This document shows, one piece after another, positions 1 to 64,000 of a stretch of DNA of 64,000 bases; the stretch's first letter is position 1, and each line of letters starts with the position of its first letter. Source of the DNA: Dethiobacter alkaliphilus AHT 1 (lineage in GTDB: Bacteria > Bacillota > Dethiobacteria > Dethiobacterales > Dethiobacteraceae); assembly GCF_000174415.1 (NCBI RefSeq), contig NZ_ACJM01000001.1:62001-126000 (forward strand). Reading direction: 5' to 3'. The translations under genes and the position numbers were made by a program. A model generated the notes under the pieces. The model was given only the letters and a program-made list of their open reading frames with translations, did not search any database and had not been told where the DNA came from.

Positions 1-171
1 ATTAATCAACGGTACGTCCCGGTTAACAATCAGCGCTGCCGAGGCAGAACCAATGAGCATCATCACCACAAAATCGTAGGGTTTTTGCTGAAAAGTCAGC
101 CCTTTACCCATCAGGCGCAAAAGAATTAAAGACCAGGCATAGACGATAATAGCACGGTTTACAACTTCCAT
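1..171 (-). CDS. DUF421 family membrane protein, N-terminal part
   Basis: This is the first 57 codons of a gene read leftwards that runs off the window. The start is ATG at 171 with an AGGAG ribosome site just upstream. The peptide opens with a hydrophobic helix, then a KGLTFQQKPYDFVVMMLIGS stretch and a second hydrophobic stretch ending in NRDVPLIN. That pattern is typical of the YetF/YdfS-like DUF421 family, integral membrane proteins of Bacilli and Clostridia with a small cytoplasmic domain and no firmly known role. The cytoplasmic domain lies outside the window, so completeness cannot be judged. Confidence 0.75.
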   Translation of the reverse strand, partial: MEVVNRAIIVYAWSLILLRLMGKGLTFQQKPYDFVVMMLIGSASAALIVNRDVPLIN

Positions 172-328
172 ATGGACTCCTTTCCGCTTACGGAATAAAA
201 TGGCAGATACTTCTACTGCACTATCATATCCACAACGATAAAAGAGATTCATTTCACTTTTTCTAAAGTTCTTTACATCACTTGGCAGGAATAATTAAAC
301 AATGGTCGAATAATGTTAAAACGTAAGA

Positions 329-420
329 AAGTCACGCCTATTCGGTTTCCGCAATGCGTGCCTTTCCATACCGGTTTCCTTAGCAGCTTCGCAAACTGCG
401 AAGCGTTATAAGTTCCTACC
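329..420 (+). repeat. Dispersed ~92-bp repeat, copy A
   Basis: The same sequence recurs in inverted orientation at 15539-15630 with roughly 80% identity by eye, and its first half recurs at 41861-41900. It contains an 8-bp stem with a 3-base loop (GCTTCGCA/TGCGAAGC) and no reading frame. It is probably a non-autonomous palindromic repeat of this genome. Its mobility is not shown. Confidence 0.7.
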
Positions 421-445
421 GGTAGAACTGAATAAGGATAAATAG

Positions 446-604
446 AAGCAAGTGACCTGAGTTCAAATCAGGTTAAAGGGAAACCGGTTAGAATCCGGTG
501 CGGTGCCGCCACTGTAAAGGCGAGTTTTCTTCCATCAGGCCACTGGCCCCAAAGGCTGGGAAGGCGGAAGAAAACGATGAACCTAAGCCAGTAGACCTGC
601 TTGT
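446..604 (+). ncRNA. Cobalamin (adenosylcobalamin) riboswitch
   Basis: The conserved core is present in order: an AAGCA/TGCTT closing helix, the GGGAAACCGGT and GAATCCGGTGCGGT segments, CCGCCACTGTAA, and the B12 box AGCCAGTAGACCTGC near 586-600. It lies upstream of cbiM on the same strand and is followed by a terminator-like hairpin at 680-702. Bound cobalamin should therefore shut off cobalt uptake. Confidence 0.95.
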
Positions 605-679
605 TTCGTTTAGCCACTGGACCTACGCGCATAGGGGGTGTCTTACGAAGCGGGAAGTATGTTTTGCCTGCCACTAAAG

Positions 680-710
680 CCTTAACCAACCTATGGTTAA
701 GGTTTTACTT
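680..710 (+). terminator. Rho-independent terminator of the first cobalamin riboswitch
   Basis: The 8-bp stem CCTTAACC/GGTTAAGG with a 7-base loop is followed by TTTTACTTTT. It lies between riboswitch and cbiM, as expected of the expression platform. Confidence 0.75.
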
Positions 711-835
711 TTGTTCGCAGGAATTTATCACCCCTGACCCCTGCACCCAGCAAAGCCCTAGTTGCTTTGTGCTAAAAAAGGTCCGTCCCCAATTTGTTCC
801 AGGTTTTGCAAAGCTTTTTGGAAGGAATGGTTTAT

Positions 836-1459
836 ATGCATATTACTGATGGAGTAGTAAGTTTGCCGGTGGCCGGTGCGGCGGCAGCTGCTGCCGGGGT
901 CAGCCTGGTTTATGCGGTAAAAAACACCAAAGAAGAAGAGATCCCTCGGCTTAGCCTTTTATCCGGTGCATTTTTTGTCTTTTCCCTCATCAGTGTGCCG
1001 GTAGGGCCTACGTCGGTTCATCCGCTTTTAGCGGGCCTTTTAGGTATTATGCTTGGTGTTAAAGCACCCATTGCCATTTTTATCGGCTTATTATTGCAAG
1101 CATTATTATTTAATCACGGGGGCCTAACCACTCTGGGGGTTAACCTGATTTTAGTAGCTGTGCCGGCATTAATTGCCGCTAAACTGTTTTATGTCCTTAA
1201 GCGCCTGTCGGTTTTTACCCGCGCTGCCCTGGTAGGTGGGATAGGCGTTATGGCCTGTGTTTTGCTGTTAGTCCTTTTATTGCTTATTACAGATCAGTTA
1301 TTTGCAGAGGGCCAGTTTTCTGTTGTAAATATTCTGCTCATAGGATATACACCGCTAATGATTGTGGAAGCAGTAGTTACCGGATTTGCCATTAACTTTC
1401 TTTATCGGTCCAGGCCGGGTTTATTGGGCCTTGCAGACAACAAAGCCCAGTCAGGCTAA
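836..1459 (+). CDS. cbiM: CbiM-type substrate-binding membrane component of a cobalt ECF transporter
   Basis: CbiM is the substrate-specific membrane component of energy-coupling-factor cobalt importers. The 207-residue product starts MHITDG. In the family the N-terminal amine and His2 bind the metal, so the ATG at 836 is chosen rather than the in-frame ATG at 827; GGAAGG at 820-825 gives a 10-base spacing. The family segment containing SVHPLLAGLLG is near residues 60-70, and LFNHGGLTTLGVN near residues 95-105. Five or six hydrophobic helices follow. It is the first gene of an operon with cbiQ, cbiO and a small exported protein. The cobalamin riboswitch upstream argues for cobalt rather than nickel. 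Confidence 0.92.
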   Translation: MHITDGVVSLPVAGAAAAAAGVSLVYAVKNTKEEEIPRLSLLSGAFFVFSLISVPVGPTSVHPLLAGLLGIMLGVKAPIAIFIGLLLQALLFNHGGLTTLGVNLILVAVPALIAAKLFYVLKRLSVFTRAALVGGIGVMACVLLLVLLLLITDQLFAEGQFSVVNILLIGYTPLMIVEAVVTGFAINFLYRSRPGLLGLADNKAQSG

Positions 1460-1474
1460 AGGAGATTTTAAATT

Positions 1475-2221
1475 ATGGGAACCAACCATGGAAAATGTGC
1501 TGACTTCTCACAGGGAAGCTCATGGGCGCATCACTGGGAACCGCGGACAAAGACGTTGGCAGCCATACTTTTTGTCTTCAGTGTGGTAAGTGTGCAATCA
1601 TTGCCTTTACTTATTTTGCTCTACACCCTGGTGCTTTTGGCCACCATTAGTGCAGGCCTGCCGCTGCGTACCTTATTGTGCCGCATGATGTGGGCTGTGC
1701 CGTTCTTGCTGTTAATGGCTGCACCGGTGGCTTTGGGAGGAGGCCTTCCCCCTGATCCGGAGCGGGTAACCTTTGCCGGTCTTATTGTCTTTAAAACGCT
1801 CACTTCCATTGCCGTAATGTCGGTGCTTCTGGGAACCCAGTCGGTACAAAGCTATTTTAACGGCCTGGCCCATATGCGCCTGCCGGCGGTGATGGTGTCG
1901 GTTCTCTTTTTAGCCTACCGTTATGTGTTTCTTTTTAAAAAGCAGGTAGCCAATACACAACGGGCTCTGGCATCAAGAATTTTTCAACCTAAACTAAGTA
2001 AACGTTCCTTGGCCGTATATGGTGAAATGGCCGGGGGCCTGCTCTTAAAAGCGGTGGATCGTTCCGAATCTGTCTATCGGGCCATGGCTGCCCGTGGTTT
2101 TGCCGGTAAGTTACATACCGGAGACCCTCAGCCTATTACCAAGAGGGATATTATTAAATGTGGATTTGTGCTAATGCTGTCATTGTCAGTAATCATAGTG
2201 GAATGGAGGTGGTTGGGTTGA
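1475..2221 (+). CDS. cbiQ: CbiQ-type transmembrane coupling component
   Basis: CbiQ is the T component linking the ATPase to the metal-binding membrane protein. The 248-residue product has several hydrophobic helices and a cytoplasmic helix carrying the signature AMAARGFAG near residues 206-214, the Ala-Arg-Gly box that contacts the ATPase. A GGAG site lies about 10 bases before ATG 1475, and 15 bases separate it from cbiM. Its TGA overlaps the TTG start of cbiO by two bases, indicating translational coupling. Confidence 0.92.
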   Translation: MGTNHGKCADFSQGSSWAHHWEPRTKTLAAILFVFSVVSVQSLPLLILLYTLVLLATISAGLPLRTLLCRMMWAVPFLLLMAAPVALGGGLPPDPERVTFAGLIVFKTLTSIAVMSVLLGTQSVQSYFNGLAHMRLPAVMVSVLFLAYRYVFLFKKQVANTQRALASRIFQPKLSKRSLAVYGEMAGGLLLKAVDRSESVYRAMAARGFAGKLHTGDPQPITKRDIIKCGFVLMLSLSVIIVEWRWLG

Positions 2222-3036
2222 AAGCGGTAGAAATCAGAAATCTCAACTATTCATATTCCGATGGAACAAAAGCCCTCAATAACCTTTCCCTGTCCATTCC
2301 CAGATACAGGCGTGTAGCTCTGCTTGGTGCCAACGGCAGCGGTAAAACAACTCTTTTGCAGCATTTAAACGGTTTGCTTCTGCCTCAGGACGGAAGTGTT
2401 ACCGTGATGGGCTATTATCCGGTGGATAAAAAGCATGTGCTGAAAATCCGGCAGTTAGCCGGAATGCTCTTTGATACTCCGGAAGATCAGCTTTTTTCCA
2501 CAACTGTGGCTGAAGATGTGGCCTTTGGACCCCGTAACCTGGAATTGGATGAACAGACGGTAAACTCAAGAGTCAGGCGTGCCATGGAACTGGCCGGAAT
2601 TACCGATTTGGCCGATAAGCCTCCCTATAACTTAAGTTTGGGCCAGAAGAAACGGGTAGCCATTGCCGGAGTACTGGCCATGGAACCGGAACTGCTGATC
2701 TTTGATGAACCGTTCTCAGGGCTGGACCCCCGTTTTGCCGCCCAGCTTATGGACCTGTTGGAGAAACTGTTTCACCAGAAATGTACAATTATTATCACCA
2801 CCCACGACGTAGATATGGCCTATGCCTGGGCGGACCACGTGATTATCCTGTCCAAAGGGCAGGTGTTGGCGGAAGGTACTGCGGAATTACTGCAGGACAA
2901 AGATTTAATGACTGAGGCCAGCCTTAATGTTCCCATGCTAGCCACAGCTTTTAGCGGCACCGACATGGCTCCACGCACACCGGCGGAAGCAAATCAGCTG
3001 CTGCGGTTTGCACAGAGAAAGACTAAAGTACTCTAA
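2218..3036 (+). CDS. cbiO: CbiO-type ATPase of the cobalt ECF transporter
   Basis: This is the energising ABC ATPase of the cobalt importer. Walker A (GANGSGKTT) is near residues 37-45, the Q-loop (DTPEDQLFSTTVAEDVAFG) is of the ECF A-component type, the signature is LSLGQKKRVAIAGVLAMEP, and Walker B is LLIFDEPFSGLD followed by the switch histidine in TTHD. The family normally begins a few residues before its first beta strand, so the TTG at 2218 is chosen: GGAGGT at 2205-2210 has a 7-base spacing, and the TTG overlaps the cbiQ stop (TTGA). ATG 2203 would lie on the ribosome site itself. Length is about 272 residues, normal for the family. Confidence 0.93.
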   Translation: MKAVEIRNLNYSYSDGTKALNNLSLSIPRYRRVALLGANGSGKTTLLQHLNGLLLPQDGSVTVMGYYPVDKKHVLKIRQLAGMLFDTPEDQLFSTTVAEDVAFGPRNLELDEQTVNSRVRRAMELAGITDLADKPPYNLSLGQKKRVAIAGVLAMEPELLIFDEPFSGLDPRFAAQLMDLLEKLFHQKCTIIITTHDVDMAYAWADHVIILSKGQVLAEGTAELLQDKDLMTEASLNVPMLATAFSGTDMAPRTPAEANQLLRFAQRKTKVL

Positions 3037-3048
3037 TGGAGGCATATA

Positions 3049-3468
3049 ATGCTTAGAAAAAGGACCGTCACTTTAATAACAATACTTATAGTTTTGCTGT
3101 TAACCACAACTTCGGCCTATGCGCACCGCATGTTAATCAGGCCGGTGGAATCCGGCCTGATTCAGGTGGTTTTTGACGACGACACAGTGGCGCAAACTGC
3201 AGATGTTATCCTCTATGATGAAGACCGGCAGGTACTGGAACAGGGAAATGTAACCTCCGAAGGATATTTTGAGTACGATACCAGCTTACCCGTGGCCCGG
3301 ATTGAAGCCAATGATGGTGTGGGCCATAGCGCCAGCTGGTTATATGGGGCAGAGCTAAATGAACCGGAGCCCATGTTGCCCCGGGTTCTGCTTGCCGTAT
3401 CCGCATTCATTTTTATTGCTGCCTTTTTCCACTACCGCAGTTCACAAAAAGGCAATAAACAAGCTTGA
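3049..3468 (+). CDS. Small exported membrane-anchored accessory protein of the cobalt transporter (NikL/CbiN-like role)
   Basis: The 139-residue protein has a signal peptide ending AYA. Cleavage there would leave HRMLI as the mature N terminus. A compact acidic extracellular domain of about 85 residues (FDDDTV, DGVGHSA) follows, then one transmembrane helix and a short basic tail. It is the last gene of the cbiMQO operon, 12 bases after cbiO with GGAGG before the ATG. A close paralogue is encoded at 8187-8600. Nickel and cobalt ECF systems use small extracytoplasmic partners (CbiN, NikN, NikL); size, position and topology fit such a role. Assignment to a named family is inference. The N-terminal His may be a metal ligand. 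Confidence 0.75.
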   Translation: MLRKRTVTLITILIVLLLTTTSAYAHRMLIRPVESGLIQVVFDDDTVAQTADVILYDEDRQVLEQGNVTSEGYFEYDTSLPVARIEANDGVGHSASWLYGAELNEPEPMLPRVLLAVSAFIFIAAFFHYRSSQKGNKQA

Positions 3469-3524
3469 AACTTGTTTATTTAATTTGTTAGACCTGTAAA
3501 CCCATAAATTTCGGCTTTTGCCAA

Positions 3525-3555
3525 CCCTTCCTAAACCCGGAAGGGATTTTTTTTT
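3525..3555 (+). terminator. Terminator of the cbiMQO operon
   Basis: A 7-bp stem (CCCTTCC/GGAAGGG) is followed by nine T residues. Confidence 0.85.
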
Positions 3556-3624
3556 GCTTGCTTGCTCCCGCACAACATGTTATTCTGATGAGGTATGTAC
3601 AATTTGGTTTTTGGGGGTGATTTT

Positions 3625-4455
3625 TTGCACTTATTTGAAGCAGTTATTTTCGGTATTGTCCAGGGAATTACAGAGTTTTTGCCTATTTCCAGCACGGCCC
3701 ATATTATTATTGCAGAGCTACTCTTAGGCTATAATTTCCCGGGCCTGGCTTTTGAAATCTATTTGCATATTGCCTCGGTGTTTGCCGTAATGCTTTATTT
3801 CCGTAAGGAATTAGTCGCTGTGGTAATCGGGTTCTTCTCATATTTCCGGGAAAAGAACACGGAAAACAGCATTCAGTTTATGTTTGGACTTTATATCATT
3901 ATTGCTACAGTAATTACCGGTGGATTAGGTGTCCTGCTTAAGGGCGCTGTAGAGGAGGCCATGAAGACTCCCGCATTTATTGCCGGGGCCCTGGCTGTAA
4001 CCGGCACCGCTTTGATAATTATCGAACGATTCACCAAGTATGGTGACCGCAGAGAGGAACATATGACTTTCATGGACTCGGTTATCGTGGGCCTTGGCCA
4101 GACAGTGGCGGTGCTGCCCGGTATCTCCCGCTCCGGGTCTACCTTGGTAACCGCTTTATGGGCAGGCCTGGACCGTGATACGGCAGTACGCTATTCATTT
4201 CTGTTATCAATACCTGTGATTTTAGGCTCCACGGTTTTGGCACTGGGTGAGCTCTCCTCTGATATGTGGGCCGCCATCGGTGTTGAGGCCTTGTTTGTTT
4301 CTTTTGTGGTTACCTTTGTTTTTTCCTGGATCGGCATTGTCTGGCTGATTGACTTCTTAAAGAAAGGCCGCCTGCTTTATTTTGCCATCTATTGCTATAT
4401 AGTTGCCATTCTGGTCTTCCTTTTCGTGCAGGAATTGCCGCCCGGCCTATACTAG
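3625..4455 (+). CDS. uppP: Undecaprenyl-diphosphate phosphatase (UppP/BacA)
   Basis: UppP removes the terminal phosphate from undecaprenyl diphosphate so that the lipid carrier of cell-wall synthesis can be reused; overexpression gives bacitracin tolerance. Both family motifs are visible: GIVQGITEFLPISSTAH near the N terminus (Glu and the Ser-Ser-Thr-His stretch) and PGISRSGST in the middle. About eight hydrophobic helices follow one another. TTG 3625 is preferred because GGGGGTGA lies five bases upstream and the product then begins like the family (LHLFEAVIFG); ATG 3595 has no spaced ribosome site. It is monocistronic, with terminators on both sides. Confidence 0.93.
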   Translation: MHLFEAVIFGIVQGITEFLPISSTAHIIIAELLLGYNFPGLAFEIYLHIASVFAVMLYFRKELVAVVIGFFSYFREKNTENSIQFMFGLYIIIATVITGGLGVLLKGAVEEAMKTPAFIAGALAVTGTALIIIERFTKYGDRREEHMTFMDSVIVGLGQTVAVLPGISRSGSTLVTALWAGLDRDTAVRYSFLLSIPVILGSTVLALGELSSDMWAAIGVEALFVSFVVTFVFSWIGIVWLIDFLKKGRLLYFAIYCYIVAILVFLFVQELPPGLY

Positions 4456-4465
4456 ATTACATGCA

Positions 4466-4498
4466 AAAGCCATGCTCAGTTTTTGAGCATGGCTTTTT
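4466..4498 (+). terminator. Terminator after uppP
   Basis: A 13-bp perfect stem (AAAGCCATGCTCA and its complement) with a GTTTT loop ends in a T run. Confidence 0.9.
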
Positions 4499-4565
4499 AA
4501 ATACTCAATATTAATCTGCGTTGTGAGCAATAATAGAGATGATTTCATAATTCAGGAGGCGGCAT

Positions 4566-6104
4566 ATGAATAAGTCTGAAACAACACAATCTTATCAACA
4601 ACCCCAGTCTTTTTGGTTGGCTTCAACGCGGCAAACAGATTACCCCAAACTAAATGAGGATATAAGAGTGGATGTGGCCATCATTGGCGGTGGTATCACC
4701 GGCATAACGTGTGCCTGGCTGTTAAAGAGTGAAGGGATGACGGTGGCTGTAATTGAAGCCGACCGTATTGTTCAGGGAGTTACCGCCAATACAACGGCTA
4801 AAATCACTTCGCAGCACCAACTGATCTACAGTAAAATTAAGCAAACAATGAGCGTTGAACTGGCTAAGCAGTACGCAGAGGCCAATGAAACGGCGATTCG
4901 TTTAATTAGCGATATCGTTACTGAACACAATATTGATTGTGACTTCATACCTCAGTCTGCGTATATCTTTACGCAGCGGGAGGGGTATTTGCAAAAGCTT
5001 GTGGACGAAGCTGAACTAGCAAAAGAATTAGGGATCAAAGCATCTTTCACAGAAGATGTGGATTTGCCGTTTAAGGTTAAAGGAGCGCTGTGCTATGAAG
5101 ACCAGGCACAGTTTCATCCCCGCAAATATCTATTGGCCCTGGCAGAGAAGATTCCCGGTGATGGCAGCCATATTTTTGAGCAAAGCAGGGTCATCGACAT
5201 AGATGATGAAAAGCAATATGCTGTCAAAACAGATCAGGGCCACAAAGTATTGGCAGAAAAAATTGTTATGGCCACCCATTACCCCATTTATAATAAAGCA
5301 GGACTGTACTCCGCCCGAATCTATCCCGACCGCTCGTATGTGGTGGCCATTAAAGCAAAAGAACCCTACCCTGGCGGTATGTACATTACCGCAGAAGAGC
5401 CGGGCCGCTCCCTGCGTTATCAGCCGTCAGAGGACGGCGAGTTAATCTTTGTTGGCGGTGAGCACCATAAAACGGGACAGGGACCGGATACCAGAGAGCA
5501 TTACCAGGCCCTGGTGGATTTTGCCCGGCAAAACTATACCGTGGAAGACATCCCCTACCGCTGGTCCACTCATGATTGCATGACACTGGATGGTGTTCCT
5601 TATGTGGGGCATTTCAGCGAAAATACACCCAATTTCTATCTGGCCACCGGCTTTGGAAAATGGGGGATGACCAACAGTATGGTTTCGGCCCGGATTATTA
5701 AAGATTTAATGCTGCATGGCCAAAGCCCCTGGCAGGAAGTTTATAACCCATCCCGCAAAACAATCACAGCCTCGGCCAAAACTTTCGTAGTGGAAAATTT
5801 GAATGTGGCGTCACAGCTAATCAGCGGAAAGCTGACCTATGTCCCGGAGGAGGTTGATGTGGAGCGGGGCGAGGCAAAGATAGTAGACATTGACGGGCAA
5901 AAAGCAGGAGTATTCAAAGACGAGGACGGAAAACTGCATGTTGTTGATACCACCTGCACCCATTTAGGCTGCGAGTTAAACTGGAACTCTGCAGAAAGAT
6001 CCTGGGACTGCCCATGTCATGGTTCCCGTTTTACCTATGACGGAGAAATAATCCAGGGGCCGGCTATTACCCCATTAAAAAAGGGTGAAGAACTCAATCA
6101 TTAA
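4566..6104 (+). CDS. FAD-dependent oxidoreductase with C-terminal Rieske [2Fe-2S] domain
   Basis: The 512-residue protein combines a DAO-type FAD domain (dinucleotide motif GGGITGITCAWLL near residues 40-52, followed by an acidic residue in VIEAD) with a Rieske domain at the end. The Rieske ligands are CTHLGC and CPCHGS near residues 465-495. This arrangement matches the YhfW-like group of Firmicutes, thought to be soluble electron-transfer oxidoreductases with unknown substrate. AGGAGG lies just before ATG 4566. No signal peptide or membrane segment is seen, so it should be cytoplasmic. It is transcribed alone. Substrate and partners cannot be inferred from the neighbours. Confidence 0.88.
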   Translation: MNKSETTQSYQQPQSFWLASTRQTDYPKLNEDIRVDVAIIGGGITGITCAWLLKSEGMTVAVIEADRIVQGVTANTTAKITSQHQLIYSKIKQTMSVELAKQYAEANETAIRLISDIVTEHNIDCDFIPQSAYIFTQREGYLQKLVDEAELAKELGIKASFTEDVDLPFKVKGALCYEDQAQFHPRKYLLALAEKIPGDGSHIFEQSRVIDIDDEKQYAVKTDQGHKVLAEKIVMATHYPIYNKAGLYSARIYPDRSYVVAIKAKEPYPGGMYITAEEPGRSLRYQPSEDGELIFVGGEHHKTGQGPDTREHYQALVDFARQNYTVEDIPYRWSTHDCMTLDGVPYVGHFSENTPNFYLATGFGKWGMTNSMVSARIIKDLMLHGQSPWQEVYNPSRKTITASAKTFVVENLNVASQLISGKLTYVPEEVDVERGEAKIVDIDGQKAGVFKDEDGKLHVVDTTCTHLGCELNWNSAERSWDCPCHGSRFTYDGEIIQGPAITPLKKGEELNH

Positions 6105-6152
6105 AAAAGCATGTATCTCTCCTCCACACTCTTCAAACATGGGAATGATGCC

Positions 6153-6695
6153 TTAGATTAACCCGACGAACTGGTTAATGAGGAAGAAGTAAATCAGCAA
6201 ACCGGTGATATCCTTAATAGTGGTAATAATAGGGTCGGAACCGGCAACCTGATCCATACCTAAGCGGACCAGAATCCAGGGGATAAAGAAGCCCAAGCCC
6301 GACGCGAGGGTGCAGGTTGCCGCCAGCGCCAGTCCCACCGCAATGCCCAATTCAGGACTACCCTGCCACACGGTAGCTGCAATGGCAGCCAGGATTCCCA
6401 GCATAACACCGATACTTAAGCCAACGCCCACTTCCTTGGCCAGATGCTTGGAGAAAGCTTTCATATTAATATGCCCCAGCACATAAGCCCGGGTAAAGAT
6501 ACTGGAGGACTGGGTGCCCAGGTTTCCCCCCATATCCATAATCAGCGGAATAAAAAACGCCACCGCCGCCATGGTTTCCAGAGTTTCTTCAAAAGTACCG
6601 ATGACCGCACCGGCCATCAGGCCTCCCTGATGGAAAGGGGTCTTACCTTTCTGTATCACTGCCATAAAACCCTTTGCATAGCGATAGTAAATCAC
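6153..6695 (-). CDS. MgtE-type magnesium transporter, membrane domain only, probably truncated
   Basis: The 180 residues correspond to the membrane domain of MgtE: an FEETLETMAAVAFFIPLIMDM helix pair, GGNLGTQSSS (the family GGNxGTQ motif) and the last three helices. A complete MgtE has about 450 residues with cytosolic N and CBS domains; these are absent here and the first helix looks incomplete. The only start in this stretch is GTG 6695 without a ribosome site. In the same frame, ATG 6728 has a GAGGA site but meets TAA after eight codons. Either a short MgtE-like protein restarts at GTG, or this is the remnant of a deletion whose other side is the toxin gene at 6744. Confidence 0.6.
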   Translation of the reverse strand: MIYYRYAKGFMAVIQKGKTPFHQGGLMAGAVIGTFEETLETMAAVAFFIPLIMDMGGNLGTQSSSIFTRAYVLGHINMKAFSKHLAKEVGVGLSIGVMLGILAAIAATVWQGSPELGIAVGLALAATCTLASGLGFFIPWILVRLGMDQVAGSDPIITTIKDITGLLIYFFLINQFVGLI

Positions 6696-6743
6696 TTTAG
6701 ATTAGATCAGCATAGTTTCTGCCACCATAAATTATCCTCACAA

Positions 6744-7007
6744 TTAAACGGTCTTTGCTTCATCATCAACACGGTATAGTATTAGATAATTCTTGACAAC
6801 AATTTTTCGATATCCCTTACTACTAAGTCTGGCATCATGGCATAAGCTATACATGCTTGGGTTTTCAACAACAGCATGGTAGCTTTTTTCTACATCGTTA
6901 AGTAAAGTTACTGCTGCTGTCGGGTTAGCAAGTTCGTTAGCAATGTAATGAACAATAGCATCAATGTCCTCGTGGGCTTCTTTTGAAACAATAAGATTAT
7001 AGGTCAT
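6744..7007 (-). CDS. RelE/ParE-family toxin, C-terminally shortened
   Basis: The 87-residue product resembles ParE/RelE toxins: VSKEAHEDIDAIVHYIANEL at the start, the NPSMY/LSSKGYRKIVVKNYLILYRVD core and ATG 7007 overlapping the antitoxin end. Family members normally continue past YRVDDE into a final strand with a conserved RI/RV-Y-x-x-x-D ending. Here a stop follows AKTV, so the last strand, which carries a functional residue in RelE-type enzymes, is missing. The truncation lies directly beside a truncated mgtE. The protein may be inactive. Confidence 0.75.
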   Translation of the reverse strand: MTYNLIVSKEAHEDIDAIVHYIANELANPTAAVTLLNDVEKSYHAVVENPSMYSLCHDARLSSKGYRKIVVKNYLILYRVDDEAKTV

Positions 7008-7257
7008 ACTTTTCTCTTATTTTTCTAATAGATTCAAAGCCATCCACTACTTCACCTTTAGCAATGGATTGTTCAGCGCCATCTAGTTTTCTGTAAATAT
7101 CGTTCATTAACATAGTTTTTTCGTAGGTTTCCATGCTCATTATAACCATATCACCATAGCCGTTTTTTGTTATAAAAACAGGCTCCTTGGCTTCACGACA
7201 CAATTCCGAAAGCTCACTTGTTTTTTTTAGGTCCCTAATTGGAATAATGCGCGGCAT
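6997..7257 (-). CDS. Phd/YefM-family antitoxin
   Basis: The protein starts MPRIIPIRDLKKTSELSELC and contains PVFITKNGYGDMVIMSMETYE, the typical Phd/YefM DNA-binding and dimerisation region. The C-terminal part would wrap the toxin. ATG 7257 has AGGAG with a nine-base gap; the in-frame ATG at 7266 touches the ribosome site and is less likely. The stop overlaps the toxin start by 11 bases, so the two are translationally coupled. A TATAAT hexamer lies upstream near 7290 in an AT-rich stretch, where such antitoxins usually bind and repress themselves. Confidence 0.85.
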   Translation of the reverse strand: MPRIIPIRDLKKTSELSELCREAKEPVFITKNGYGDMVIMSMETYEKTMLMNDIYRKLDGAEQSIAKGEVVDGFESIRKIREKYDL

Positions 7258-7495
7258 AATTTTCATCTCCTTTATTCCTGTGAGCTAATTATACCATAAT
7301 TATGACCTGCTTCGCTACTTTTCCCCTTCCATCGAAGAGGATACTTCACACAGCATCAGCTAAACAATGGTGCATCTATTTCGGCAAGGGTGGATATATT
7401 CAAAACGCGGCACAGTAGATCTTAAACTGGCTTTAACCGTACGCAAGTAAAACATCTCTGCATTTCAACATAAACTGAGAATTTCTATAGTACTC
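7258..7495. other. Intergenic region between antitoxin promoter and the second cbiM/nikM-like operon
   Basis: This AT-rich stretch holds the antitoxin promoter near 7275-7315. I see no reading frame, RNA gene or repeat in the rest. Confidence 0.5.
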
Positions 7496-7578
7496 TTACA
7501 CATACATAAAAAATATGTTATACTCTTCTTGAGTATTTTTTTACAGTATGTGTGTTACTAATTAAGAATATTTGTTAC
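7496..7578 (+). promoter_or_regulatory. Promoter and TGTTAC half-sites before the second cbiM/nikM-like gene
   Basis: TTACAC (7496-7501), 17 bases and TATACT (7519-7524) form a plausible sigma-A promoter. Downstream, GTGTTAC (7552-7558) and TTGTTAC (7572-7578) repeat with a 20-base period. Each equals one half of the NikR-type palindrome at 12953, but here they are direct rather than inverted, so nickel control is only a possibility. Confidence 0.5.
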
Positions 7579-7588
7579 GGAGGGTGTT

Positions 7589-8194
7589 ATGGCACATATT
7601 CAGGAAGGCGTTATCAGCGGGTCTCTTGCTGCGTATGGCCTGGTTCTTTCAGGAGCGTTATCTGTGGTTACAGGGACCAGGTTCAAGATGAATAATGTTC
7701 CTAAAGTGGCAATGGTGACGGCCGCAGTGTTTTGCGCTTCGTTACTTCACTTTCCACTGATGGGAACATCGGTGCACTTCACTTTTGTAGGGTTGGCCGG
7801 TATACTGTTAGGTCCGGCAGCCTTTCTGTCCGTGGCAGTAGCTGTATTTTTTCAAATGCTTCTGTTTCAGCATGGGGGCGTCAGTACACTTGGAGTAAAC
7901 GCCTTTAATATTGGTATGGCTGCGCTAGCCGGGTATTATATTTTTCGCTTGCGCTATCTTTTCCCAAAATGGCGGCATAGTGTAACCACGTTTGCCTTTT
8001 TGGCAGGTTTTGTTGCTGCAATCATTATGGTTTTTCTGTTGTCTGCTACGCTATTGTTGACAGGGTTTCCATTTGCCAGTGTTGTGGTTATCTTTTTATC
8101 CCATACTCCTGTAATGTTGGGTGAAGGGCTTGTTGCAGGCTTTCTGGCAGTCGCTTTGCAAAAAAATAAGGGAGCGTCCCTGTTACATGATTAA
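7589..8194 (+). CDS. CbiM/NikM-like metal-binding membrane component without its own ATPase
   Basis: The 201-residue membrane protein is a paralogue of the CbiM at 836. It begins MAHIQEG; removal of Met before Ala is expected, giving AHI with histidine at position 2, as in the MHI start of CbiM. The family segments TSVHFTFVGLAGILLG and FQHGGVSTLGVNAFN are present. The ribosome site GGAGGG lies before ATG 7589. The next gene encodes a small exported partner, but no CbiQ or CbiO follows. It may borrow the coupling module encoded at 1475-3036 or work without one. The metal is not certain: nickel, cobalt or iron are open. Confidence 0.85.
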   Translation: MAHIQEGVISGSLAAYGLVLSGALSVVTGTRFKMNNVPKVAMVTAAVFCASLLHFPLMGTSVHFTFVGLAGILLGPAAFLSVAVAVFFQMLLFQHGGVSTLGVNAFNIGMAALAGYYIFRLRYLFPKWRHSVTTFAFLAGFVAAIIMVFLLSATLLLTGFPFASVVVIFLSHTPVMLGEGLVAGFLAVALQKNKGASLLHD

Positions 8195-8600
8195 ATTGAA
8201 ACAAGTTACAACGGTATTGTTAATTGCTTTACTGATGTTGGCCGTGTTGCCCTCTCAAGTACATGCGCACCGTATGCTAATAGAGCAGGACGGCGAAATG
8301 CTCCTGGTACGCTATGACGATAACACCATCGCCAGTCGCGCCACACTTCGCTTATATCAGGATAATGAAATGGTCTGGGAAGGTAACGTTGACGAAGACG
8401 GACGTGTGCGTCCACCGGTACCGTTTTCCAGAGCAGTGGCCGATGACGGCCTGGGCCACCGGGCCACCTATATCCCCGGTGAAGTACAAAGAGATTTACC
8501 CCGTCCTTTGGCGGCAGCTGTAGGTGTATCATTTTTTATGTTTGTAGCTTCCCTGGGACATTTTATCAATGTTAAAAAAAATAAAATGAAAAAAGGGTAA
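8187..8600 (+). CDS. Small exported membrane-anchored partner of the second CbiM/NikM-like protein
   Basis: This 137-residue protein is a paralogue of the one at 3049. A signal peptide ends VHA, then the mature sequence would begin HRMLIEQ. The acidic domain (RYDDNTI, DEDGRVRPPVPF, ADDGLGHRA) and one C-terminal transmembrane helix match segment for segment. ATG 8187 overlaps the end of the preceding gene by eight bases and has GGGAG 12 bases upstream, so the pair is co-translated. As with NikL or CbiN, it probably assists metal capture outside the membrane. The function is inferred. Confidence 0.75.
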   Translation: MIKLKQVTTVLLIALLMLAVLPSQVHAHRMLIEQDGEMLLVRYDDNTIASRATLRLYQDNEMVWEGNVDEDGRVRPPVPFSRAVADDGLGHRATYIPGEVQRDLPRPLAAAVGVSFFMFVASLGHFINVKKNKMKKG

Positions 8601-8618
8601 AGCAGATGGCTGTACCCC

Positions 8619-8650
8619 AAAGCTATGCTCACTGTCAGCATAGCTTTTTT
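8619..8650 (+). terminator. Terminator after the second cbiM/nikM-like pair
   Basis: The 11-bp stem AAAGCTATGCT/AGCATAGCTTT ends in a T run. Confidence 0.88.
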
Positions 8651-8708
8651 GCTATTTAGCAGGGACATTTGCTCAAAAATTGTGTGACAATATTGTGACA
8701 AAAATATG

Positions 8709-8766
8709 TTGACATGTGAAAGGCTTCCGTTTTATAATTGTAGATGAGAATGGATTTCATTCTCAT
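8709..8766 (+). promoter_or_regulatory. feoAB promoter with iron-box-like palindrome
   Basis: TTGACA (8709-8714), an 18-base spacer and TATAAT (8733-8738) make a consensus promoter. At the expected start point lies a perfect inverted repeat ATGAGAATG-N5-CATTCTCAT (8744-8766). Its place and base composition fit a Fur-like operator. Which regulator binds is inference. Confidence 0.75.
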
Positions 8767-8787
8767 AAAATTAAAGAGGTGACATTT

Positions 8788-9003
8788 ATGCCATTAAACA
8801 AAGTTAAGAAGGCAACCAGTTGTGTCATTGAGCAGTTACCTGATATCAAATTACTTAACGCCCTTGGCCTGCGGGAAGGCGTAACAGTTCGTGTAGTTAC
8901 CAGTCAGCCCTTTGGCGGCCCTATTGTAGTTCAATTGGGCAAAAGCAGTATCGCCGTTGCCCGGGGTGTGGCAGAACAGATTGAAGTAAAAGAGGTGCTC
9001 TAA
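8788..9003 (+). CDS. feoA: FeoA-type ferrous iron transport protein
   Basis: FeoA is a small SH3-like cytoplasmic partner of FeoB. The 71-residue product starts MPLNKVKKATSCVIEQLPD and contains LLNALGLREGVTVRVV and GGPIVVQLGKSSIAVARGVAEQIEV, the usual fold pattern. GAGGTG lies eight bases before ATG 8788; an in-frame codon at 8716 lies upstream of the mapped promoter -10 box and is excluded. It is followed after two bases by the TTG start of feoB. Confidence 0.92.
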   Translation: MPLNKVKKATSCVIEQLPDIKLLNALGLREGVTVRVVTSQPFGGPIVVQLGKSSIAVARGVAEQIEVKEVL

Positions 9004-9005
9004 AC

Positions 9006-10757
9006 TTGCAATGTCACGGAAACGAAGAGAAGCTACATAACTTATGCCATCAAATGAGAATCCTTCTCATGGGTAATCCCAACGTAGGAAAAAGTGTAAT
9101 CTTTTCCAAGCTAACCGGCAGAGAGGTCCTGGCCGCAAATTATGCCGGGACCACTGTTACGTATACTCAGGGAAAAGTGAACTTTAAGGGACAGGAAGCT
9201 GTTCTAATTGATGTGCCGGGAACGTACTCACTGGAGGCCACCTCTTGCGCAGAAGAAGTGGCAGTTGACTTTTTGCAGCAGGGCGCCCATGTGGTAATTT
9301 GTGTTTTGGACGCCACAAACCTGGAACGCAACCTAAATCTGGCCCTGCAGCTGCAGGAGTTTGGTCTACCCATTGTCTTTGCCCTTAATTTGTTGGACGT
9401 TGCCGAGCGCAAAGGAATTACCATTGATGTGGCCGCCCTGGAAAAAGAACTGGATGCTCCGGTAATCCCCACGGTGGCTATCCGCAATGTAGGCCTAAGA
9501 GAGCTCCTGGAGCAGGCCTATGGCCTGGCTGAAGCCTGCTGTGCCGGAGAGAAGAAAGTGGCCATGACTCAGGGAGAACGGTGGCAGGAAGTAGGGCGTA
9601 TAGCAGAAAACGTCCAGCGCGTTGAGCACCGCCACCCCACGTTCTGGGAAAAGCTTGGCGATCAGATGATCATGCCTTTTCCCGGCCTGCCCATAGCTGT
9701 ACTGGTTATGGCAGCCGCCCTGGGCGTGGTGGTCGGTGGTGGGAAGGCGCTGCGCAGCCTATTATTGCTGCCCTTGATAAATGACCTGTATATGCCCTTT
9801 ATTTACCGGGTTATTTCCGGATTCGTGCCTGAGGGCATGTTGCGTAACGTTTTGGTTGGCGAGTACGGAGTATTAATTAAAGGGATAGAATGGCCTTTTG
9901 CTCTTATCCTTCCTTATGTATTCCTGTTTTATATTGTCCTTTCATTTCTGGAAGACAGCGGCTATCTGCCGCGTCTGGCTGTTTTGGTAGACGGCGTGTT
10001 AGCGCGCATAGGTATTCAGGGGGGTAATATCATTCCAATTTTTATGGGCTACGGCTGTGCCGTTCCCGCCATCCTGGGTACCCGGGCAGCCACCACCTTT
10101 AAAGAACGCTTAATTGTAACTTCACTTGTTTCCCTTGCTATCCCGTGCGTATCACAAACCGCAGCTTTTATCGCCCTTTTAGGCGCCCAATCTGCCCTGG
10201 TTCTGGTGCTGGTTTATTTGATCTCCATGGGTTCCATCATCTTTGGCGGCATGATATTAAACCGAATGATTCCCGGTAAAACTGATCCGATTCTCCTGGA
10301 GGTTCCCAACCTTCTAAAGCCGGACCGCAAAGCTCTGATTAATAAAATTACCATCCGTACCCGGCACTTTCTGATGGAAGCGGAAATCCCCATGCTGCTT
10401 GGAATTGGCGTTGCCGCTCTGGTGGCGGAGACCGGTTTCCTGGCTTATGTCAGCGTCTATGCTGAACCGCTGGTTGCCGGTTGGCTCGGCCTGCCCGGTG
10501 AGATTACGCTTTCACTGATCCTTGGCATTGTCCGCCGTGAACTGGCGGTTCTGCCCATGCTGGAAATGGACTTAACCACCTTGCAGCTACTTGTTGGCTC
10601 TGTTGTGGCCTTATTCTATCTCCCATGTATCTCGGTACTTGGCGTCTTGGTAAAAGAATTTGGCCTGAAACTGGCTGTTTCCATTAGCCTTGCTACCATT
10701 GTGGCGGCACTGTTTTTTGGCGGTCTAATAAATCAGGTGGTTAGTTTGTTTGTTTAA
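9006..10757 (+). CDS. feoB: FeoB-type ferrous iron transporter
   Basis: FeoB imports Fe(II) and carries an N-terminal GTPase domain. Visible G motifs are GNPNVGKS (about residues 23-30), the T-containing switch in NYAGTTVTY, DVPG, and NLLD for guanine recognition. The membrane part has the two Gate motifs with conserved cysteines in GYGCAVPAI and LPCISVLG. At 583 residues it is on the short side for the family. TTG 9006 is chosen because GAGGTG at 8990-8995 is well placed, whereas ATG 9054 has none. A palindrome ATGAGAA-N3-TTCTCAT covers codons at 9054-9070. Confidence 0.93.
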   Translation: MQCHGNEEKLHNLCHQMRILLMGNPNVGKSVIFSKLTGREVLAANYAGTTVTYTQGKVNFKGQEAVLIDVPGTYSLEATSCAEEVAVDFLQQGAHVVICVLDATNLERNLNLALQLQEFGLPIVFALNLLDVAERKGITIDVAALEKELDAPVIPTVAIRNVGLRELLEQAYGLAEACCAGEKKVAMTQGERWQEVGRIAENVQRVEHRHPTFWEKLGDQMIMPFPGLPIAVLVMAAALGVVVGGGKALRSLLLLPLINDLYMPFIYRVISGFVPEGMLRNVLVGEYGVLIKGIEWPFALILPYVFLFYIVLSFLEDSGYLPRLAVLVDGVLARIGIQGGNIIPIFMGYGCAVPAILGTRAATTFKERLIVTSLVSLAIPCVSQTAAFIALLGAQSALVLVLVYLISMGSIIFGGMILNRMIPGKTDPILLEVPNLLKPDRKALINKITIRTRHFLMEAEIPMLLGIGVAALVAETGFLAYVSVYAEPLVAGWLGLPGEITLSLILGIVRRELAVLPMLEMDLTTLQLLVGSVVALFYLPCISVLGVLVKEFGLKLAVSISLATIVAALFFGGLINQVVSLFV

Positions 10758-10781
10758 TACCAATACAGGGGGAGTATTGTT

Positions 10782-11336
10782 ATGCATCCCAGAGTAAAGG
10801 TTACCCGGACAATTGAAAAAGCAGGTGCCATGTTTCCCTGCCTTATCGGACTGTACGGCTTATACTATAACCGTTTGGTTGAGCAGGAAGTGGCGGCTGC
10901 CCAAATTTCCGCCGGTGACCGTGTTCTCTGTATAGGTGGTGGGCCGCTGCCCTATACGGCGCTGCGTATCCACACTCTTACCGGAGCACATGTAACCGTG
11001 ATGGATAACGACCGAAGTGCGGTGGAGATGGCTTCCCGTTTGGTGGAAAAAATGGGCCTGGCAAATAAGTTGTCGGTCCGGTTCTCCGATGGCCAAGGCG
11101 TAAATGCAGCAGATTTTTCTGTCGTACATATAGCCTTACAGGTTTCTCCCAGAGAGCAGGTTCTGGAAAACATCCGGACAACGGCTCCCAAAGGAGTCCG
11201 GGTATTGATGCGCAGTCCCGCTGAAGCGGGAGCGGGGCAGCTTGCCAGGCGTTGGTTGGTTAACCGCGTTAAGCAGCGGCGGGTAGCAGTGGACACAACT
11301 TTTGTGCTCAGGTCAAAACCGGAGGTGGTACTGTGA
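10782..11336 (+). CDS. Nicotianamine-synthase-like / SAM-dependent methyltransferase-fold protein
   Basis: The 184-residue soluble protein has a Rossmann SAM-binding core: VLCIGGGPLPYTALRIH near residues 50-65 and VTVMDNDRSAVEMA near 71-85. The glycine loop reads GGGPLP instead of the usual GxGxG, and that form is typical of nicotianamine synthases and the related CntL metallophore enzymes. Those have about 260-300 residues; the N-terminal helical part is lacking here. It lies 24 bases after feoB with GGGGGAG before ATG, and its stop overlaps the next start. Co-transcription with iron uptake suggests a metal-ligand or lipid-modifying reaction; the product is unknown. Confidence 0.6.
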   Translation: MHPRVKVTRTIEKAGAMFPCLIGLYGLYYNRLVEQEVAAAQISAGDRVLCIGGGPLPYTALRIHTLTGAHVTVMDNDRSAVEMASRLVEKMGLANKLSVRFSDGQGVNAADFSVVHIALQVSPREQVLENIRTTAPKGVRVLMRSPAEAGAGQLARRWLVNRVKQRRVAVDTTFVLRSKPEVVL

Positions 11337-12313
11337 AACGCATGTTGCTTCCTTTAGCTGGTATCTTGGCCGTTATCTGCCTGCTTTGGTTTGCTGATAT
11401 CGACCAAATCGGTATGCACCTCAGTATGGTAAAAAGCAGTACTGTTATCTACGCCTGCCTTCTGCAACTGCTTACCATTTTCCTGATTAATCTCCAGTGG
11501 AAAAAAGCAGGAGAGGCTATCGGGCAAAATATTCCCTTACAAAAAATCCTTTACGTCAATATGGCCGGAGCTTTTGTGGAAAGCGTCACCCCTGCTGTAA
11601 AAACCGGTGGAGAGGTAACCAAAGCATATTTATTCCGCTCACAAATGGGACTAACCTCCGGGCAGGCGGTGGCAATGGTAAGCTTACAAAAAGCGGCCAG
11701 TATCTTTACTTTTGTCCTAATTAATATCATAGGTATGGTTTGGTATTTAAATCTTTACGGTGTACACGGCCATCAGGGAACAGTTCTGTTGATTAGCCTG
11801 GCTTTTCTGCTCTTGGTTCTGGCACTTGTCCTGGGCTTGGTTTTTGCCCCGCAGCGATTAATCGCCGTGTTATGTTGTTTGCCTTTAGTTAAAAAAGCAA
11901 GGCACAAGCTGACTGCATTTGCCGAGTCATTGCATCATTGTTTGCAGCAGGCTCTTGTACAACGCAGGAAGATGTTGGGCTTCATTTTTCTCTCCGTCCT
12001 TGTGTGGGCTTTTTTTGCCTGTAAGGCCTACCTCATTTCTCATGCCTTGCATCTGCAGGCGAGTTTTCTCCAAATTGCAGTTATTACTTACTTTGCCTAT
12101 ATGGTAGCCATGGTGCCGCTTCTACCGGGAGGGCTTGGCTCTTTTGAGGGCAGTATGTTGTTTCTGTTGGCTCCAATTGGTGTCCCGTTGGCTCAGGGAC
12201 TGACCATGGCACTTGTTTTGCGGTTTGTGACATTTTGGTTTGTGTTTATCCTCAGCGCCGCCTACCTGGGGATCTATACCCTGTCGCAGCGTCTGGTGCC
12301 GCATTATCGTTAA
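11333..12313 (+). CDS. Flippase-like integral membrane protein (UPF0104 / LPG synthase membrane-domain type)
   Basis: The 326-residue protein has about eight hydrophobic helices, the FVESVTPAVKTGGEVTKAY segment and the PLLPGGLGSFEGSM motif. These define the flippase-like domain shared by the membrane half of lysyl-phosphatidylglycerol synthase (MprF) and glycolipid-associated proteins. GTG 11333 overlaps the upstream stop (GTGA), and GGAGGTGG precedes it. There is no aminoacyl-transferase domain. Placement between a SAM-dependent enzyme and a phosphatidyltransferase suggests moving a lipid or amphiphile across the membrane; the substrate is not known. Confidence 0.8.
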   Translation: MKRMLLPLAGILAVICLLWFADIDQIGMHLSMVKSSTVIYACLLQLLTIFLINLQWKKAGEAIGQNIPLQKILYVNMAGAFVESVTPAVKTGGEVTKAYLFRSQMGLTSGQAVAMVSLQKAASIFTFVLINIIGMVWYLNLYGVHGHQGTVLLISLAFLLLVLALVLGLVFAPQRLIAVLCCLPLVKKARHKLTAFAESLHHCLQQALVQRRKMLGFIFLSVLVWAFFACKAYLISHALHLQASFLQIAVITYFAYMVAMVPLLPGGLGSFEGSMLFLLAPIGVPLAQGLTMALVLRFVTFWFVFILSAAYLGIYTLSQRLVPHYR

Positions 12314-12375
12314 GCCCCAAAGCGGACCATCATCTACACCATAGGCCGGCATTATGGTCATCAAGGGAGAGTTTA

Positions 12376-12888
12376 ATGAATAAGAAAAAGATCCCCAATA
12401 TCGTAACATTAGCAAACTTGGCTCTGGGAACACTGGCTTTAATTCATACCATACAATATCGTTGTAATTTAGCAGCTATTTTAATTCTGATTTGTGCCAT
12501 CTTAGACGGTATGGACGGCAAACTGGCCCGCAGGCTAAATGCAGTCTCTGCTTTTGGCAAGGAGCTGGATTCCCTGGCCGATCTGGTTTCTTTTGGGGTG
12601 GCGCCCGCTTTGTTGGTCTATGTTGTGTCTTTAAGCCAACTAAGTCTCTTTGACATCCTCGTAACGCTGGCTTTTGTTTTATGCGGTGCAATTCGCCTGG
12701 CCCGGTTTAACGTCTCTCAACCCAGAAAATATTTTACCGGCGTACCGATTACCATTGCAGGATCCATACTTGCCGGCACAATTCTGATCCATCATTTTTT
12801 TGCCTTGCCTTTACTTGTCTTCCCCCTTATAATGATTAGTATGTCATATCTGATGGTCAGTAAGTTTAAAGTCCCTTGTTGGAAATAG
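12376..12888 (+). CDS. CDP-alcohol phosphatidyltransferase, phosphatidylserine-synthase-like
   Basis: The 170-residue membrane enzyme has the complete CDP-alcohol motif: DGMDGKLAR, then eight residues to G in FGKELDSLAD, i.e. D-G-x2-A-R-x8-G-x3-D-x3-D. The remainder is hydrophobic helices with RLARFN. The pattern fits PssA-type serine phosphatidyltransferases. ATG 12376 has GGGAGAG upstream. It ends the feoAB operon, so lipid head-group synthesis may be iron-responsive here. The alcohol acceptor cannot be read from the sequence. Confidence 0.82.
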   Translation: MNKKKIPNIVTLANLALGTLALIHTIQYRCNLAAILILICAILDGMDGKLARRLNAVSAFGKELDSLADLVSFGVAPALLVYVVSLSQLSLFDILVTLAFVLCGAIRLARFNVSQPRKYFTGVPITIAGSILAGTILIHHFFALPLLVFPLIMISMSYLMVSKFKVPCWK

Positions 12889-12952
12889 GCAGTGAAATAA
12901 CTATAAAAAATTCTATTTAGAGGCAGGAATATATGCTATAAAGTCGAAATGT

Positions 12953-12987
12953 AAATGTGTTACTATATATAAAAAGGTAACACATTT
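12953..12987 (+). promoter_or_regulatory. NikR-type operator
   Basis: A perfect 11-bp inverted repeat AAATGTGTTAC-N13-GTAACACATTT contains GTGTTAC-N13-GTAACAC, the NikR pattern described for anaerobic bacteria and archaea. A further GTGTTAC half-site lies at 13002-13008. It precedes the exported NikK-like protein at 13107, so nickel repression is the simplest reading. No nikR gene is in this window. Confidence 0.75.
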
Positions 12988-13106
12988 TTTATGTTTCTCG
13001 AGTGTTACGAATTTGTTTTTAGTAATATGACTGTGGGAGGGGTGCTTTGCAGACAGAGTAGAGCAGGGGTCAGTAATAATATATAAAACAAGGAGTGTAA
13101 AAAGAT

Positions 13107-13970
13107 ATGAAAAAAGCAGTACTTATTACAGTTGTTTGTCTGATGGTTTTAATGTTAGGATCCATGGCTTCTGCCCATGAACTGTGGATTGAAGTAGAAC
13201 ATATGCCGGTTGCCGATGAACTGCGTGTGGACGTTTCCTGGGGACATATCAGGGATTTTTATGATCCTGCCAATGTGGAAACTTTTTCTTTGTTTGTAAG
13301 ATACCCTAACGGTCAAACTGAGGAACTGGAACTGGAAGCCGCAGGGGTACAGGGCAGGGCGTTTGTAGTTCCCCAGGAAGAAGGGGAGTACGTGTTTTGG
13401 GCAGTGCGTGCACCGGGCACTTATACCCCCGGTGATGGTATTACCCGTTTAAGCGTCCAACTGGCTAAAACCGTATTTGTTGTGGGAGATGGCCCCGCCA
13501 CTTCCACCGAACCTACTGATTTGTTTTTTGAAATCATTCCCGATGCAGACATTAACTCAATTACAACCGGCACTTTCAGTGGCCAGGCATTGCTGGAAGG
13601 CGAGCCGGTGGCAGACGCCACAGTTTCCGCATATGGCCCAGACGAAGCTATCGTAGAAAGTGAAACTGCAGCTGACGGTACATTCAGCGTTGACCTTTCC
13701 ACACCCGGTACATGGCTTGTAAAAGTCAGTTTTGAAACCGATGAGGGCAGTACAGTGGAAGGTACTGATTACGAAAAAACCGGTAGAACAACCACACTTG
13801 TGGTTGAAATCCCCGGTGAAGAAGCAGTGGCCGCCACAGCTCCCGCTGCTCAAGAGGCACCTGCAGCAAACGACGGCTCCACCACCAACATGATTCTGGC
13901 CTTTATTGTCGGTGTTTTGTTGGGCGGAGCAGTATCACTGTTCTTTGCCAGCAAAAAATCAAACGCATAA
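13107..13970 (+). CDS. Exported NikK/DUF4198-like metal-binding protein, nickel-type
   Basis: The 287-residue protein has a signal peptide ending ASA, giving a mature start HELWIEVE. A beta-rich domain of the DUF4198 type follows (residues ~25-140), then a carboxypeptidase-regulatory-like fold (DATVSAYGPDEAI, DGTFSVDL; ~150-235), an Ala/Pro linker, and one C-terminal transmembrane helix with a KKS tail. DUF4198 proteins (NikK and relatives) accompany nickel and cobalt ECF transporters. Only this gene follows the NikR-type palindrome at 12953. The sister gene at 14552 lies under a cobalamin riboswitch, which supports a metal-specific split. AAGGAG precedes ATG 13107. Confidence 0.82.
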   Translation: MKKAVLITVVCLMVLMLGSMASAHELWIEVEHMPVADELRVDVSWGHIRDFYDPANVETFSLFVRYPNGQTEELELEAAGVQGRAFVVPQEEGEYVFWAVRAPGTYTPGDGITRLSVQLAKTVFVVGDGPATSTEPTDLFFEIIPDADINSITTGTFSGQALLEGEPVADATVSAYGPDEAIVESETAADGTFSVDLSTPGTWLVKVSFETDEGSTVEGTDYEKTGRTTTLVVEIPGEEAVAATAPAAQEAPAANDGSTTNMILAFIVGVLLGGAVSLFFASKKSNA

Positions 13971-13977
13971 TTTAAGC

Positions 13978-14003
13978 AAAGCTAGCCGCAAGGCCAGCTT
14001 TTT
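13978..14003 (+). terminator. Terminator after the nickel-type DUF4198 gene
   Basis: AAAGCTAGCC/GGCCAGCTTT forms a 10-bp stem with one mismatch and a GCAA tetraloop, followed by T residues. Confidence 0.85.
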
Positions 14004-14010
14004 CTTTTTC

Positions 14011-14130
14011 GTGGACAGAGGGACAGGTTCAACTGTCCACGTTTCCTTGGTAGTTCTGATACAAACACCCTACTTCTAAATTTATGTTGACTAAAGTGTG
14101 GACACACAAACCTGTCCCCTCGTCCATGTC
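14011..14130. repeat. Hairpin repeat of the GGACAGGTT...CTGTCC type
   Basis: GTGGACAG...CTGTCCAC pairs at 14011-14041, and a related GTGGACACACAAACCTGTCCCC stretch follows near 14098-14120. Similar hairpins occur at 34715-34807 and 52255-52303. No frame is present. This is probably a scattered intergenic repeat of the genome. Confidence 0.5.
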
Positions 14131-14242
14131 ACAAAAGCAAAATTTGTGTTAAAACCCTGCTTCAGCAGGATATTTCCTGTCAAAGGGAGAATTAAGATTG
14201 TGCAACAGCGCTGTAAGTGGAAGTTAATTAAAAATGGATAAT

Positions 14243-14404
14243 GAAAATGAGTGGCCTGATCTTTTTCAGGTAAAAAGGGAAACCGGTGAGAATCCGGTGC
14301 GGTGCCGCCACTGTAAAGGGAAGTCTTTTCCATAATGCCACTGGCTCTAAGCCGGGAAGGCGGAAAAAGACGATGAACCTAAGCCAGGAGACCTGCTTAT
14401 TTTC
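14243..14404 (+). ncRNA. Cobalamin riboswitch (second copy)
   Basis: The GAAAATGAG/CTTATTTTC closing helix, AAACCGGTGAGAATCCGG, CCGCCACTGTAAAGGG and the consensus B12 box AGCCAGGAGACCTGC are all present. It precedes only the exported protein at 14552. Confidence 0.96.
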
Positions 14405-14471
14405 TTTAGCCGCAAAACCTACGAGCATAGGGAGGTGACTGCTTCGGGGCGTGTATTTTGCTCTATAAGTT

Positions 14472-14503
14472 AGCCTTAACCTGTTGGTTAGGGCTTTTAT
14501 TAT
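14472..14503 (+). terminator. Terminator of the second cobalamin riboswitch
   Basis: AGCCTTAACC/GGTTAGGGCT forms a 10-bp stem with one G-U pair and a TGTT loop. TTTATTATT follows. It lies between aptamer and gene. Confidence 0.8.
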
Positions 14504-14551
14504 TGCAAAGGGTGAGTTGTTCAATATTAAATCAAGCAAGGAGTGTTTTTC

Positions 14552-15409
14552 ATGAGCAGGTGGTTAAGATGTGGCTTGTTGGCAATATTGATGGTATTTC
14601 TTTTGAGCGGAAGTCTAGTTGCGCATGAAATTATTTTAAATGTTTCCCAGGACGGGGCTGTCGGTGAAGAAGCAACAATCGAGTTTACATTAGGTCATTT
14701 TCCCGATGATTATGATTATGAACATGATTTTTTTCAGCGGTTTGCTGACGGGCAGCTTTTTGTTATTGATCCAGACGGAGATGAAACAGAACTGCAGTTT
14801 AAACGGGAAACAGACCGATACACGGCCACATTTACGCCGCTGCAGGAAGGGCTACATTGGGTTGTGGCAAATATACCGCGTGGGGTGTTGGACCGTACGC
14901 CCGACGACGGACTTCAGCTTCGCTTCTATGATGCCAAAACGCCACTTTTTGTAGGAGAGCAATACCAAGGAGAACTTTCCCAAACCATGTTACCGGTGGA
15001 AATGGTCGGTGCACGGCTTCCGCTACTTCAGGTTAACGAGGAATTTGCCGCGCAATTGCATTACGACGGCGAACCCATAGCCGGACAAACCGTTTTATTG
15101 GTCAGCCCCACAGAGGTGGCAATGGAAGTGACAACGGATGAAGACGGCAGCTGGTCGTTTACCCCAATTGAAAGCGGTCGCTGGATGATTAAAACAACAC
15201 TTATGGACACCACCCGCCAGGGAGAGTACCAGGGGGAAGAATATGACCGCACCCGTTACAATTCCGCGCTTTACCTGGATGTACTGGAGGCCGGTGCCAT
15301 GCCTGTGAATACCGCTTCAGACACCATAAATGTCTATATTATTATTGCGCTGATTGTTGTTTTGGGTGGCGGTGCCTGGCTGCTTTTTTCAGCCCGGCGC
15401 AAAGCATAA
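14552..15409 (+). CDS. Exported NikK/DUF4198-like metal-binding protein, cobalt-type
   Basis: The 285-residue product has a signal peptide ending LVA and a predicted mature start HEIILNVS. Like its neighbour at 13107 it has an N-terminal beta-rich domain (GHFPDDYDYEHDFF), a second Ig-like or carboxypeptidase-regulatory-like domain (DGEPIAGQTVLLV, DEDGSWSF) and a C-terminal transmembrane helix with an RRKA tail. ATG 14552 is chosen because GGAG sits eight bases upstream; the codon at 14543 would overlap it. Control by cobalamin alone implies a role in cobalt capture for the CbiMQO system. The acidic His-containing stretch near residues 50-60 may add ligands. Confidence 0.8.
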   Translation: MSRWLRCGLLAILMVFLLSGSLVAHEIILNVSQDGAVGEEATIEFTLGHFPDDYDYEHDFFQRFADGQLFVIDPDGDETELQFKRETDRYTATFTPLQEGLHWVVANIPRGVLDRTPDDGLQLRFYDAKTPLFVGEQYQGELSQTMLPVEMVGARLPLLQVNEEFAAQLHYDGEPIAGQTVLLVSPTEVAMEVTTDEDGSWSFTPIESGRWMIKTTLMDTTRQGEYQGEEYDRTRYNSALYLDVLEAGAMPVNTASDTINVYIIIALIVVLGGGAWLLFSARRKA

Positions 15410-15457
15410 ATAAAGGTGTGACTTAATAAGAACTCAATAATCTGTGCTGATAAAACA

Positions 15458-15487
15458 AGGCTGACCCACATGGAGTCAGCCTGTTTT
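15458..15487 (+). terminator. Terminator after the cobalt-type DUF4198 gene
   Basis: AGGCTGAC/GTCAGCCT, an 8-bp stem with a 9-base loop, followed by GTTTTC. Confidence 0.7.
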
Positions 15488-15538
15488 CATACTACTACCC
15501 TGAAAACCTAAAGCTCATCAAAAATGCAATATAAAGCT

Positions 15539-15630
15539 GGTAGGAAATAATAACGCTTCGCAGTTAGCGAAGCTGCTAAGGTAACCAGTATTGAAAAGCA
15601 CGCGCTGAGGGAACTGAATAAGCGTGCCTT
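15539..15630 (-). repeat. Dispersed ~92-bp repeat, copy B (inverted)
   Basis: The reverse complement matches 329-420 along its whole length, including the GCTTCGC...GCGAAGC hairpin and the TTCCTACC end. Confidence 0.75.
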
Positions 15631-15672
15631 TCTTATAAGGTATTTTAAGCAGTTATTAAAGCTATGTATGTG

Positions 15673-15753
15673 CTAAATTATGTTCAAACCATTTTTTTCT
15701 GCATCCAGTAGAGTCCGTAGTTTAACCCGGGCCCGGTGGAGGCGGGATTTGAC
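15673..15753 (-). pseudogene. C-terminal remnant of an ECF sigma factor
   Basis: Read leftwards, 26 codons end at TAG 15673 and encode VKSRLHRARVKLRTLL plus a short tail. VKSRLHRAR is the canonical end of sigma region 4.2. The matching N-terminal fragment lies beyond the TnpB element at 17212-17332 in the same orientation. The middle, about 100 residues, is gone. Confidence 0.75.
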
Positions 15754-15819
15754 ATTCTTAGGGCAAGAAGTCTCCCGCCTCTAAGCCACCTTGCTCACTT
15801 TAGTGAGAGCGAAGGCGGG
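15739..15819 (+). other. Two mutually exclusive hairpins at the left end of the TnpB element
   Basis: GAGGCGGGA (15739-15747) can pair with TCCCGCCTC (15773-15781). CCCGCCT (15774-15780) can instead pair with AGGCGGG (15813-15819), enclosing CTCACT/AGTGAG. The first arm lies in the sigma relic, the others in the element. Confidence 0.6.
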
Positions 15820-15854
15820 ATATGAATTGCTTGCTTTTACCTCTCAATAAATAC

Positions 15855-15904
15855 TTGCCATCCGAACATTCGTTTGGTATAATTTAGGCGCAAACAAATG
15901 TTCG
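15855..15904 (+). promoter_or_regulatory. tnpB promoter bracketed by two LexA/SOS-type boxes
   Basis: TTGCCA (15855-15860), 17 bases and TATAAT (15878-15883) form the promoter. CGAACATTCGTTTG (15863-15876) fills the spacer, and CAAACAAATGTTCG (15891-15904) lies at the start point. Both match the Gram-positive LexA pattern CGAAC-N4-GTTYG, the second in reverse. Confidence 0.75.
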
Positions 15905-15976
15905 CAAGATACTAAGAAGTTGATGAGCACCTGTGAAAATAATTCAAAATTATATTGTAAGTCGAGGAGAAAAGCG

Positions 15977-17101
15977 ATGATAAAAGCTTTCAAGTATCGC
16001 CTCTATCCTAATAAAGAGCAAGATATATTACTGCAAAAAACATTTGGTTGTGTACGTTTTATCTACAACCAGATGCTTGCAAACCGTATGGCCGTCTATG
16101 AGCAGTACAGAGATAATAAAGAAGCTCTAAAACAACAGAAATATGCCCTGCCTGCAGATTATAAAAAGAGATATCCCTGGCTGAAAGAAGTAGACAGTCT
16201 GGCACTGGCTAACGCTCAACTCAATCTAAATGCAGCCTATAGAAACTTTTATCGAGACCCCTCAATAGGATTTCCAAACTTCAAAAGCAAACACAAAAGC
16301 AAAAAATCATACACAACAAACAATCAAAAGGGAACAATTCGATTGATTGACAGTAAAACGATACGACTGCCAAAACTAAAAAATGTCCATATCAAACTCC
16401 ACCGGCAGTTACCAAAAAATGCAGTAATAAAATCGGCAACTATTAGTCAAAAGGCAACAGGAAAGTATGAAATCTCTATCTTAGTTGAGTGGGAAGCGGC
16501 AATTAAGCCAGTTGCCCCTACAATAGAATCAACGATAGGTTTGGACTATTCTTCTGGGTCACTGTTTGTCGATAGCCAAGCAAGCAGTCCGGAATATCCA
16601 AAATTCTATCGTCTGGCAGAAGCCAGATTAAAAAAAGAACAGAGTAAATTATCAAGAAGAAAAAAGGGCAGCAAAAACAGAGAAAAGCAAAGACAAATTG
16701 TAGCCAAACTTCATGAAAAAGTAGTAAACCAGCGCAAAGACTTCCTGCATAACGTATCCAGAAAAATTGCAAACAATTATGACGCAGTTGTAATTGAAGA
16801 TCTGAACTTACAATACATGGCTCAGGGATTAAACCTGGCAAAATCAACAAACGATAACGGGTTTGGCATGCTGAAACGATTTCTGCAATATAAGCTGGCA
16901 GAGCAGGGTAAACAACTGATAACCATAGATAAATGGTACCCCTCAAGTAAGCTTTGCCATTGTTGCGGAGAAAAAAATAACCAGCTATCTCTAAGTGAAC
17001 GGACATGGACATGCCAACGATGTGGAACCACCTTAGATCGAGACGTAAACGCCGCCATCAATATAAAGCTTGAAGGATGCAGAATACTTGGTATTGCCTA
17101 G
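15977..17101 (+). CDS. tnpB: TnpB RNA-guided nuclease
   Basis: TnpB is the RuvC-type, RNA-guided DNA nuclease of IS200/IS605 elements and an ancestor of Cas12. The 374-residue protein starts MIKAFKYRLYPNKEQ with GAGGAG upstream of ATG 15977. The three RuvC acidic residues are visible: Asp in GLDYSSG (about 190), Glu in VIEDLNL (about 273) and Asp in DRDVNAAINI (about 356). The zinc ribbon is CHCCG...CQRCG (about 328-349). It therefore looks intact and catalytically competent. No transposase TnpA accompanies it. The upstream promoter carries two SOS-type boxes, suggesting DNA-damage control. Confidence 0.92.
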   Translation: MIKAFKYRLYPNKEQDILLQKTFGCVRFIYNQMLANRMAVYEQYRDNKEALKQQKYALPADYKKRYPWLKEVDSLALANAQLNLNAAYRNFYRDPSIGFPNFKSKHKSKKSYTTNNQKGTIRLIDSKTIRLPKLKNVHIKLHRQLPKNAVIKSATISQKATGKYEISILVEWEAAIKPVAPTIESTIGLDYSSGSLFVDSQASSPEYPKFYRLAEARLKKEQSKLSRRKKGSKNREKQRQIVAKLHEKVVNQRKDFLHNVSRKIANNYDAVVIEDLNLQYMAQGLNLAKSTNDNGFGMLKRFLQYKLAEQGKQLITIDKWYPSSKLCHCCGEKNNQLSLSERTWTCQRCGTTLDRDVNAAINIKLEGCRILGIA

Positions 17102-17211
17102 TGTGATAAGAACCGTTGGGCGAACGGGGATAGCTTGGTAATTATATCAGCACTAGCTGATACGTCCCAAGAAGCCCCCACCTCTTACAGGTGGTGGGAG
17201 TACGTCACAAG
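17040..17211 (+). ncRNA. Candidate omega RNA of the TnpB element
   Basis: In this family the guide RNA overlaps the 3' end of tnpB and extends to the right end. Here the non-coding part contains CCGTTGGGCGAACGG and the right-end stem near 17176-17203. The guide would start in flanking DNA at about 17212, i.e. sigma-factor sequence. The 5' limit is a guess. Confidence 0.5.
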
Positions 17212-17332
17212 CGCGGTAAAAGGCCTCCTGGGTAAAATCCTCGGCCTGCTGTGTATTGCAGCAATATATAACCATGAGTTTTTTTACGTGGTTGTAGTTC
17301 TGCTCAAAAAGCATTCTTTCATAATTACTCAT
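17212..17332 (-). pseudogene. N-terminal remnant of an ECF sigma factor
   Basis: From ATG 17332, read leftwards with AGGAGG upstream, about 40 codons encode MSNYERMLFEQNYNHVKKLM and then NTQQAEDFTQEAFYRA, the region 2 pattern of ECF sigma factors (QAEDxTQExFxRA). The frame then runs into the right end of the TnpB element and stops inside it. The C-terminal piece lies at 15673-15753. Confidence 0.8.
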
Positions 17333-17525
17333 CTCCTCATGGTCCTCCTGTTAAAAATAATTTTCCTGTAGTATAGCATAAAAACTTCCAGCGAAATGTC
17401 GAAGCTTGCCGGTAGGTTTAATAGTTTTCTCATCAACAATGTCAGGTAAAGGAATTCTTCATACATTCTTCTCACACATCATTGTAATAATAAAGCTAGT
17501 AAACAAACAGTGAAGGAGAATTTAA

Positions 17526-20500
17526 ATGGGAAAAACAAAGACCATGGATGGAAACCAGGCAGCAGCCTATGCTTCCTATGCACTGACGGAGGTAGCTGCC
17601 ATTTATCCCATTACACCATCAACACCCATGGCAGAAGGCGTTGATGAGTGGTCCGCACACGGCATGAAAAATATTTTCGGCCAGCCGGTAAAGGTTATAG
17701 AAATGCAATCGGAAGCAGGAGCGGCCGGCGCCATGCGCGGTTCTCTGCAGTCCGGCGCCCTGACTTCAACTTATACAGCGTCCCAGGGCTTGCTTTTGAT
17801 GATTCCCAGCCTGTATAAGATGGCCGGGGAGCTTCTGCCCGGGGTGCTTCATGTGTCTGCCCGCTCCATTGCCGCCCATGCCCTGTCCATCTTCGGGGAT
17901 CATCAGGATGTGATGGCCTGTCGTCAGACAGGAGTGGCACTACTTGCCTCCTCCAATGTGCAGGAAGTGATGGATATGGCCTGTTTGGCCCATCTGTGTG
18001 CCATTAAAGCCAGAGTCCCCTTCCTGCATTTCTTTGATGGATTCAGAACGTCCCATGAAATCCAAAAAATTAATGTTATTGACCATGATGACCTAAGAAC
18101 CCTGGTGGACCAAAAAGCCATTGATGAGTTCAGAAACCGGGCTCTAAACCCCGAGCATCCGGTGGTCAGAGGCACAACACAGAATCCCGATATCTATTTC
18201 CAGCAACGGGAAAGTGCCAATCCGTTCTATAATGCCATTCCTGAGATTGTGCTGGACTACATGGACAAAATCGCCCAAATCACCGGGCGCCGCTACAAAC
18301 TGTTTGACTATTACGGCGCAGAAGATGCAGAGTACCTGATAGTTGCCATGGGTTCTGTGTGCGATACGATCTATGAGACCATAGACTATCTGCTGGATAA
18401 AGGTGAAAAGGTGGGTGCCGTTAAAGTCCATCTCTATCGGCCGTTTTCGGAAAAGCATTTCTTACAGGAAGTGCCCAAAAGCGTTAAAGCGGTGGCAGTG
18501 CTGGACAGGACAAAAGAGCCCGGTTCTGCGGGAGAACCGCTATATCTGGATGTAATTAAAGCATTTAAAGATTCCAATACGGCACCGGTTGTGGTGGGGG
18601 GCAGGTACGGCCTTTCCTCCAAAGATACCCGTCCGTCGCAGATAATCTCCGTCTTTGCCAACTTAAAAGAAAAAAACCCCAAAGACCGCTTTACCATGGG
18701 GATTATAGATGACGTTACCCATACATCCCTGCCGGAAACCGATATCGTCGATACCACCCCTGAGGGCACCGTCAGCTGCAAAATCTGGGGCCTGGGTTCA
18801 GACGGTACGGTGGGCGCAAATAAAACAGCCATCAAAATCATCGGTGATAATACGGATCTCTATGCACAAGCCTACTTCTCTTACGACAGCAAGAAGTCCG
18901 GCGGTACCACCGTATCTCATTTGCGTTTTGGTGAAAAACCGATTCGCTCTCCTTACCTGGTTTACGACGCCGACTATATTGCCTGCCATAATCCGGCCTT
19001 TATCTACCACTACGACCTGCTCAAAGGTTTAAAAAAAGGTGCCACTTTTGTCCTAAACTGTTCCTGGCAGCCCGACGAGTTGGAGGAAAGGCTGCCGGCA
19101 ACGCTGAAACAGTATCTGGCTAAAAACAATATAGAGTTCTATATAATAAACGCCAAAGCCATTGCTGATAAGGTGGGCCTGGGTAACAGAATCAACATGG
19201 TTATGCAGGCAGCTTTCTTCAAACTGGCTAAAGTACTCCCCGTAGATGAGGCCATAAAACATCTGAAAAAATCAATTGAAGACATGTATGGACAAAAAGG
19301 GCAAAACATTGTAGATATGAATGTTGCCGCCGTGGACCGGGCCATTGAAGCCCTGCACAAAGTGGAAGTGCCAGGAGAATGGTCAACGGCTCAGGCAGAA
19401 AATGCTCCTGTCAAAGAAGAACCTCCCTTTGTTCAGAATATCCAGCGGCCCATGGCCCGGCATGAAGGAGACGAACTGCCGGTCAGCACATTTAAAGGGA
19501 TGGAAGACGGGACATTCCCCTTAGGGACAACAGCGTATGAGAAGCGCGGGATAGCACCCATGCTGCCGGAATGGCAAATAGATAAGTGCATCCAGTGTGG
19601 CCAGTGCGCCTATATTTGCCCCCATGCCACCATCAGAGCGTACCTGCTGGACGATGAGGAGGTACAGCGGGCACCGGATACATTTAAGACAAAGAAAGCC
19701 TCCGGTAAAGGCCTGGAAGACCTTCAGTACCGTATTCAGGTTGCTCCCATGGATTGTACCGGCTGCGGTAACTGTGCTGATGTCTGCCCTGCTAAAGGCA
19801 AAGCACTGATTATGAAGCCGGCGGAGCAGGAAATGGAGATGGAGAATGAAAACTGGGAGTTTGCTACCACCATCCGTAGTAAAGATGAGCGGGTAAACCC
19901 ACACACTGTCAAGGGAATCCAGTTTGTCCGGCCGCTGTTGGAATTTAACGGCGCCTGCCCGGGCTGTGGTGAAACCCCGTATATCCGGCTTTTAACCCAG
20001 CTCTTTGGCGACAGAATGATGATCTCCAATGCCACCGGCTGTTCATCTATCTGGGGAGCCAGCGCTCCGTCTGTAGCCTATACAACAAACGCTGAAGGAA
20101 AAGGCCCCACCTGGATCAACCCGCTCTTTGAAGATGCGGCGGAATTTGGCTACGGCATGTTTTTAGGCGTGCGGCAGATCAGAGAAAGGCTGGCGGAGTT
20201 GATGCGCCAGGCCATGAAGTCCTCCGTTGATGATAATCTGAAAAAAGCATTTCAGATGTGGCTTGACGGCATGAATGATGCTGAAGCCTCTAAGGAGGCC
20301 ACCAAGCAGATTTTGTCCGCTATTGCCGGTAATGATTACTCCGGTAACGATACCGTTGCCGAAATCATGAAGAGACAGGACTACCTGATTAAACGGTCCG
20401 TCTGGGCCATCGGCGGCGACGGATGGTCCTACGATATTGATTTTGGCGGTGTGGATCACGTGCTGGCCAGTGGAGATGATATCAACATCTTTGTTATGGA

Positions 20501-21050
20501 TACGGAACTGTACTCCAATACCGGCGGCCAGTGTTCCAAGTCCACACCCACCTCATCGGTGGCCAAACTGGCGGCAGCGGGTAAAAAGAACCGCAAAAAA
20601 GACCTGGGCTTAATGGCCATGACCTACGGCTATGTTTACGTAGCGCAAATCGCCATGGGAGCCGACATGAACCATACCATGAAAACCATTCTGGAAGCGG
20701 AGCGCTATAAAGGGCCTTCCCTGATTATTGCCTACTCACCTTGTGTGAGCCACGGTATTAAAACAGGAATGGGTACCAGCATTCTGCAGGAGAAGAAGGC
20801 TGTGGAAGCAGGGTATTGGCATCTCTTTAGATACAATCCCGACTTAAAACAGGAAGGCAAAAATCCCTTTATCCTGGATTCCAAAGAACCCAAGGGTGAT
20901 TTTAAAGAGTACATTCACGGAGAAATCCGTTACGCACAGCTAAAGAATGTCTTTCCCGACATTGCCCCGGAAATGTTCGAACTTGCCGCCCATCACGCCA
21001 GGGAACGATATGAAAAGTATAAACACCTGGCAGAAAACACTGTACTTTAG
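17526..21050 (+). CDS. nifJ: Pyruvate:ferredoxin (flavodoxin) oxidoreductase
   Basis: This enzyme converts pyruvate and CoA to acetyl-CoA, CO2 and reduced ferredoxin and is a hallmark of anaerobes. The 1174-residue single chain has all domains in order: the N-terminal pyrimidine-binding domain (ALTEVAAIYPITPSTPMAE), the transketolase-like domain, the gamma domain (GLGSDGTVGANK), a 2x[4Fe-4S] ferredoxin domain (CIQCGQCAYICPH and CTGCGNCADVCP, about 690-760) and the TPP-binding domain with CPGCGETPY and GDGWSYDIDFGG. The late cysteine in YSPCVSHG is present. A typical GGAG site precedes ATG 17526. It is monocistronic with its own terminator. No clear redox-regulator site was found upstream. Confidence 0.97.
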   Translation: MGKTKTMDGNQAAAYASYALTEVAAIYPITPSTPMAEGVDEWSAHGMKNIFGQPVKVIEMQSEAGAAGAMRGSLQSGALTSTYTASQGLLLMIPSLYKMAGELLPGVLHVSARSIAAHALSIFGDHQDVMACRQTGVALLASSNVQEVMDMACLAHLCAIKARVPFLHFFDGFRTSHEIQKINVIDHDDLRTLVDQKAIDEFRNRALNPEHPVVRGTTQNPDIYFQQRESANPFYNAIPEIVLDYMDKIAQITGRRYKLFDYYGAEDAEYLIVAMGSVCDTIYETIDYLLDKGEKVGAVKVHLYRPFSEKHFLQEVPKSVKAVAVLDRTKEPGSAGEPLYLDVIKAFKDSNTAPVVVGGRYGLSSKDTRPSQIISVFANLKEKNPKDRFTMGIIDDVTHTSLPETDIVDTTPEGTVSCKIWGLGSDGTVGANKTAIKIIGDNTDLYAQAYFSYDSKKSGGTTVSHLRFGEKPIRSPYLVYDADYIACHNPAFIYHYDLLKGLKKGATFVLNCSWQPDELEERLPATLKQYLAKNNIEFYIINAKAIADKVGLGNRINMVMQAAFFKLAKVLPVDEAIKHLKKSIEDMYGQKGQNIVDMNVAAVDRAIEALHKVEVPGEWSTAQAENAPVKEEPPFVQNIQRPMARHEGDELPVSTFKGMEDGTFPLGTTAYEKRGIAPMLPEWQIDKCIQCGQCAYICPHATIRAYLLDDEEVQRAPDTFKTKKASGKGLEDLQYRIQVAPMDCTGCGNCADVCPAKGKALIMKPAEQEMEMENENWEFATTIRSKDERVNPHTVKGIQFVRPLLEFNGACPGCGETPYIRLLTQLFGDRMMISNATGCSSIWGASAPSVAYTTNAEGKGPTWINPLFEDAAEFGYGMFLGVRQIRERLAELMRQAMKSSVDDNLKKAFQMWLDGMNDAEASKEATKQILSAIAGNDYSGNDTVAEIMKRQDYLIKRSVWAIGGDGWSYDIDFGGVDHVLASGDDINIFVMDTELYSNTGGQCSKSTPTSSVAKLAAAGKKNRKKDLGLMAMTYGYVYVAQIAMGADMNHTMKTILEAERYKGPSLIIAYSPCVSHGIKTGMGTSILQEKKAVEAGYWHLFRYNPDLKQEGKNPFILDSKEPKGDFKEYIHGEIRYAQLKNVFPDIAPEMFELAAHHARERYEKYKHLAENTVL

Positions 21051-21053
21051 CAA

Positions 21054-21085
21054 AAAAGCAGGAAGGCAAACGCCTTCCTGCTTTT
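21054..21085 (+). terminator. Terminator after nifJ
   Basis: The 14-bp stem AAAAGCAGGAAGGC with its complement ends in TTTT. It may serve the convergent small gene as well. Confidence 0.9.
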
Positions 21086-21253
21086 CTACTTTTGGTTGGT
21101 ATCCACATATTCCTTGGCATTACGGATATCTTCTTCCGCAGGCAGATTCACCTGCGAAATTGCTTTCATTTCCTCTATATCGGCCCAGGCTGCAGTGTCG
21201 TGCTTTTCAATAGGTATACCCATAAACGTCTGTTTAAATTTTTTATCCGCCAT
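21086..21253 (-). CDS. DUF3787-like small protein
   Basis: This 55-residue gene has AAGGAG six to seven bases before ATG 21253. The product starts MADKKFKQTFMGIPIEKHDT and continues AAWADIEEMKAISQVN, ending KEYVDTNQK. The HDTAAWA core and length agree with DUF3787, a family of short cytoplasmic proteins in Clostridia of unknown role. It converges on nifJ and is separated from it only by a shared hairpin. Confidence 0.75.
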   Translation of the reverse strand: MADKKFKQTFMGIPIEKHDTAAWADIEEMKAISQVNLPAEEDIRNAKEYVDTNQK

Positions 21254-21364
21254 AGTATGCTCCTTTCAATTTTTTTGCCACTCAGGATTAGTTTTAACTT
21301 ATTTAAAAGCATAATGCACCTATTCAAACTGAATAAAAAAGAAGAAGCATCCAATGAGGATGCT

Positions 21365-21739
21365 TCATTCTAAGGGGTTGGTTGAGAGCTTCTTCCCTTT
21401 AAGATACCTATGAAAGAAATATTCACCGATCATCACAAGAATCCCAAAGGAGATGGCAAAAAGCAGCACACTTACTCCCGCCCATTGTCTGATGATAATG
21501 ACATAGGCCAGCAGTGCTGAAGTGATTCCGTCACCAATGGTGGCTACAATATTACCAAAGCCGGGAAGTATTACCATATCGCCAATAATGAAATTCACAA
21601 TTGCGCCAACCAGGCCAACCAACAGAATCAACCACCAATCAGTCAATCCGGAAATTAAAGCAGCAACAGCTGCAGCAAAAAGTGTCATGGCAAACTTAAT
21701 ACCTAAAGCCAGATATGTCTTCAAACTTTTCACATCCAA
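21365..21739 (-). CDS. DUF2512-like (YndM) membrane protein
   Basis: The 124-residue protein has four hydrophobic helices. The stretch IGDMVILPGFGNIVATIGDG is typical of the DUF2512 family of Bacillus YndM, whose role is unknown. The likely start is TTG 21739; no convincing ribosome site precedes it, so an internal start remains possible. It is divergent from the GntR operon with about 120 bases between them. Confidence 0.75.
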   Translation of the reverse strand: MDVKSLKTYLALGIKFAMTLFAAAVAALISGLTDWWLILLVGLVGAIVNFIIGDMVILPGFGNIVATIGDGITSALLAYVIIIRQWAGVSVLLFAISFGILVMIGEYFFHRYLKGKKLSTNPLE

Positions 21740-21804
21740 TCAGTAAAATTGAACTATACTTATATTCCCTCTCTTTGTGGGCAGATATACTTCTACTTAA
21801 ACTA

Positions 21805-21849
21805 TTGACAATAGTGTGCATACTGTATATACTGTTCATATACAGTATG
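21805..21849 (+). promoter_or_regulatory. Promoter with overlapping operator for the YtrA-like operon
   Basis: TTGACA (21805-21810), 17 bases and TATACT (21828-21833) are overlaid by the perfect inverted repeat CATACTGTATA-N9-TATACAGTATG (21819-21849). A dimeric GntR repressor bound here would block the promoter, so the operon is probably self-repressed. Confidence 0.85.
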
Positions 21850-21861
21850 GGTGGTGATTAT

Positions 21862-22236
21862 TTGCGGATTATAATTTCCAATGCCTCAGATGAACCGCTT
21901 TATGAGCAGGTGGCCAGGCAAATCAGAGAAAGTGTTCTTAAAGGAGAGTTAAAGGCAGGTAGTGCGTTGCCATCAATTCGCACGCTGGCAAAGGATCTAC
22001 AGATTAGTGTGATTACTACAAAGCGAGCTTACGAGGAGCTTGAGCAGGAAGGGTTTGTTGAGACTGTACCCGGCAAGGGATCGTTTGTAGCACTGCAAAA
22101 CAAAGAGCTGCTGCGTGAGAAAAGACTGCGGATAATTGAAGAGAAACTGGCCGAAATCGTAGATGACAGCCGCGTTTTAAATATCAGCTTAGAGGAACTA
22201 CAGGAAATGCTACGACTGTTATGGGAGGAAAAATAA
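21862..22236 (+). CDS. GntR-family transcriptional regulator, YtrA subfamily
   Basis: The 124-residue regulator starts LRIIISNASDEPLYEQVARQ and contains the winged helix (GELKAGSALPSIRTLAKDLQ, VPGKGSFVA) followed by a short helical dimerisation tail. The size and lack of an effector domain mark the YtrA subgroup, which controls adjacent ABC transporters and responds to cell-envelope antibiotics in Bacillus. TTG 21862 is chosen from the GGTGG spacing and because the upstream frame lies inside the operator. It is one base from the next gene. Confidence 0.88.
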   Translation: MRIIISNASDEPLYEQVARQIRESVLKGELKAGSALPSIRTLAKDLQISVITTKRAYEELEQEGFVETVPGKGSFVALQNKELLREKRLRIIEEKLAEIVDDSRVLNISLEELQEMLRLLWEEK

Positions 22237-23094
22237 ATGGAAAATGTTCTGGAAGTCAATGATCTTAAGAAGTCATATCCCGACTTTGCTCTGGATATGA
22301 CGTTTACAATGAAGATGGGTTTTATTATGGGTTTTATCGGCCCAAACGGAGCAGGTAAAACAACCACAATAAAGCTGATTATGAATTTGCTGCAAAGGGA
22401 TGCGGGCACGGTGCGTCTTTTTGGTATGGATAATCTTGAAAATGAAATTGCAGTAAAAGAGCGTATAGGTTTTGTCTATGACGATAACCACTTTTATGAA
22501 GAGCTCACACCCATGGAATTGCAGGCAATTTTGGCTCCCTTTTATAAAAGGTGGGATAAGCAGGTTTTTAACACCTATCTGAAGCGTTTTGACCTTCCAC
22601 GGGGGAAAAAGATTCAGCAGTTTTCCAAAGGGATGAAAGCCAAATTTGCTCTGGCTGTTGCCTTATCACACCATGCGGAACTCATTATACTCGATGAGCC
22701 CACCTCCGGCCTGGACCCGGTTTTTCGCCGAGAATTGCTTGATATCTTCGCTGAAATGATTGAGGACGGAACCCGCAGCATATTGTTTTCCACCCATATA
22801 ACCAGTGACCTGGATCGCACGGCAGATTACATCACCTTTATAAATAACGGCAAACTGATATTCAGTTTGGAAAAAGATGCGGTGTTTGAAACCTACGCTT
22901 TGGTTAAAGGCAGCTCTGAGTTACTGGATACAGAGATGAAAAAACAGTTTGTGGGCCTGAGAAACAGCCCTTACGGTTTTGAGGGCCTGACGGCAGATGC
23001 CGATGCTGCCCGCCGGATGTTCGATGGGCGGGCGCTAATCGAAAAAGCATCCCTGGAAGAGATCATGCTTTATACGGTAAAGGGGGAAGCATAA
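22237..23094 (+). CDS. ABC exporter ATPase of the YtrA-controlled operon
   Basis: The 285-residue ATPase has Walker A GPNGAGKTTTIK (about residues 36-47), the signature FSKGMKAKFALAVALSHHAE, Walker B LIILDEPTSGLDP and the His in FSTHI. It belongs to the YtrB/BcrA-like exporters whose signature is FSKGM. It starts directly after the regulator and overlaps the permease start by one base. Together they probably export or sense a cell-envelope-active compound; the substrate is not known. Confidence 0.9.
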   Translation: MENVLEVNDLKKSYPDFALDMTFTMKMGFIMGFIGPNGAGKTTTIKLIMNLLQRDAGTVRLFGMDNLENEIAVKERIGFVYDDNHFYEELTPMELQAILAPFYKRWDKQVFNTYLKRFDLPRGKKIQQFSKGMKAKFALAVALSHHAELIILDEPTSGLDPVFRRELLDIFAEMIEDGTRSILFSTHITSDLDRTADYITFINNGKLIFSLEKDAVFETYALVKGSSELLDTEMKKQFVGLRNSPYGFEGLTADADAARRMFDGRALIEKASLEEIMLYTVKGEA

Positions 23095-23759
23095 TGATTC
23101 ATCTGATAACGAAGGACCTGTTAATACAAAAGAAAACCTTTCTGGTTGTTTTTCTCTACAACTTTTTTATGCTCATCGTCTTTTCCAACGAAGCATTTCA
23201 GGGATTTATCTATATTATGGGCGGTGTGATTGTCACCTATATGTTTTTAATCACAGCAAGCACCAATGATGAAAAAAATAACAGTGATATTCTGATTAGC
23301 AGTATGCCGGTGCTGCGAAGCAGTATAGTAACAGCCAAATATATTGCTGTCTTTGTCTATATGGTAATTGGATTGGTCATGCTATACTTCACAGCCATTT
23401 TGGTTAACATCTTACCCCTGCCCATAGCCGCTCCTCGCTCTATTATTGGCAGTGATATCTATTTTTCTGCAGCATTGGTTGCTTTCGCCGCAACCTTGTA
23501 TTACCCGCTTTACTTCCGCTTTGGCTCTGCTGCAACCCGCACCCTCAGCATTTTTCTCTTCCTGGGATTCTTCTTTTTGCCCCGCATTATAGTGGAACAG
23601 TATATGGCCGGCAATCTGGTTTTCGCAGTAGATATCATTAACAGTCTGTCCGATGTTTTTAACTGGCTTCCCGGTGCGCTTGCCGGAGTGGTGGTATTAA
23701 CTTTATATCTGGTATCCATGAAAATATCACAGGGAATCTATAGCGCCAAAGACCTCTAA
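23094..23759 (+). CDS. ABC-2 type permease of the YtrA-controlled exporter
   Basis: The 221-residue protein has about six transmembrane helices with the ABC-2 pattern (MIHLITKDLLIQKKTF at the start, STNDEKNNSDILISSMPVLR in the first cytoplasmic loop). ATG 23094 overlaps the TAA of the ATPase gene. It is the last gene of the operon and is followed by a terminator hairpin. Confidence 0.88.
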   Translation: MIHLITKDLLIQKKTFLVVFLYNFFMLIVFSNEAFQGFIYIMGGVIVTYMFLITASTNDEKNNSDILISSMPVLRSSIVTAKYIAVFVYMVIGLVMLYFTAILVNILPLPIAAPRSIIGSDIYFSAALVAFAATLYYPLYFRFGSAATRTLSIFLFLGFFFLPRIIVEQYMAGNLVFAVDIINSLSDVFNWLPGALAGVVVLTLYLVSMKISQGIYSAKDL

Positions 23760-23835
23760 CACATTTTTTGCTTCTTATGCCGGCATGGTTTGTGGTGCTG
23801 AATCTCACAGCAAAAAAATAGCTTGTTCTACTAGA

Positions 23836-23864
23836 AACACCACCTTGCGCAGGTGGTGTTTTTA
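23836..23864 (+). terminator. Terminator after the YtrA-like operon
   Basis: AACACCACCT/AGGTGGTGTT forms a 10-bp stem with TGCGC loop, then TTT. Confidence 0.85.
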
Positions 23865-23892
23865 CATGTAAAAAAATATTTTTTAAAAAAAC

Positions 23893-23923
23893 TTGACTCT
23901 CCTGTAAGGGGAGGAATTATACT
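23893..23923 (+). promoter_or_regulatory. MerR-type promoter with 19-bp spacer
   Basis: TTGACT (23893-23898) and TATACT (23918-23923) are 19 bases apart, and the spacer holds the inverted repeat CTCC-N7-GGAG. A stretched spacer with a central dyad is the hallmark of promoters activated by MerR regulators, here probably by the next gene's product. Confidence 0.85.
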
Positions 23924-23963
23924 TAAATCATAAATCAACTGGTGCGCACCCAAAAGGAGATTT

Positions 23964-24782
23964 ATGTTTAAAATCGGGATGTTTTCCAAACTCAACAAAA
24001 TATCGGTCAAAGCGCTGAGACACTATGACGACATAGGGTTACTTAAACCTGCATATGTGGATGATTTTACCGGCTACCGTTTTTATTCGGCCAGCCAGCT
24101 GCCGCGGCTGCACAGAATCCTGGCATTGAAAGGCATTGGTTTTTCCCTGCAGGAAATCAAATCGGCCCTGGAGCAAGACACTCCTGCCACAATGATTGAG
24201 ATCCTGGAAAGCAAACAACAGGAGATTGCCCGTGCCCTCAGAGAGGAGCAGGAAAAACTAAACCGCATTGAGTTTTATCTTGATTCTATTAAACAGGAGG
24301 CCAAAAATATGGAATATAATGTGCTTATCAAAGAATTGCCGGAAGTGATTGTGGCTTCAATGCGTAAGGTAATCCCCAACTACGAAGCTTTTAACACCCT
24401 TTATCCTGAAATGGGTAAACAAATGGAAGCACAAAACCTGACCTGCCAAACTCCCGAATATTGTTTCACCATCTACCACGACGGGGAATACAAAGAAACA
24501 GATATAGACGTGGAAATCTGCGAAGCCGTTACCGGGTTTGGTGAGGATACGGAAACCATGAAGTTTAAACGAATTGAAAAGGTAGAAACGGCAGCCTCTG
24601 TGATGCACAAAGGGCCGTACAGCACCATCGGTAAAGCCTACGCGGCACTGATGAACTGGATTGAACAAAACGGCTACCAGATAACAGGCCTGCCCCGCGA
24701 GTCCTATATTGACGGAATATGGAATAAAGACAATCCGGAAGAATGGCTAACAGAAGTGCAAATTCCGGTCCAAAAGTATTAG
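23964..24782 (+). CDS. MerR-family regulator with GyrI-like effector domain
   Basis: The 272-residue protein has an N-terminal MerR DNA-binding domain (FSKLNKISVKALRHYDDIGL, FTGYRFYSASQL, residues 1-70), a coiled linker (~75-115) and a C-terminal GyrI-like domain that binds hydrophobic drugs in BmrR and BltR. AAGGAG precedes ATG 23964. The promoter has the 19-bp MerR spacer, implying autoregulation. No efflux gene lies next to it in this window, so its wider target is unknown. Confidence 0.9.
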   Translation: MFKIGMFSKLNKISVKALRHYDDIGLLKPAYVDDFTGYRFYSASQLPRLHRILALKGIGFSLQEIKSALEQDTPATMIEILESKQQEIARALREEQEKLNRIEFYLDSIKQEAKNMEYNVLIKELPEVIVASMRKVIPNYEAFNTLYPEMGKQMEAQNLTCQTPEYCFTIYHDGEYKETDIDVEICEAVTGFGEDTETMKFKRIEKVETAASVMHKGPYSTIGKAYAALMNWIEQNGYQITGLPRESYIDGIWNKDNPEEWLTEVQIPVQKY

Positions 24783-24786
24783 AACC

Positions 24787-24817
24787 ACAAAGAGGCTCTG
24801 CTCGAGCCTCTTTGTTT
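24787..24817 (+). terminator. Terminator after the merR-like gene
   Basis: ACAAAGAGGCTC and its complement form a 12-bp stem with a 5-base loop, followed by TTT. Confidence 0.88.
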
Positions 24818-24893
24818 ACTTTTCAGGTAATCCTGGGATCTTACTTAAGATAGGCAGTTCTCATATCTGAGAATAATTACATCCTTAAAGACC

Positions 24894-24922
24894 TTGATTT
24901 TCAGGGCTTTTTCAGGCATAAT
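24894..24922 (+). promoter_or_regulatory. Promoter of tRNA-Sec
   Basis: TTGATT (24894-24899), 17 bases and CATAAT (24917-24922) place transcription start at or just before the tRNA 5' end. Confidence 0.6.
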
Positions 24923-24929
24923 AGCAGGT

Positions 24930-25026
24930 GGGAGTAGATGTCTACCTGGTGAGGGCCTTGGACTTCAAATCCAATGGCGGGCGTTGATCCGTCCGTGGTG
25001 GGTTCGATTCCCACCTACTCCCGCCA
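24930..25026 (+). tRNA. selC: tRNA-Sec (anticodon UCA)
   Basis: The 97-base gene has an 8-bp acceptor stem (GGGAGTAG/CTACTCCC), an anticodon stem TTGGA/TCCAA around CTTCAAA with UCA, a long variable arm (GGCGGGCGTTGATCCGTCC), a T arm with TTCGATT, and an encoded GCCA end. The 8-bp acceptor, long extra arm and UCA anticodon identify the selenocysteine tRNA. It reads the UGA in selD at 48405. Confidence 0.96.
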
Positions 25027-25080
25027 AAATACATTCATAAGTAACTCGGGGCATAAGTTTGCAATTGGCAAACTTATGCT

Positions 25081-25518
25081 TTATTTTATGCTATCCGTTT
25101 TGCTTAAAAGGAATTTACTGATTAAGTAGCCAGCCAGAGCTCCGACAAGGGCTGCGCCCATTGCCATAACCACATTGCCGCTAACCGAATGAACCATATC
25201 CGATTGTCCGGCAAAGCTTATCATAATCTGAACTGCGGCCCAGGTAAACATACTAAACAGGGCACTTTTTAAATAGAGATAATCTTCTCCTACATAACGG
25301 GTCATTTGATAAATGACGAAGCCGACCAGAGCACCCGTAAGCGGCGTTGTTAAAAGGCCGATGATCCAGCTTGGTTCGGCCATAAATAAAGAACTGTTCG
25401 TTTCAAAAATACTCAATGGGGTAAGGCCAAGAAGCTTGGCGATCTGAGTATACGCTTCAAAGATAAATGCAATTGCCATTCCGATTAAAACTGCATATAA
25501 TGGCTTATTGTATTTCAA
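25081..25518 (-). CDS. Membrane protein of unknown function (YqhR-like size and topology)
   Basis: The 145-residue protein has four predicted transmembrane helices, with an acidic loop GEDYLYLKSALFSMFTWAA between the second and third. It starts at TTG 25518 with GGGGCG upstream. I do not recognise a named domain with confidence; the layout resembles small four-helix proteins of Firmicutes such as YqhR. It converges on tRNA-Sec and is transcribed alone. Confidence 0.65.
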   Translation of the reverse strand: MKYNKPLYAVLIGMAIAFIFEAYTQIAKLLGLTPLSIFETNSSLFMAEPSWIIGLLTTPLTGALVGFVIYQMTRYVGEDYLYLKSALFSMFTWAAVQIMISFAGQSDMVHSVSGNVVMAMGAALVGALAGYLISKFLLSKTDSIK

Positions 25519-25654
25519 AGATTAACGCCCCTTTATGTGAATACTTAAGTTAGTATTTCTCAGCGATGGGCATAAAATGCTAAATATAATAAATGGCAGA
25601 TTATGGTCAAATTAATTTTGTGGCAAATAGGCACCATAAGAGGGAGGTGAGAAG

Positions 25655-26065
25655 ATGGATATCCCAATGTTTCGCATCTGGTACAAAGTTAAGCAGTCGT
25701 TTGACGCAGCGTCTAAGGAATGGACATATAAGTGGCAGATGTCTCCGGTACAGGTTTTGCAGATTCATACCGGCGAGGTTATACTTGACAGCAAATACGG
25801 CTTTGCAAACCGTATGCATAAAATCGGGCGGGACTGTATTTTAATGCAGTCTCTTGGTATTAAAGATGTAAACCAGAAGCCGGTCTATGTTGGAGACATT
25901 GTAAAGATAACAGATTCCCAGACCGGAAAAGAATATACCGGGCATGTGGAGGGAAGAGGGGCAGTATACTATGTTGATGTTCAGGGTGAAGAGTTATTTA
26001 TAAAAAGTGATATGGCCATGGAAGTACTGGGAAATGTTTATGAGCAACCAGAACTAAAACCTTGA
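25655..26065 (+). CDS. YopX-domain protein
   Basis: The 136-residue protein ends with the YopX pattern: DCILMQSLGIKDVNQKPVYV, GDIVKI, then EVLGNVYEQPEL. YopX proteins occur in phages and prophages and have an SH3-like fold of unknown role. GAGGTG lies before ATG 25655. No other phage gene is nearby, so this is either a domesticated prophage gene or a lone remnant of one. It is intact. Confidence 0.8.
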   Translation: MDIPMFRIWYKVKQSFDAASKEWTYKWQMSPVQVLQIHTGEVILDSKYGFANRMHKIGRDCILMQSLGIKDVNQKPVYVGDIVKITDSQTGKEYTGHVEGRGAVYYVDVQGEELFIKSDMAMEVLGNVYEQPELKP

Positions 26066-26210
26066 TTTACGAAAAAAACATACCCTAGTGATTAATGAAA
26101 GCTTGCAATCCTGAGGATGAGGCCGGCTTTTCTTTTTTTGTAATAATAACGGCCTGTGAAGGTGTTAGAATGATGATAATCAAAAAAACAAATAATCGGA
26201 GGTGATTAGC

Positions 26211-26375
26211 TTGTTGCGATGGGCGTTAATCTTCCTGGTTGTAGCCATAATTGCCGCAATCTTTGGTTTTACAGGCATAGCACAGGCTTCTGCTGACATT
26301 GCCCGGTTTATTTTCTTCATCTTTGTAGTATTGTTTGTATTGTCCCTTTTATTTGGTGGTAGGTTTGTCAGGTAA
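26211..26375 (+). CDS. DUF1328 (YtjA-like) small membrane protein
   Basis: This 54-residue gene starts at TTG 26211 with GGAGGTGA at 26198-26205. The product begins [20 protein letters not shown], then [11 protein letters not shown], a second helix and a GGRF end, the standard DUF1328/UPF0391 pattern of two membrane helices. Its function is unknown; relatives are often stress-induced. A strong terminator follows. Confidence 0.88.
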
Positions 26376-26421
26376 ATATTAATAGTGATCTGGTTGTGAC
26401 TAGACGTATGCTTAGACATGG

Positions 26422-26455
26422 AAGCCCCCATCTCGCTAGAAAGATGGGGGCTTTT
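26422..26455 (+). terminator. Terminator after the DUF1328 gene
   Basis: AAGCCCCCATCT and its complement form a 12-bp stem followed by TTTT. Confidence 0.9.
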
Positions 26456-26578
26456 GATTTACCGGCCTACAAGCTAAGTTTCAGTTTTCATTGTGTTAGC
26501 AGGAATTTCATTATAGCAGTAGAATGCTACAAATATAATTTTGCAAATATTCTGAACAATATCTGAGGGGGAAGTGTC

Positions 26579-27781
26579 TTGTTGCAGGAGATCAACAGAA
26601 AAAAGCGTCCCATTATTTTAATTGCCGGCTGTAGTCTATTAAACTTTTCACTGGGTTCTTTTTATGCCTGGAGTGTTTTTTTGGAGCCATTGCAGCAAAC
26701 TCTTGCTGTCTCTCGTTCCGAGGTTAGCGCTGTATTTTCCTTTGCCACCATCTGTTTTACACTGGGCGTATTATTTGGCGCACCGGTTTACCGGCGGGTA
26801 CGTGCTGCTGCTGTGGCCTCCGGTGCGTTGCTGGTCGGGGCATTGGGAATAGCTGTTGCCGCCGGCAGTATGTCATTGCCTGTTGTTATTGTGGGCTATG
26901 GCATAATTTATGGTATTGCCAATGGCGTAGGTTATAATCTGACGCTGCAGCTGATTAATACGGAATTGCAGCATAATACCGGAGTAGCCACAGGGTTTGT
27001 AACCGCTTGTTATGCAGTGGGTTCTGTGGTCTCTGCGCCCATACTTGTTTATGCCATCGAAGCGCTTGGCGTGTGGAACACTTTTTATGCTTTGGCATTG
27101 TTTTTATTGTTTGCAGCGGTGATTGTGGGGATGTTATTGGTCCTGGCAGGCACCACCATGGCCTGTCCTCCTGTAGCAGTGTATCAGGATGCGGCACCGG
27201 TAAATAATAAAATTTTTGTTGTTCTGTGGTTTGGTTTTGGTCTGGGAGCCATGGCCGGCCTGATGGTAATCGGCCATGCTGCAGGGATTATCAGTGCGTA
27301 TGGGGGAGCTCCTGCTCAGATTGCACTGGGAACAATGTTTGTCAATATCGGCAATGTCACCGGTCGTCTTAGCGGAGGATGGCTAAGCCAGCACTTTCCT
27401 GCCAGGCGGGTTCTGACGGTGGTAATGGCTTCCGCTGCTACAGTTTTACTGGCCCTGGCTTTTTTCCCCATTGTCTGGGTTGCTCTTGTTGCTATGCTTC
27501 TCATTGGTTTTGCCTATGGAGCAAACGCCTGCACTTACCCGCTTTCAGTATCAGTCTATTTTGGCAGAGAACAACTGGCTAAAGTATTTGGTATGTTAAT
27601 GACGGCATGGGGGATAGCGGGTTTAACTGCACCCTGGATTGCCGGAGTGATATATGACGGAACCGGTCAATACAGATATGCGATTCTGGTGGCAGCCGCT
27701 GCTGCGTTAGCCGGTAGTATAATTAGCCTGGTGTTACCGGAAAAGCGACTTAGTGAACCTGCAATTTCCAAAGGAGCGTAA
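26579..27781 (+). CDS. MFS transporter, OFA (oxalate/formate antiporter-like) family
   Basis: The 400-residue protein has 12 predicted transmembrane helices with a central break. The N-terminal SLGSFYAWSVFLEPLQ and GYGIIYGIANGVGYNLTLQL are typical of OFA carriers, which exchange small carboxylates. GAGGGGGAAGTG precedes TTG 26579. A glycerate kinase gene lies convergent downstream; a carboxylate substrate is plausible but unproven. Confidence 0.85.
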   Translation: MLQEINRKKRPIILIAGCSLLNFSLGSFYAWSVFLEPLQQTLAVSRSEVSAVFSFATICFTLGVLFGAPVYRRVRAAAVASGALLVGALGIAVAAGSMSLPVVIVGYGIIYGIANGVGYNLTLQLINTELQHNTGVATGFVTACYAVGSVVSAPILVYAIEALGVWNTFYALALFLLFAAVIVGMLLVLAGTTMACPPVAVYQDAAPVNNKIFVVLWFGFGLGAMAGLMVIGHAAGIISAYGGAPAQIALGTMFVNIGNVTGRLSGGWLSQHFPARRVLTVVMASAATVLLALAFFPIVWVALVAMLLIGFAYGANACTYPLSVSVYFGREQLAKVFGMLMTAWGIAGLTAPWIAGVIYDGTGQYRYAILVAAAAALAGSIISLVLPEKRLSEPAISKGA

Positions 27782-27810
27782 CAAGAAAAATGACTGAAGG
27801 TTGCCAGTCT

Positions 27811-28953
27811 TTACTTTCTTAGAAAGGTGCCTTTGCATAACCGCAGCACCTCTTCTGTGGTATGCTCCAATAGAGCTGCGGTTTGGGAGATGGCCTGCTC
27901 TAGTTCCATTGGACCGGTGCAGATTGAAAAAAAGGCTGTAACCCCTTCCTGGTGAAGCGCTGTTGCTGTTGTTTCAACACTGCCGGCCAGGACCACAACG
28001 GGAACTTTTTTCTCCTTAGCTTTACGAGCCACGCCTACCGGCACTTTGCCATAGGCCGACTGGGCATCAAGTTTGCCCTCCCCGGTTATGATCAGATCGC
28101 AATTGGCCAGTTTTTCGGTAAAACCTACTGTATCCATAACCAGGTCAATCCCGGAGCGCAGGGAACCACCGAGAAAGGCCATGATGCCGGCGCCCAGTCC
28201 CCCTGCAGCGCCTGCTCCCGGGATTTGTTCCACGGCGATGTTTAGATCGCGCAAAATTATTTGCGCGTAATGTTTCAGGCTTTCATCCAGCTGGGCCACC
28301 ATCTCTGCGGTAGCTCCCTTTTGAGGGCCGTATATTGCCGATGCTCCTGTTGGGCCTGTTAATGGATTGTTGACATCACAGGCAACCAGAATCTCTGCAT
28401 CCTTAATTAATGGGTTTATCTGGGAGGTGTCAATGTGGGCCAGGCGGGCCAGTGCTGCTCCGCCAAAGGGGAGTTCGTTTCCTTCATGGTCTGTGAGGCC
28501 TGCCCCCAGAGCCTGAGCCATACCTGCTCCACCGTCATTGGTGGCACTGCCGCCTATCCCGATAATGAGCCTGGTAAAGCCTGCAGACAAAGCTGCTTTA
28601 ATTAGCTCTCCGGTACCATAGGTGGTGGCAATCAGAGGGTTTCTTTTTTCTTCAGGAACAAGAAGCAAGCCTGAGGCAGCAGCCATTTCAATGACTGCCG
28701 TTTCCCGGTCCCCCAGAACACCCCAAAAAGCCAATAACTCCTCACCAAGAGGGCCGGTCACTTTTTGCTTGCGGATTTCTCCTCCTGTGGCATTTACCAG
28801 TGCATGGACTAAGCCCTCGCCGCCGTCGGAAAACGGTAGCTTAATGATTTCTGCCTGGGGAAAGACCCGCTGTACGCCACGGGCCATACTTTCGGTTACT
28901 TCGGTTGCCGTCAGGCTGCCTTTAAAGCTGTCCGGTGCCAGTATAATTTTCAA
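27811..28953 (-). CDS. glxK: Glycerate 2-kinase (GlxK/GarK type)
   Basis: The enzyme phosphorylates D-glycerate, feeding it into lower glycolysis. The 380-residue product starts MKIILAPDSFKGSLTATEV and shows the family segments FSDGGEGL, GIGGSATNDGGAGMAQALGA, DVNNPLTGPTGAS and ITGEGKLDAQS. Length is normal. TTG 28953 has GAGGAG upstream with a nine-base gap. It is single and convergent with the MFS gene. Confidence 0.95.
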   Translation of the reverse strand: MKIILAPDSFKGSLTATEVTESMARGVQRVFPQAEIIKLPFSDGGEGLVHALVNATGGEIRKQKVTGPLGEELLAFWGVLGDRETAVIEMAAASGLLLVPEEKRNPLIATTYGTGELIKAALSAGFTRLIIGIGGSATNDGGAGMAQALGAGLTDHEGNELPFGGAALARLAHIDTSQINPLIKDAEILVACDVNNPLTGPTGASAIYGPQKGATAEMVAQLDESLKHYAQIILRDLNIAVEQIPGAGAAGGLGAGIMAFLGGSLRSGIDLVMDTVGFTEKLANCDLIITGEGKLDAQSAYGKVPVGVARKAKEKKVPVVVLAGSVETTATALHQEGVTAFFSICTGPMELEQAISQTAALLEHTTEEVLRLCKGTFLRK

Positions 28954-29116
28954 TATTAATCGCTCCTCAGGTTTTGTGATTTTTCTTAAGGCATCAACTG
29001 ATGTGCATGCCCTATATGGGCTGATTTTGACAGATAAGGGGTTAGTAATTTCATTATAAATTATAAATTTCTAATGTACAGAGCTAAACATAATTTTATG
29101 TTTGTTAAGCACTCTC

Positions 29117-29162
29117 TTGACAGTTGTGTAAATACAGCCCATAATGTTAGTATGTGCTAACA
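29117..29162 (+). promoter_or_regulatory. Promoter and TetR operator of the TetR/cupin operon
   Basis: TTGACA (29117-29122), 17 bases and CATAAT (29140-29145) are followed by the inverted repeat TGTTAG-N6-CTAACA (29145-29162). A matching 18-bp operator lies before the RND exporter genes at 33156-33173. Confidence 0.85.
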
Positions 29163-29255
29163 ATGCATGCTTGCCGTGGAAATAACGGTAATACTTGACA
29201 TTAATAGAGGGCTTGCGTAAGCTAAAGTTAGCTGACACTAACACTGGAGGGAATT

Positions 29256-29819
29256 ATGAAGAAAGCGGAAACACAACAGGCCATCTTAACAGCGGCAAAG
29301 AAACTGTTTATTACCAACGGATACAAAGGGACCACTACGGTGCAAATTGCCAAAGAGGCAGGGGTTTCGGAGATGACGCTGTTTAGGCATTTTTCCACCA
29401 AGGATGAAATTTTCCTTGCTGTCATCCACCCGCTGGTTTCGTATTTAGATAGTCTAGATGTTAACGAGCAAAGTGACGTGCGTAAAACTGTCCGGGATCT
29501 AATGGAGAACCAACTCCGCTTTCTGTTGGAAGAGCGGGACTTGGTACGGTTGGTGGTTATGGAAAGCTTTTTGGCCGAAAGAAATGAAAATCCCATTGCG
29601 GGTGTAATGGCCAGAATTGAAAAGGTGTTTTCAGTGTATCCGCTCAGGCAGAGAGAGCTGTTGGTACGATTGATAACCGGTTATATCCTTAGTGGAATTT
29701 TCGTGCCCAAGAAGACAAATTATAAAGAAGATCTGGAAATGTTTTTGCAAAATGCGATTGATCCGCTTCTGGAGCGGTTCGAAAAAGAAAGAGGTGATGG
29801 TGGTGCAGAAAATAGTTAA
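29256..29819 (+). CDS. TetR-family repressor
   Basis: The 187-residue regulator has the TetR helix-turn-helix at the N terminus (KLFITNGYKGTTTVQIAKEA, GVSEMTLFRHFSTKDEIF, residues 15-57) and an all-helical ligand domain. GGAGGG precedes ATG 29256. Two almost identical operators, one before itself and one before the divergent RND exporter at 33155, make the exporter its probable target. It overlaps the cupin gene. Confidence 0.92.
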   Translation: MKKAETQQAILTAAKKLFITNGYKGTTTVQIAKEAGVSEMTLFRHFSTKDEIFLAVIHPLVSYLDSLDVNEQSDVRKTVRDLMENQLRFLLEERDLVRLVVMESFLAERNENPIAGVMARIEKVFSVYPLRQRELLVRLITGYILSGIFVPKKTNYKEDLEMFLQNAIDPLLERFEKERGDGGAENS

Positions 29820-30156
29820 CATACTTTCCACTGAACCTGGCATGAAAAATATGGTCTTTAATAACCCGGATGTCAAAGCGGTGAAAGTAAAGCTTGAGGC
29901 CGGGCAAGCTGCGGAAAATTGTGTGGTAGATGCCCCTGTCTTGTTGTTTGTCATCGAAGGTGAGGGGGCGGTGGTAATTGAGAAAGAGACCTACCCTTTG
30001 ACTGAGGGTGATGTCACCGTGGTCCCTTCAGGGAAAAACCGGCATCTGCAAGCAGGGAAAGAGACATTCAGAGTATTGGCCGTTCAAAGCCATCAGGCAG
30101 ATAAAACCTGTGGGTTGTGCGCACTTCTGGAAGACTGTGTAAACCTGAAAATCTAA
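29803..30156 (+). CDS. Cupin-domain protein
   Basis: The ~117-residue protein has a single conserved beta-barrel: APVLLFVIEGEGAVVIEKET, then EGDVTVVPSGKNRHLQAGKE. The metal-binding histidines of enzymatic cupins are mostly missing. Three or four cysteines close the chain (TCGLCALLEDC). GAGGTG at 29791-29796 best fits GTG 29803; ATG 29797 touches it. The start overlaps the tetR stop, so the two are co-translated. Its role in the efflux circuit is unknown; ligand sensing is possible. Confidence 0.75.
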   Translation: MQKIVNILSTEPGMKNMVFNNPDVKAVKVKLEAGQAAENCVVDAPVLLFVIEGEGAVVIEKETYPLTEGDVTVVPSGKNRHLQAGKETFRVLAVQSHQADKTCGLCALLEDCVNLKI

Positions 30157-30170
30157 AAACGAAGTATGAA

Positions 30171-30208
30171 AAAAGCATCACCCCCATTGTGTTGGGAGTG
30201 ATGCTTTT
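30171..30208. terminator. Bidirectional terminator between cupin and RND genes
   Basis: AAAAGCATCAC/GTGATGCTTTT is an 11-bp stem with A and T runs on its two flanks, fitting convergent genes. Confidence 0.85.
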
Positions 30209-30214
30209 GTTTTG

Positions 30215-31600
30215 CTAGGCTGGGTTAACAGCAGAAACGGATTTTGTTTTGTTTCGGTCGAGCATAATGATTAGCGGGGGCAGAACAACCAAGGCGCTGA
30301 TAAGGCAAAATGTGATGTTAAGCAGGGTCACAACCCCAAATTCTCTGAGAATGAGGAAGTCTGAGAAAAGCAGGGCGCTAAACCCGCCGATGGTGGTCAG
30401 GCCTGATGCCAGAATTGGTTGCCCGATTTTGCTTACGGTTGTAACCATGGCTTCTTCCTTGGAGGCGCCTTTTGCTTTCTCTTCAAAGTATCTTTCCATC
30501 AAAAGAATTGTAAATTCCGTACCAATTCCGATAATTAAGGCCCCCATGGTTGCTGTTAGCGGCGTGTAATCCAGACCCAAAAGATACATGGCTCCCCCTG
30601 ACCAGCCGATAATAAGGCTGATGGGAAAGACCGGGACAATGGCTTTGAGGAAGCTGCGGTAAATAAACAGCAGTCCCATAAATACCAGTCCGATTCCCAA
30701 AAGTGACATTTCCATCCGTCCGCTGGTTAGGGCCGACAACATCTCGGCATCGATTACTGCCTGACCTGTAACGGTAGGTTCTATACCCTGCAGTTCATTA
30801 TCCGCCAGGTATTGATTAAGGTCATTAATAAAGGTCTTTACCGAATCGTTTTCTAAGCGGGCAATATTAAGGGTGATAATAGTTGTTTGCCGGTCTTCAT
30901 CAATAAAGAGCTTCCGCTGGGTTTCAGGGAGGTCGTCCAGAAAGTCCGACATGTTTTGTTTCGTAAGTGTTTCGTTGTCCACTGTCTCCCCAAACAGCCC
31001 GGTTATGGAGACTGTGCTATCGATGATTTCAGGGAACTGATTTTCCACTCCTGTGGTTAAGGTATCTACCCACGCCAGATTTTTATCGTCTAACAAGTCA
31101 GAACCCTGAACCATAATGGCCAGTTGGTCGGTGGAGCCCATCAGATCCCGAAATTCCCGGATTTCAACAAGTTCCGGAGTGTCCTGCGGCATAAAGGTTT
31201 CAATGTCTGTTTGCACTCCCACGTTTGTATCACCGAAAAACCCCCAGACTGTAATGGCCAGGCATATGGTGAGAATCAGGAACTTTTTGGACAGCACAAG
31301 CTTTGTCAGTTTAGCCAGCATTGTTTCCAACCACTTGTTTTCCGGGGGAAGTTGGCAGGCTTTTGCTGCTGTATGGTCACAGAAATATTTATCCCTGATA
31401 TACAGGTTTGTGGTAAGAATGATTAGGGCCGCCAGGAAGCTTACCGCAAGGCCCAGGGTCAATGTTTTGCCAAAATCGGCAATCATCGGCACCGGAGAAA
31501 TAAAGAGGGCGGTAAAACCCAGAATGGTGGCCACCATGGCAATCAAGACAGAAGGGCCCATATATTTGTAGGTGTTTCTAAAAATCCGGTTAAATCTCAT
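30215..31600 (-). CDS. RND (MMPL-type) exporter, C-terminal part
   Basis: The 461-residue protein begins in mid-domain with RFNRIFRNTYKYMGPSVLIAMVATILG, equal to transmembrane helices 5-6 of an MMPL-type RND protein, continues with helix 7 and the second extracellular loop (FMPQDTPELVEIREFRDLMG) and ends with helices 8-12 (GIGTEFTILLMERYFEE). The first four helices are in the preceding gene. ATG 31600 has its own GGAGG with nine bases spacing and overlaps the previous frame by 11 bases. It may be a true two-subunit permease or an old frameshift rescued by an internal start. Confidence 0.85.
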   Translation of the reverse strand: MRFNRIFRNTYKYMGPSVLIAMVATILGFTALFISPVPMIADFGKTLTLGLAVSFLAALIILTTNLYIRDKYFCDHTAAKACQLPPENKWLETMLAKLTKLVLSKKFLILTICLAITVWGFFGDTNVGVQTDIETFMPQDTPELVEIREFRDLMGSTDQLAIMVQGSDLLDDKNLAWVDTLTTGVENQFPEIIDSTVSITGLFGETVDNETLTKQNMSDFLDDLPETQRKLFIDEDRQTTIITLNIARLENDSVKTFINDLNQYLADNELQGIEPTVTGQAVIDAEMLSALTSGRMEMSLLGIGLVFMGLLFIYRSFLKAIVPVFPISLIIGWSGGAMYLLGLDYTPLTATMGALIIGIGTEFTILLMERYFEEKAKGASKEEAMVTTVSKIGQPILASGLTTIGGFSALLFSDFLILREFGVVTLLNITFCLISALVVLPPLIIMLDRNKTKSVSAVNPA

Positions 31601-33134
31601 TGTTGTTTGCCTCCTCAGTCACATATTCTTCCTCGTACCGGTTATGGAACTGGATTGAGTAATCTATGCCCAGTCCGATTAGAATGGGAAAGGCGGCCAT
31701 GGATACCATGGTCATGGGAATTCCCAGATGCGCCATCAATCCCATGGAAGCTACTACCGCACCGAAGTTAACAACCAAAGGGAAGAGGCGCCAGCGCACT
31801 TTAAACACCACAGAAACAATAATCACCATTAGAATGAGGGCACTGATGACCATTCTTTGCATGCTGCTTCTCATTTCTGTGCGTAGGGCAATATCCAGTA
31901 CCGGTTTGCCGGTTACTGTAACATCTGTGCCTTCTAACGGATCACGATCCAGAGTGTTGTTAATCAGGGTAACCACTTCTTCGATTTGGCTGTCTGCTGC
32001 ATTGCCGGTAAGGCGGACCACCAATAGGGCATTATAGTCATCAATAACCATCTGGGAGAACATGGGCCGCAGGTCACCGTCATCATATAAAATCATTTCC
32101 AGAGTGTCTTGATTGGACGGCAGAGCGGGACTCATAATGTTGCTGTTTTCTAACAACGTGTCCAGCCCCTGTGAGATATGGAGCAGCTTCTCCGAAAATG
32201 TTTCCAGCCCTTCACCCAGTTCTGCTAATTGGCTGATGTCGGGAATTTCGTTTTCCATTGCCGACAGCTGCCCGGACTGAGCCGTGAGGCCCTGCTGCAT
32301 GGCGGTGAGTCCGTCAGCAGTCTGCAGAGGTACTTGTTGCAGAGACTGTGATTCATCAGCAATGGCCAGCATATTGCTGCCTGCCTGGTTTAGCGCAGCA
32401 GCACTTTGCCGCAGGCCTGCTGTTTTTTGCAAAAGTTCCTGCTTTTCTTGTTCCGGCAGCGGCAGTTTTTGCAGTTCTGCCTCCAGACCGCCGCCAATCT
32501 GCTCTACATTTATCGCCACATCGGTTACCATGTTGCCGAACTCACCGTAACCGTTGGTGAGATTGTCAATACCGGTACCCAGTTGTTGCTGACCGGCAAT
32601 GAGTTGCTCCAGTGCTTTGGAGGATTGCTCAAACTGGCCGGTCATTTGTGAAAAATCGATTTCCGGCGCGTTTTCCTCCATTTCTGTCATGGCAAGAGCG
32701 ATATCACTCAGTCTTTCACTCATTTCCGCCAGTCCGTCACGCATCTCGCCCACATTGTCCAGGATGTTATCTGCCTGTTTTGCCGTGATGTGCCGGACTG
32801 TGGAGGCCGGTCCGATTACTGAGTACACATTCTCATTCTGCAGCAATCGTCTTTCCAGAGTATCAAATCGGTCTAAGTTTTCAACCGTCAGTAAATCGGC
32901 CATATCTTCAGTTTTTAGATGAATCATAATGTTTTCTCCGCCGAAGGTATTCTCCAGCTGGAGGTTGTTACGATAGGTATCTGTATCGGTTCTGATAAAC
33001 GTCTCATTTCCTGTAGCCATCCTGATTTGTAATACCCCTGCTACGAAAAAAACAGCAACCAGTAAAGCGCAAAACACGGTAAGAACCGGTTTCTTCATGA
33101 TCTTTTCGCTAAGCCTTGCGAATAACTTTTGCAC
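31590..33134 (-). CDS. RND (MMPL-type) exporter, N-terminal part
   Basis: The 514-residue protein has helix 1 near residues 15-35, a long extracellular domain with helical, coiled-coil-like heptads (about 120-330: EMRDGLAEMSERLSDIALAM and similar), and helices 2-4 ending GIDYSIQFHNRYEEEY, then stops. Family proteins continue without break. GTG 33134 has AGGAGGG upstream. A TetR operator lies 20-40 bases before the start. Exporters of this class move lipids, hopanoids or hydrophobic compounds; the substrate is unknown. Confidence 0.85.
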   Translation of the reverse strand: MQKLFARLSEKIMKKPVLTVFCALLVAVFFVAGVLQIRMATGNETFIRTDTDTYRNNLQLENTFGGENIMIHLKTEDMADLLTVENLDRFDTLERRLLQNENVYSVIGPASTVRHITAKQADNILDNVGEMRDGLAEMSERLSDIALAMTEMEENAPEIDFSQMTGQFEQSSKALEQLIAGQQQLGTGIDNLTNGYGEFGNMVTDVAINVEQIGGGLEAELQKLPLPEQEKQELLQKTAGLRQSAAALNQAGSNMLAIADESQSLQQVPLQTADGLTAMQQGLTAQSGQLSAMENEIPDISQLAELGEGLETFSEKLLHISQGLDTLLENSNIMSPALPSNQDTLEMILYDDGDLRPMFSQMVIDDYNALLVVRLTGNAADSQIEEVVTLINNTLDRDPLEGTDVTVTGKPVLDIALRTEMRSSMQRMVISALILMVIIVSVVFKVRWRLFPLVVNFGAVVASMGLMAHLGIPMTMVSMAAFPILIGLGIDYSIQFHNRYEEEYVTEEANNNEI

Positions 33135-33154
33135 AATTAGCCCTCCTGCATATT

Positions 33155-33174
33155 ATGTTAGTACTCACTAACAT
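33155..33174 (-). promoter_or_regulatory. TetR operator before the RND genes
   Basis: The core TGTTAGTACTCACTAACA is a near-perfect inverted repeat and shares both six-base arms and spacing with the operator at 29145-29162. Confidence 0.85.
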
Positions 33175-33210
33175 CTTAGCGTGTGCATATCATTCTGTCA
33201 ATGAAAATAT

Positions 33211-33246
33211 ATAAAAAAAAAAGCCTCTGTTTTGGACAGAAGCTTT
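33211..33246 (-). terminator. Terminator of the FMN-protein gene
   Basis: Read leftwards, AAGCTTCTGT pairs with ACAGAGGCTT, with a two-base mismatch, then ten T residues. Confidence 0.8.
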
Positions 33247-33249
33247 ATC

Positions 33250-34650
33250 TTAGCCGTAAGGTTCATACACCATGGGCAGGTTACAGCCTTTGGAGACCAT
33301 TTCCGAGGTGGCCATTAATTCATTCAATCCCACATCCTGCAGGCTTGTTTTGCCCAGGGCTTTGATCCCGTGATTGATCTCCTCCTTGCAGGAGCGCAAA
33401 AATTGATTGAGATATTTAGCCCCTTCTTCAATGTTGAACTTGTTCTGGTATTTGCCGTGGTACCATACAACCTGAGTGGGAGGTTCAAAGGGCAGAGCTT
33501 TTAAAACCTGAGTGTGTGACATGGCAAAGAGAGCAATGGTCCCGATATAGCAGGCGTCTGCACCAAGGGCGCAGGCTTTAAGAATATCACCGGGAGTTCT
33601 CATTTTTCCGCTGGCGATGAGACTGACCTGGTTCTTATAGTTATTCTTCTCCAGCCACCTGGCGGCACGGTAAATGGCAAAAATCATGGGTACACCAAAA
33701 TCATCCTGGAGAATTGGTGGCGAAGCTTTGGTGGCTGCTTCTGCTCCTTCCAGAGCAATAAAGTCCACACCGGCATTGCAGATAATTTCCAGATCTTTTT
33801 CCAGAAATTTGCCGGCGGCCATTTTAACGCCAATTGGAATACCCCCGCCCACATCTCTTAATCTATCCACCAGATCTTTTAAATCTTTTGGTGAGGAAAC
33901 ACCGGGCTGCATGGAGTGGGCAACCGCATCTCTTCCTTTGGGAAAGCCAAAGGCAGTGCGCAGTTCTTTGTCCATATCCTTGGAATGGAAGATATGGCCT
34001 ACTCCACTGATGGAGCCCTGCCCCAACTGAATTTCTATGGCATCACATTGCCGCATAATTCCCGGAGTTTTACCCCAGTCGCCGCGATGGAACTGGTAGA
34101 TTAAATATTTTGCAGCCTGGCGTTCTTCCGGCAAAAATGGCCCTTCCCCGGTATTTGTACCGGTTCCGGCCATGGCCGACCCCTTGGCCAGGGCAATTTT
34201 AGCTTTTTTGCTTAATGCCACACCGTAGGCCATAGGCGCAATCATAATAGGCATGCTGATGGTAAACGGCTTTTCAGATTTTTTGCCGATGGTTACACTG
34301 GAGTCGGTGGTCTGCTCTAAGGGAATGGGCAGATTATACATTTGTGAGATGGTAAACAACAAATCTTCCAGGCCCGGAAACTTTTTGGGAGAGCCCATGG
34401 GTCTTTCAATGACCTTGCCCTCAGAGGAGCGCAAGTTTGTTTCCACCACATTCTGCAGTCCAAGTCGGGTTGCTGCGGAAACCAGCTCCCAGATATTTTC
34501 ATCATAAAGATCATTCATTAAAACTTTCAGTGATGCGTCATGGACACGGTTAACTGCCCCGCGGCCAAGAATAGTAGCCGCCACACTTCCACCTAATAAT
34601 CCAGTGCCCACAAGGGCCGCTTTTTTTAGCTTTTTCCCGTACAAAAGCAA
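33250..34650 (-). CDS. FMN-binding glutamate-synthase-like protein
   Basis: The 466-residue protein has the FMN-binding barrel of the glutamate synthase large subunit: PIMIAPMAYGVALSKKAKIA, GTGTNTGEGPF, then GVKMAAGKF, FIALEGAEAATKASP and ALGADACYIGTIALFAMSH near the end. The glutaminase and iron-sulfur parts of GltB are absent. Such stand-alone proteins are common in anaerobes and their reaction is not settled. A hydrophobic N-terminal stretch (KAALVGTGLLGGSVAATILG) may be a membrane anchor. TTG 34650 has GGGAGG just upstream. Confidence 0.85.
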   Translation of the reverse strand: MLLYGKKLKKAALVGTGLLGGSVAATILGRGAVNRVHDASLKVLMNDLYDENIWELVSAATRLGLQNVVETNLRSSEGKVIERPMGSPKKFPGLEDLLFTISQMYNLPIPLEQTTDSSVTIGKKSEKPFTISMPIMIAPMAYGVALSKKAKIALAKGSAMAGTGTNTGEGPFLPEERQAAKYLIYQFHRGDWGKTPGIMRQCDAIEIQLGQGSISGVGHIFHSKDMDKELRTAFGFPKGRDAVAHSMQPGVSSPKDLKDLVDRLRDVGGGIPIGVKMAAGKFLEKDLEIICNAGVDFIALEGAEAATKASPPILQDDFGVPMIFAIYRAARWLEKNNYKNQVSLIASGKMRTPGDILKACALGADACYIGTIALFAMSHTQVLKALPFEPPTQVVWYHGKYQNKFNIEEGAKYLNQFLRSCKEEINHGIKALGKTSLQDVGLNELMATSEMVSKGCNLPMVYEPYG

Positions 34651-34714
34651 AACCTCCCAGAGACGGTTCTTTCTTTTATCAGCTTACCCAAAAATAAAAA
34701 TGAATTGCAGAATA

Positions 34715-34807
34715 TGAGGGGTCAGGTCCGATATTTTGACTAAACTAATGGGGAGCCCGAGAGTAAACGATTTTAAAGAAATGTGGTTATGTCGGATCCG
34801 ACCCCTG
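34715..34807. repeat. Long-range hairpin repeat (GGGGTCAGGTCCGA...TCGGATCCGACCCC)
   Basis: Arms at about 34719-34732 and 34792-34805 pair over 14 bases with two mismatches, enclosing about 60 bases without a frame. It resembles the hairpins at 14011 and 52255 in style but not in exact sequence. Confidence 0.5.
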
Positions 34808-34892
34808 GTTAGAGGTTTTTTTCTGTTGGTGTCAAAGTTATACTCAAGTTATATTTGCAAGTGAATAAATTTAATAAAGTAGGTGATGCGTG

Positions 34893-36752
34893 ATGCCTGA
34901 AGATATTTTGACGGTGCCGCAGGAGGCTGACTCGTACCGTACCTTATTTATGCATGGCAATGAGTACATATCATTTCCGGATATTAACCCCAAGGACGGT
35001 GCCGTTAATAATGCAACGGTTTTGCATATGGGGTCGCTGGGTCTTTTGGAGCTTGCCGGCGGCGATGATAAACCTTTGCTCAAACCTTATTTTAAATTGG
35101 ACGGCAGGGATGTTTCCCTGAAGCTGGCCTGGTCTTACCGCAAGCACTGGCTACCCTCCTTTACTGCCACGGTTGGTTCTCTGACTGTGCGGGGTAGTAT
35201 CTTTGCTCCCCCGGGACATAGCGGCGCAGTGTTTTTACTGCGGGTAAAAAACAACCACCGACGCCCGGTGATGACAGAAGCCGGTTTCTCCGTAAATTTT
35301 GGCCGCATAATCCACCATATTTTCCGTGCCCGGCAAATTACAGCCGGTATCCGCTGCGAGTTTGACCGCTGGACCAATAGCTTCCTGTTAAATGTGGGAG
35401 ATGGTTTGCCGTTGGTCTCGCTGGCATTGGGATTGGATTTGGCAGAGCCCTGGTGGTCGCGGCCTGCCACAGGCGGTGCCTGCCGGGCTGATGCGGGTAA
35501 GGCGGCTAAACTTATGCCCGGGGAAGAGTTGGTTGTTCCTCTCTATATAGCCGTTAACATTGAAGGAAGCGGTGCCGGAACCACAGTGGTGGATTTGCGC
35601 CGTCATGGTTGGCAGGCCTTATTGGCCCAGACAGAAAAGTGGCTTGCAGAACGTAATTTGCCCATGAAGCAACTGGGCTCTGCGGCTAACCGTAATCTCT
35701 TTTTCAATTATTTCTTTGCTTTGGGCAGAGCCATCGATACCGATGACTGGGTGCCGGTTACCTCCAGAAGCCCCCGTTATTACGTTAGTGCTGCTTTTTG
35801 GAGTCGGGATACGTTACTTTGGAGCTTTCCCGGTCTGCTTCTTTGCGAGCCGGAAGGGGCAAAGCAGGTGCTCTTGGCTTGTTATCGTCGTCATCTGGAG
35901 CGGGCGGGAGAGCATGCCCATTACATTAACGGCGTACTTTTGTATCCCGGCTTTGAACTGGATCAACTGTCTTCCTACGTGCTGGCCCTAAAACTGTACC
36001 TGCAGGAAACAGGAGACCGCTCGATTCTGGAAGAGGAATGTATCAGGCGGGGCCTCACTGTGGTGGCAGCAAAGCTGTCAGGTTGCCGTGATGAAACCAC
36101 AGGTTTGTACGAAACATTTTTGGATCCCTCAGATGATCCGGTCAAGTATCCTTATCTGGTTTATGATAATGCTCTGGCGCAAAGAGCCTTGGAGTTTTTG
36201 GGTGCACTGCAGAAACAGGGATGGCAGTTTAGTTATGACATGAATGAAGCTGCCAAGCTGCTCCGTGAGGCAATCTTTAGATACGGTGTGGTGGAAGGCC
36301 CATACGGCCCCATGTTTGCCTGGGCCGTTGACGGTACCGGCCGGTTTCAGTTGTATGATAACCCGCCGGGAAGCCTGCAACTTTTGCCTCATTACGGTTT
36401 CTGTGAGAAAGAGGAACCGGTCTGGCAAAATACCGTACGCTGGATTCATTCCTCCCACAATCCGTACTACCGGGAAAAAGGTTATATTACCGGTGCTGCG
36501 TCCCGCCATGCCGCAAATCCCTGGCCATTGGCGGCAGCCAATGATTTGCTGGGGCAGAACCTGGATCAGGGACGGTTTTTCAAACGGGCTGTGATGGACA
36601 GCGGTTTCTGCTGTGAGACAGTGTCTCCCTCATCGGGTCGCGCTTCCACCGGGCATGCGTTTGCTTCTTCGGCAGGTTTTATTGCATCGGCCCTTTGGCA
36701 CGTTTTCGGGCAAAAAGCAGAGAAAGGGCAGGGAGGTTTGGATGATGATTAA
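34893..36752 (+). CDS. Six-hairpin glycosidase-like protein (GH125-like)
   Basis: The ~619-residue protein has an N-terminal beta-sandwich-like region (~1-250) and an (alpha/alpha)6 barrel-like region (~260-600) with AAFWSRDTLLWSFPGLLL and ASRHAANPWPLAAANDLLG. The order and the WSRD and late W-P-L segments resemble GH125 and related six-hairpin glycosidases. No signal peptide is seen, so it is cytosolic. AGGTGA at 34881 best fits ATG 34893. It overlaps the sugar carrier gene by 11 bases, so it probably cleaves an imported glycoside. Specificity is unknown. Confidence 0.7.
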   Translation: MPEDILTVPQEADSYRTLFMHGNEYISFPDINPKDGAVNNATVLHMGSLGLLELAGGDDKPLLKPYFKLDGRDVSLKLAWSYRKHWLPSFTATVGSLTVRGSIFAPPGHSGAVFLLRVKNNHRRPVMTEAGFSVNFGRIIHHIFRARQITAGIRCEFDRWTNSFLLNVGDGLPLVSLALGLDLAEPWWSRPATGGACRADAGKAAKLMPGEELVVPLYIAVNIEGSGAGTTVVDLRRHGWQALLAQTEKWLAERNLPMKQLGSAANRNLFFNYFFALGRAIDTDDWVPVTSRSPRYYVSAAFWSRDTLLWSFPGLLLCEPEGAKQVLLACYRRHLERAGEHAHYINGVLLYPGFELDQLSSYVLALKLYLQETGDRSILEEECIRRGLTVVAAKLSGCRDETTGLYETFLDPSDDPVKYPYLVYDNALAQRALEFLGALQKQGWQFSYDMNEAAKLLREAIFRYGVVEGPYGPMFAWAVDGTGRFQLYDNPPGSLQLLPHYGFCEKEEPVWQNTVRWIHSSHNPYYREKGYITGAASRHAANPWPLAAANDLLGQNLDQGRFFKRAVMDSGFCCETVSPSSGRASTGHAFASSAGFIASALWHVFGQKAEKGQGGLDDD

Positions 36753-38073
36753 ACAACTGCCTGTACAAGGTAAGCTGCTTTATGCTGCTTCATCGGCAGG
36801 GTGGGCCATGCTGGATCGGATTGTGATTACCTGGTTGATGTTTTATTATACCGAGGGGGAAAACCCTCTGGTGCTGCCGGCGATATTTGGTTCCATTCTG
36901 GTTTTTGGCCGGATAGTGGACGCTATTGCCGATCCTTTGGTGGCCCTCTGGTCGGATAACAGCAGCAGCCGACTGGGACGGCGTACACCGTTTCTGATGG
37001 TTGGTGCCCTGCTGTACACCGCAGTGTTTGTGGCACTGTTTTATCCGCCGGCCGCAGAACATGGCACCGCTAATGTGATTTATCTACTAGTGATGGCCGG
37101 AGCATATTTCTTCATGTTTACCGTCTATGTCTGTCCATACCTGGCGCTGATGCCGGAGCTGGCCCGTACTGCCCACGACCGAGTGGATATGGCTACGTAC
37201 CGGGCGGTGTTTTCGCTTTTGGGAGTAGCTGCTGCCCTGGTGGGATCCGGTCTGCTTATTGGTAGTATGGGCTTTAGAGGCATGATCTGGACCACCGCCA
37301 TAATTGGCATGCTGCTAATGTATTTACCGGTCCTGGTAAAGGAGCGGGAATATGCCGATGCCCAACCAGCCACACTGGGCCTGGTGGATGCGGTGCTTAC
37401 CACGTTAAAGAACCGGGCTTTCCGTTTTTATCTGGCAGGAAACGCAGCTTTTTGGTTTGGCTTTAACATTATCACACTGGGTCTGCCGTTTTACGTTACA
37501 GTGTTGTTGGGCCGTCCGGAGGAGGACACCGCCATCTTGTTTGCCGCCGCTTTCGGTGTGGCATTTATTGCTTTTCCACTGGTTAATATTCTGGCAAAAA
37601 AAATAGGACACAAGGCGGTGATGATTATTTCCATGGCGCTCTTTGTCCTGATATTGCCGCAGTTTTATTTTCTCGGTCGTCCGCCCTTTGGCCTGGACCC
37701 GGTTGTTCATGCTTATCTGGTAATGGCTCTGGCCGGGATTCCCTTGTCCAGCCTGTTTGTGCTTCCCGATGCCATCGTATCCTCCATTACAGACCTGGAA
37801 GCCGGTTTGTCCGGACAGCGTCGTGAAGCCATGTATTTTGGCACCCAGGGGTTGGTTTTAAAAATTATGATGGGCCTTTCCACCTTTGTTACCGGACTCA
37901 TGCTGCAATTTTTCGGCCGTACAGCCGTGGAACCACTGGGCGTACAGTTAACCGGCCCTGTGGCGGCGTTATTTGTCTTAATTGGAGGCATTATCTTCTG
38001 GTTCTACCCGGAGCGGGAAGTAAAGGAAGGGGAACAGGCTGCATTTCCTCCCGATGCTTTTAATGTTCGCTAG
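36742..38073 (+). CDS. GPH-family (glycoside-pentoside-hexuronide) sugar:cation symporter
   Basis: The 443-residue protein has 12 predicted helices. The N-terminal DAIADPLVALWSDNSSSRLGRRTPFLMVGAL is the hallmark of GPH carriers such as MelB and LacS. GGGAGG lies five bases before ATG 36742 and eight before ATG 36745; either could be used. The start is inside the end of the glycosidase gene. Together they form an uptake-and-cleavage unit, or an exporter of the hydrolase product. Confidence 0.88.
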   Translation: MMIKQLPVQGKLLYAASSAGWAMLDRIVITWLMFYYTEGENPLVLPAIFGSILVFGRIVDAIADPLVALWSDNSSSRLGRRTPFLMVGALLYTAVFVALFYPPAAEHGTANVIYLLVMAGAYFFMFTVYVCPYLALMPELARTAHDRVDMATYRAVFSLLGVAAALVGSGLLIGSMGFRGMIWTTAIIGMLLMYLPVLVKEREYADAQPATLGLVDAVLTTLKNRAFRFYLAGNAAFWFGFNIITLGLPFYVTVLLGRPEEDTAILFAAAFGVAFIAFPLVNILAKKIGHKAVMIISMALFVLILPQFYFLGRPPFGLDPVVHAYLVMALAGIPLSSLFVLPDAIVSSITDLEAGLSGQRREAMYFGTQGLVLKIMMGLSTFVTGLMLQFFGRTAVEPLGVQLTGPVAALFVLIGGIIFWFYPEREVKEGEQAAFPPDAFNVR

Positions 38074-38110
38074 CCGCTCCAATTACAAAAGGCTGTTCGT
38101 AGCGTCATAA

Positions 38111-38139
38111 AAATGAGCACCAATTAATGGTGCTCATTT
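38111..38139. terminator. Bidirectional terminator between GPH carrier and nitrilase genes
   Basis: AAATGAGCACCA and its complement form a 12-bp stem with A and T flanks; it covers the stop of the leftward gene. Confidence 0.8.
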
Positions 38140-39168
38140 CATTGAGGAATCGGGTGCCGGGCTGTATTTAGCTATCAGCGCCGGGTTTTGGTCACCCAGA
38201 TAGGGGTGGGTAGCGCGAAGGTTGTGTAATGCTTCTAAATCCAGGGTGGCGGTGACCAACTCCTGGCTGTCGAAGGTTTTAGCTTCCGCCAGGGTGCCGT
38301 CTTGGTTTGGCGTGAGCTCCAGTGGGGCAAAGATGCCGGCTTTACCGGTGAGGGTATGGCCCAACACTTGTCCTACCAGAGCACTTTTTATGCCGTAAAC
38401 CATGCTTTCCTGGACGCGGGGCCAGATGCCGCGCAAAGCCAGCCAGTAGTTGTACTCTTCGGCATTGGCGATGGGCACCATGACAATTTCAGCGCCCTGT
38501 CTTTCCAGGATGCGAAAGGTTTCAAAATAGGTGGCGTCCATACAGACAGGCATGGCCAGTTTACCAAGGGGCGTGTCAAAGACATTGAAGGCGTCGCCGG
38601 CGGAGAATCCCCAGGCGTGCTCCATGGGCATCAGATGGACTTTGTCCTGATGGCCCAGGATTTGGCCGTCCGGTCCATAAAGGAAGGCCCGGTTAACCAC
38701 TCTGTCTTCCACAGGATAGGGCATGCTGCCGGACATTATATAGAGACCAAAGGTTGATGCCAGTTTAGAGAAGGTAAAGTGGGCTACCCGGTTAAAAAAC
38801 GGGCCGGCAAAACGGAACAGGTCGGCAACAGAGACTTCCTGGTTGTCGGTTGCTGTTCCTTCGGCCAGCTTTTCGATACCGGGAATGTAGCCTAGCAGTG
38901 GAAAAGTGCTGTATTCAGGAAAGGCTAACAGACGCACGCCCTGTCGGGCGGCTTTGTTTGTAATGCGGCACATTTCATCCATATACTCCCCGGCGTTATC
39001 TGTCAGTTTTACTTCAAGCTGTACTGCGCCCACCGGAATTTTCTTTCGGTCCGGTTTCTCGTCAGTCCGCCGCCAGCGCACTTTTTTACTGCGCCAGTGG
39101 CGCTCCAATAGTGCAGGGCGGGTGCGCCAGGCCAGATATTTATGTAAAAGGTATTCCCTAATCTTCAA
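38134..39168 (-). CDS. Carbon-nitrogen hydrolase (nitrilase superfamily), active-site intact
   Basis: The 344-residue enzyme keeps the Glu-Lys-Cys triad: Glu in LLAFPEYS, Lys in GHQDKVHLMP and Cys in MPVCMDATYFE. Members hydrolyse nitriles, amides or carbamoyl groups, or transfer acyl groups. An N-terminal extension of about 45 basic residues before GAVQLEVKL is unusual. It overlaps the upstream partner by 11 bases. The substrate is not evident. Confidence 0.9.
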   Translation of the reverse strand: MKIREYLLHKYLAWRTRPALLERHWRSKKVRWRRTDEKPDRKKIPVGAVQLEVKLTDNAGEYMDEMCRITNKAARQGVRLLAFPEYSTFPLLGYIPGIEKLAEGTATDNQEVSVADLFRFAGPFFNRVAHFTFSKLASTFGLYIMSGSMPYPVEDRVVNRAFLYGPDGQILGHQDKVHLMPMEHAWGFSAGDAFNVFDTPLGKLAMPVCMDATYFETFRILERQGAEIVMVPIANAEEYNYWLALRGIWPRVQESMVYGIKSALVGQVLGHTLTGKAGIFAPLELTPNQDGTLAEAKTFDSQELVTATLDLEALHNLRATHPYLGDQNPALIAKYSPAPDSSMK

Positions 39169-40033
39169 TGTTTACACCTCCCGGACAGGCCAGGGGCCTG
39201 TAAGCTGCCGGGTTTTGCAACTTTAGCAGCGGGTACTTGCTGATTACTTTTTGCCGGGTGTTAGCTTCCAGCACGGCATGGGCCAGGCCGGTAGCGGACT
39301 CTTTGGCCAGGATACCGGTAAACCCCTCCGTCATTTCACAGGGCGCATGGATCTGGCTTGCGGCAGCAAAATCTTCACCGGCAATCATGCTGTTTAGCTG
39401 GCTTTCCACGCAGAAAAACTGATTCTGCTGAACCTGCTGCCACATGGCAGCCAGCTGCCGCCAGCGGTTGTCCCCGGCGGGCATGGCACCAGGGTGACAG
39501 ACCAGGTCTGCGCCCTTTAGGGCCAGGATACGGCCTGTTTCCGGGTACCAGGCATCGGTGCCGATGATGATGCCCACGGTATAGTTTCCTGCTTTAAAAA
39601 CATGCAGATCGTCACCGCGGGACAGGCCCCACCGTTGTTCGCGGCGGGAGAGAAAGGCCTGGTGCTGCCGGCCTATGATTTCACCCTGTGGTGAAATAAG
39701 GCAGGACTGGTGGTAGGTGCGGCTATTACTGCGAACAAACGTGGTGCCTGGTACCAGCCAAACATTAAGATCCCGGGCGATGGTTTGGTGCAATGCTGTT
39801 ATGTCGTCGTGCCACGATTGCGGGAGGTCAATAAACTTGCGGGCTGCTTCGTCCAAACCGTACACGTCTGCCAGTTCCCCGAACAGATAAGCCAGGTACA
39901 GTGCGGTAAAGGAAGGCAAAACAATCAGTGTTTCCCGATTTTCTGTGGATGGGATGGTTTGCAGCAAATACTCCCGGTAGGCTCCCGGGGTTGTAAAATC
40001 ACTGTCAGTAAAGCTTAGTGCCATTACATGCAT
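39158..40033 (-). CDS. Nitrilase-fold protein lacking the catalytic triad
   Basis: The 291-residue protein aligns with the nitrilase fold (SCLISPQGEIIGRQHQAFLS, RWGLSRGDDLHVF, TVGIIIGTDAWYPETGRILA). The Glu position reads VLPSFTAL, the Lys position has GRQHQAFL and the Cys position has IIIGTDAW, so all three residues are replaced. It is probably not a hydrolase; a regulatory or structural partner of the overlapping enzyme is likely. ATG 40033 has AGAGG eight bases upstream; earlier in-frame codons lie on that site. Confidence 0.8.
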   Translation of the reverse strand: MHVMALSFTDSDFTTPGAYREYLLQTIPSTENRETLIVLPSFTALYLAYLFGELADVYGLDEAARKFIDLPQSWHDDITALHQTIARDLNVWLVPGTTFVRSNSRTYHQSCLISPQGEIIGRQHQAFLSRREQRWGLSRGDDLHVFKAGNYTVGIIIGTDAWYPETGRILALKGADLVCHPGAMPAGDNRWRQLAAMWQQVQQNQFFCVESQLNSMIAGEDFAAASQIHAPCEMTEGFTGILAKESATGLAHAVLEANTRQKVISKYPLLKLQNPAAYRPLACPGGVNIED

Positions 40034-40224
40034 TGCCATCACCTCTTTGGGAGGAAATTCCCCGGACAGCCTTGTTTTCCCTGCTACAGCAGGGAAAATA
40101 TCTTAATGTGGACATCATTAATGTTTTGTTAAGATACATGGGTTGACAGTATGGCCAACCTGTTATACGTTGAACAGAATAGAATAGATAGAAGAAAAAG
40201 CTGTTACTAATTGCACCAGTATAA

Positions 40225-40301
40225 AAGGCAAATCCGTTGAAAAGCGGGGACGCAAAGCTATGGGTCTAAGGCGGAATGCCGCTATGACAGCCGGTTGCCA
40301 A
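40225..40301 (+). ncRNA. Cyclic-di-GMP-I riboswitch (GEMM-I)
   Basis: The aptamer shows GGCAAATCC, a GAAA tetraloop, GCGGGGACGCAAAGC, ATGGGTCTAAG and ACAGCCGGTTGCC, the complete class I consensus. A partly paired GGTGTT...AACACC stem follows (40303-40336) without a T run, so control may be by translation or an atypical terminator. It leads a diguanylate cyclase gene. Confidence 0.93.
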
Positions 40302-40367
40302 AGGTGTTTTTGCTTGTTTACGCTTTAAAGCAACACCGGTTTACGTCAGAGATTTCGGGGGGCGCTT

Positions 40368-41858
40368 ATGAAACTGCGGAGATTGTTGTTCAATGATGGG
40401 CAGACAAGTATTAAAGGCAAATTGTATCGGCCTATTTTATTATTATTAATCTTTTTTGGGGTAATCTTTATTTCCGTGATTAATATTAATATGAAACGGG
40501 TGGCAAATCAGGAGGCGTACCGGCTTAGTCAGGTGCTGGCCTCACAGAACCTGGCGGTTCACACGTTTATTAACCAGGAACAAAAGCCTTCTTTCTTTGA
40601 TGCCTCGGATCTGGGAGAGGATGATTTTATCCCTGAGCTGATGTCGTCCACTTATATGATTCGTCAGATAAATGAGCATCTGGATCCGCTTGTCCCTGTT
40701 AATTACTACTATAAAGAGGTGGCGGTTAATGCCCGCAGCCCGCAAAATGAAGCATATGACTACGAAGTTGAAGCGCTAAGACGTTTTAATAGCGGCGAAA
40801 TAGATGAAATCAGGGAAGTTATGGACTGGAATGACAAAACATACTTTGTTTATATGCAGCCCGGTGAATATATGGAGGAAGGCTGTATACAGTGTCACGG
40901 CACTGCGGAGCAGGCCCCTGCGGGGCTTGTAGATTATTACGGACCGGAGCGCTCCTTTGGGCGAGAACCGGGAGAGTTGGTTTCAGCGCTCTCTATTCGG
41001 ATACCACTGGAGGAGGCCTATGCCGGGGCTAATCGGACCAGTTTGATTTTATCTGCCACCTACGGCTTAATGCTCCTGTTGCTTTTTGGCAGCTCTTCTT
41101 CTGTGATGTCCAGAGTGGTTGTGCAACCAATAACTTCTTTGGATACCCGGCTCAGAGATACTTTGACACGTTTTAACGGTAAAGCCGCAGATGTGGTCTT
41201 GGATGGCGACGAAATAGAAAATGTCAGCTCGGCATTTGATTTTCTGGAAGAAAGATTGTCTGAAGCCTATGATAATTTAGAACAGCATGCCAAGAGCCTG
41301 GAAGTAAAGGTGGAGGAACGCACCCGTGACTTAAATCGTGTCAATGCTCAACTGGTACTGGCCAATCAAAATGACTGGCTGCTGGGAGTCTTGAACCGGG
41401 GAGCTTTTGATATGCGCGCAAAATCAGAGTTTGACCGCATGCGAAGAGAAAAAGGGCCTATCAGCTTTGTGATGATGGACTTGGACCGCTTTAAAAGCTA
41501 TAACGATATGTATGGCCGTGAGGCCGGGGATAAGACGCTAAAACGTGTGGTGGAAATTATTCAGCAAAATATCAGGGCTTATGATGTCTGTGGCCGCTAC
41601 GCAGGGGAAGAATTTGTAATCTGCCTGCCCAACACCTCCAGACAAGAGGCCAATGAGATTGCTTCCCGTATTGTAACCGGTATTTACGGAGCTGAAATAT
41701 ACCACCGGCAAAACGAGCCTTTCGGCCGGGTTACTGTCTCCGCAGGCGTGGCCGGTGTGGAAAATGCCAAAGACACCTATTTTGAAAGGTTAATTAAAGA
41801 AGCCGACGACAATATGTATAAAGCAAAAGAAGTGCGTAATACGTATTATCCGCAGTAA
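40368..41858 (+). CDS. Membrane diguanylate cyclase with haem-motif sensor domain
   Basis: The 496-residue protein has helix 1 (~21-42), an extracellular Tll0287-like/DUF3365 domain with a c-type haem motif C172-IQ-CH176, helix 2 (~218-240), a HAMP-like linker and coiled coil, then a GGDEF domain. The active loop reads AGEEF at ~412-416, a variant still compatible with cyclase activity, and the inhibitory site RAYD lies five residues before it. No EAL domain follows. GGGGGG precedes ATG 40368. A c-di-GMP riboswitch in its leader lets the product act on its own synthesis. Confidence 0.92.
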   Translation: MKLRRLLFNDGQTSIKGKLYRPILLLLIFFGVIFISVININMKRVANQEAYRLSQVLASQNLAVHTFINQEQKPSFFDASDLGEDDFIPELMSSTYMIRQINEHLDPLVPVNYYYKEVAVNARSPQNEAYDYEVEALRRFNSGEIDEIREVMDWNDKTYFVYMQPGEYMEEGCIQCHGTAEQAPAGLVDYYGPERSFGREPGELVSALSIRIPLEEAYAGANRTSLILSATYGLMLLLLFGSSSSVMSRVVVQPITSLDTRLRDTLTRFNGKAADVVLDGDEIENVSSAFDFLEERLSEAYDNLEQHAKSLEVKVEERTRDLNRVNAQLVLANQNDWLLGVLNRGAFDMRAKSEFDRMRREKGPISFVMMDLDRFKSYNDMYGREAGDKTLKRVVEIIQQNIRAYDVCGRYAGEEFVICLPNTSRQEANEIASRIVTGIYGAEIYHRQNEPFGRVTVSAGVAGVENAKDTYFERLIKEADDNMYKAKEVRNTYYPQ

Positions 41859-41860
41859 GA

Positions 41861-41930
41861 AAGGCGCGCTTATTCGGTTCCCTCAACGCGTGCGATTCAA
41901 TACTGCATATCGCCATAACTGTGCAGTTGC
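41861..41930 (+). repeat. Dispersed repeat, copy C (diverged)
   Basis: The first 40 bases (AAGGCGCGCTTATTCGGTTC and on) match copies A and B; the second half has diverged. Confidence 0.6.
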
Positions 41931-41950
41931 AAAATGTATAATTGCTTACA

Positions 41951-41983
41951 AAAAAAAGTGCGACAGGGACGTTCCCTGTCGCA
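41951..41983 (-). terminator. Terminator of the small exported protein gene
   Basis: TGCGACAGGGA/TCCCTGTCGCA is an 11-bp stem; read leftwards it ends in a run of T. Confidence 0.85.
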
Positions 41984-42026
41984 TTGCAATTTGGGAGTAT
42001 TTAAGTGATCCTATGGCAAGCTACCT

Positions 42027-42215
42027 TTACATCACACAGTCAGCGGTTGCCATAGCTGAAACACCTTGATCCATTGTTTGCGCACACTCGGCGATGTGCT
42101 CGCCGCCGTGCATCCTTGCCATTTGTGCTACATGATTTGAAGAGTTGGCAAAGGCCGAGCCGCTAAACATAAGTAACGTCAGCGCCATCAGTGAAACAAC
42201 AAAGAATTTTTTCAT
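42027..42215 (-). CDS. Small exported protein rich in His, Met and Cys
   Basis: The 62-residue product has a signal peptide (MKKFFVVSLMALTLLMFSGS, AFA cleavage site) and a mature part of about 36 residues with NHVAQMARMHGGEHIAECAQ, i.e. three His, several Met and two Cys. AGGAGGT lies before ATG 42215. I do not recognise the family; a metal or redox role is only suggested by composition. It diverges from the DUF2680-like gene at 42429. Confidence 0.65.
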   Translation of the reverse strand: MKKFFVVSLMALTLLMFSGSAFANSSNHVAQMARMHGGEHIAECAQTMDQGVSAMATADCVM

Positions 42216-42428
42216 GCTCACTACCTCCTGTAGTATTTATTTGCAGTGCTATTGTATCTTTAGAATGTGGCAAAACTTTATAAGGAATGGGGCTAATCGG
42301 TGAATTCATAATGTCTCCACAATTGGATTTTCCATCTCCACAACTTCTCCATATTTCCTCCATAAGTTCTGCAAATTAACGGCGTATGATTAAAGTGTAC
42401 ATTAAAAACCCCTCAGGAGGTGGACAAC

Positions 42429-42791
42429 ATGAAAAAAGGCGTACTGATTGCACTGGTGGTTGCTTTGGTGCTGGCCATTATGGTGCCGGCTGCCTTAGCG
42501 CTGACCGATGTTCAAAAGGAGGAGCTGGAAGCGCTTTATGAAAAGCAGCATCAGCTGAGACAGGAAATTCTGGACAAGCAGGTGGAAGCAGGCCTGGTTA
42601 ATCCCGAAGATGCAGATCTGGCCCGTGAGCGGATGGACCAGAGCTGGGAATACCGCCAGGAGCGCATGAACGAAGGAGATTACAACTTCGGTCCCGGACG
42701 TCGGGGCGGGCGCGGTAACGGCGGCGGAGGCTACTGCCCCATGCATCCGCAAACACAGCAACCTGCTGCACAGGAAACAGCAGCACTGTAA
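42429..42791 (+). CDS. Small exported DUF2680-like protein
   Basis: The 120-residue protein has a signal peptide ending ALA and a helical core LTDVQKEELEALYEKQHQLR, DKQVEAGLVNPEDADLARER typical of DUF2680. It closes with a Gly/Arg-rich stretch and a CPMHPQ motif. AGGAGG precedes ATG 42429. A two-component system follows after a terminator, so it may be a target or accessory of that system. The function of the family is unknown. Confidence 0.78.
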   Translation: MKKGVLIALVVALVLAIMVPAALALTDVQKEELEALYEKQHQLRQEILDKQVEAGLVNPEDADLARERMDQSWEYRQERMNEGDYNFGPGRRGGRGNGGGGYCPMHPQTQQPAAQETAAL

Positions 42792-42798
42792 TTAATCT

Positions 42799-42829
42799 GG
42801 AAAGCCGGGGATTAACCGGCTTTCCTTTT
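42799..42829 (+). terminator. Terminator after the DUF2680-like gene
   Basis: GGAAAGCCGG/CCGGCTTTCC forms a 10-bp stem followed by TTTT. Confidence 0.88.
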
Positions 42830-42878
42830 GTCTGTATATATTCTATAATGGCGTTAACGGTTTAATGGGGGTGGCTGC

Positions 42879-43571
42879 ATGGACAGGATTCTGGTAGTTG
42901 AGGATGAGGAGAAAATCAGCCGGGTAATTCGTGCCTATCTGGAAAAGGAAGGCTTTGCCGTGGAGGAAGCCTCCGACGGTTTGCAAGCGCTGGAGTTGGT
43001 GTCAGATTTTAATTTTTCCCTGATTATTTTGGACCTAATGCTGCCTCATATGTCCGGCGAAGATGTTTGCAAACAGCTGCGTCGGCAGGGGAATAATATT
43101 CCTATAATTATGCTTACCGCCAAAGGTGCGGAAGAAGAGCGTATCCGCGGCCTGGGGCTGGGTGCCGACGATTATATTGTCAAGCCTTTTAGTCCGGGAG
43201 AATTGGTGGCCAGGGTACACGCAGTACTGCGCCGTTACCGGTCTAACAACGGTGTGCTGGCGGAAGTTATGGAGTTTGCCGATGGAGATTTGGTCATAGA
43301 CACGCTGCGCCGCCAGGCTACCCTGCGTGGACAGTTAGTTGACTTAACCGCAACCGAGTTTAAATTGCTGGCAGCCATGGCCAAAAGCCCGGGGCGTGTT
43401 TTTACCCGTGGTGAACTTTTGGAAATCGCCCAGGGAGCGCTGCCCACCGGCTTTGACCGTACCATTGACAGCCACATCAAGAATCTGCGGCAAAAATTGG
43501 AGCCTAAGCCCGATGAACCGCAGCTGATTCGCACCGTCTATGGTGTGGGCTATAAATTTACAGGTGATTAA
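42879..43571 (+). CDS. OmpR/PhoB-family response regulator
   Basis: The 230-residue regulator has a receiver domain with acidic pocket VVEDEE, phospho-acceptor Asp in LIILDLMLP (about 53), Thr in MLTAKG and Lys in VKPFSPGEL, then a winged-helix DNA-binding domain (LTATEFKLLAAMAKSPGRVF, RTVYGVGYKF). It is the first gene of a two-gene operon with the histidine kinase; a promoter is not obvious. Confidence 0.95.
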   Translation: MDRILVVEDEEKISRVIRAYLEKEGFAVEEASDGLQALELVSDFNFSLIILDLMLPHMSGEDVCKQLRRQGNNIPIIMLTAKGAEEERIRGLGLGADDYIVKPFSPGELVARVHAVLRRYRSNNGVLAEVMEFADGDLVIDTLRRQATLRGQLVDLTATEFKLLAAMAKSPGRVFTRGELLEIAQGALPTGFDRTIDSHIKNLRQKLEPKPDEPQLIRTVYGVGYKFTGD

Positions 43572-43572
43572 A

Positions 43573-44940
43573 ATGAAAAAAACATTGTCGGGAAAAATCA
43601 CATTAGCTATGGTAGCTTTGGCGGTAGGCGGTATTCTGCTTACCGCTCTTTTAACAAACCTGGCGCTGGACTGGAACTTTCAGCGCTATCTGCGCAGTGT
43701 GCAGGAGGAGCAGAATCGCCTCATTGTGGGAACTCTAAGCGAGCTCTACGGAGAAGAAGCTTCCTGGTCCTCTGTGCGCCACTCTACCATGCATATGGGC
43801 TCTACAACCGGTACACAAATACGTGTCTATGACAACGACGGCCGCCTAATTGCCGATTCCCTGCCGGGAATGATGCAGGGTATGCAGGGCCGGCGCTGGC
43901 AGGAGGAACAGGCTCAACGGGGCCAGACATATGAATATCCGCTGCTTGTGCAGGGACAACAAATTGGATTTGTGGAAATAACCCATCTGGGCCAGGAAGG
44001 ATTATGGACAGGTGAAGCCATGGTCTTTCGGCGCACAGTCCAGCAAAGTGCTCTGCTTACAGGCCTGGCGGCAATCCTGGCTGCGATTATTATCGGTAGT
44101 CTGCTTTCCCGGCGGCTTACAGCCCGGTTTGCCCATCTGTCCACCGCTGCAGAAAAATGGGGGCAGGGCCGCTTTGATGTACGGACAGAACCGGAGGGCG
44201 ACGATGAAGTGTCCAGACTGGCAGAAACCATGAACCGCATGGCTTCCCGACTGGAGGACCAAAGCAATTTGCGTAAAAAACTGACCGGGGACATTTCTCA
44301 TGAATTGCGTACACCGCTGACCACTATCCAAAGTTATCTGGAAGCATTCCTGGACGGCGTGATGAAACCGGACAAGCAGAATATTACTGCGGTGCTGGAT
44401 GAATCCCACCGCCTTAACAGCTTGGTAAATGACCTGCAGGAGCTATCCAACGCAGAATACCGCGGTAAAAATGTTAACTTAACCGAAATGGATCTGAACA
44501 GTTTTGTGGCCAGGGAGGCTGAAAGGGTGCGTCCGGCCATGCGTCAAAAGGATATTCGTTTATCTGTTACTCCCCACGAAAAAGAGGCTGTGGTCCTGGC
44601 AGACGAAACTTTGCTGGGCCGGGTGCTGGGCAATATCCTGATTAACGCGCAAAAGTATACGCAGCAGGGCGGTCAGGTAACGGTCACTGTTTTTGATGCC
44701 GGACGCCGTGCCGGCGTGGCTGTAACCGATACCGGGGAAGGTATCAGCAAAGAGCACCTACCCCATATTTTCGAGCGTTTTTACCGCGCCGACGCTTCCC
44801 GTACCCGCTCTACCGGTGGCTCCGGTATCGGACTGGCCATTGTTCGCGAACTGCTGGAGTTGATGGACGGTGAAGTGGACGTTGAGAGCCAGCCCGGCAA
44901 GGGCAGTACATTTCGGATTTTCTTACAAAAACCCAGTTAA
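43573..44940 (+). CDS. Membrane histidine kinase (BaeS-like)
   Basis: The 455-residue kinase has two transmembrane helices (about 10-30 and 165-187) flanking a 135-residue extracellular sensor, a HAMP domain, the phospho-acceptor histidine in GDISHELRTPLTTIQ (about 250) and an ATPase domain (NILINAQKY, DTGEGISKEHLPHIFERFYR, GSGIGLAIV). ATG 43573 lies one base after the regulator stop, with AGGTGAT as ribosome site. The signal is unknown; the neighbouring small exported proteins are candidate partners. Confidence 0.95.
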   Translation: MKKTLSGKITLAMVALAVGGILLTALLTNLALDWNFQRYLRSVQEEQNRLIVGTLSELYGEEASWSSVRHSTMHMGSTTGTQIRVYDNDGRLIADSLPGMMQGMQGRRWQEEQAQRGQTYEYPLLVQGQQIGFVEITHLGQEGLWTGEAMVFRRTVQQSALLTGLAAILAAIIIGSLLSRRLTARFAHLSTAAEKWGQGRFDVRTEPEGDDEVSRLAETMNRMASRLEDQSNLRKKLTGDISHELRTPLTTIQSYLEAFLDGVMKPDKQNITAVLDESHRLNSLVNDLQELSNAEYRGKNVNLTEMDLNSFVAREAERVRPAMRQKDIRLSVTPHEKEAVVLADETLLGRVLGNILINAQKYTQQGGQVTVTVFDAGRRAGVAVTDTGEGISKEHLPHIFERFYRADASRTRSTGGSGIGLAIVRELLELMDGEVDVESQPGKGSTFRIFLQKPS

Positions 44941-44945
44941 ATGCT

Positions 44946-44967
44946 AAGCCCGGCGAATGCCGGGCTT
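44946..44967 (+). terminator. Terminator after the two-component operon
   Basis: AAGCCCGGC/GCCGGGCTT forms a 9-bp stem with GAAT loop. Confidence 0.8.
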
Positions 44968-44968
44968 C

Positions 44969-44997
44969 TTGCACTGCAGGGACAAACCCTATATAAT
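44969..44997 (+). promoter_or_regulatory. Promoter of the selABD operon
   Basis: TTGCAC (44969-44974), 17 bases and TATAAT (44992-44997) lie 44 bases before selA. Confidence 0.75.
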
Positions 44998-45040
44998 TGA
45001 CACAGAAAAGAGATGAAAAAAACGTCAGTAGGTGAAATAA

Positions 45041-46441
45041 ATGGGTGAAAACTGGCGACAGACATATCTGCGCTCGCTGCCTGCGGTGGATACGGCGGTT
45101 ATGGCTTATAAGCAAAATAACCCCGATAACCACTATCCGCATGCGCTGATGGTGCAGGCTGTCCAGGAAATTGTGGAGACATTACGCCGTCAGATTCTGA
45201 CGGCTGAAAATGAAAAAGAACTAAAAGGAATGAAGCTGACTCCGGGGGGATTAGCCACCAGGATAGATACCTGGCTTAGCCGGTTAACTTCCCCTTCATT
45301 GCGCCGCGTCATAAATGCCACCGGTACGGTGCTGCATACCAATATGGGCCGCGCAGCTTTGGCGGATAAAGCCAAAGAAGCCATGGAAGAAGCGGCGGGC
45401 TACTGCAATCTGGAAATGGATTTGCTGGAGGGCCGGCGCGGGTCACGCCATGAGCATGTGGAAAAGCTGCTGGTAAGCCTGACCGGGGCCGAAGCGGCCT
45501 GTGTGGTCAACAATAATGCAGCCGCTGTTTTATTGTGTCTGAACACTTTGGCGGCAGGGAAAAAGGTTATTGTTTCCCGCGGTGAGTTGGTGGAAATCGG
45601 CGGCAGTTTCCGCATTCCCGATGTGATGGTTGCCAGCGGAGCACAGCTCACCGAGGTAGGCACCACCAACAAAACCCATCCGGCCGATTATGAAAATGCC
45701 GTTGATGAGGAAACGGCCCTGCTGTTAAAAGTACATACCAGCAACTATAAAGTGGTGGGTTTTACCGCCGACGTCTCCATGGAACAATTAGTTTCCCTGG
45801 GGAAAAAGTATCAACTACCCGTGATGGAAGATCTGGGCAGCGGACTGTTTGTTGATTTAACCCCTTATGGCTTGGAGGCGGAACCACTGGTGGCCAAGCG
45901 GGTTGCCGACGGTGTGGATGTTCTTACCTTAAGTGGCGATAAATTGCTAGGGGGACCGCAGGCCGGCATCATTGTGGGGAAACGTACCTATATTGAACGC
46001 ATCCGTAAAAACCAGCTGATGCGGGCACTGCGCCCGGATAAAGTGACTCTGGCGGCCCTGGAAGCCACTTTGCGCATTTATCTGACCGGAAATCCCCTGC
46101 AGGAGATTCCGGTACTGGCCATGCTTAGTGCAACTGCTGCAGAACTGCAAGAGCGGGCGGAAAAACTGGCGGACAGACTGCGTCAAGAGGCCTCTGCGCT
46201 GATAACCGTTGATACCCGGGAGGATGTTTCCTTTGTGGGAGGCGGGGCAATGCCGCAGACCAAACTGGCCACCACCGTTGTGGCCGTACGCCCAAAAAGC
46301 GGTTCTTTCAGTCATTGGGTTCAGAAGCTGCGCACAGGCGAGCCGGCCCTGGTGGGCCGTGTACAGGACGACTGGCTGCTGTTGGATCCCCGTACTCTCT
46401 CCATAGCAGATGAGGAAGAGGTGGTCCGATGTCTCATGTAA
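45041..46441 (+). CDS. selA: L-seryl-tRNA(Sec) selenium transferase
   Basis: SelA converts Ser-tRNA(Sec) to Sec-tRNA(Sec) using selenophosphate and pyridoxal phosphate. The 466-residue product has the family features: LRRVINATGTVLHTNMGRA, NNNAAAVLLCL, the PLP lysine in LSGDKLLGGPQAG (about 300) and LRPDKVTLAALEATL. Length is normal. GTAGGTGA precedes ATG 45041. The end overlaps selB by 13 bases. Its substrate tRNA is encoded at 24930. Confidence 0.97.
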   Translation: MGENWRQTYLRSLPAVDTAVMAYKQNNPDNHYPHALMVQAVQEIVETLRRQILTAENEKELKGMKLTPGGLATRIDTWLSRLTSPSLRRVINATGTVLHTNMGRAALADKAKEAMEEAAGYCNLEMDLLEGRRGSRHEHVEKLLVSLTGAEAACVVNNNAAAVLLCLNTLAAGKKVIVSRGELVEIGGSFRIPDVMVASGAQLTEVGTTNKTHPADYENAVDEETALLLKVHTSNYKVVGFTADVSMEQLVSLGKKYQLPVMEDLGSGLFVDLTPYGLEAEPLVAKRVADGVDVLTLSGDKLLGGPQAGIIVGKRTYIERIRKNQLMRALRPDKVTLAALEATLRIYLTGNPLQEIPVLAMLSATAAELQERAEKLADRLRQEASALITVDTREDVSFVGGGAMPQTKLATTVVAVRPKSGSFSHWVQKLRTGEPALVGRVQDDWLLLDPRTLSIADEEEVVRCLM

Positions 46442-48354
46442 TTATCGGTACAGCGGGCCATGTGGACCATGGTAAAACCGCATTGATAAAAGCACTGACC
46501 GGTGAGGAAACAGACCGGCTTCAGGAAGAAAAGGACCGTGGTATTTCCATTGAGCTGGGGTTTGCCCCCTTTCGCCTGCCCAGCGGACGGCTGGCCGGTG
46601 TGGTGGATGTCCCCGGCCATGAAAGGTTTATCCATAACATGCTGGCAGGAATCGGCGGCATCGACCTGGTTCTTCTGGTGGTGGATGTTACAGAGGGGGT
46701 AATGCCCCAAACCCGGGAGCATGTGGAGATTATGGATCTCTTACAGGTGGCGCGTGGAATTGTGGTGCTGGCCAAAGCCGACCTGGCCGAAGATGAAGAC
46801 TGGCTGGACTTGGTGGAGGAAGAAGTGTCGGAAGCGCTGACAGGCACGTTTTTGCAGGATGCGCCCCTTTTCCGTGTCTCAGCCCATACCGGCCGCGGCA
46901 TGGACCAACTCTTAACCGCCATTGATGATCTGACCGGGGAAATGGCTCCCCGTGATGACCGGGCGCCGCTTCGTATGCCGGTGGACCGCGTGTTTAGCAT
47001 TGCCGGTTTTGGCACCATTGTCACCGGTACTCTGCTGGCAGGGAAAGTTACCCAGGGGATGACGGTGGATGTGCTACCTCTAAAGCGTAGCGCCCGGGTG
47101 CGTCAGATCCAGGTGCACGGAGATGTGGTAAATGAGGCGGTGGCAGGCCAACGGGCAGCGGTTAACCTGTCAGGAATGGAAAAGGAAGCACTCCCCCGCG
47201 GCAGCGTGGTGGCCGCACCGGACTCCCTTGATACTACATACATGCTGGACACCAAGCTTAAACTTTTGTCCAGTGCACCACGAATTGTTAAGAATCTGAC
47301 CCGCGTTCATGTTTACCTGGGCACCGGCCGTGCGGTGGGACGCATTGCTTTATTGGACCGGGATGAGTTAAAACCCGGCGATGAAGCACCGGTCCAGTTG
47401 CGTCTGGAAAAGCAGTTAGTGGCCCAAAGCGGCGACCGCTTCATCGTGCGCAGCTTTTCTCCCATGACAACCATCGGAGGCGGCCTGGTTTTGGATGCAG
47501 GCCCGGTTAAACATAAACGCTTTAAGAAAGAAGTCCTCTCCAAATTCAAGGAACTGGAGAAAGGGGACCCGGCAGCACCGGTTCTGCAGCGAATCCGCCG
47601 TGAATATGCGGTGGCGGGCAAAGTCCTGGAAAAACAGGCGGGCCTGGCTCCGGAGCTTTTAAAATCCAGCCTGGAGCGGCTCCAGGAGGAAGGTAAAGTA
47701 CACAAGGCTGGGGACTTGTGGGTGGATGCAGTGGCAGCCCGACAGTGGGAGGAGCAGCTAATCAGCTCCCTGGAAGATTTTCACCGGGACAACCACCTGG
47801 CGGTGGGCCGTTCCCGGGCGGAGCTGCGCAGCGTACTGCCCAAAGAGGTGCCGCCTAAGGTATATGACTGGCTGGTACAGGGGATGGTGGAAAAGGGCCT
47901 GCTTACCCTCCATGGTGACTTAATAGCACTAACAGGTCATCGGCCCACACCCAGCGAGGATGAACAGAAGCAACTGGAACAGTTGGCCAAGCTCTACCAG
48001 CAGGGCGGTTTTAAGCCCCCCACCATAAAAGATGCGGCAGAGTCGACAAAGCTTAATACAGCCAAATTGGAAAAATACCTGGAGTATTTGGCCTGGCAGG
48101 GTACGCTGGTAAGACTTGATGACCAACTGGCCATGCACGCTGACCACTTTGCCCTGGCCAAGGCAGAACTGTGCCGGCACTTCAGAGAAAAGAAAACCCT
48201 GGCCGCCGGTGAATTCCGTGAGCGGCTGGGTAGTACCCGTAAATTTGTGGTACCTCTGTTGGAAAACTTTGATCGCTTGAAATGGACAAGGCGCATGGGG
48301 GATGAACGGGTTCCCTGGCGCCTGGATATAGAAAACTGCGGGGAGGAGGAATAA
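46429..48354 (+). CDS. selB: Selenocysteine-specific elongation factor
   Basis: SelB delivers Sec-tRNA to UGA codons followed by a SECIS hairpin. The 641-residue protein has EF-Tu-like GTPase motifs (GTAGHVDHGKTAL, DVPGHERFIHNM, AKADLAED), two beta-barrel domains and the C-terminal winged helices that bind the mRNA hairpin (VLQRIRREYAVAGKVLEKQA onward). ATG 46429 lies inside the selA end. GGGGAGGAGG near its stop serves selD. Confidence 0.97.
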   Translation: MSHVIIGTAGHVDHGKTALIKALTGEETDRLQEEKDRGISIELGFAPFRLPSGRLAGVVDVPGHERFIHNMLAGIGGIDLVLLVVDVTEGVMPQTREHVEIMDLLQVARGIVVLAKADLAEDEDWLDLVEEEVSEALTGTFLQDAPLFRVSAHTGRGMDQLLTAIDDLTGEMAPRDDRAPLRMPVDRVFSIAGFGTIVTGTLLAGKVTQGMTVDVLPLKRSARVRQIQVHGDVVNEAVAGQRAAVNLSGMEKEALPRGSVVAAPDSLDTTYMLDTKLKLLSSAPRIVKNLTRVHVYLGTGRAVGRIALLDRDELKPGDEAPVQLRLEKQLVAQSGDRFIVRSFSPMTTIGGGLVLDAGPVKHKRFKKEVLSKFKELEKGDPAAPVLQRIRREYAVAGKVLEKQAGLAPELLKSSLERLQEEGKVHKAGDLWVDAVAARQWEEQLISSLEDFHRDNHLAVGRSRAELRSVLPKEVPPKVYDWLVQGMVEKGLLTLHGDLIALTGHRPTPSEDEQKQLEQLAKLYQQGGFKPPTIKDAAESTKLNTAKLEKYLEYLAWQGTLVRLDDQLAMHADHFALAKAELCRHFREKKTLAAGEFRERLGSTRKFVVPLLENFDRLKWTRRMGDERVPWRLDIENCGEEE

Positions 48355-48356
48355 CG

Positions 48357-49403
48357 GTGGATGATAAAAAAGCACGCCTCACACAACTAACCTGCAGCGG
48401 TGGCTGAGCAGCAAAAATGCCCCCCGGGGCATTGGCACAGGTTCTGTGCAAATTACCGGAAATGAAAGACGATAACCTGCTGGTGGGCTGCGATTCCTTT
48501 GCCGACGCCGGAGTTTACCGGGTCAGAGACGATCTGGCTTTGGTGCAAACCCTGGACTTTTTCACGCCGGTGGTGGACGACCCCTACGCCTATGGGCAAA
48601 TCGCCGCCGCCAACGCCCTCTCCGATGTCTACGCCATGGGGGCCAAACCCCTTACCGTCATGAATATCGTCTGCTTTCCTTCCCGCTCCCTGGGCCCTGA
48701 AGTACTGGCTGAGATTTTAAAGGGAGGAGCAGACAAGGTCTTGGAAGCCGGCGCCTTAATTGTGGGCGGCCACAGCGTGGAAGACAATGAACCCAAGTAC
48801 GGACTGTCGGTTACCGGCACGGTCCATCCGGATAAGCTGATTACCAACTCCGCCGCAAAAGACGGTGATGTGCTGGTCCTTACCAAACCGTTGGGCTCCG
48901 GCCTGATACTAACCGCGGCCAAAGCGGAAATGGCGGCAGCGGGAGATCTGCTGGCGGTGGAGAAGGCTATGAAAACACTGAACAAGGATGCGGCGGAGGT
49001 CATGGCGGAGGTTGGCGTTCACGCCGCCACCGACATTACCGGCTTTGGCCTTTTGGGCCACGCCCGTGAGTTGGCATTAGCCAGCGGAGTAGCCCTGGAG
49101 ATATCCTTTGGCCGCGTCCCACTCTTTAGCGGCGCACTGCGCGCCGCCGGCATGGGCCTGGTGCCCGCCGGCGCCTACGCCAACCGTGAGTATGTGGCCG
49201 AAGGCCTGGCAAACCCGGAAGCCGTTGAGGAGAGGGCAATGGATGTTCTCTGCGACCCGCAAACCTCCGGCGGCCTGTTGATTGCCGTATCAGAGGAAAA
49301 GGAGAAAGAATTGCTGGCGGCCCTGAAAGGCCGTAATGTGGAGGCTGCCTCCATCGGGCGCGTACTTAACGGCAAAGCGGGTACAATAACACTTACACCA
49401 TAA
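48357..49403 (+). CDS. selD: Selenide, water dikinase, itself a selenoprotein (UGA = Sec17)
   Basis: SelD makes selenophosphate from selenide and ATP. GTG 48357 has GGGGAGGAGG upstream and follows the selB stop by two bases. The frame reads LTQLTCSGG, then TGA at 48405-48407, then AAKMPPGAL, exactly where the family has its catalytic Cys or Sec in SGG-C/U-AAK. The frame continues open to 49403, giving 348 residues with Sec at 17. Downstream are VGCDSFADAGVYRV, NALSDVYAMGA, GGHSVEDNEPKYGLSVTG and CDPQTSGGLL. An annotation starting at ATG 48417 would miss the active site. Confidence 0.95.
48411..48449 (+). promoter_or_regulatory. Candidate bacterial SECIS hairpins in selD
   Basis: Directly after the UGA, AATGCCC/GGGCATT (48416-48433) and GCACAG/CTGTGC (48435-48449) can each fold. 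The second presents GGTT in its loop about 36 bases from the UGA, within the range accepted for bacterial SECIS. Which stem SelB uses is inference. Confidence 0.55.
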
Positions 49404-49427
49404 ATTATCCTGTTTGGAGGGTTCCCC

Positions 49428-50486
49428 ATGACTGAAAAGAAAGGTTTCTTAGCCCGTAAAAATATTGAGTTTTCCCTGCAGCGCTACTTCATCGACGCCT
49501 TGGGCGCCATGGCGCTGGGTTTGTTTGCTTCACTGATTGTTGGCCTGATATTAAGTACCGCCGGTGAACAACTGGCGAACCTGTTAGGCCCTAACGCCCT
49601 GTTTACATTCTTACAGGATATCGGCGTAACCGCCATGGGCATGATGGGCCCAGCCATCGGTGTGGCTGTGGCCTACGGCTTAGGCGCGCCCCCATTAGTG
49701 CTTTTTGCCAGTGCCATTACCGGCTCCGCCGGAGCGGCTGTGGGTGTAGGGGCATTTACTGCCGGTCCTGCCGGTTCTTTTATTGCTGCTGTTATCGGTG
49801 CGGAATTTGGCAAAATGGTTTCCAAAGAAACAAGAGTTGATATTATCGTCACTCCTGCAGTAACCATTGCTGCCGGTATACTGGCGGCTAACACCCTGGG
49901 GCCGCCGGTGGCCAGTTTTATGGCCCAGCTGGGTGAGCTGATTATGTGGGCCACCGAACTACAACCCATACCCATGGGCATCATTGTTGCAGTCTTAATG
50001 GGTCTTGCCCTTACAGCGCCAATTTCCAGTGCGGCCATCGCCATTATCATGCAGCTCTCCGGCCTGGCAGCCGGTGCCGCCACCGTAGGTTGTGCCGCCC
50101 AAATGGTGGGTTTTGCCGTAGCCAGCTATAAAGAAAACGGCTGGGGCGGTCTCCTTTCCCAAGGCGTGGGAACATCCATGCTGCAAATACCCAATATTGC
50201 CAAAAACCCCTGGATTCTGGTTCCACCCACTTTGGCGGCAGCCATTATCGGCCCTCTGGCAACAACCATCTTTCGGATGGAAAACATCCCTGCCGGAGCC
50301 GGCATGGGCACCAGCGGTTTCGTAGGCCAATTCGGCACCGCCACCGCCATGGGCTTTACCACACCGATTCTTTTACAAATCATTCTCCTGCACTTCCTCT
50401 TACCGGCCATCCTGGCCTACCTCTTTGCCCAATGGCTGCGCAACACCGGCAAGATCAAAGACGGAGACTACAAACTAGACCTTTAG
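49428..50486 (+). CDS. PTS-EIIC-like membrane protein (PTS_EIIC_2 type) without EIIA/EIIB
   Basis: The 352-residue protein has about ten hydrophobic, Gly/Ala-rich helices (GVTAMGMMGPAIGVAVAYGL, GAGMGTSGFVGQFGTATAMG) resembling the PTS_EIIC_2 family. No phosphotransferase A or B domain is encoded here. It starts 24 bases after selD with GGAGGG upstream, so it may be the fourth gene of the sel operon. Substrate is unknown; a selenium-related role is suggested only by position. Confidence 0.75.
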   Translation: MTEKKGFLARKNIEFSLQRYFIDALGAMALGLFASLIVGLILSTAGEQLANLLGPNALFTFLQDIGVTAMGMMGPAIGVAVAYGLGAPPLVLFASAITGSAGAAVGVGAFTAGPAGSFIAAVIGAEFGKMVSKETRVDIIVTPAVTIAAGILAANTLGPPVASFMAQLGELIMWATELQPIPMGIIVAVLMGLALTAPISSAAIAIIMQLSGLAAGAATVGCAAQMVGFAVASYKENGWGGLLSQGVGTSMLQIPNIAKNPWILVPPTLAAAIIGPLATTIFRMENIPAGAGMGTSGFVGQFGTATAMGFTTPILLQIILLHFLLPAILAYLFAQWLRNTGKIKDGDYKLDL

Positions 50487-50505
50487 CCAAAATAATAACA
50501 GCAAA

Positions 50506-50532
50506 AATGCCAGGCCTAACGGGCCTGGCATT
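50506..50532. terminator. Bidirectional terminator after the EIIC-like gene
   Basis: AATGCCAGGCC and its complement form an 11-bp stem, with a T-rich flank best seen on the leftward strand. Confidence 0.8.
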
Positions 50533-50550
50533 AATTTAAACTGAAATATT

Positions 50551-50922
50551 TCAGGAAGATTGGTTGTTTGAAAAAAACGGATAGAGAAACGCCAATGCAA
50601 TTACAAACAGTACAACAAACATACCGGCCAGCGCTATTTCACCCTGCTGCAAAAAATAACCGGGACTCTGTATTAACGTATATACCAACATTCCCATGGA
50701 AAACAGGTATAGTTTGAACGCCCATTCCTTATTTTTTATAATTGCCAACCCACTGACAATCAGTAAAGCTGCCGTCACAAACTCGGCCATCAAGTGCATG
50801 CCAATCTGAACCGGAGCCGTTTCTAATTCCGGTATATTATCCGTTACATAAAACATAATCCAGGCTCCAATCATGGTGATTCCTACAAAAATAGAATATA
50901 AAGCAGCGTTTAGCTTATTCAT
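50551..50922 (-). CDS. Four-helix membrane protein of unknown function
   Basis: The 123-residue protein has four predicted transmembrane helices (about 8-26, 40-62, 68-88, 97-116) and few polar residues. AAGGA precedes ATG 50922. I do not recognise a family. It is convergent with the EIIC-like gene and divergent from the serine hydrolase gene. Confidence 0.65.
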   Translation of the reverse strand: MNKLNAALYSIFVGITMIGAWIMFYVTDNIPELETAPVQIGMHLMAEFVTAALLIVSGLAIIKNKEWAFKLYLFSMGMLVYTLIQSPGYFLQQGEIALAGMFVVLFVIALAFLYPFFSNNQSS

Positions 50923-51056
50923 TGTATCAATCCTTTCCCATGTTTCTGACCATGCAGGTTACCCCTGATTCCATACTTATTTTAATATACCCGTGATATA
51001 ATGTATATAGATTTAATGCCAATTATTATATGTGATCCAGATTATAAGGAGAAGCG

Positions 51057-52247
51057 ATGACAAACAGAGAATACAATGTCCAAGGCCAGGCTGCGCCGGG
51101 TTTTGAGGAAGTAAAAGCCGAGTTTGCAAGGAATTTTTCGCAGCGAAAAGAGATTGGGGCTGCCTGTACAATTTTCTATCAGGGACAGAAGGTTTTTGAT
51201 TTCTGGGGAGGACTCAGAAAAGAAAAAGAACCTTGGGAGAAAGATACCCTAGCCCTGATTTTTTCTGCAACCAAGGGAACAGCCTCAATTGTACTGGCTA
51301 AGCTTCATTCCACCGGTTTACTGAACTACGAAGAGAAAATAGCTACATACTGGCCGGAATTTGCTCAAAACGGCAAAGAGCATATCACAGTAAGACAGCT
51401 TTTGTCTCATCAGGCCGGACTGGTAATGCTGGATGAAAAGCTAAACATTGCCGAACTGGATGACTTCGATAAGACGGCTGCAATAATTGCCCGCGCCAAG
51501 CCTATGTGGGAACCGGGCAAATATCAGGGATACCAGGCCACCACAATTGGCTTTTATTTAGGAGAGCTGGTTAGAAGAATTGATGAAAAGCACCGCAGCC
51601 TGGGTACATATTTCCATGAAGAAATAGCAAAACCATTAGGATTGGACTTTTATATTGGGTTGCCGGAGTGCATCTCAGAGGACAGAATGTCTGAAATAAT
51701 CATGGCTAATCCCTTGCTTGCGTTACTAAACATGGGGAAAATGCCTGCCGGTATCAGAAAAGTAATGCTTAATATCAATTCACCCTTTATTAAGTCCATG
51801 ACACTGGTTAAAGGTTATAACCCCAACAAAAGGGAAACCTGGCGGGTAGAACAGCCCTCAGGAAACGGAATCGGCACCGCACGCTCCACAGCATACTTAT
51901 ACAGTATTCTGGCAAACGGAGGGAAAGAGCTTAATCTTAGCCCCGCCACATTTCAAGCCTTAAACGCACCACCGGAAAAACCGGAAAAAGGGTGCCATGA
52001 CCAGGTGATGAATATTCAAACCCGCTATGGCCTGGGCTTTATGAAGCCGGACCCCATTTTTAGATTCTCAGATAACAGCAATGCCTTCGGCTTCCTGGGG
52101 GCCACCGGTTCCTTTGCTTTTGCCGACCCCCAATACAAAGTCGGTTACGCCTACTTCACACGCAAAATGGGCTATTACGGTGTAAACGACCCCAGGGAAA
52201 AAAGCGTGCGCCAGGCAATGTACCGATGCATCGCTAAACTGAGATAA
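51057..52247 (+). CDS. Serine hydrolase of the beta-lactamase / EstB family
   Basis: The 396-residue enzyme has the class C-type Ser-x-x-Lys in FSATKGTAS (about 71-74), followed by ITVRQLLSHQAGL, typical of penicillin-binding-protein-like esterases, and a Tyr-rich YQGYQATTIGFYLGEL segment in place of YxN. No signal peptide is visible, suggesting a cytoplasmic esterase rather than a resistance enzyme. AAGGAG lies before ATG 51057. It stands alone. Confidence 0.85.
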   Translation: MTNREYNVQGQAAPGFEEVKAEFARNFSQRKEIGAACTIFYQGQKVFDFWGGLRKEKEPWEKDTLALIFSATKGTASIVLAKLHSTGLLNYEEKIATYWPEFAQNGKEHITVRQLLSHQAGLVMLDEKLNIAELDDFDKTAAIIARAKPMWEPGKYQGYQATTIGFYLGELVRRIDEKHRSLGTYFHEEIAKPLGLDFYIGLPECISEDRMSEIIMANPLLALLNMGKMPAGIRKVMLNINSPFIKSMTLVKGYNPNKRETWRVEQPSGNGIGTARSTAYLYSILANGGKELNLSPATFQALNAPPEKPEKGCHDQVMNIQTRYGLGFMKPDPIFRFSDNSNAFGFLGATGSFAFADPQYKVGYAYFTRKMGYYGVNDPREKSVRQAMYRCIAKLR

Positions 52248-52254
52248 GGAGAGG

Positions 52255-52311
52255 ATGGGACAAGGGGACCCTCTGGCGAGGACAGGCAGGTCAACTGTCC
52301 CATTTTTTTTC
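52255..52311 (+). terminator. Terminator-like hairpin repeat after the serine hydrolase gene
   Basis: ATGGGACA (52255-52262) pairs with TGTCCCAT (52296-52303), then a T run. The loop contains GGACAGGCAGGTCAACTGTCC, related to the repeat at 14011. Confidence 0.65.
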
Positions 52312-52324
52312 GCTTTAATAAAAT

Positions 52325-52356
52325 AACTGCCGGTTAGTATTATTGAACCGGCAGTT
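52325..52356 (-). terminator. Terminator of the LCP gene
   Basis: AACTGCCGGTT/AACCGGCAGTT forms an 11-bp stem; read leftwards it is followed by ATTTTATT. Confidence 0.85.
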
Positions 52357-52377
52357 ATGGTTTGGAGTCAACAGGAC

Positions 52378-54243
52378 TTACTCTATTGGGATATCATTGA
52401 AAATGTAGTCACTTAACATTGTTGCACCTGCATCGCGATCAAATACGTAATAATAAACGCCGTTGATCATCTGCCCTTTACCCATGGAACGTGGTGGAAA
52501 CTGTTGTTGTTCTATCGTTCTGATATTATTCAGTACTGCTTTTCGCCCTAAATTCAGCATTTGATTGGAGGTTAAGTTTGTTCTCAAATGCGGAAACACC
52601 TGATTAACCATTCCCGGGTAAGACGTAACCGGAGTTCTTAAAGCAGATTCGATGGTAGATTCCATTACATCCCGTTGCCTTCTGGCTCTTTCAAAATCAG
52701 AATCAATTTTACGGATTCGTGAGAAACGCAGGGCTTGCTTCCCATTTAATACATGGGTCCCGCCGCCGCTGATCCCGGAAATTTCCCTTGCTTCCCGATC
52801 TGTAACCTCTACTTCTACTCCACCAACGGCATCGATTATGGCCGGCATGGATGTGAAGTTTAGCGAGATAAAATGACGGATATCTAAGTTAAAGTTTTGG
52901 TTTATTGTTTTGATTGCCAGTTCCGGACCCCCAAAGGCATGGGCATGGTTAATTTTGTCCAGTCTGCGCCCTGGAATATCTACATAAGAATCCCGCGGTA
53001 TGGAGGTTATTTTAATTTTGTCGTGTACTTCATCCAGGGTTAAAATCATGATAGCGTCACTTCGACCGACCATACCATCCGTTGAATCAATCCCAAAGAT
53101 GGCAATATTGGTAATCCCGGGAGCACCCGACTCTTCTCCGATGCCAAGAGACTCATCATCCTGAGCAATTTCTTCTCTCTCCATCTGAGCCAGGAAATAC
53201 ATGGCGCCGACGTAGGCTGTCAAAAGCAAAGCTATAATTACTCCAATAGCAATGAGAATAATACGTTTTTTTCGGTCTTTAGCAGATAGTGTTTTTCCTT
53301 TAACTTTTTCCGGTTTCCCGGCACTTGCTTTCTGTCGACGCTTATATAACAGAAAAGCTGACACCAGTATAGCAATTAATAAAGCCAAAACTAAGAAAAA
53401 GTTCAGCAGAGGGTTCCCAAAAATTCTGGAGAAAAAACCAGGAGATTCTTCTTCTTCGATACTTACTGTAAACTCCTCATAAAAACCGTTATATTTTACA
53501 GTGACCACTTGCTCTTCTACTGCTTCTTCACTGTTGAATCCTTCTACAGTTAACTCTTCCAAGGGGATTTCTTCTTCTTCACCGTTATCCAACTCTCTAA
53601 AAACTACCAACCCGTCCAGGTCCAATTCTTCGCCGACGAAATACACAGTTTTATAAGGCTCAGCAACGAGACTAATACCTACTGCGTTTACGGGCTCCGG
53701 CTCTTCCTCAGGTGTTTCCTCTCTGGGAGCAGGTTCCGGCTGCACAACGGGAGCTTCAGGTTCTGGCTCCGGTTCAGGTTCCGGTGCCTGTGAGCGGTAT
53801 ACGAAAGTAACTTCTCTTTGCTGTCCTGGCTCGGAAAGGGTTACGGATTGTTTTGCAGACCCGATAAGTTCGTAGCCGGAAAAGCTTTTTGCCTCAAAGC
53901 TATGGTTTCCAAGTTTATAATCGTTCTTACTGGGGTTGACAATGTTGTCCCCATTTTCATCAACAAAACGTACAGTAATTGTGCCTGTGGCAGGCTCTGG
54001 TTCAGGTTCAGGGTCAGGCTCCGGTTTCGGTTCAGGCTTAGGATCTGGTTCAGGATCTGGTTCAGGGTCAGGCTCAGGATCAGGTTGCGGGTTAGGCTCC
54101 TGCTCCGGATCCTCCTGTTCATTTTCTTCCATTTGTACCACATTCTCATTGTTTTCTTGTGCAAAAGCAGAAAAAGAAAACAGACTCATGATCATTCCCA
54201 GGATTAAAACTATGGTTAGTATCTTTTTAAAGTTATTATTCAT
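52378..54243 (-). CDS. LytR-CpsA-Psr family protein fused to a surface-protein-like region
   Basis: The 621-residue protein starts with a signal peptide (~1-28), then an acidic Pro-Glu-Pro-Asp repeat (~42-83), a MucBP-like domain ([15 protein letters not shown], ~86-150), a second Pro-Glu stretch and an Ig-like domain (~190-265). A membrane helix (~285-305), a Lys/Arg-rich stretch and another helix (~336-358) lead into the LCP catalytic domain ([52 protein letters not shown]). LCP enzymes attach teichoic acids or glycans to peptidoglycan; their usual form is only the last helix plus LCP domain. Confidence 0.88.
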
Positions 54244-54433
54244 CTTTTTTCCTCACAATGAGTTAAATTTCGTTCAACTCTATTACAATACCATTAATTC
54301 GGCAATAAGGGTAGATGTTATTAAGTTAATTTAAAAATTTTGCAGTGATATAACTTGCTTAAAATGCATGCTTTTGTCCTGCATGCACAAATCGTGTATA
54401 CTTTAAAACAAATGACAAAAAAGAGGGATTTAG

Positions 54434-55801
54434 TTGAAGAAGAAACCACCTGTTAAGAAAGGCCAGCAGGTTGAGCTGGAGATACATAGTTTAAACCATG
54501 ACGGCGAAGGGGTAGGCCGTTATCAGGGCTTTACCATCTTTGTTCCTGATGCTGTTCCGGGGGATACGGTGAACGCAAAAGTTATTTCTGTTCAGAAAAG
54601 CTATGCACGTGCCCTGCTTCAGTCAGTCATAACAAGTTCACCAACAAGAATAGCACCTTCCTGTGAGCACGCAGCTCAATGTGGAGGGTGCCAATTACAA
54701 CATTTACAGTATGAAGAGCAGCTTAAATTAAAGCAGAACATAGTTAGCGATACGCTTAAACGCATAGGCGGCATAGACATTCCTGTTTTAGCCACCATGG
54801 GCATGCAGGATCCCTGGCGTTACCGCAATAAAGCACAGGTGCCCGTTGGCCTGGAGAATGGTACAGTCCGTGCCGGGTTTTATGAGAAACGCAGTCACAA
54901 TATCATTGATCTAAAGTGCTGTCACATTCAGCACCCGGCAAATGACAATGTGGTGCATACGGTACGTAATATCCTGCAGCAGCTATCTGTACCAGTCTAT
55001 CGGGAGAGGGAGCATAAAGGGCTTGTACGTCATATATTAGCCCGCACATCCTTTACTACAGAAGAGGTGCTGGTGGCTATTGTCACTAACGGTCGTCAGC
55101 TCCCCAAAAAACAAGAGGTAGTCCAACAACTAAAAGATTCCATCCCTAACCTTTGCGGCATAGTACAAAACATAAATACCCGCAAAGGCAACACTATTCT
55201 AGGTAACGAAGAGCTCACCCTCTTGGGACGCCCCTGGCTACGTGAAAAACTGGGAAATCTGCATTTCCATGTCTCAGCACGTTCATTCTTTCAGGTAAAT
55301 CCCCTCCAAACAGAGGTTCTCTATAACAAGGCTTTGGAATATGCAAATCTCAGCGGCACTGAAACAGTTTTTGACCTGTACTGCGGTATAGGAACCATCT
55401 CTTTGTTTTTAGCCCGTAAAGCAGCCAAAGTAGTAGGTGTAGAATCGGTAGAAGCAGCAGTTCACGATGCCCGGGAAAATGCCAACGTGAACAATATTAA
55501 AAATGCCGAATTCCATACCGGCACCGCAGAAACCGTGGTTCCCAGGCTGTTTAAACAAGGCTATCATGCCGATGTGGTGGTGGTAGATCCACCGCGCAAA
55601 GGCTGTGATGAAAAACTACTGGCAACCATAGCCGCTATGCGTCCCCAGCGTATAGTCTATGTCTCCTGTAACCCGGCAACATTAGCACGTGACCTAAAAT
55701 ACCTACAGCAAAACGGCTATAATCCTATAGAAGCCCAACCGGTAGACATGTTCCCTCATACGAGCCATGTTGAGACAGTGGTGCTGCTAGAGAGGAAGTA
55801 G
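54434..55801 (+). CDS. rlmD: 23S rRNA (uracil-5-)-methyltransferase RlmD/RlmCD-like
   Basis: The 455-residue enzyme has an N-terminal TRAM domain (GQQVELEIHSLNHDGEGVGR), an iron-sulfur cluster motif CEHAAQCGGC with a later Cys (DLKCC), a SAM-binding segment VFDLYCGIGTISLFLARKA and the catalytic Cys in YVSCNPATLARDLKYL. These define the TrmA/RumA family; which uridine of rRNA or tRNA is modified cannot be told. TTG 54434 follows GAGGGA. Confidence 0.9.
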   Translation: MKKKPPVKKGQQVELEIHSLNHDGEGVGRYQGFTIFVPDAVPGDTVNAKVISVQKSYARALLQSVITSSPTRIAPSCEHAAQCGGCQLQHLQYEEQLKLKQNIVSDTLKRIGGIDIPVLATMGMQDPWRYRNKAQVPVGLENGTVRAGFYEKRSHNIIDLKCCHIQHPANDNVVHTVRNILQQLSVPVYREREHKGLVRHILARTSFTTEEVLVAIVTNGRQLPKKQEVVQQLKDSIPNLCGIVQNINTRKGNTILGNEELTLLGRPWLREKLGNLHFHVSARSFFQVNPLQTEVLYNKALEYANLSGTETVFDLYCGIGTISLFLARKAAKVVGVESVEAAVHDARENANVNNIKNAEFHTGTAETVVPRLFKQGYHADVVVVDPPRKGCDEKLLATIAAMRPQRIVYVSCNPATLARDLKYLQQNGYNPIEAQPVDMFPHTSHVETVVLLERK

Positions 55802-55808
55802 CAAATAC

Positions 55809-55839
55809 GTAGCAACTTTAGGTGCTACTATACTTTTTA
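55809..55839 (+). terminator. Weak terminator after rlmD
   Basis: GTAGCA/TGCTAC with a 5-8 base loop is followed by TATACTTTTT. Confidence 0.5.
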
Positions 55840-55848
55840 AAATATAAT

Positions 55849-55877
55849 TTGCTATATCCCAGCAACTGTGATATAGT
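55849..55877 (+). promoter_or_regulatory. Promoter of the cold-shock gene
   Basis: TTGCTA (55849-55854), 17 bases and TATAGT (55872-55877) would give a leader of about 110 bases, normal for cold-shock mRNAs whose leader folds with temperature. Confidence 0.6.
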
Positions 55878-55996
55878 TGTAAAGATGTTAAAAGTTAAAA
55901 ACACAAATCTATTTTGAGACCTCTTTTACTTATTATTGGTCAAGGTTTTTGGTTTTAAGCTTTTTGATCAATTCAAAGAAGAGGAGGGGTTTCAAC

Positions 55997-56194
55997 ATGA
56001 CAGGTAAAGTAAAATGGTTCAATTCGGATAAAGGTTTCGGTTTTATCGAAACTAGCGAAGGTAACGATGTATTCGTTCACTTTTCCGCTATCCAAGCCGA
56101 AGGTTTTAAAAACCTTGAAGAAGGTCAAGACGTATCTTTTGACGTAGTCGAAGGTAATCGTGGTCCTCAAGCCGCTAATGTTGTAGGTAGATAA
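55997..56194 (+). CDS. Cold-shock protein (CspA family)
   Basis: The 65-residue RNA chaperone starts [20 protein letters not shown] and contains RNP1 (KGFGFI) and RNP2 (VFVHF), ending [19 protein letters not shown] precedes ATG 55997. It acts in the cytoplasm by melting mRNA structure. Its long leader and own terminator indicate a monocistronic unit. Confidence 0.96.
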
Positions 56195-56210
56195 TATTTT
56201 AATGATCAAA

Positions 56211-56243
56211 AAAGGCAATTCCTAACCGGAACTGCCTTTTTTT
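56211..56243 (+). terminator. Terminator after the cold-shock gene
   Basis: AAAGGCAATTCC pairs with GGAACTGCCTTT (one mismatch), then a T run. Confidence 0.85.
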
Positions 56244-56321
56244 ATTACAAAAGTAAAATCTTAATTTTTATAACTGTACTGAAAAACGCTTAAGGCGTTT
56301 TGATTGTTGCCATTTTGAACA

Positions 56322-56816
56322 TTATTTTAACTGTAACAGGTCTGACCATTCTCCTGTTTCAACATTGCGCAGCAATAGCCAGATGTGGTGAAAGTTATAG
56401 GTGTTGTCGGTGTTAATGTGGACACTGTTTTTGATGAAGTGATGTATAGCAAAAGCAGGGGAGGCACATCTGATTAGTAAATCTATTCTTCCCTGGTAGT
56501 CGTACTTTTTCCCCACTTTGTTGGCTATTAAGTCATTTAGCGTATCAATCATTGTGCTGACGAATTGAATTTCGTCAGGTACATGGTCTAATTTTCCTAA
56601 AAGCAGCCGGGCTTCGTGCTCATCGTAAAAGAGATGTGTTACTTCGACGGCAATTTCTTCTTCATGCCCAGTCAGGATAAAGTCCGGTTTGCTGATTCCA
56701 TCCTCACCATAGTGTTTCTTTACATGGTATTGAATACCGCAGAGCTTCTTTATGTTCTTAATGAACCAATGAATTGCGGCCTCTTCCAATAGTTTTTTCT
56801 CATCGTTTAGTGCCAT
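56322..56816 (-). CDS. Hypothetical protein with PD-(D/E)xK-like motif
   Basis: The 164-residue soluble protein starts MALNDEKKLLEEAAIHWFIK with AAGGAG before ATG 56816. The stretch KPDFILTGHEEEIAVEVTHLF has the Pro-Asp and Glu-x-(Thr) spacing of PD-(D/E)xK nucleases, with Thr in the usual Lys place. I do not recognise a family. It diverges from the nuclease-like gene at 57173. Confidence 0.5.
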   Translation of the reverse strand: MALNDEKKLLEEAAIHWFIKNIKKLCGIQYHVKKHYGEDGISKPDFILTGHEEEIAVEVTHLFYDEHEARLLLGKLDHVPDEIQFVSTMIDTLNDLIANKVGKKYDYQGRIDLLIRCASPAFAIHHFIKNSVHINTDNTYNFHHIWLLLRNVETGEWSDLLQLK

Positions 56817-57099
56817 TAGAAAACTCCTTAACAGCATAAAGAGCTGATCTTCTTATAGATATGATTATTATATCACTGATTGTCAAAATGGCGAGGGAGA
56901 TCTCGTTGTGATGGACATAGCGACGTTTACCCGCCGAGAAAAATTACTCAAACAGTCCCAGGATTCAACTAATCCTACCACTAGATAATATACGGTTAAA
57001 AGACCAATAAAAGCAAAAAAAACCCATAAAAACGGGCTTTAATAGTATCTGATTTCATGTAGGCTTTAACCCCCTAATGCCTTTTTAGCAACAATTCTT

Positions 57100-57128
57100 T
57101 TGACAATTCTCCAGCATTTATATACTAT
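57100..57128 (+). promoter_or_regulatory. Promoter of the nuclease-like gene
   Basis: TTGACA (57100-57105), 17 bases, TACTAT (57123-57128). The rest of 56817-57099 is AT-rich with one weak hairpin near 57019-57043 and no frame. Confidence 0.65.
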
Positions 57129-57172
57129 AAAGCTATGGAGCTACTACTTTGTGTAGTTTAGGGGAGGTCAGG

Positions 57173-58429
57173 ATGTCTGTAGAACAGTTAGAGGCACTAA
57201 TCCATAGATATAAATGCGATTCTGAGTCAGTTTATAATACCTGGTTTATTTATAACGAGGCGAGGACAAAAGCATTCAGGACAATTCGCCGTGGTGTAAT
57301 GAATGTTGTTGAAACTATCAAACAAGGAACTTTTGGCAACGATTTTAAAGGGTCTCCTTTAGAGTTTGTTTTGAATTGTATTACTGAACAGAAACAGGTT
57401 TTTCAAGGAGCTGCCCATCCATTTTACTGGAAGCCAAAACTTCGCATTCCTGATATTTATGAAAATGAAGAAAATCAGCATATTTTTGCCGAGTTTCTTG
57501 AAGCCGCGTTATCTGCTACAACGGCAGATAAACTAGTAAAGAATATTGTGGAACTTGACCGGTGCAACATTAAAGGCCTGGGTCCTGCTGTCGCCAATAT
57601 TCTTTATTTTTTACATCCGACTTTAATGCCGCCTTTTAATACAGCTATGGTGAATGGTTTTAACGCTTTATTTAATGATAAGAAAAAGCTGGGGTCGTGG
57701 AAAGAGTATCTAGCTATGCGGGAGACAATTATATCAGTTAATGAAAAGGTTAAGCCTTACCTTTCAAAAGACTTAGGTGCATTTTCCGGATTTTTGTTTG
57801 ATGTAGGTGTTGGTAAAATTGCATTGGATCAAACCTGGGAGAATGCTCTGGCCTTTGAAACAAACAAGCTTGAAAAAGCTTTGAAAAAGCGCCATGATGA
57901 AATTTCTCAGGAAGTTGATGAAGAAAACGAGCACTTGCGTATGCAGTTTGTTTTGTCGGAAATAGGCCATGCTTTGGGTTACGATGTTTTCATTGCCGCT
58001 AACGACAGAACAAGGTCACTTAATGGCAAAAGGCTGCAATTTTCCACCCTTCCCAAGCTTCCTCCATTAAACCTGCCCCCCGAAGTGTTAAAGGCAGTTT
58101 CCCTGATTGACGTAATTTGGCTTAACAAAGAATCCCGCAATATAGAATGTGCATTTGAAGTCGAGAAGAGCACGTCAATCTATTCAGGCATTCTCCGGCT
58201 CTTTGATTTAGCGTCCTCTTTGAATGACAGGCAGTATAACTTTTTTCTTGTAGCACCGGATACAAGGGAAAAAGAGATAATTGCACAACTTAAGCGCCCT
58301 TCGTTTGCAGGCATTAACTGTATGTCATTGCACTATTTGTTATTCTCAGATGTCTATAAGCACTGTGAGGGTATTTGCAAATTCGGAGAGGACTATAGAG
58401 TTTTATTTAAACTTTCAAGGTCTGTTTAA
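57173..58429 (+). CDS. Hypothetical protein with C-terminal PD-(D/E)xK nuclease-like domain
   Basis: The 418-residue protein has a helical N-terminal half (a helix-hairpin-like [16 protein letters not shown] near 140-155) and a C-terminal domain where [32 protein letters not shown] gives the Asp and Glu-x-Glu-Lys pattern of type II restriction-like nucleases. GGGGAGG lies five bases before ATG 57173. No methyltransferase lies nearby, so this is not an ordinary restriction system. The codon use is AT-rich like its neighbour on the left. Confidence 0.6.
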
Positions 58430-58520
58430 ATAACTTGAGTGCAACTTAACACTGACATAATTGCTGGAATTACCGGGCCACTATTTATTTGAGTACAAAA
58501 AAGTAATCACCGCAAAGTTT

Positions 58521-58559
58521 AACACCACCAAATTAATGAGCTTGGTGGTGTTTTTTTCT
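58521..58559 (+). terminator. Terminator after the nuclease-like gene
   Basis: AACACCACCAA/TTGGTGGTGTT forms an 11-bp stem followed by seven T. Confidence 0.9.
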
Positions 58560-58728
58560 TGTACAGATGTTCATTTGTGCGTAGCACGCAATATAAATAA
58601 TCTACCGCCATCTTTTACATAGTTTGAAGGGATTAGGCATGAATGGAAGAGCAGTACATGTTCCCCTGGACGATAAGTTCAGGGGGATTTTGCTTTCCAG
58701 TTACATCAACTAAAGTCCTGAACGCAGT

Positions 58729-58996
58729 ATGGAGTGTTTTTCTCCATTTTGGTGCCCAACAATGGAACCGTTTAATGCAAAATATCACCCATTGAACCTA
58801 AGATCTACTCCACTCAGGGTAAACTTGTAGAGCCAAGACAGAATTGCTGCCATAATGGAAGTAAGAAAACGAAATGAGGTGCCTATTATGGAACAGATTC
58901 TCTGCCTAGCCTTTTGTTGTGTCTATAATACGAAAAGATTGGATTAATAATTTCCAGGAAGAAAGTGAAGCCTTAATACCTGGGATTAGGGCTCCT
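58729..58996 (+). pseudogene. Internally deleted copy of the ABC exporter operon
   Basis: The leader 58754-58887 matches 61840-61973 with no net length difference. It leads to ATGGAACAG (like the ATPase start at 61974) but the frame passes at once into CTAGCCTTTTGTTGTGTCTA (the last codons of the permease at 63497-63535) and stops at 58945-58947. The following hairpin (58967-58995) matches the terminator at 63545. About 1.5 kb is missing. The remnant frame would encode 19 residues. Confidence 0.88.
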
Positions 58997-59045
58997 TTCA
59001 TAAGGACCTGGCACCAGTACAGCAATTTACGAGGAGGAATAAAAA

Positions 59046-59660
59046 ATGGGGGAAAAGAAATACATGGAAAGTATTCGGGACAGACAAGGGACGTTAGTGA
59101 TAATATTTATTAATTTGGTGTTTTTCATTGCTATAAACACAGTTCCAAACATTGGGGATAAATTATTTCTGGATCCACAGGTTTCTATGATACTAGAAAG
59201 GCCCTGGACCTTGGTGACGGTGTTTTTCTCACACGAAATTCATATTCATTTTCTTGGCAACATGGGACTGTTATATTTCTTTGGTTCGGAATTAGAGAAA
59301 ATTACTACCCCTAAAACCATCTTTCTAATATACTTAATTGCTGGCTTTATTGGCAGTCTGGCAATTATTCCGGTTGCTTATCTCATAGAGTGGAATGATA
59401 CTGTAGTCGGAGCCTCAGCAGCAGTTTGGGGTATAGTCGCAACATTTGCAGCGATGCGTCCGAATGTCAGTATTTTGGGCGGAAAAGCAAAGCATTGGGC
59501 AGTAACATTGTTTATTATGAATGCGGTTTTGGCCATTATAAACCCTCAGAACTTAGGGGTTGGCTCCGGCGCCCATGCCATGGGAATTATAGTGGGAGTG
59601 ATGATAGGCTATTGTCTCAAAAACAAACAGACACAAAATAGTTATGAAGACAGGAGATGA
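59046..59660 (+). CDS. Rhomboid-family intramembrane serine protease
   Basis: The 204-residue membrane protein has six predicted helices. The family features are HIHFLGNMGLLYFFG, the catalytic Ser in VGASAAVWG (about 123) and the His in SGAHAMGI (about 177). The last residue of the usual GxSG is Ala, a variant seen in active members. GAGGAGG precedes ATG 59046. It probably cleaves membrane-bound substrates. It overlaps or abuts the next gene, indicating co-expression. Confidence 0.85.
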   Translation: MGEKKYMESIRDRQGTLVIIFINLVFFIAINTVPNIGDKLFLDPQVSMILERPWTLVTVFFSHEIHIHFLGNMGLLYFFGSELEKITTPKTIFLIYLIAGFIGSLAIIPVAYLIEWNDTVVGASAAVWGIVATFAAMRPNVSILGGKAKHWAVTLFIMNAVLAIINPQNLGVGSGAHAMGIIVGVMIGYCLKNKQTQNSYEDRR

Positions 59661-59667
59661 TATATCG

Positions 59668-60438
59668 ATGCAAAGATTGTTTGAAAAGGAGAGAGCCAGA
59701 GAAATAAATAGATATTCAAACATCACAAGCTCCGAGATTTTTTCGGAGAGTGATATTGCCTCTCTTCCTGAACCGGTTCAAAAATACTTCAAAGTTTGTG
59801 GTTATATTGGAAAACCCAAGATATTCAATGCCGATGTAATTTGGAAAGAAAGTTTTATAAAACTGTCACCGGAAAAAGGCTGGACAAAATTAGAAACGAA
59901 ACAATTTAACTCAGTAATTGAACCTGTAAGAATAGCTTATATGAAAGCTTTATCAATGCCGCTGCAAGTTAGAGATATATATCGAAAAGGACAGGGACAA
60001 GTGTATGGTAAGCTGTTTAACCTTATTCCTGTTGTGAACGCCAAAGGAAAAGAGACAAGCCAGTCAGCTTTGATTACATTATTTTCTGAAATTCTATTTA
60101 TCCCCAGTTATAGTTTGCAGAATTATATAAAGTGGAAACCAATAGATTCTTTAACCGCCAAAGCCAGATTTATTCATAAGGATATAGATGTTACCGGCAC
60201 TTTTTATTTTGACGAAGAAGGTAAGTTTATTCGCTTTGAAACAAATGACCGGTTTTATAATGAAAAAGGCGGAAAGTTCGTGAAAAAAAGATTTTCAGCA
60301 GTTGCTGATAATTACAAAGAGAAAGATGGATTGAAGATTCCAAGCAAGGTTAGAATTATATGGCATCTAGAAAATGGAGATTATGAATATTTTAAGGGAG
60401 AAATAGACGATATCATTTATAACGTCAGATTCCCTTGA
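59668..60438 (+). CDS. DUF6544/DUF6920-like protein
   Basis: The 256-residue protein contains LPEPVQKYFKVCGYIGKPK and then a WKESFIKL and WKPIDSLTAKARFIHKDIDV layout typical of this family of beta-rich proteins of unknown role. ATG 59668 has GGAG 11 bases upstream; the in-frame ATG 59644 inside the rhomboid gene has none but is possible through coupling. No signal peptide is seen in this version. Confidence 0.75.
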   Translation: MQRLFEKERAREINRYSNITSSEIFSESDIASLPEPVQKYFKVCGYIGKPKIFNADVIWKESFIKLSPEKGWTKLETKQFNSVIEPVRIAYMKALSMPLQVRDIYRKGQGQVYGKLFNLIPVVNAKGKETSQSALITLFSEILFIPSYSLQNYIKWKPIDSLTAKARFIHKDIDVTGTFYFDEEGKFIRFETNDRFYNEKGGKFVKKRFSAVADNYKEKDGLKIPSKVRIIWHLENGDYEYFKGEIDDIIYNVRFP

Positions 60439-60475
60439 ATCGCAGATCTTTTTATTCCAAATTTAAAGATATCTA

Positions 60476-60519
60476 ACCGCAGAAAATGCCTGGAGCTACG
60501 GGCTATTATGCGGTTTTTT
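60476..60519 (+). terminator. Terminator after the DUF6544-like gene
   Basis: AACCGCA pairs with TGCGGTT across a 26-base loop, followed by TTTTTT. Confidence 0.6.
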
Positions 60520-60750
60520 TATTAGTAACATGGCTATCTTTCTTGTATTTTGAAGTGTTGCTGTGATTGGTCAGTATTGGCTAGTCATCAAAGCTACATA
60601 ATCAGATGATGAGTTTAACCCAGGAGCGTATTGTCCAATTCGCAGGCTTGTGATAAAGTTATCAGGGGTTCGAGTACTGAGCATCTGTAGAATAGTCTCA
60701 ATAGCCAGGCACCACTACTGATGTGCATCTTATAGTTCGGGGGGAATACC
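60520..60750 (+). other. Intergenic region before the ABC-LytTR gene
   Basis: TTGTCC near 60630, 17 bases and TAAAGT form a weak promoter candidate. I see no frame, RNA gene or repeat otherwise. Confidence 0.35.
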
Positions 60751-61809
60751 GTGTTAGAGATTAAGAACTTGTTTAAAGAAAAGGAAAAATTACTAGTCAA
60801 TCACATAAATCTATCTGTTTCTGCTGGTAAATTGGTTAGTTTAGAGTGTGGAGTCGATGTCAGCCATCTCTTAATTGATCTCCTTATTGGAAAAGAGTTG
60901 CCTGCTAAGGGTAGCATTCACCTAGATGGCCACTCTATTGTTCAAGGGACAAGGGATGAGCTGAAGAATGTGGGTGTGGTTCTTGCCAATGAGGGATTCT
61001 ACGAAAGGCTTACTGTAGAAGGATATCTAAAATTTTTTCATGAGATATTCAACAGTAAAACTAATTATCGGGAAATTATGATGAAGCTTGCCCTGTTAGA
61101 TATCGGCTCTACGAAGATCGCCGCCTTAACTGCTCCCCAGAGAAAAAGGCTCAGCTTTGCCAGGGAAAGACTGAAGGATTTAAAGCTCTTGATATTTCAG
61201 GAACCCCTTTTCAATATAGATAAAGATGTAACCAGAGTAATTATAGATAACATAGAAGAGTTAAGAGCTCAGGGAGTTGCGGTTCTAACTACGTCGGCCT
61301 CTGTAAAGGATTGTATTTTGCTTGGTGGGGAGGTTTATACCCTTGATGAATATGGGATAACAGCTATTTCCCACGACGGAGAACCAGATCTATCTACAGA
61401 TAAGTCCTCTCAGAAAGAATCTCCAGAGGAAGACCTTGCGCCTGCATCGGCTGAAGACAAACCTATTTTAAAAGTAGAAAAAATTCCGGCTAAGATAGAA
61501 GAGCGGATGATCCTATTTAATCCAATGGAAATCGATTTCGTAGAGAGTGATCAAGGCGTGAGTACGTTAAACGTGCGAGGAGAAAAATTTACCTGTACTC
61601 TTTCCCTTAATGAGCTGGAAGAACGATTAGATTCTTTTGGTTTCTTTCGATCTCACAGATCGTATATAGTGAATCTGCAACGGGTTAGAGAAATTGTTAC
61701 CTGGACGCGAAATAGTTATAGCCTGGTTTTAGATGACAAGCCCAAAAGTTCAATTCCCTTATCTAAGGGCAGGTTAGATGAATTAAAGCAGATATTGATT
61801 CTTAAATAG
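60751..61809 (+). CDS. Degenerate ABC-ATPase domain fused to a LytTR DNA-binding domain
   Basis: The 352-residue protein has an ABC-like N-terminal half (1-215) in which the key motifs are lost: Walker A reads ECGVDVSHLLI, the signature TAPQRKRLSFARERL and Walker B LLIFQEPLFNID. A charged linker (~215-250) leads to a LytTR domain (FNPMEIDFVESDQGVSTLNV, FFRSHRSYIVNLQRVREIVT, SIPLSKGRLDELKQIL). It cannot bind ATP in the usual way and is probably a regulator of the ABC exporter that follows. GTG 60751 has GGGGGG upstream. Confidence 0.88.
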   Translation: MLEIKNLFKEKEKLLVNHINLSVSAGKLVSLECGVDVSHLLIDLLIGKELPAKGSIHLDGHSIVQGTRDELKNVGVVLANEGFYERLTVEGYLKFFHEIFNSKTNYREIMMKLALLDIGSTKIAALTAPQRKRLSFARERLKDLKLLIFQEPLFNIDKDVTRVIIDNIEELRAQGVAVLTTSASVKDCILLGGEVYTLDEYGITAISHDGEPDLSTDKSSQKESPEEDLAPASAEDKPILKVEKIPAKIEERMILFNPMEIDFVESDQGVSTLNVRGEKFTCTLSLNELEERLDSFGFFRSHRSYIVNLQRVREIVTWTRNSYSLVLDDKPKSSIPLSKGRLDELKQILILK

Positions 61810-61839
61810 ATTCATTGGGAGGTTTTTTTCTCCTCGGTT

Positions 61840-61973
61840 GCCCAACAATGGAATAGTTTAAGGGAAATAATGAGCCATTGAACCTAAGAAATACTCCGGT
61901 CAAGGCAAATTTGTAGAGCCAAGACAGAATTACTGCCATAATGGACCTAAGAAAACGAAATGAGGTGCCAATT
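61840..61973 (+). promoter_or_regulatory. Conserved 134-base leader of the ABC exporter genes
   Basis: The leader is shared with the deleted copy at 58754-58887. It includes CAATGG...CCATTG arms, a conserved stretch TTGTAGAGCCAAGACAGAAT and CATAAT ~20 bases after TTGTAG, a poor spacing expected for an activator-dependent promoter. LytTR sites are probably within it. Confidence 0.6.
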
Positions 61974-62816
61974 ATGGAACATGTAATTTCTGTTAGAAAT
62001 CTACGTAAGACCTTCAAGGACAACACAGCCCTGAAGAATTTAACATTCGATGTAAGGGCTGGAGAAATTTTTGGGTTTCTTGGTCCAAGTGGGTCGGGGA
62101 AGACCACAACCATTAAGATTCTAACTTCACAACTGATGCCATCAAGTGGTGAAGCTAAAATATTTGGAAAGGATGTCTTTCTCCAGCAGAGTAATATCTA
62201 TCAAAGTATTGGTGTACTGACAGACACCAGCGGCCTCTATGAGAGACTTTCAGTGAGAGATAATCTAAGTTTATTCGCCGAGATTAATGGGGTAGCCAAG
62301 AAGAATATTGATGAAGCTCTAGATAGAGTAGGGCTGTTACCAGCTGCCAGGCAGGAAGCCAAAAAGCTATCACGGGGAATGAAGCAAAGATTGATGATAG
62401 CCAGGGCAGTACTTCACAAACCAAAGTTACTATTCTTAGATGAGCCCACCTCTGCCTTAGACCCAGGGACGTCTTTGGACATCCATCGGTTATTACGAAA
62501 GCTCAACAAGGAAGGAACGACTATTTTTCTGACCACCCATAACATGGAGGAAGCGGACAAGTTGTGTGATACTGTTGCCTTTCTCAATGACGGTGAGATT
62601 GTTGATATAGGGTCTCCCCAACCTTTGAAGTTAAAGTATACCAATAACAAAATCAAGGTTATTTTGAAAGATAATCCAGCTATCACAGTCAATAATGAAA
62701 AAGCAGATGCAGCTAAAATCCATAGTTGGATGAATGATGAGCAAATACTTGCCATCCATTCACTTGAACCCAATTTAGAACAGGTCTTTCTAAAGCTAAC
62801 TGGGAGGGAATTATAA
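61974..62816 (+). CDS. ABC exporter ATPase
   Basis: The 280-residue ATPase is intact: Walker A GPSGSGKTTTIK (~37-48), signature LSRGMKQRLMIARAVLHKP, Walker B LLFLDEPTSALDP and TTHNMEEA. GAGGTG lies before ATG 61974. It resembles drug and lantibiotic-type exporters of the DrrA/CcmA class. It overlaps the permease start (ATAATGG) by one base. The upstream pseudo-ATPase/LytTR gene is its likely regulator. Confidence 0.9.
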   Translation: MEHVISVRNLRKTFKDNTALKNLTFDVRAGEIFGFLGPSGSGKTTTIKILTSQLMPSSGEAKIFGKDVFLQQSNIYQSIGVLTDTSGLYERLSVRDNLSLFAEINGVAKKNIDEALDRVGLLPAARQEAKKLSRGMKQRLMIARAVLHKPKLLFLDEPTSALDPGTSLDIHRLLRKLNKEGTTIFLTTHNMEEADKLCDTVAFLNDGEIVDIGSPQPLKLKYTNNKIKVILKDNPAITVNNEKADAAKIHSWMNDEQILAIHSLEPNLEQVFLKLTGREL

Positions 62817-63535
62817 TGGTAGCTTCAATAACAAGAATAAAAGCGCTAGTAAAAAAGGAATCAAAAGACTTAGTTAGAAATCCATATGTTTTATTACCCT
62901 GTCTCTTGCCAGTTGCCCTTGTCTTGATGCTTTCAAATTCCCTTGGGAACGTGCAAGGCGATGTTCCTAATTTTGAACTGCTAAAGATGGGGATAGATTT
63001 CAACCTGATTTTCATATCCGTTTTTGCTATCTCCATGCTTATCGCTGAAGAGAAGGAAAAAAATACACTGCGGACTTTAATGTTATCCGCCGTATCACCA
63101 TTGGAGTTCCTGGCGGGAAAAGCCGTTGTAATCGCAGTGCTCACCACCATTGCCAATATTATTATGTACCTGTTCGTCGGTATGGACATACAGTTTCTGC
63201 CTCACTTCTTTGTCTGGTCATCATTAGTCACTGTGGTGATGATTTTACTTGGGTCGATAATAGGATTGCTAGCACAGAATCAGGTAGCTACCAGCGTTCT
63301 GGGGACCCCTGTAATCGTGGCCTTTCTCATTGTACCCATGCTTGCTGTAGACAGTGATTTAGCTGGTAGATTTGCACTTTTGCTACCCAATCATAATCTT
63401 GAGTTGATCATCGTCCAATTACAAAGCGGTGGAGGCTATGCTAATCTAGGTTCTAACATATTTACTATTCTCGCCTGGATAATCGTATCATCCCTAGCCT
63501 TTTGTTATGTCTATAATACGAAGAGATTGGATTAA
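62816..63535 (+). CDS. ABC-2 type permease
   Basis: The 239-residue protein has six helices with the DrrB/ABC-2 layout: VKKESKDLVRNPYVLLPCLL at the start and AEEKEKNTLRTLMLSAVSPL in the first cytoplasmic loop. It ends LAFCYVYNTKRLD; the same ending survives in the relic at 58888-58947. A strong terminator follows. Substrate unknown. Confidence 0.9.
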   Translation: MVASITRIKALVKKESKDLVRNPYVLLPCLLPVALVLMLSNSLGNVQGDVPNFELLKMGIDFNLIFISVFAISMLIAEEKEKNTLRTLMLSAVSPLEFLAGKAVVIAVLTTIANIIMYLFVGMDIQFLPHFFVWSSLVTVVMILLGSIIGLLAQNQVATSVLGTPVIVAFLIVPMLAVDSDLAGRFALLLPNHNLELIIVQLQSGGGYANLGSNIFTILAWIIVSSLAFCYVYNTKRLD

Positions 63536-63544
63536 TAATTTAGT

Positions 63545-63577
63545 GAAGCCTTAATCCCTGGGATTAAGGCTTCTTTC
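63545..63577 (+). terminator. Terminator after the ABC exporter
   Basis: GAAGCCTTAATCC/GGATTAAGGCTTC forms a 13-bp stem followed by TTT. Confidence 0.9.
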
Positions 63578-63737
63578 ATAAATGCAGCATTTACCTTTTT
63601 ATTTTTTTATGCTTTCCTTTGTTCAGAGCATGTTCAGTTTTTGTTTAACTTGGAACGTTATGCTTATTATAAGGTGAGCTAATGTAGTTAATCCCTTTTC
63701 CAATTATTAATATGCTGTTGTGAGGTGATTATGTTCG

Positions 63738-64000
63738 ATGAAGAATGTTATCGAAATGCTTGAAAAGCACCCGGCGGTTAGGTTCGGGCTTCCGGTGGTA
63801 GCGGTAGTCGGTTGTACTTTGCTTTTCCTGTTTGGGATCAGTTATTTGGGCAGTAGTTATACTTTTATAGCGATAGGTGTCCTTCTTCTGTTAGCGGGGT
63901 ATTTTTGCGGGTGGAAAGTGTTGGGAGGCATCGTGACGCTGTCTTTGGCCCTCATCCTTGTTGCCGGCCCATATTTAGTTGTGCCGCGTGTTCAGTGGGC
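63738..64000 (+). CDS. Membrane protein of unknown function, N-terminal part
   Basis: The first 87 codons of a gene cut by the window end. The start ATG 63738 has GAGGTG ten bases upstream; ATG 63731 in another frame ends after ten codons. The peptide opens MKNVIEMLEKHPAVRFGLPV and has three hydrophobic helices. No family is recognisable from this fragment. Confidence 0.65.
   Translation, partial: MKNVIEMLEKHPAVRFGLPVVAVVGCTLLFLFGISYLGSSYTFIAIGVLLLLAGYFCGWKVLGGIVTLSLALILVAGPYLVVPRVQW

What the first reader, a model, noticed from the sequence alone, without database searches (positions are those of the whole stretch)
15855..15904. TnpB gene apparently under SOS (LexA) control
Two LexA-type boxes, CGAACATTCGTTTG and CAAACAAATGTTCG, flank the -10 hexamer TATAAT, one in the promoter spacer and one at the start point, 28 bases apart centre to centre. 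Few mismatches to the Bacillus consensus are seen. If real, DNA damage would switch on an RNA-guided nuclease, linking element upkeep to repair.
Basis: partly seen in the sequence, partly recalled or inferred. Interest (0 to 1): 0.8.

Follow-up and report, generated by a model that had tools for sequence, protein, structure and literature searches.

The report
RNA-guided nuclease under SOS control
A transposon gene for an RNA-guided DNA-cutting enzyme (TnpB) carries, inside its promoter, the operator sequences of the bacterial DNA-damage (SOS) repressor LexA, and many other TnpB genes in the same phylum do too, so the enzyme is probably switched on when DNA is damaged.

Summary
Confirmed and extended. 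The window's tnpB (15977-17101) has a sigma-70 promoter (TTGCCA-17-TATAAT). One LexA box, CGAACATTCGTTTG, fills its spacer; a second, CAAACAAATGTTCG, lies over the start point, 28 bp centre to centre. No other exact consensus box exists in the 64 kb. The layout matches the host's own SOS promoter of a yneA-like gene (two boxes 28 bp apart around the -10). The boxes lie inside the element, outside the end hairpin, and are kept in the second genomic copy; a 38%-identical tnpB in the same genome has its own box. Of 162 IS200/IS605-type promoters, mostly Bacillota, 40 carry a box against 0.43 expected from shuffling; of 86 tnpB genes without tnpA, 32 do. Box position relative to the promoter differs between clades, and the tree needs 9-11 changes of state. 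lexA and recA in most of these genomes carry similar boxes. In one multi-copy family the ten box positions never vary while the central four bases vary most. LexA binding and induction remain untested. SOS control of some transposases is known (IS10, ISCR); no held paper links LexA to TnpB. Best reading: LexA represses tnpB, and its guide RNA, until DNA damage. Why that helps the element is inference.

The parts
15752..17208 (+). tnpA-less IS200/IS605-type (IS1341-like) element, approximate limits
   Evidence: Homology with the second copy and with L017 and L099 sets the limits approximately; the right limit from the two genomic copies. Exact cleavage sites were not determined.
15773..15820 (+). 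Left-end hairpin, followed by ATGAATTG; separate from the boxes
   Evidence: DNA folding, z = -3.1; conserved in relatives with and without boxes
15855..15860 (+). -35 hexamer TTGCCA
15863..15876 (+). LexA box 1, CGAACATTCGTTTG, in the 17-bp promoter spacer
15878..15883 (+). -10 hexamer TATAAT
15891..15904 (+). LexA box 2, CAAACAAATGTTCG, over the predicted start point
15928..15976 (+). Leader, homologous to the stretch that holds the last codons of a lost tnpA in L017 and L099; ribosome site GAGGAG at 15964-15969
   Evidence: tnpA remnant significant in L017 (1e-9) and L099 (3e-6), not by itself in the window (0.13); homology by eye
15977..17101 (+). tnpB, 374 aa, catalytic residues intact
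17102..17208 (+). 3' region and right end with hairpin 17175-17198; expected 3' part of the guide RNA
   Evidence: 99% identical in both copies; fold only weakly better than shuffles, z = -1.9; guide RNA role from the TnpB literature, not tested

Best explanation
The tnpB promoter is an SOS promoter. LexA bound to the spacer box and the start-point box keeps it shut. When DNA damage activates RecA and LexA cleaves itself, tnpB is transcribed, and with it the guide RNA that TnpB cuts from its own mRNA. TnpB then cuts matching sites that lack the element, and recombination, also active during SOS, copies the element back. Shown by sequence: the operators, their place in the promoter, the matching host regulon, recurrence in other elements and constraint on the box. 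Inferred: LexA binding, damage induction and the benefit to the element.
For: Two exact boxes overlapping a strong promoter. Same two-box 28-bp layout as the host yneA-like promoter, also in seven further genomes that hold box-bearing tnpB genes. Kept in the second copy with changes only in the central four bases and, as a pair with the same spacing, in L017 and L099. Box at a 38%-identical tnpB of the same genome. 40 of 162 promoters against 0.43 expected; 32 of 86 tnpA-less tnpB genes; 0 of 448 control ORFs with an exact box. Differing box positions and 9-11 state changes on the tree. Ten invariant box columns beside four highly variable central ones in a multi-copy family. recA boxes in 11 of 13 genomes examined, 9 or 10 of 10 matches.
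Against: No binding or expression data. About three quarters of the sampled promoters have no box, including phage-borne relatives. The 13-mer is not enriched genome-wide. In L017 the outermost base of each box changed in a way that keeps the pair's inverted repeat, which a hairpin would also predict. No lexA box was found next to the lexA homologue of one Bacilli genome, G315.
Confidence: 0.87

Rival explanations
1. The boxes are arms of a structural hairpin of the transposon end, recognised as single-stranded DNA, and resemble LexA boxes by accident.
For: The two boxes are inverted copies, 13 of 14 complementary, and the single strand folds better than shuffles (z = -3.1 and -4.8). L017 has a change on both outer sides that keeps the pairing.
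Against: The conserved end hairpin lies 40 bp upstream and is present in relatives without boxes. Most boxed relatives have a single box, so no such hairpin. Central bases of the arms do not covary between copies. The host's own yneA-like promoter shows the same inverted pair.
Confidence: 0.05
2. The sites are real operators but of another repressor, for example a phage- or element-type repressor with a LexA-like site.
For: Palindromic CAAAC-N4-GTTTG alone, as in the Bacilli family, is not unique to LexA; lexA and recA sites in those genomes are only 9-of-10 matches.
Against: In most other genomes the same motif stands at lexA, yneA-like and recA genes. The element encodes no repressor.
Confidence: 0.06
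3. Chance matches.
For: The 13-mer is not enriched genome-wide.
Against: Shuffles, the reversed motif and control ORFs give almost none; the boxes are kept among diverged copies.
Confidence: 0.01
4. LexA control is real but only a convenient lock on a costly nuclease, without any link to repair or element retention.
For: Low expression is usual for transposon genes, and LexA is a widespread repressor of mobile elements (PMC13393415).
Against: Nothing here excludes it; recurrence at promoters of tnpA-less tnpB genes suggests, but does not prove, a benefit of the timing.
Confidence: 0.4

Closest known systems
ISCR1, ISCR2 and ISCR8 (IS91-like) rcr transposase genes, LexA-controlled in E. coli (PMC13393415, 2026)
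   Same: LexA box overlapping the promoter of a gene of an insertion sequence; repression until DNA damage
   Different: There: HUH transposase, CTGT-N8-ACAG box, shown by gel shift and reporter. Here: RNA-guided nuclease TnpB, Gram-positive box, sequence evidence only.
IS10 and Tn5/IS50 in E. coli
   Same: Transposition linked to the SOS response (IS10; Tn5 disputed, as reviewed in PMC13393415)
   Different: DDE transposases (own knowledge); no RNA-guided nuclease
ISDra2 of Deinococcus radiodurans
   Same: TnpB homologue; transposition stimulated by irradiation (PMC2806898); TnpB proposed to cut the empty donor joint (PMC8612924)
   Different: That stimulation was ascribed to single-stranded substrate, not to more tnpA expression; tnpA present; no LexA control of its tnpB described in the papers read
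Predicted LexA site at -217 of a transposase of Clostridium difficile ribotype 027 (PMC4234289)
   Same: In-silico LexA box before a transposase gene in the same phylum
   Different: Transposase family not stated in the text read; distant site; no survey
Host yneA-like/lexA promoter region
   Same: Two boxes 28 bp apart around the -10
   Different: Chromosomal stress gene, not a mobile element

Membership tests
LexA (SOS) regulon, Gram-positive type | Operator matching CRAAC-N4-GTTYG / GAAC-N4-GTTC | tested here: met
   Two exact boxes
LexA (SOS) regulon, Gram-positive type | Operator overlaps the promoter | tested here: met
   Spacer and start point of TTGCCA-17-TATAAT; promoter is a prediction
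LexA (SOS) regulon, Gram-positive type | Host has LexA, with the same operator at core SOS genes | tested here: met
   lexA 250.8 bits; boxes at lexA and the yneA-like gene, 9-of-10 sites at recA and recQ
LexA (SOS) regulon, Gram-positive type | LexA binds the site | not testable with these tools
   Needs gel shift or footprint
LexA (SOS) regulon, Gram-positive type | Transcript rises on DNA damage in a RecA- and LexA-dependent way | not testable with these tools
   Needs expression data
TnpB RNA-guided nuclease | TnpB domains and RuvC catalytic residues | tested here: met
TnpB RNA-guided nuclease | Guide RNA bound and matching DNA cut | not testable with these tools
   Not assayed
IS200/IS605, tnpB-only (IS1341-like) element | Conserved end structures and no tnpA | tested here: met
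   Left-end hairpin shared with tnpA-bearing relatives; no intact tnpA before tnpB
IS200/IS605, tnpB-only (IS1341-like) element | Element moves, with defined cleavage sites | tested here: inconclusive
   Two diverged copies in the genome; empty sites and cleavage sites not examined

The most novel reading that the evidence does not exclude
SOS-gated homing: IS200/IS605-type elements that lose tnpA repeatedly gain LexA operators, so that an RNA-guided nuclease and its guide are released just when RecA-dependent recombination is active, coupling retention of the element (or a host-serving cutting role) to DNA repair.
Probability: 0.4. Interest if true: 0.85.

Novelty: new variant of a known kind. 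Interest (0 to 1): 0.72.

Why it matters
TnpB is regarded as the ancestor of Cas12 nucleases, and what switches natural tnpB genes on is largely unknown. A recurrent LexA operator gives a concrete and testable answer: the SOS response. If true it joins RNA-guided nucleases to the DNA-damage network, lets the proposed recombination-based retention of these elements be tested by mutating 14-bp boxes, and suggests that DNA-damaging drugs raise the activity of such elements.

Tried and rejected
Genome-wide enrichment of the 13-mer: none, so the argument rests on promoter-specific counts. Hairpin-arm reading: rejected on position and on single-box relatives. tnpA promoters in general: 0 of 59 with the exact 14-mer, 7 of 59 with GAAC-N4-GTTC, most of them Lachnospiraceae elements that share GAACACTTGTTC. 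A second Lachnospiraceae sample gave 2 of 18 plus 2 near matches, so the trait is patchy there. Of 30 loci around the best-scoring tnpA genes only one holds an exact box anywhere. Phage-borne TnpB relatives: no boxes. A comparison with the second copy in the wrong orientation was discarded and redone. Literature searches for TnpB with LexA or SOS found no paper that links them. 'IS605 OrfB family' transcripts rose in carbadox-fed pigs, but that study saw no SOS change, so it is not counted as support (PMC5550749).

Full report
What is there. The window's tnpB (15977-17101) encodes an intact 374-aa TnpB: Pfam OrfB_IS605 and Cas12f1-like_TNB; residues D190, E274 and D356, which I take to be the RuvC triad, and four zinc-type cysteines are invariant among nine relatives; it matches the solved TnpB of PDB 8bf8 over its length at 1.7e-68. 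Upstream lies TTGCCA-17-TATAAT, 11 of 12 matches. Box 1, CGAACATTCGTTTG (15863-15876), fills the spacer; box 2, CAAACAAATGTTCG (15891-15904), covers the predicted start. Centres are 28 bp apart. They are the only exact CGAACNNNNGTTYG sites in the window.

They belong to the element. A second copy (96% identical TnpB) at C3 keeps both boxes; box 1 differs only in its central four bases, although 50 bp between box 2 and the ribosome site are missing. L017 and L099, from related genomes, keep the pair with the same spacing, L017 with its outer bases changed. The left-end hairpin is separate, at 15773-15820, and is conserved in relatives with and without boxes.

The host uses the same code. Its lexA lies beside a divergent gene for a LysM protein that resembles YneA (52.5 bits, under the NCBIfam cut-off of 60). 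The region between them carries CAAACACCCGTTCG and, 28 bp apart around the -10 of the yneA-like gene, CGTACACTTGTTCG (9 of 10) and CAAACAAGTGTTTG. A 28-bp pair stands in the same place in seven further genomes that hold box-bearing tnpB genes. recA (GGAACAAATGTTTG) and recQ (AGAACATTTGTTCG) have 9-of-10 boxes. The tnpB promoter thus has the layout of the host's own SOS promoter.

It recurs. A third tnpB of the genome, 38% identical, has CAAACACCTGTTCG just upstream of TATAAT. Of 141 distinct tnpB upstream regions, 16 have an exact box within 120 bp; 60 shuffles gave none, and 448 other ORFs in part of the same loci gave none. Counting from the operon start and admitting GAAC-N4-GTTC, 40 of 162 promoters have a box, against 0.43 by shuffling (maximum 3 in 200) and 2 for the reversed motif. 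By type: 32 of 86 tnpB without tnpA, 7 of 59 with an intact tnpA, 1 of 17 with a tnpA remnant. Copies of one family inflate the first number, and the sample was drawn by similarity to the window's TnpB, so lineages matter more than counts: the TnpB tree needs 9 to 11 changes of state, which cannot tell gains from losses. The box sits differently in different clades: spacer plus start (window type), spacer only (Bacilli family; L208, L209), start only (Thermincola; SM3/SV3 Clostridia), at or upstream of the -35 or spacer (L013; Lachnospiraceae). L101, L156 and several Lachnospiraceae sites are weaker matches or less clearly placed.

It is constrained. In 16 aligned entries of the Bacilli family, three of which are stretches of one degraded copy, the ten box-arm columns never vary and all four central columns do (mean pairwise difference 0.34), while flanks and coding sequence differ by 0.06-0.09. 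One more copy, L253, was set aside because its outer bases are changed and the spacer is one base longer. Why the centre varies more than the flanks is unexplained.

An evolutionary pattern. In the clade of the window's TnpB, members with an intact tnpA (L019, L020, L021, L022, L027, L031) have no box before tnpA. Three tnpA-less groups (window type, Thermincola type, SM3/SV3 type) each have a boxed promoter, placed differently. L017 and L099 keep the C-terminal end of tnpA between the boxes and tnpB, Thermincola copies a shorter piece. Loss of tnpA thus tends to go with a boxed promoter. It is not a rule: L024 lacks tnpA and has no box, and copies with a tnpA remnant such as L025 and the second one in L020 have none.

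Mechanism. Shown here by sequence: operators, promoter placement, host regulon, recurrence, constraint. Known from papers: TnpB cuts its guide RNA from its own mRNA (PMC10278001), so one promoter could control both; TnpB has been proposed to cut the empty donor joint so that repair restores the element (PMC8612924). Inferred: LexA binding, induction by damage, and the timing of cutting to active recombination. A plainer alternative, LexA as a mere lock, is not excluded.

Novelty. SOS control of insertion sequences is known for IS10 and, since 2026, ISCR (PMC13393415); Tn5 is disputed there. Searches of the held library for TnpB with LexA or SOS found no paper that links them; most subscription journals are outside that library. 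I therefore rate it a new variant of a known kind, with the caveat that absence from this library is not proof.

Noticed in passing
L002 1735 (C7:142234), L006 2029 (C6:60528), L007 1503 (C7:66503), same genome as the window: Three genes for REP-associated (Y1, PF01797-like) transposases have LexA-type boxes 13, 116 and 112 nt upstream of their start; the first is a perfect palindrome CGAACATTTGTTCG. Only the first was checked against Pfam and NCBIfam; the other two were recognised by eye.
   Followed up: partly
L004 2135 (C7:56634): A XerC/XerD-like tyrosine recombinase gene has TTGCAG-TG-CGAACATTTGTTTG-G-TATAAT, the same promoter layout as the window's tnpB.
   Followed up: partly
L249-L269: Bacilli tnpB family: the four central bases of the box differ about five times more between copies than flanks or coding sequence. 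Not explained.
   Followed up: partly
L039, L042, L044, L050, L052, L053, L059, L064, L094: Lachnospiraceae tnpA-tnpB and tnpB elements share GAACACTTGTTC, apparently forming the -35 region (TTGTTC) of their promoter; SOS control may extend to the transposase there.
   Followed up: partly
L012 (C3:61389-62510): The second copy of the element lacks the outer half of the left-end hairpin and 50 bp of leader, yet keeps both boxes.
   Followed up: no
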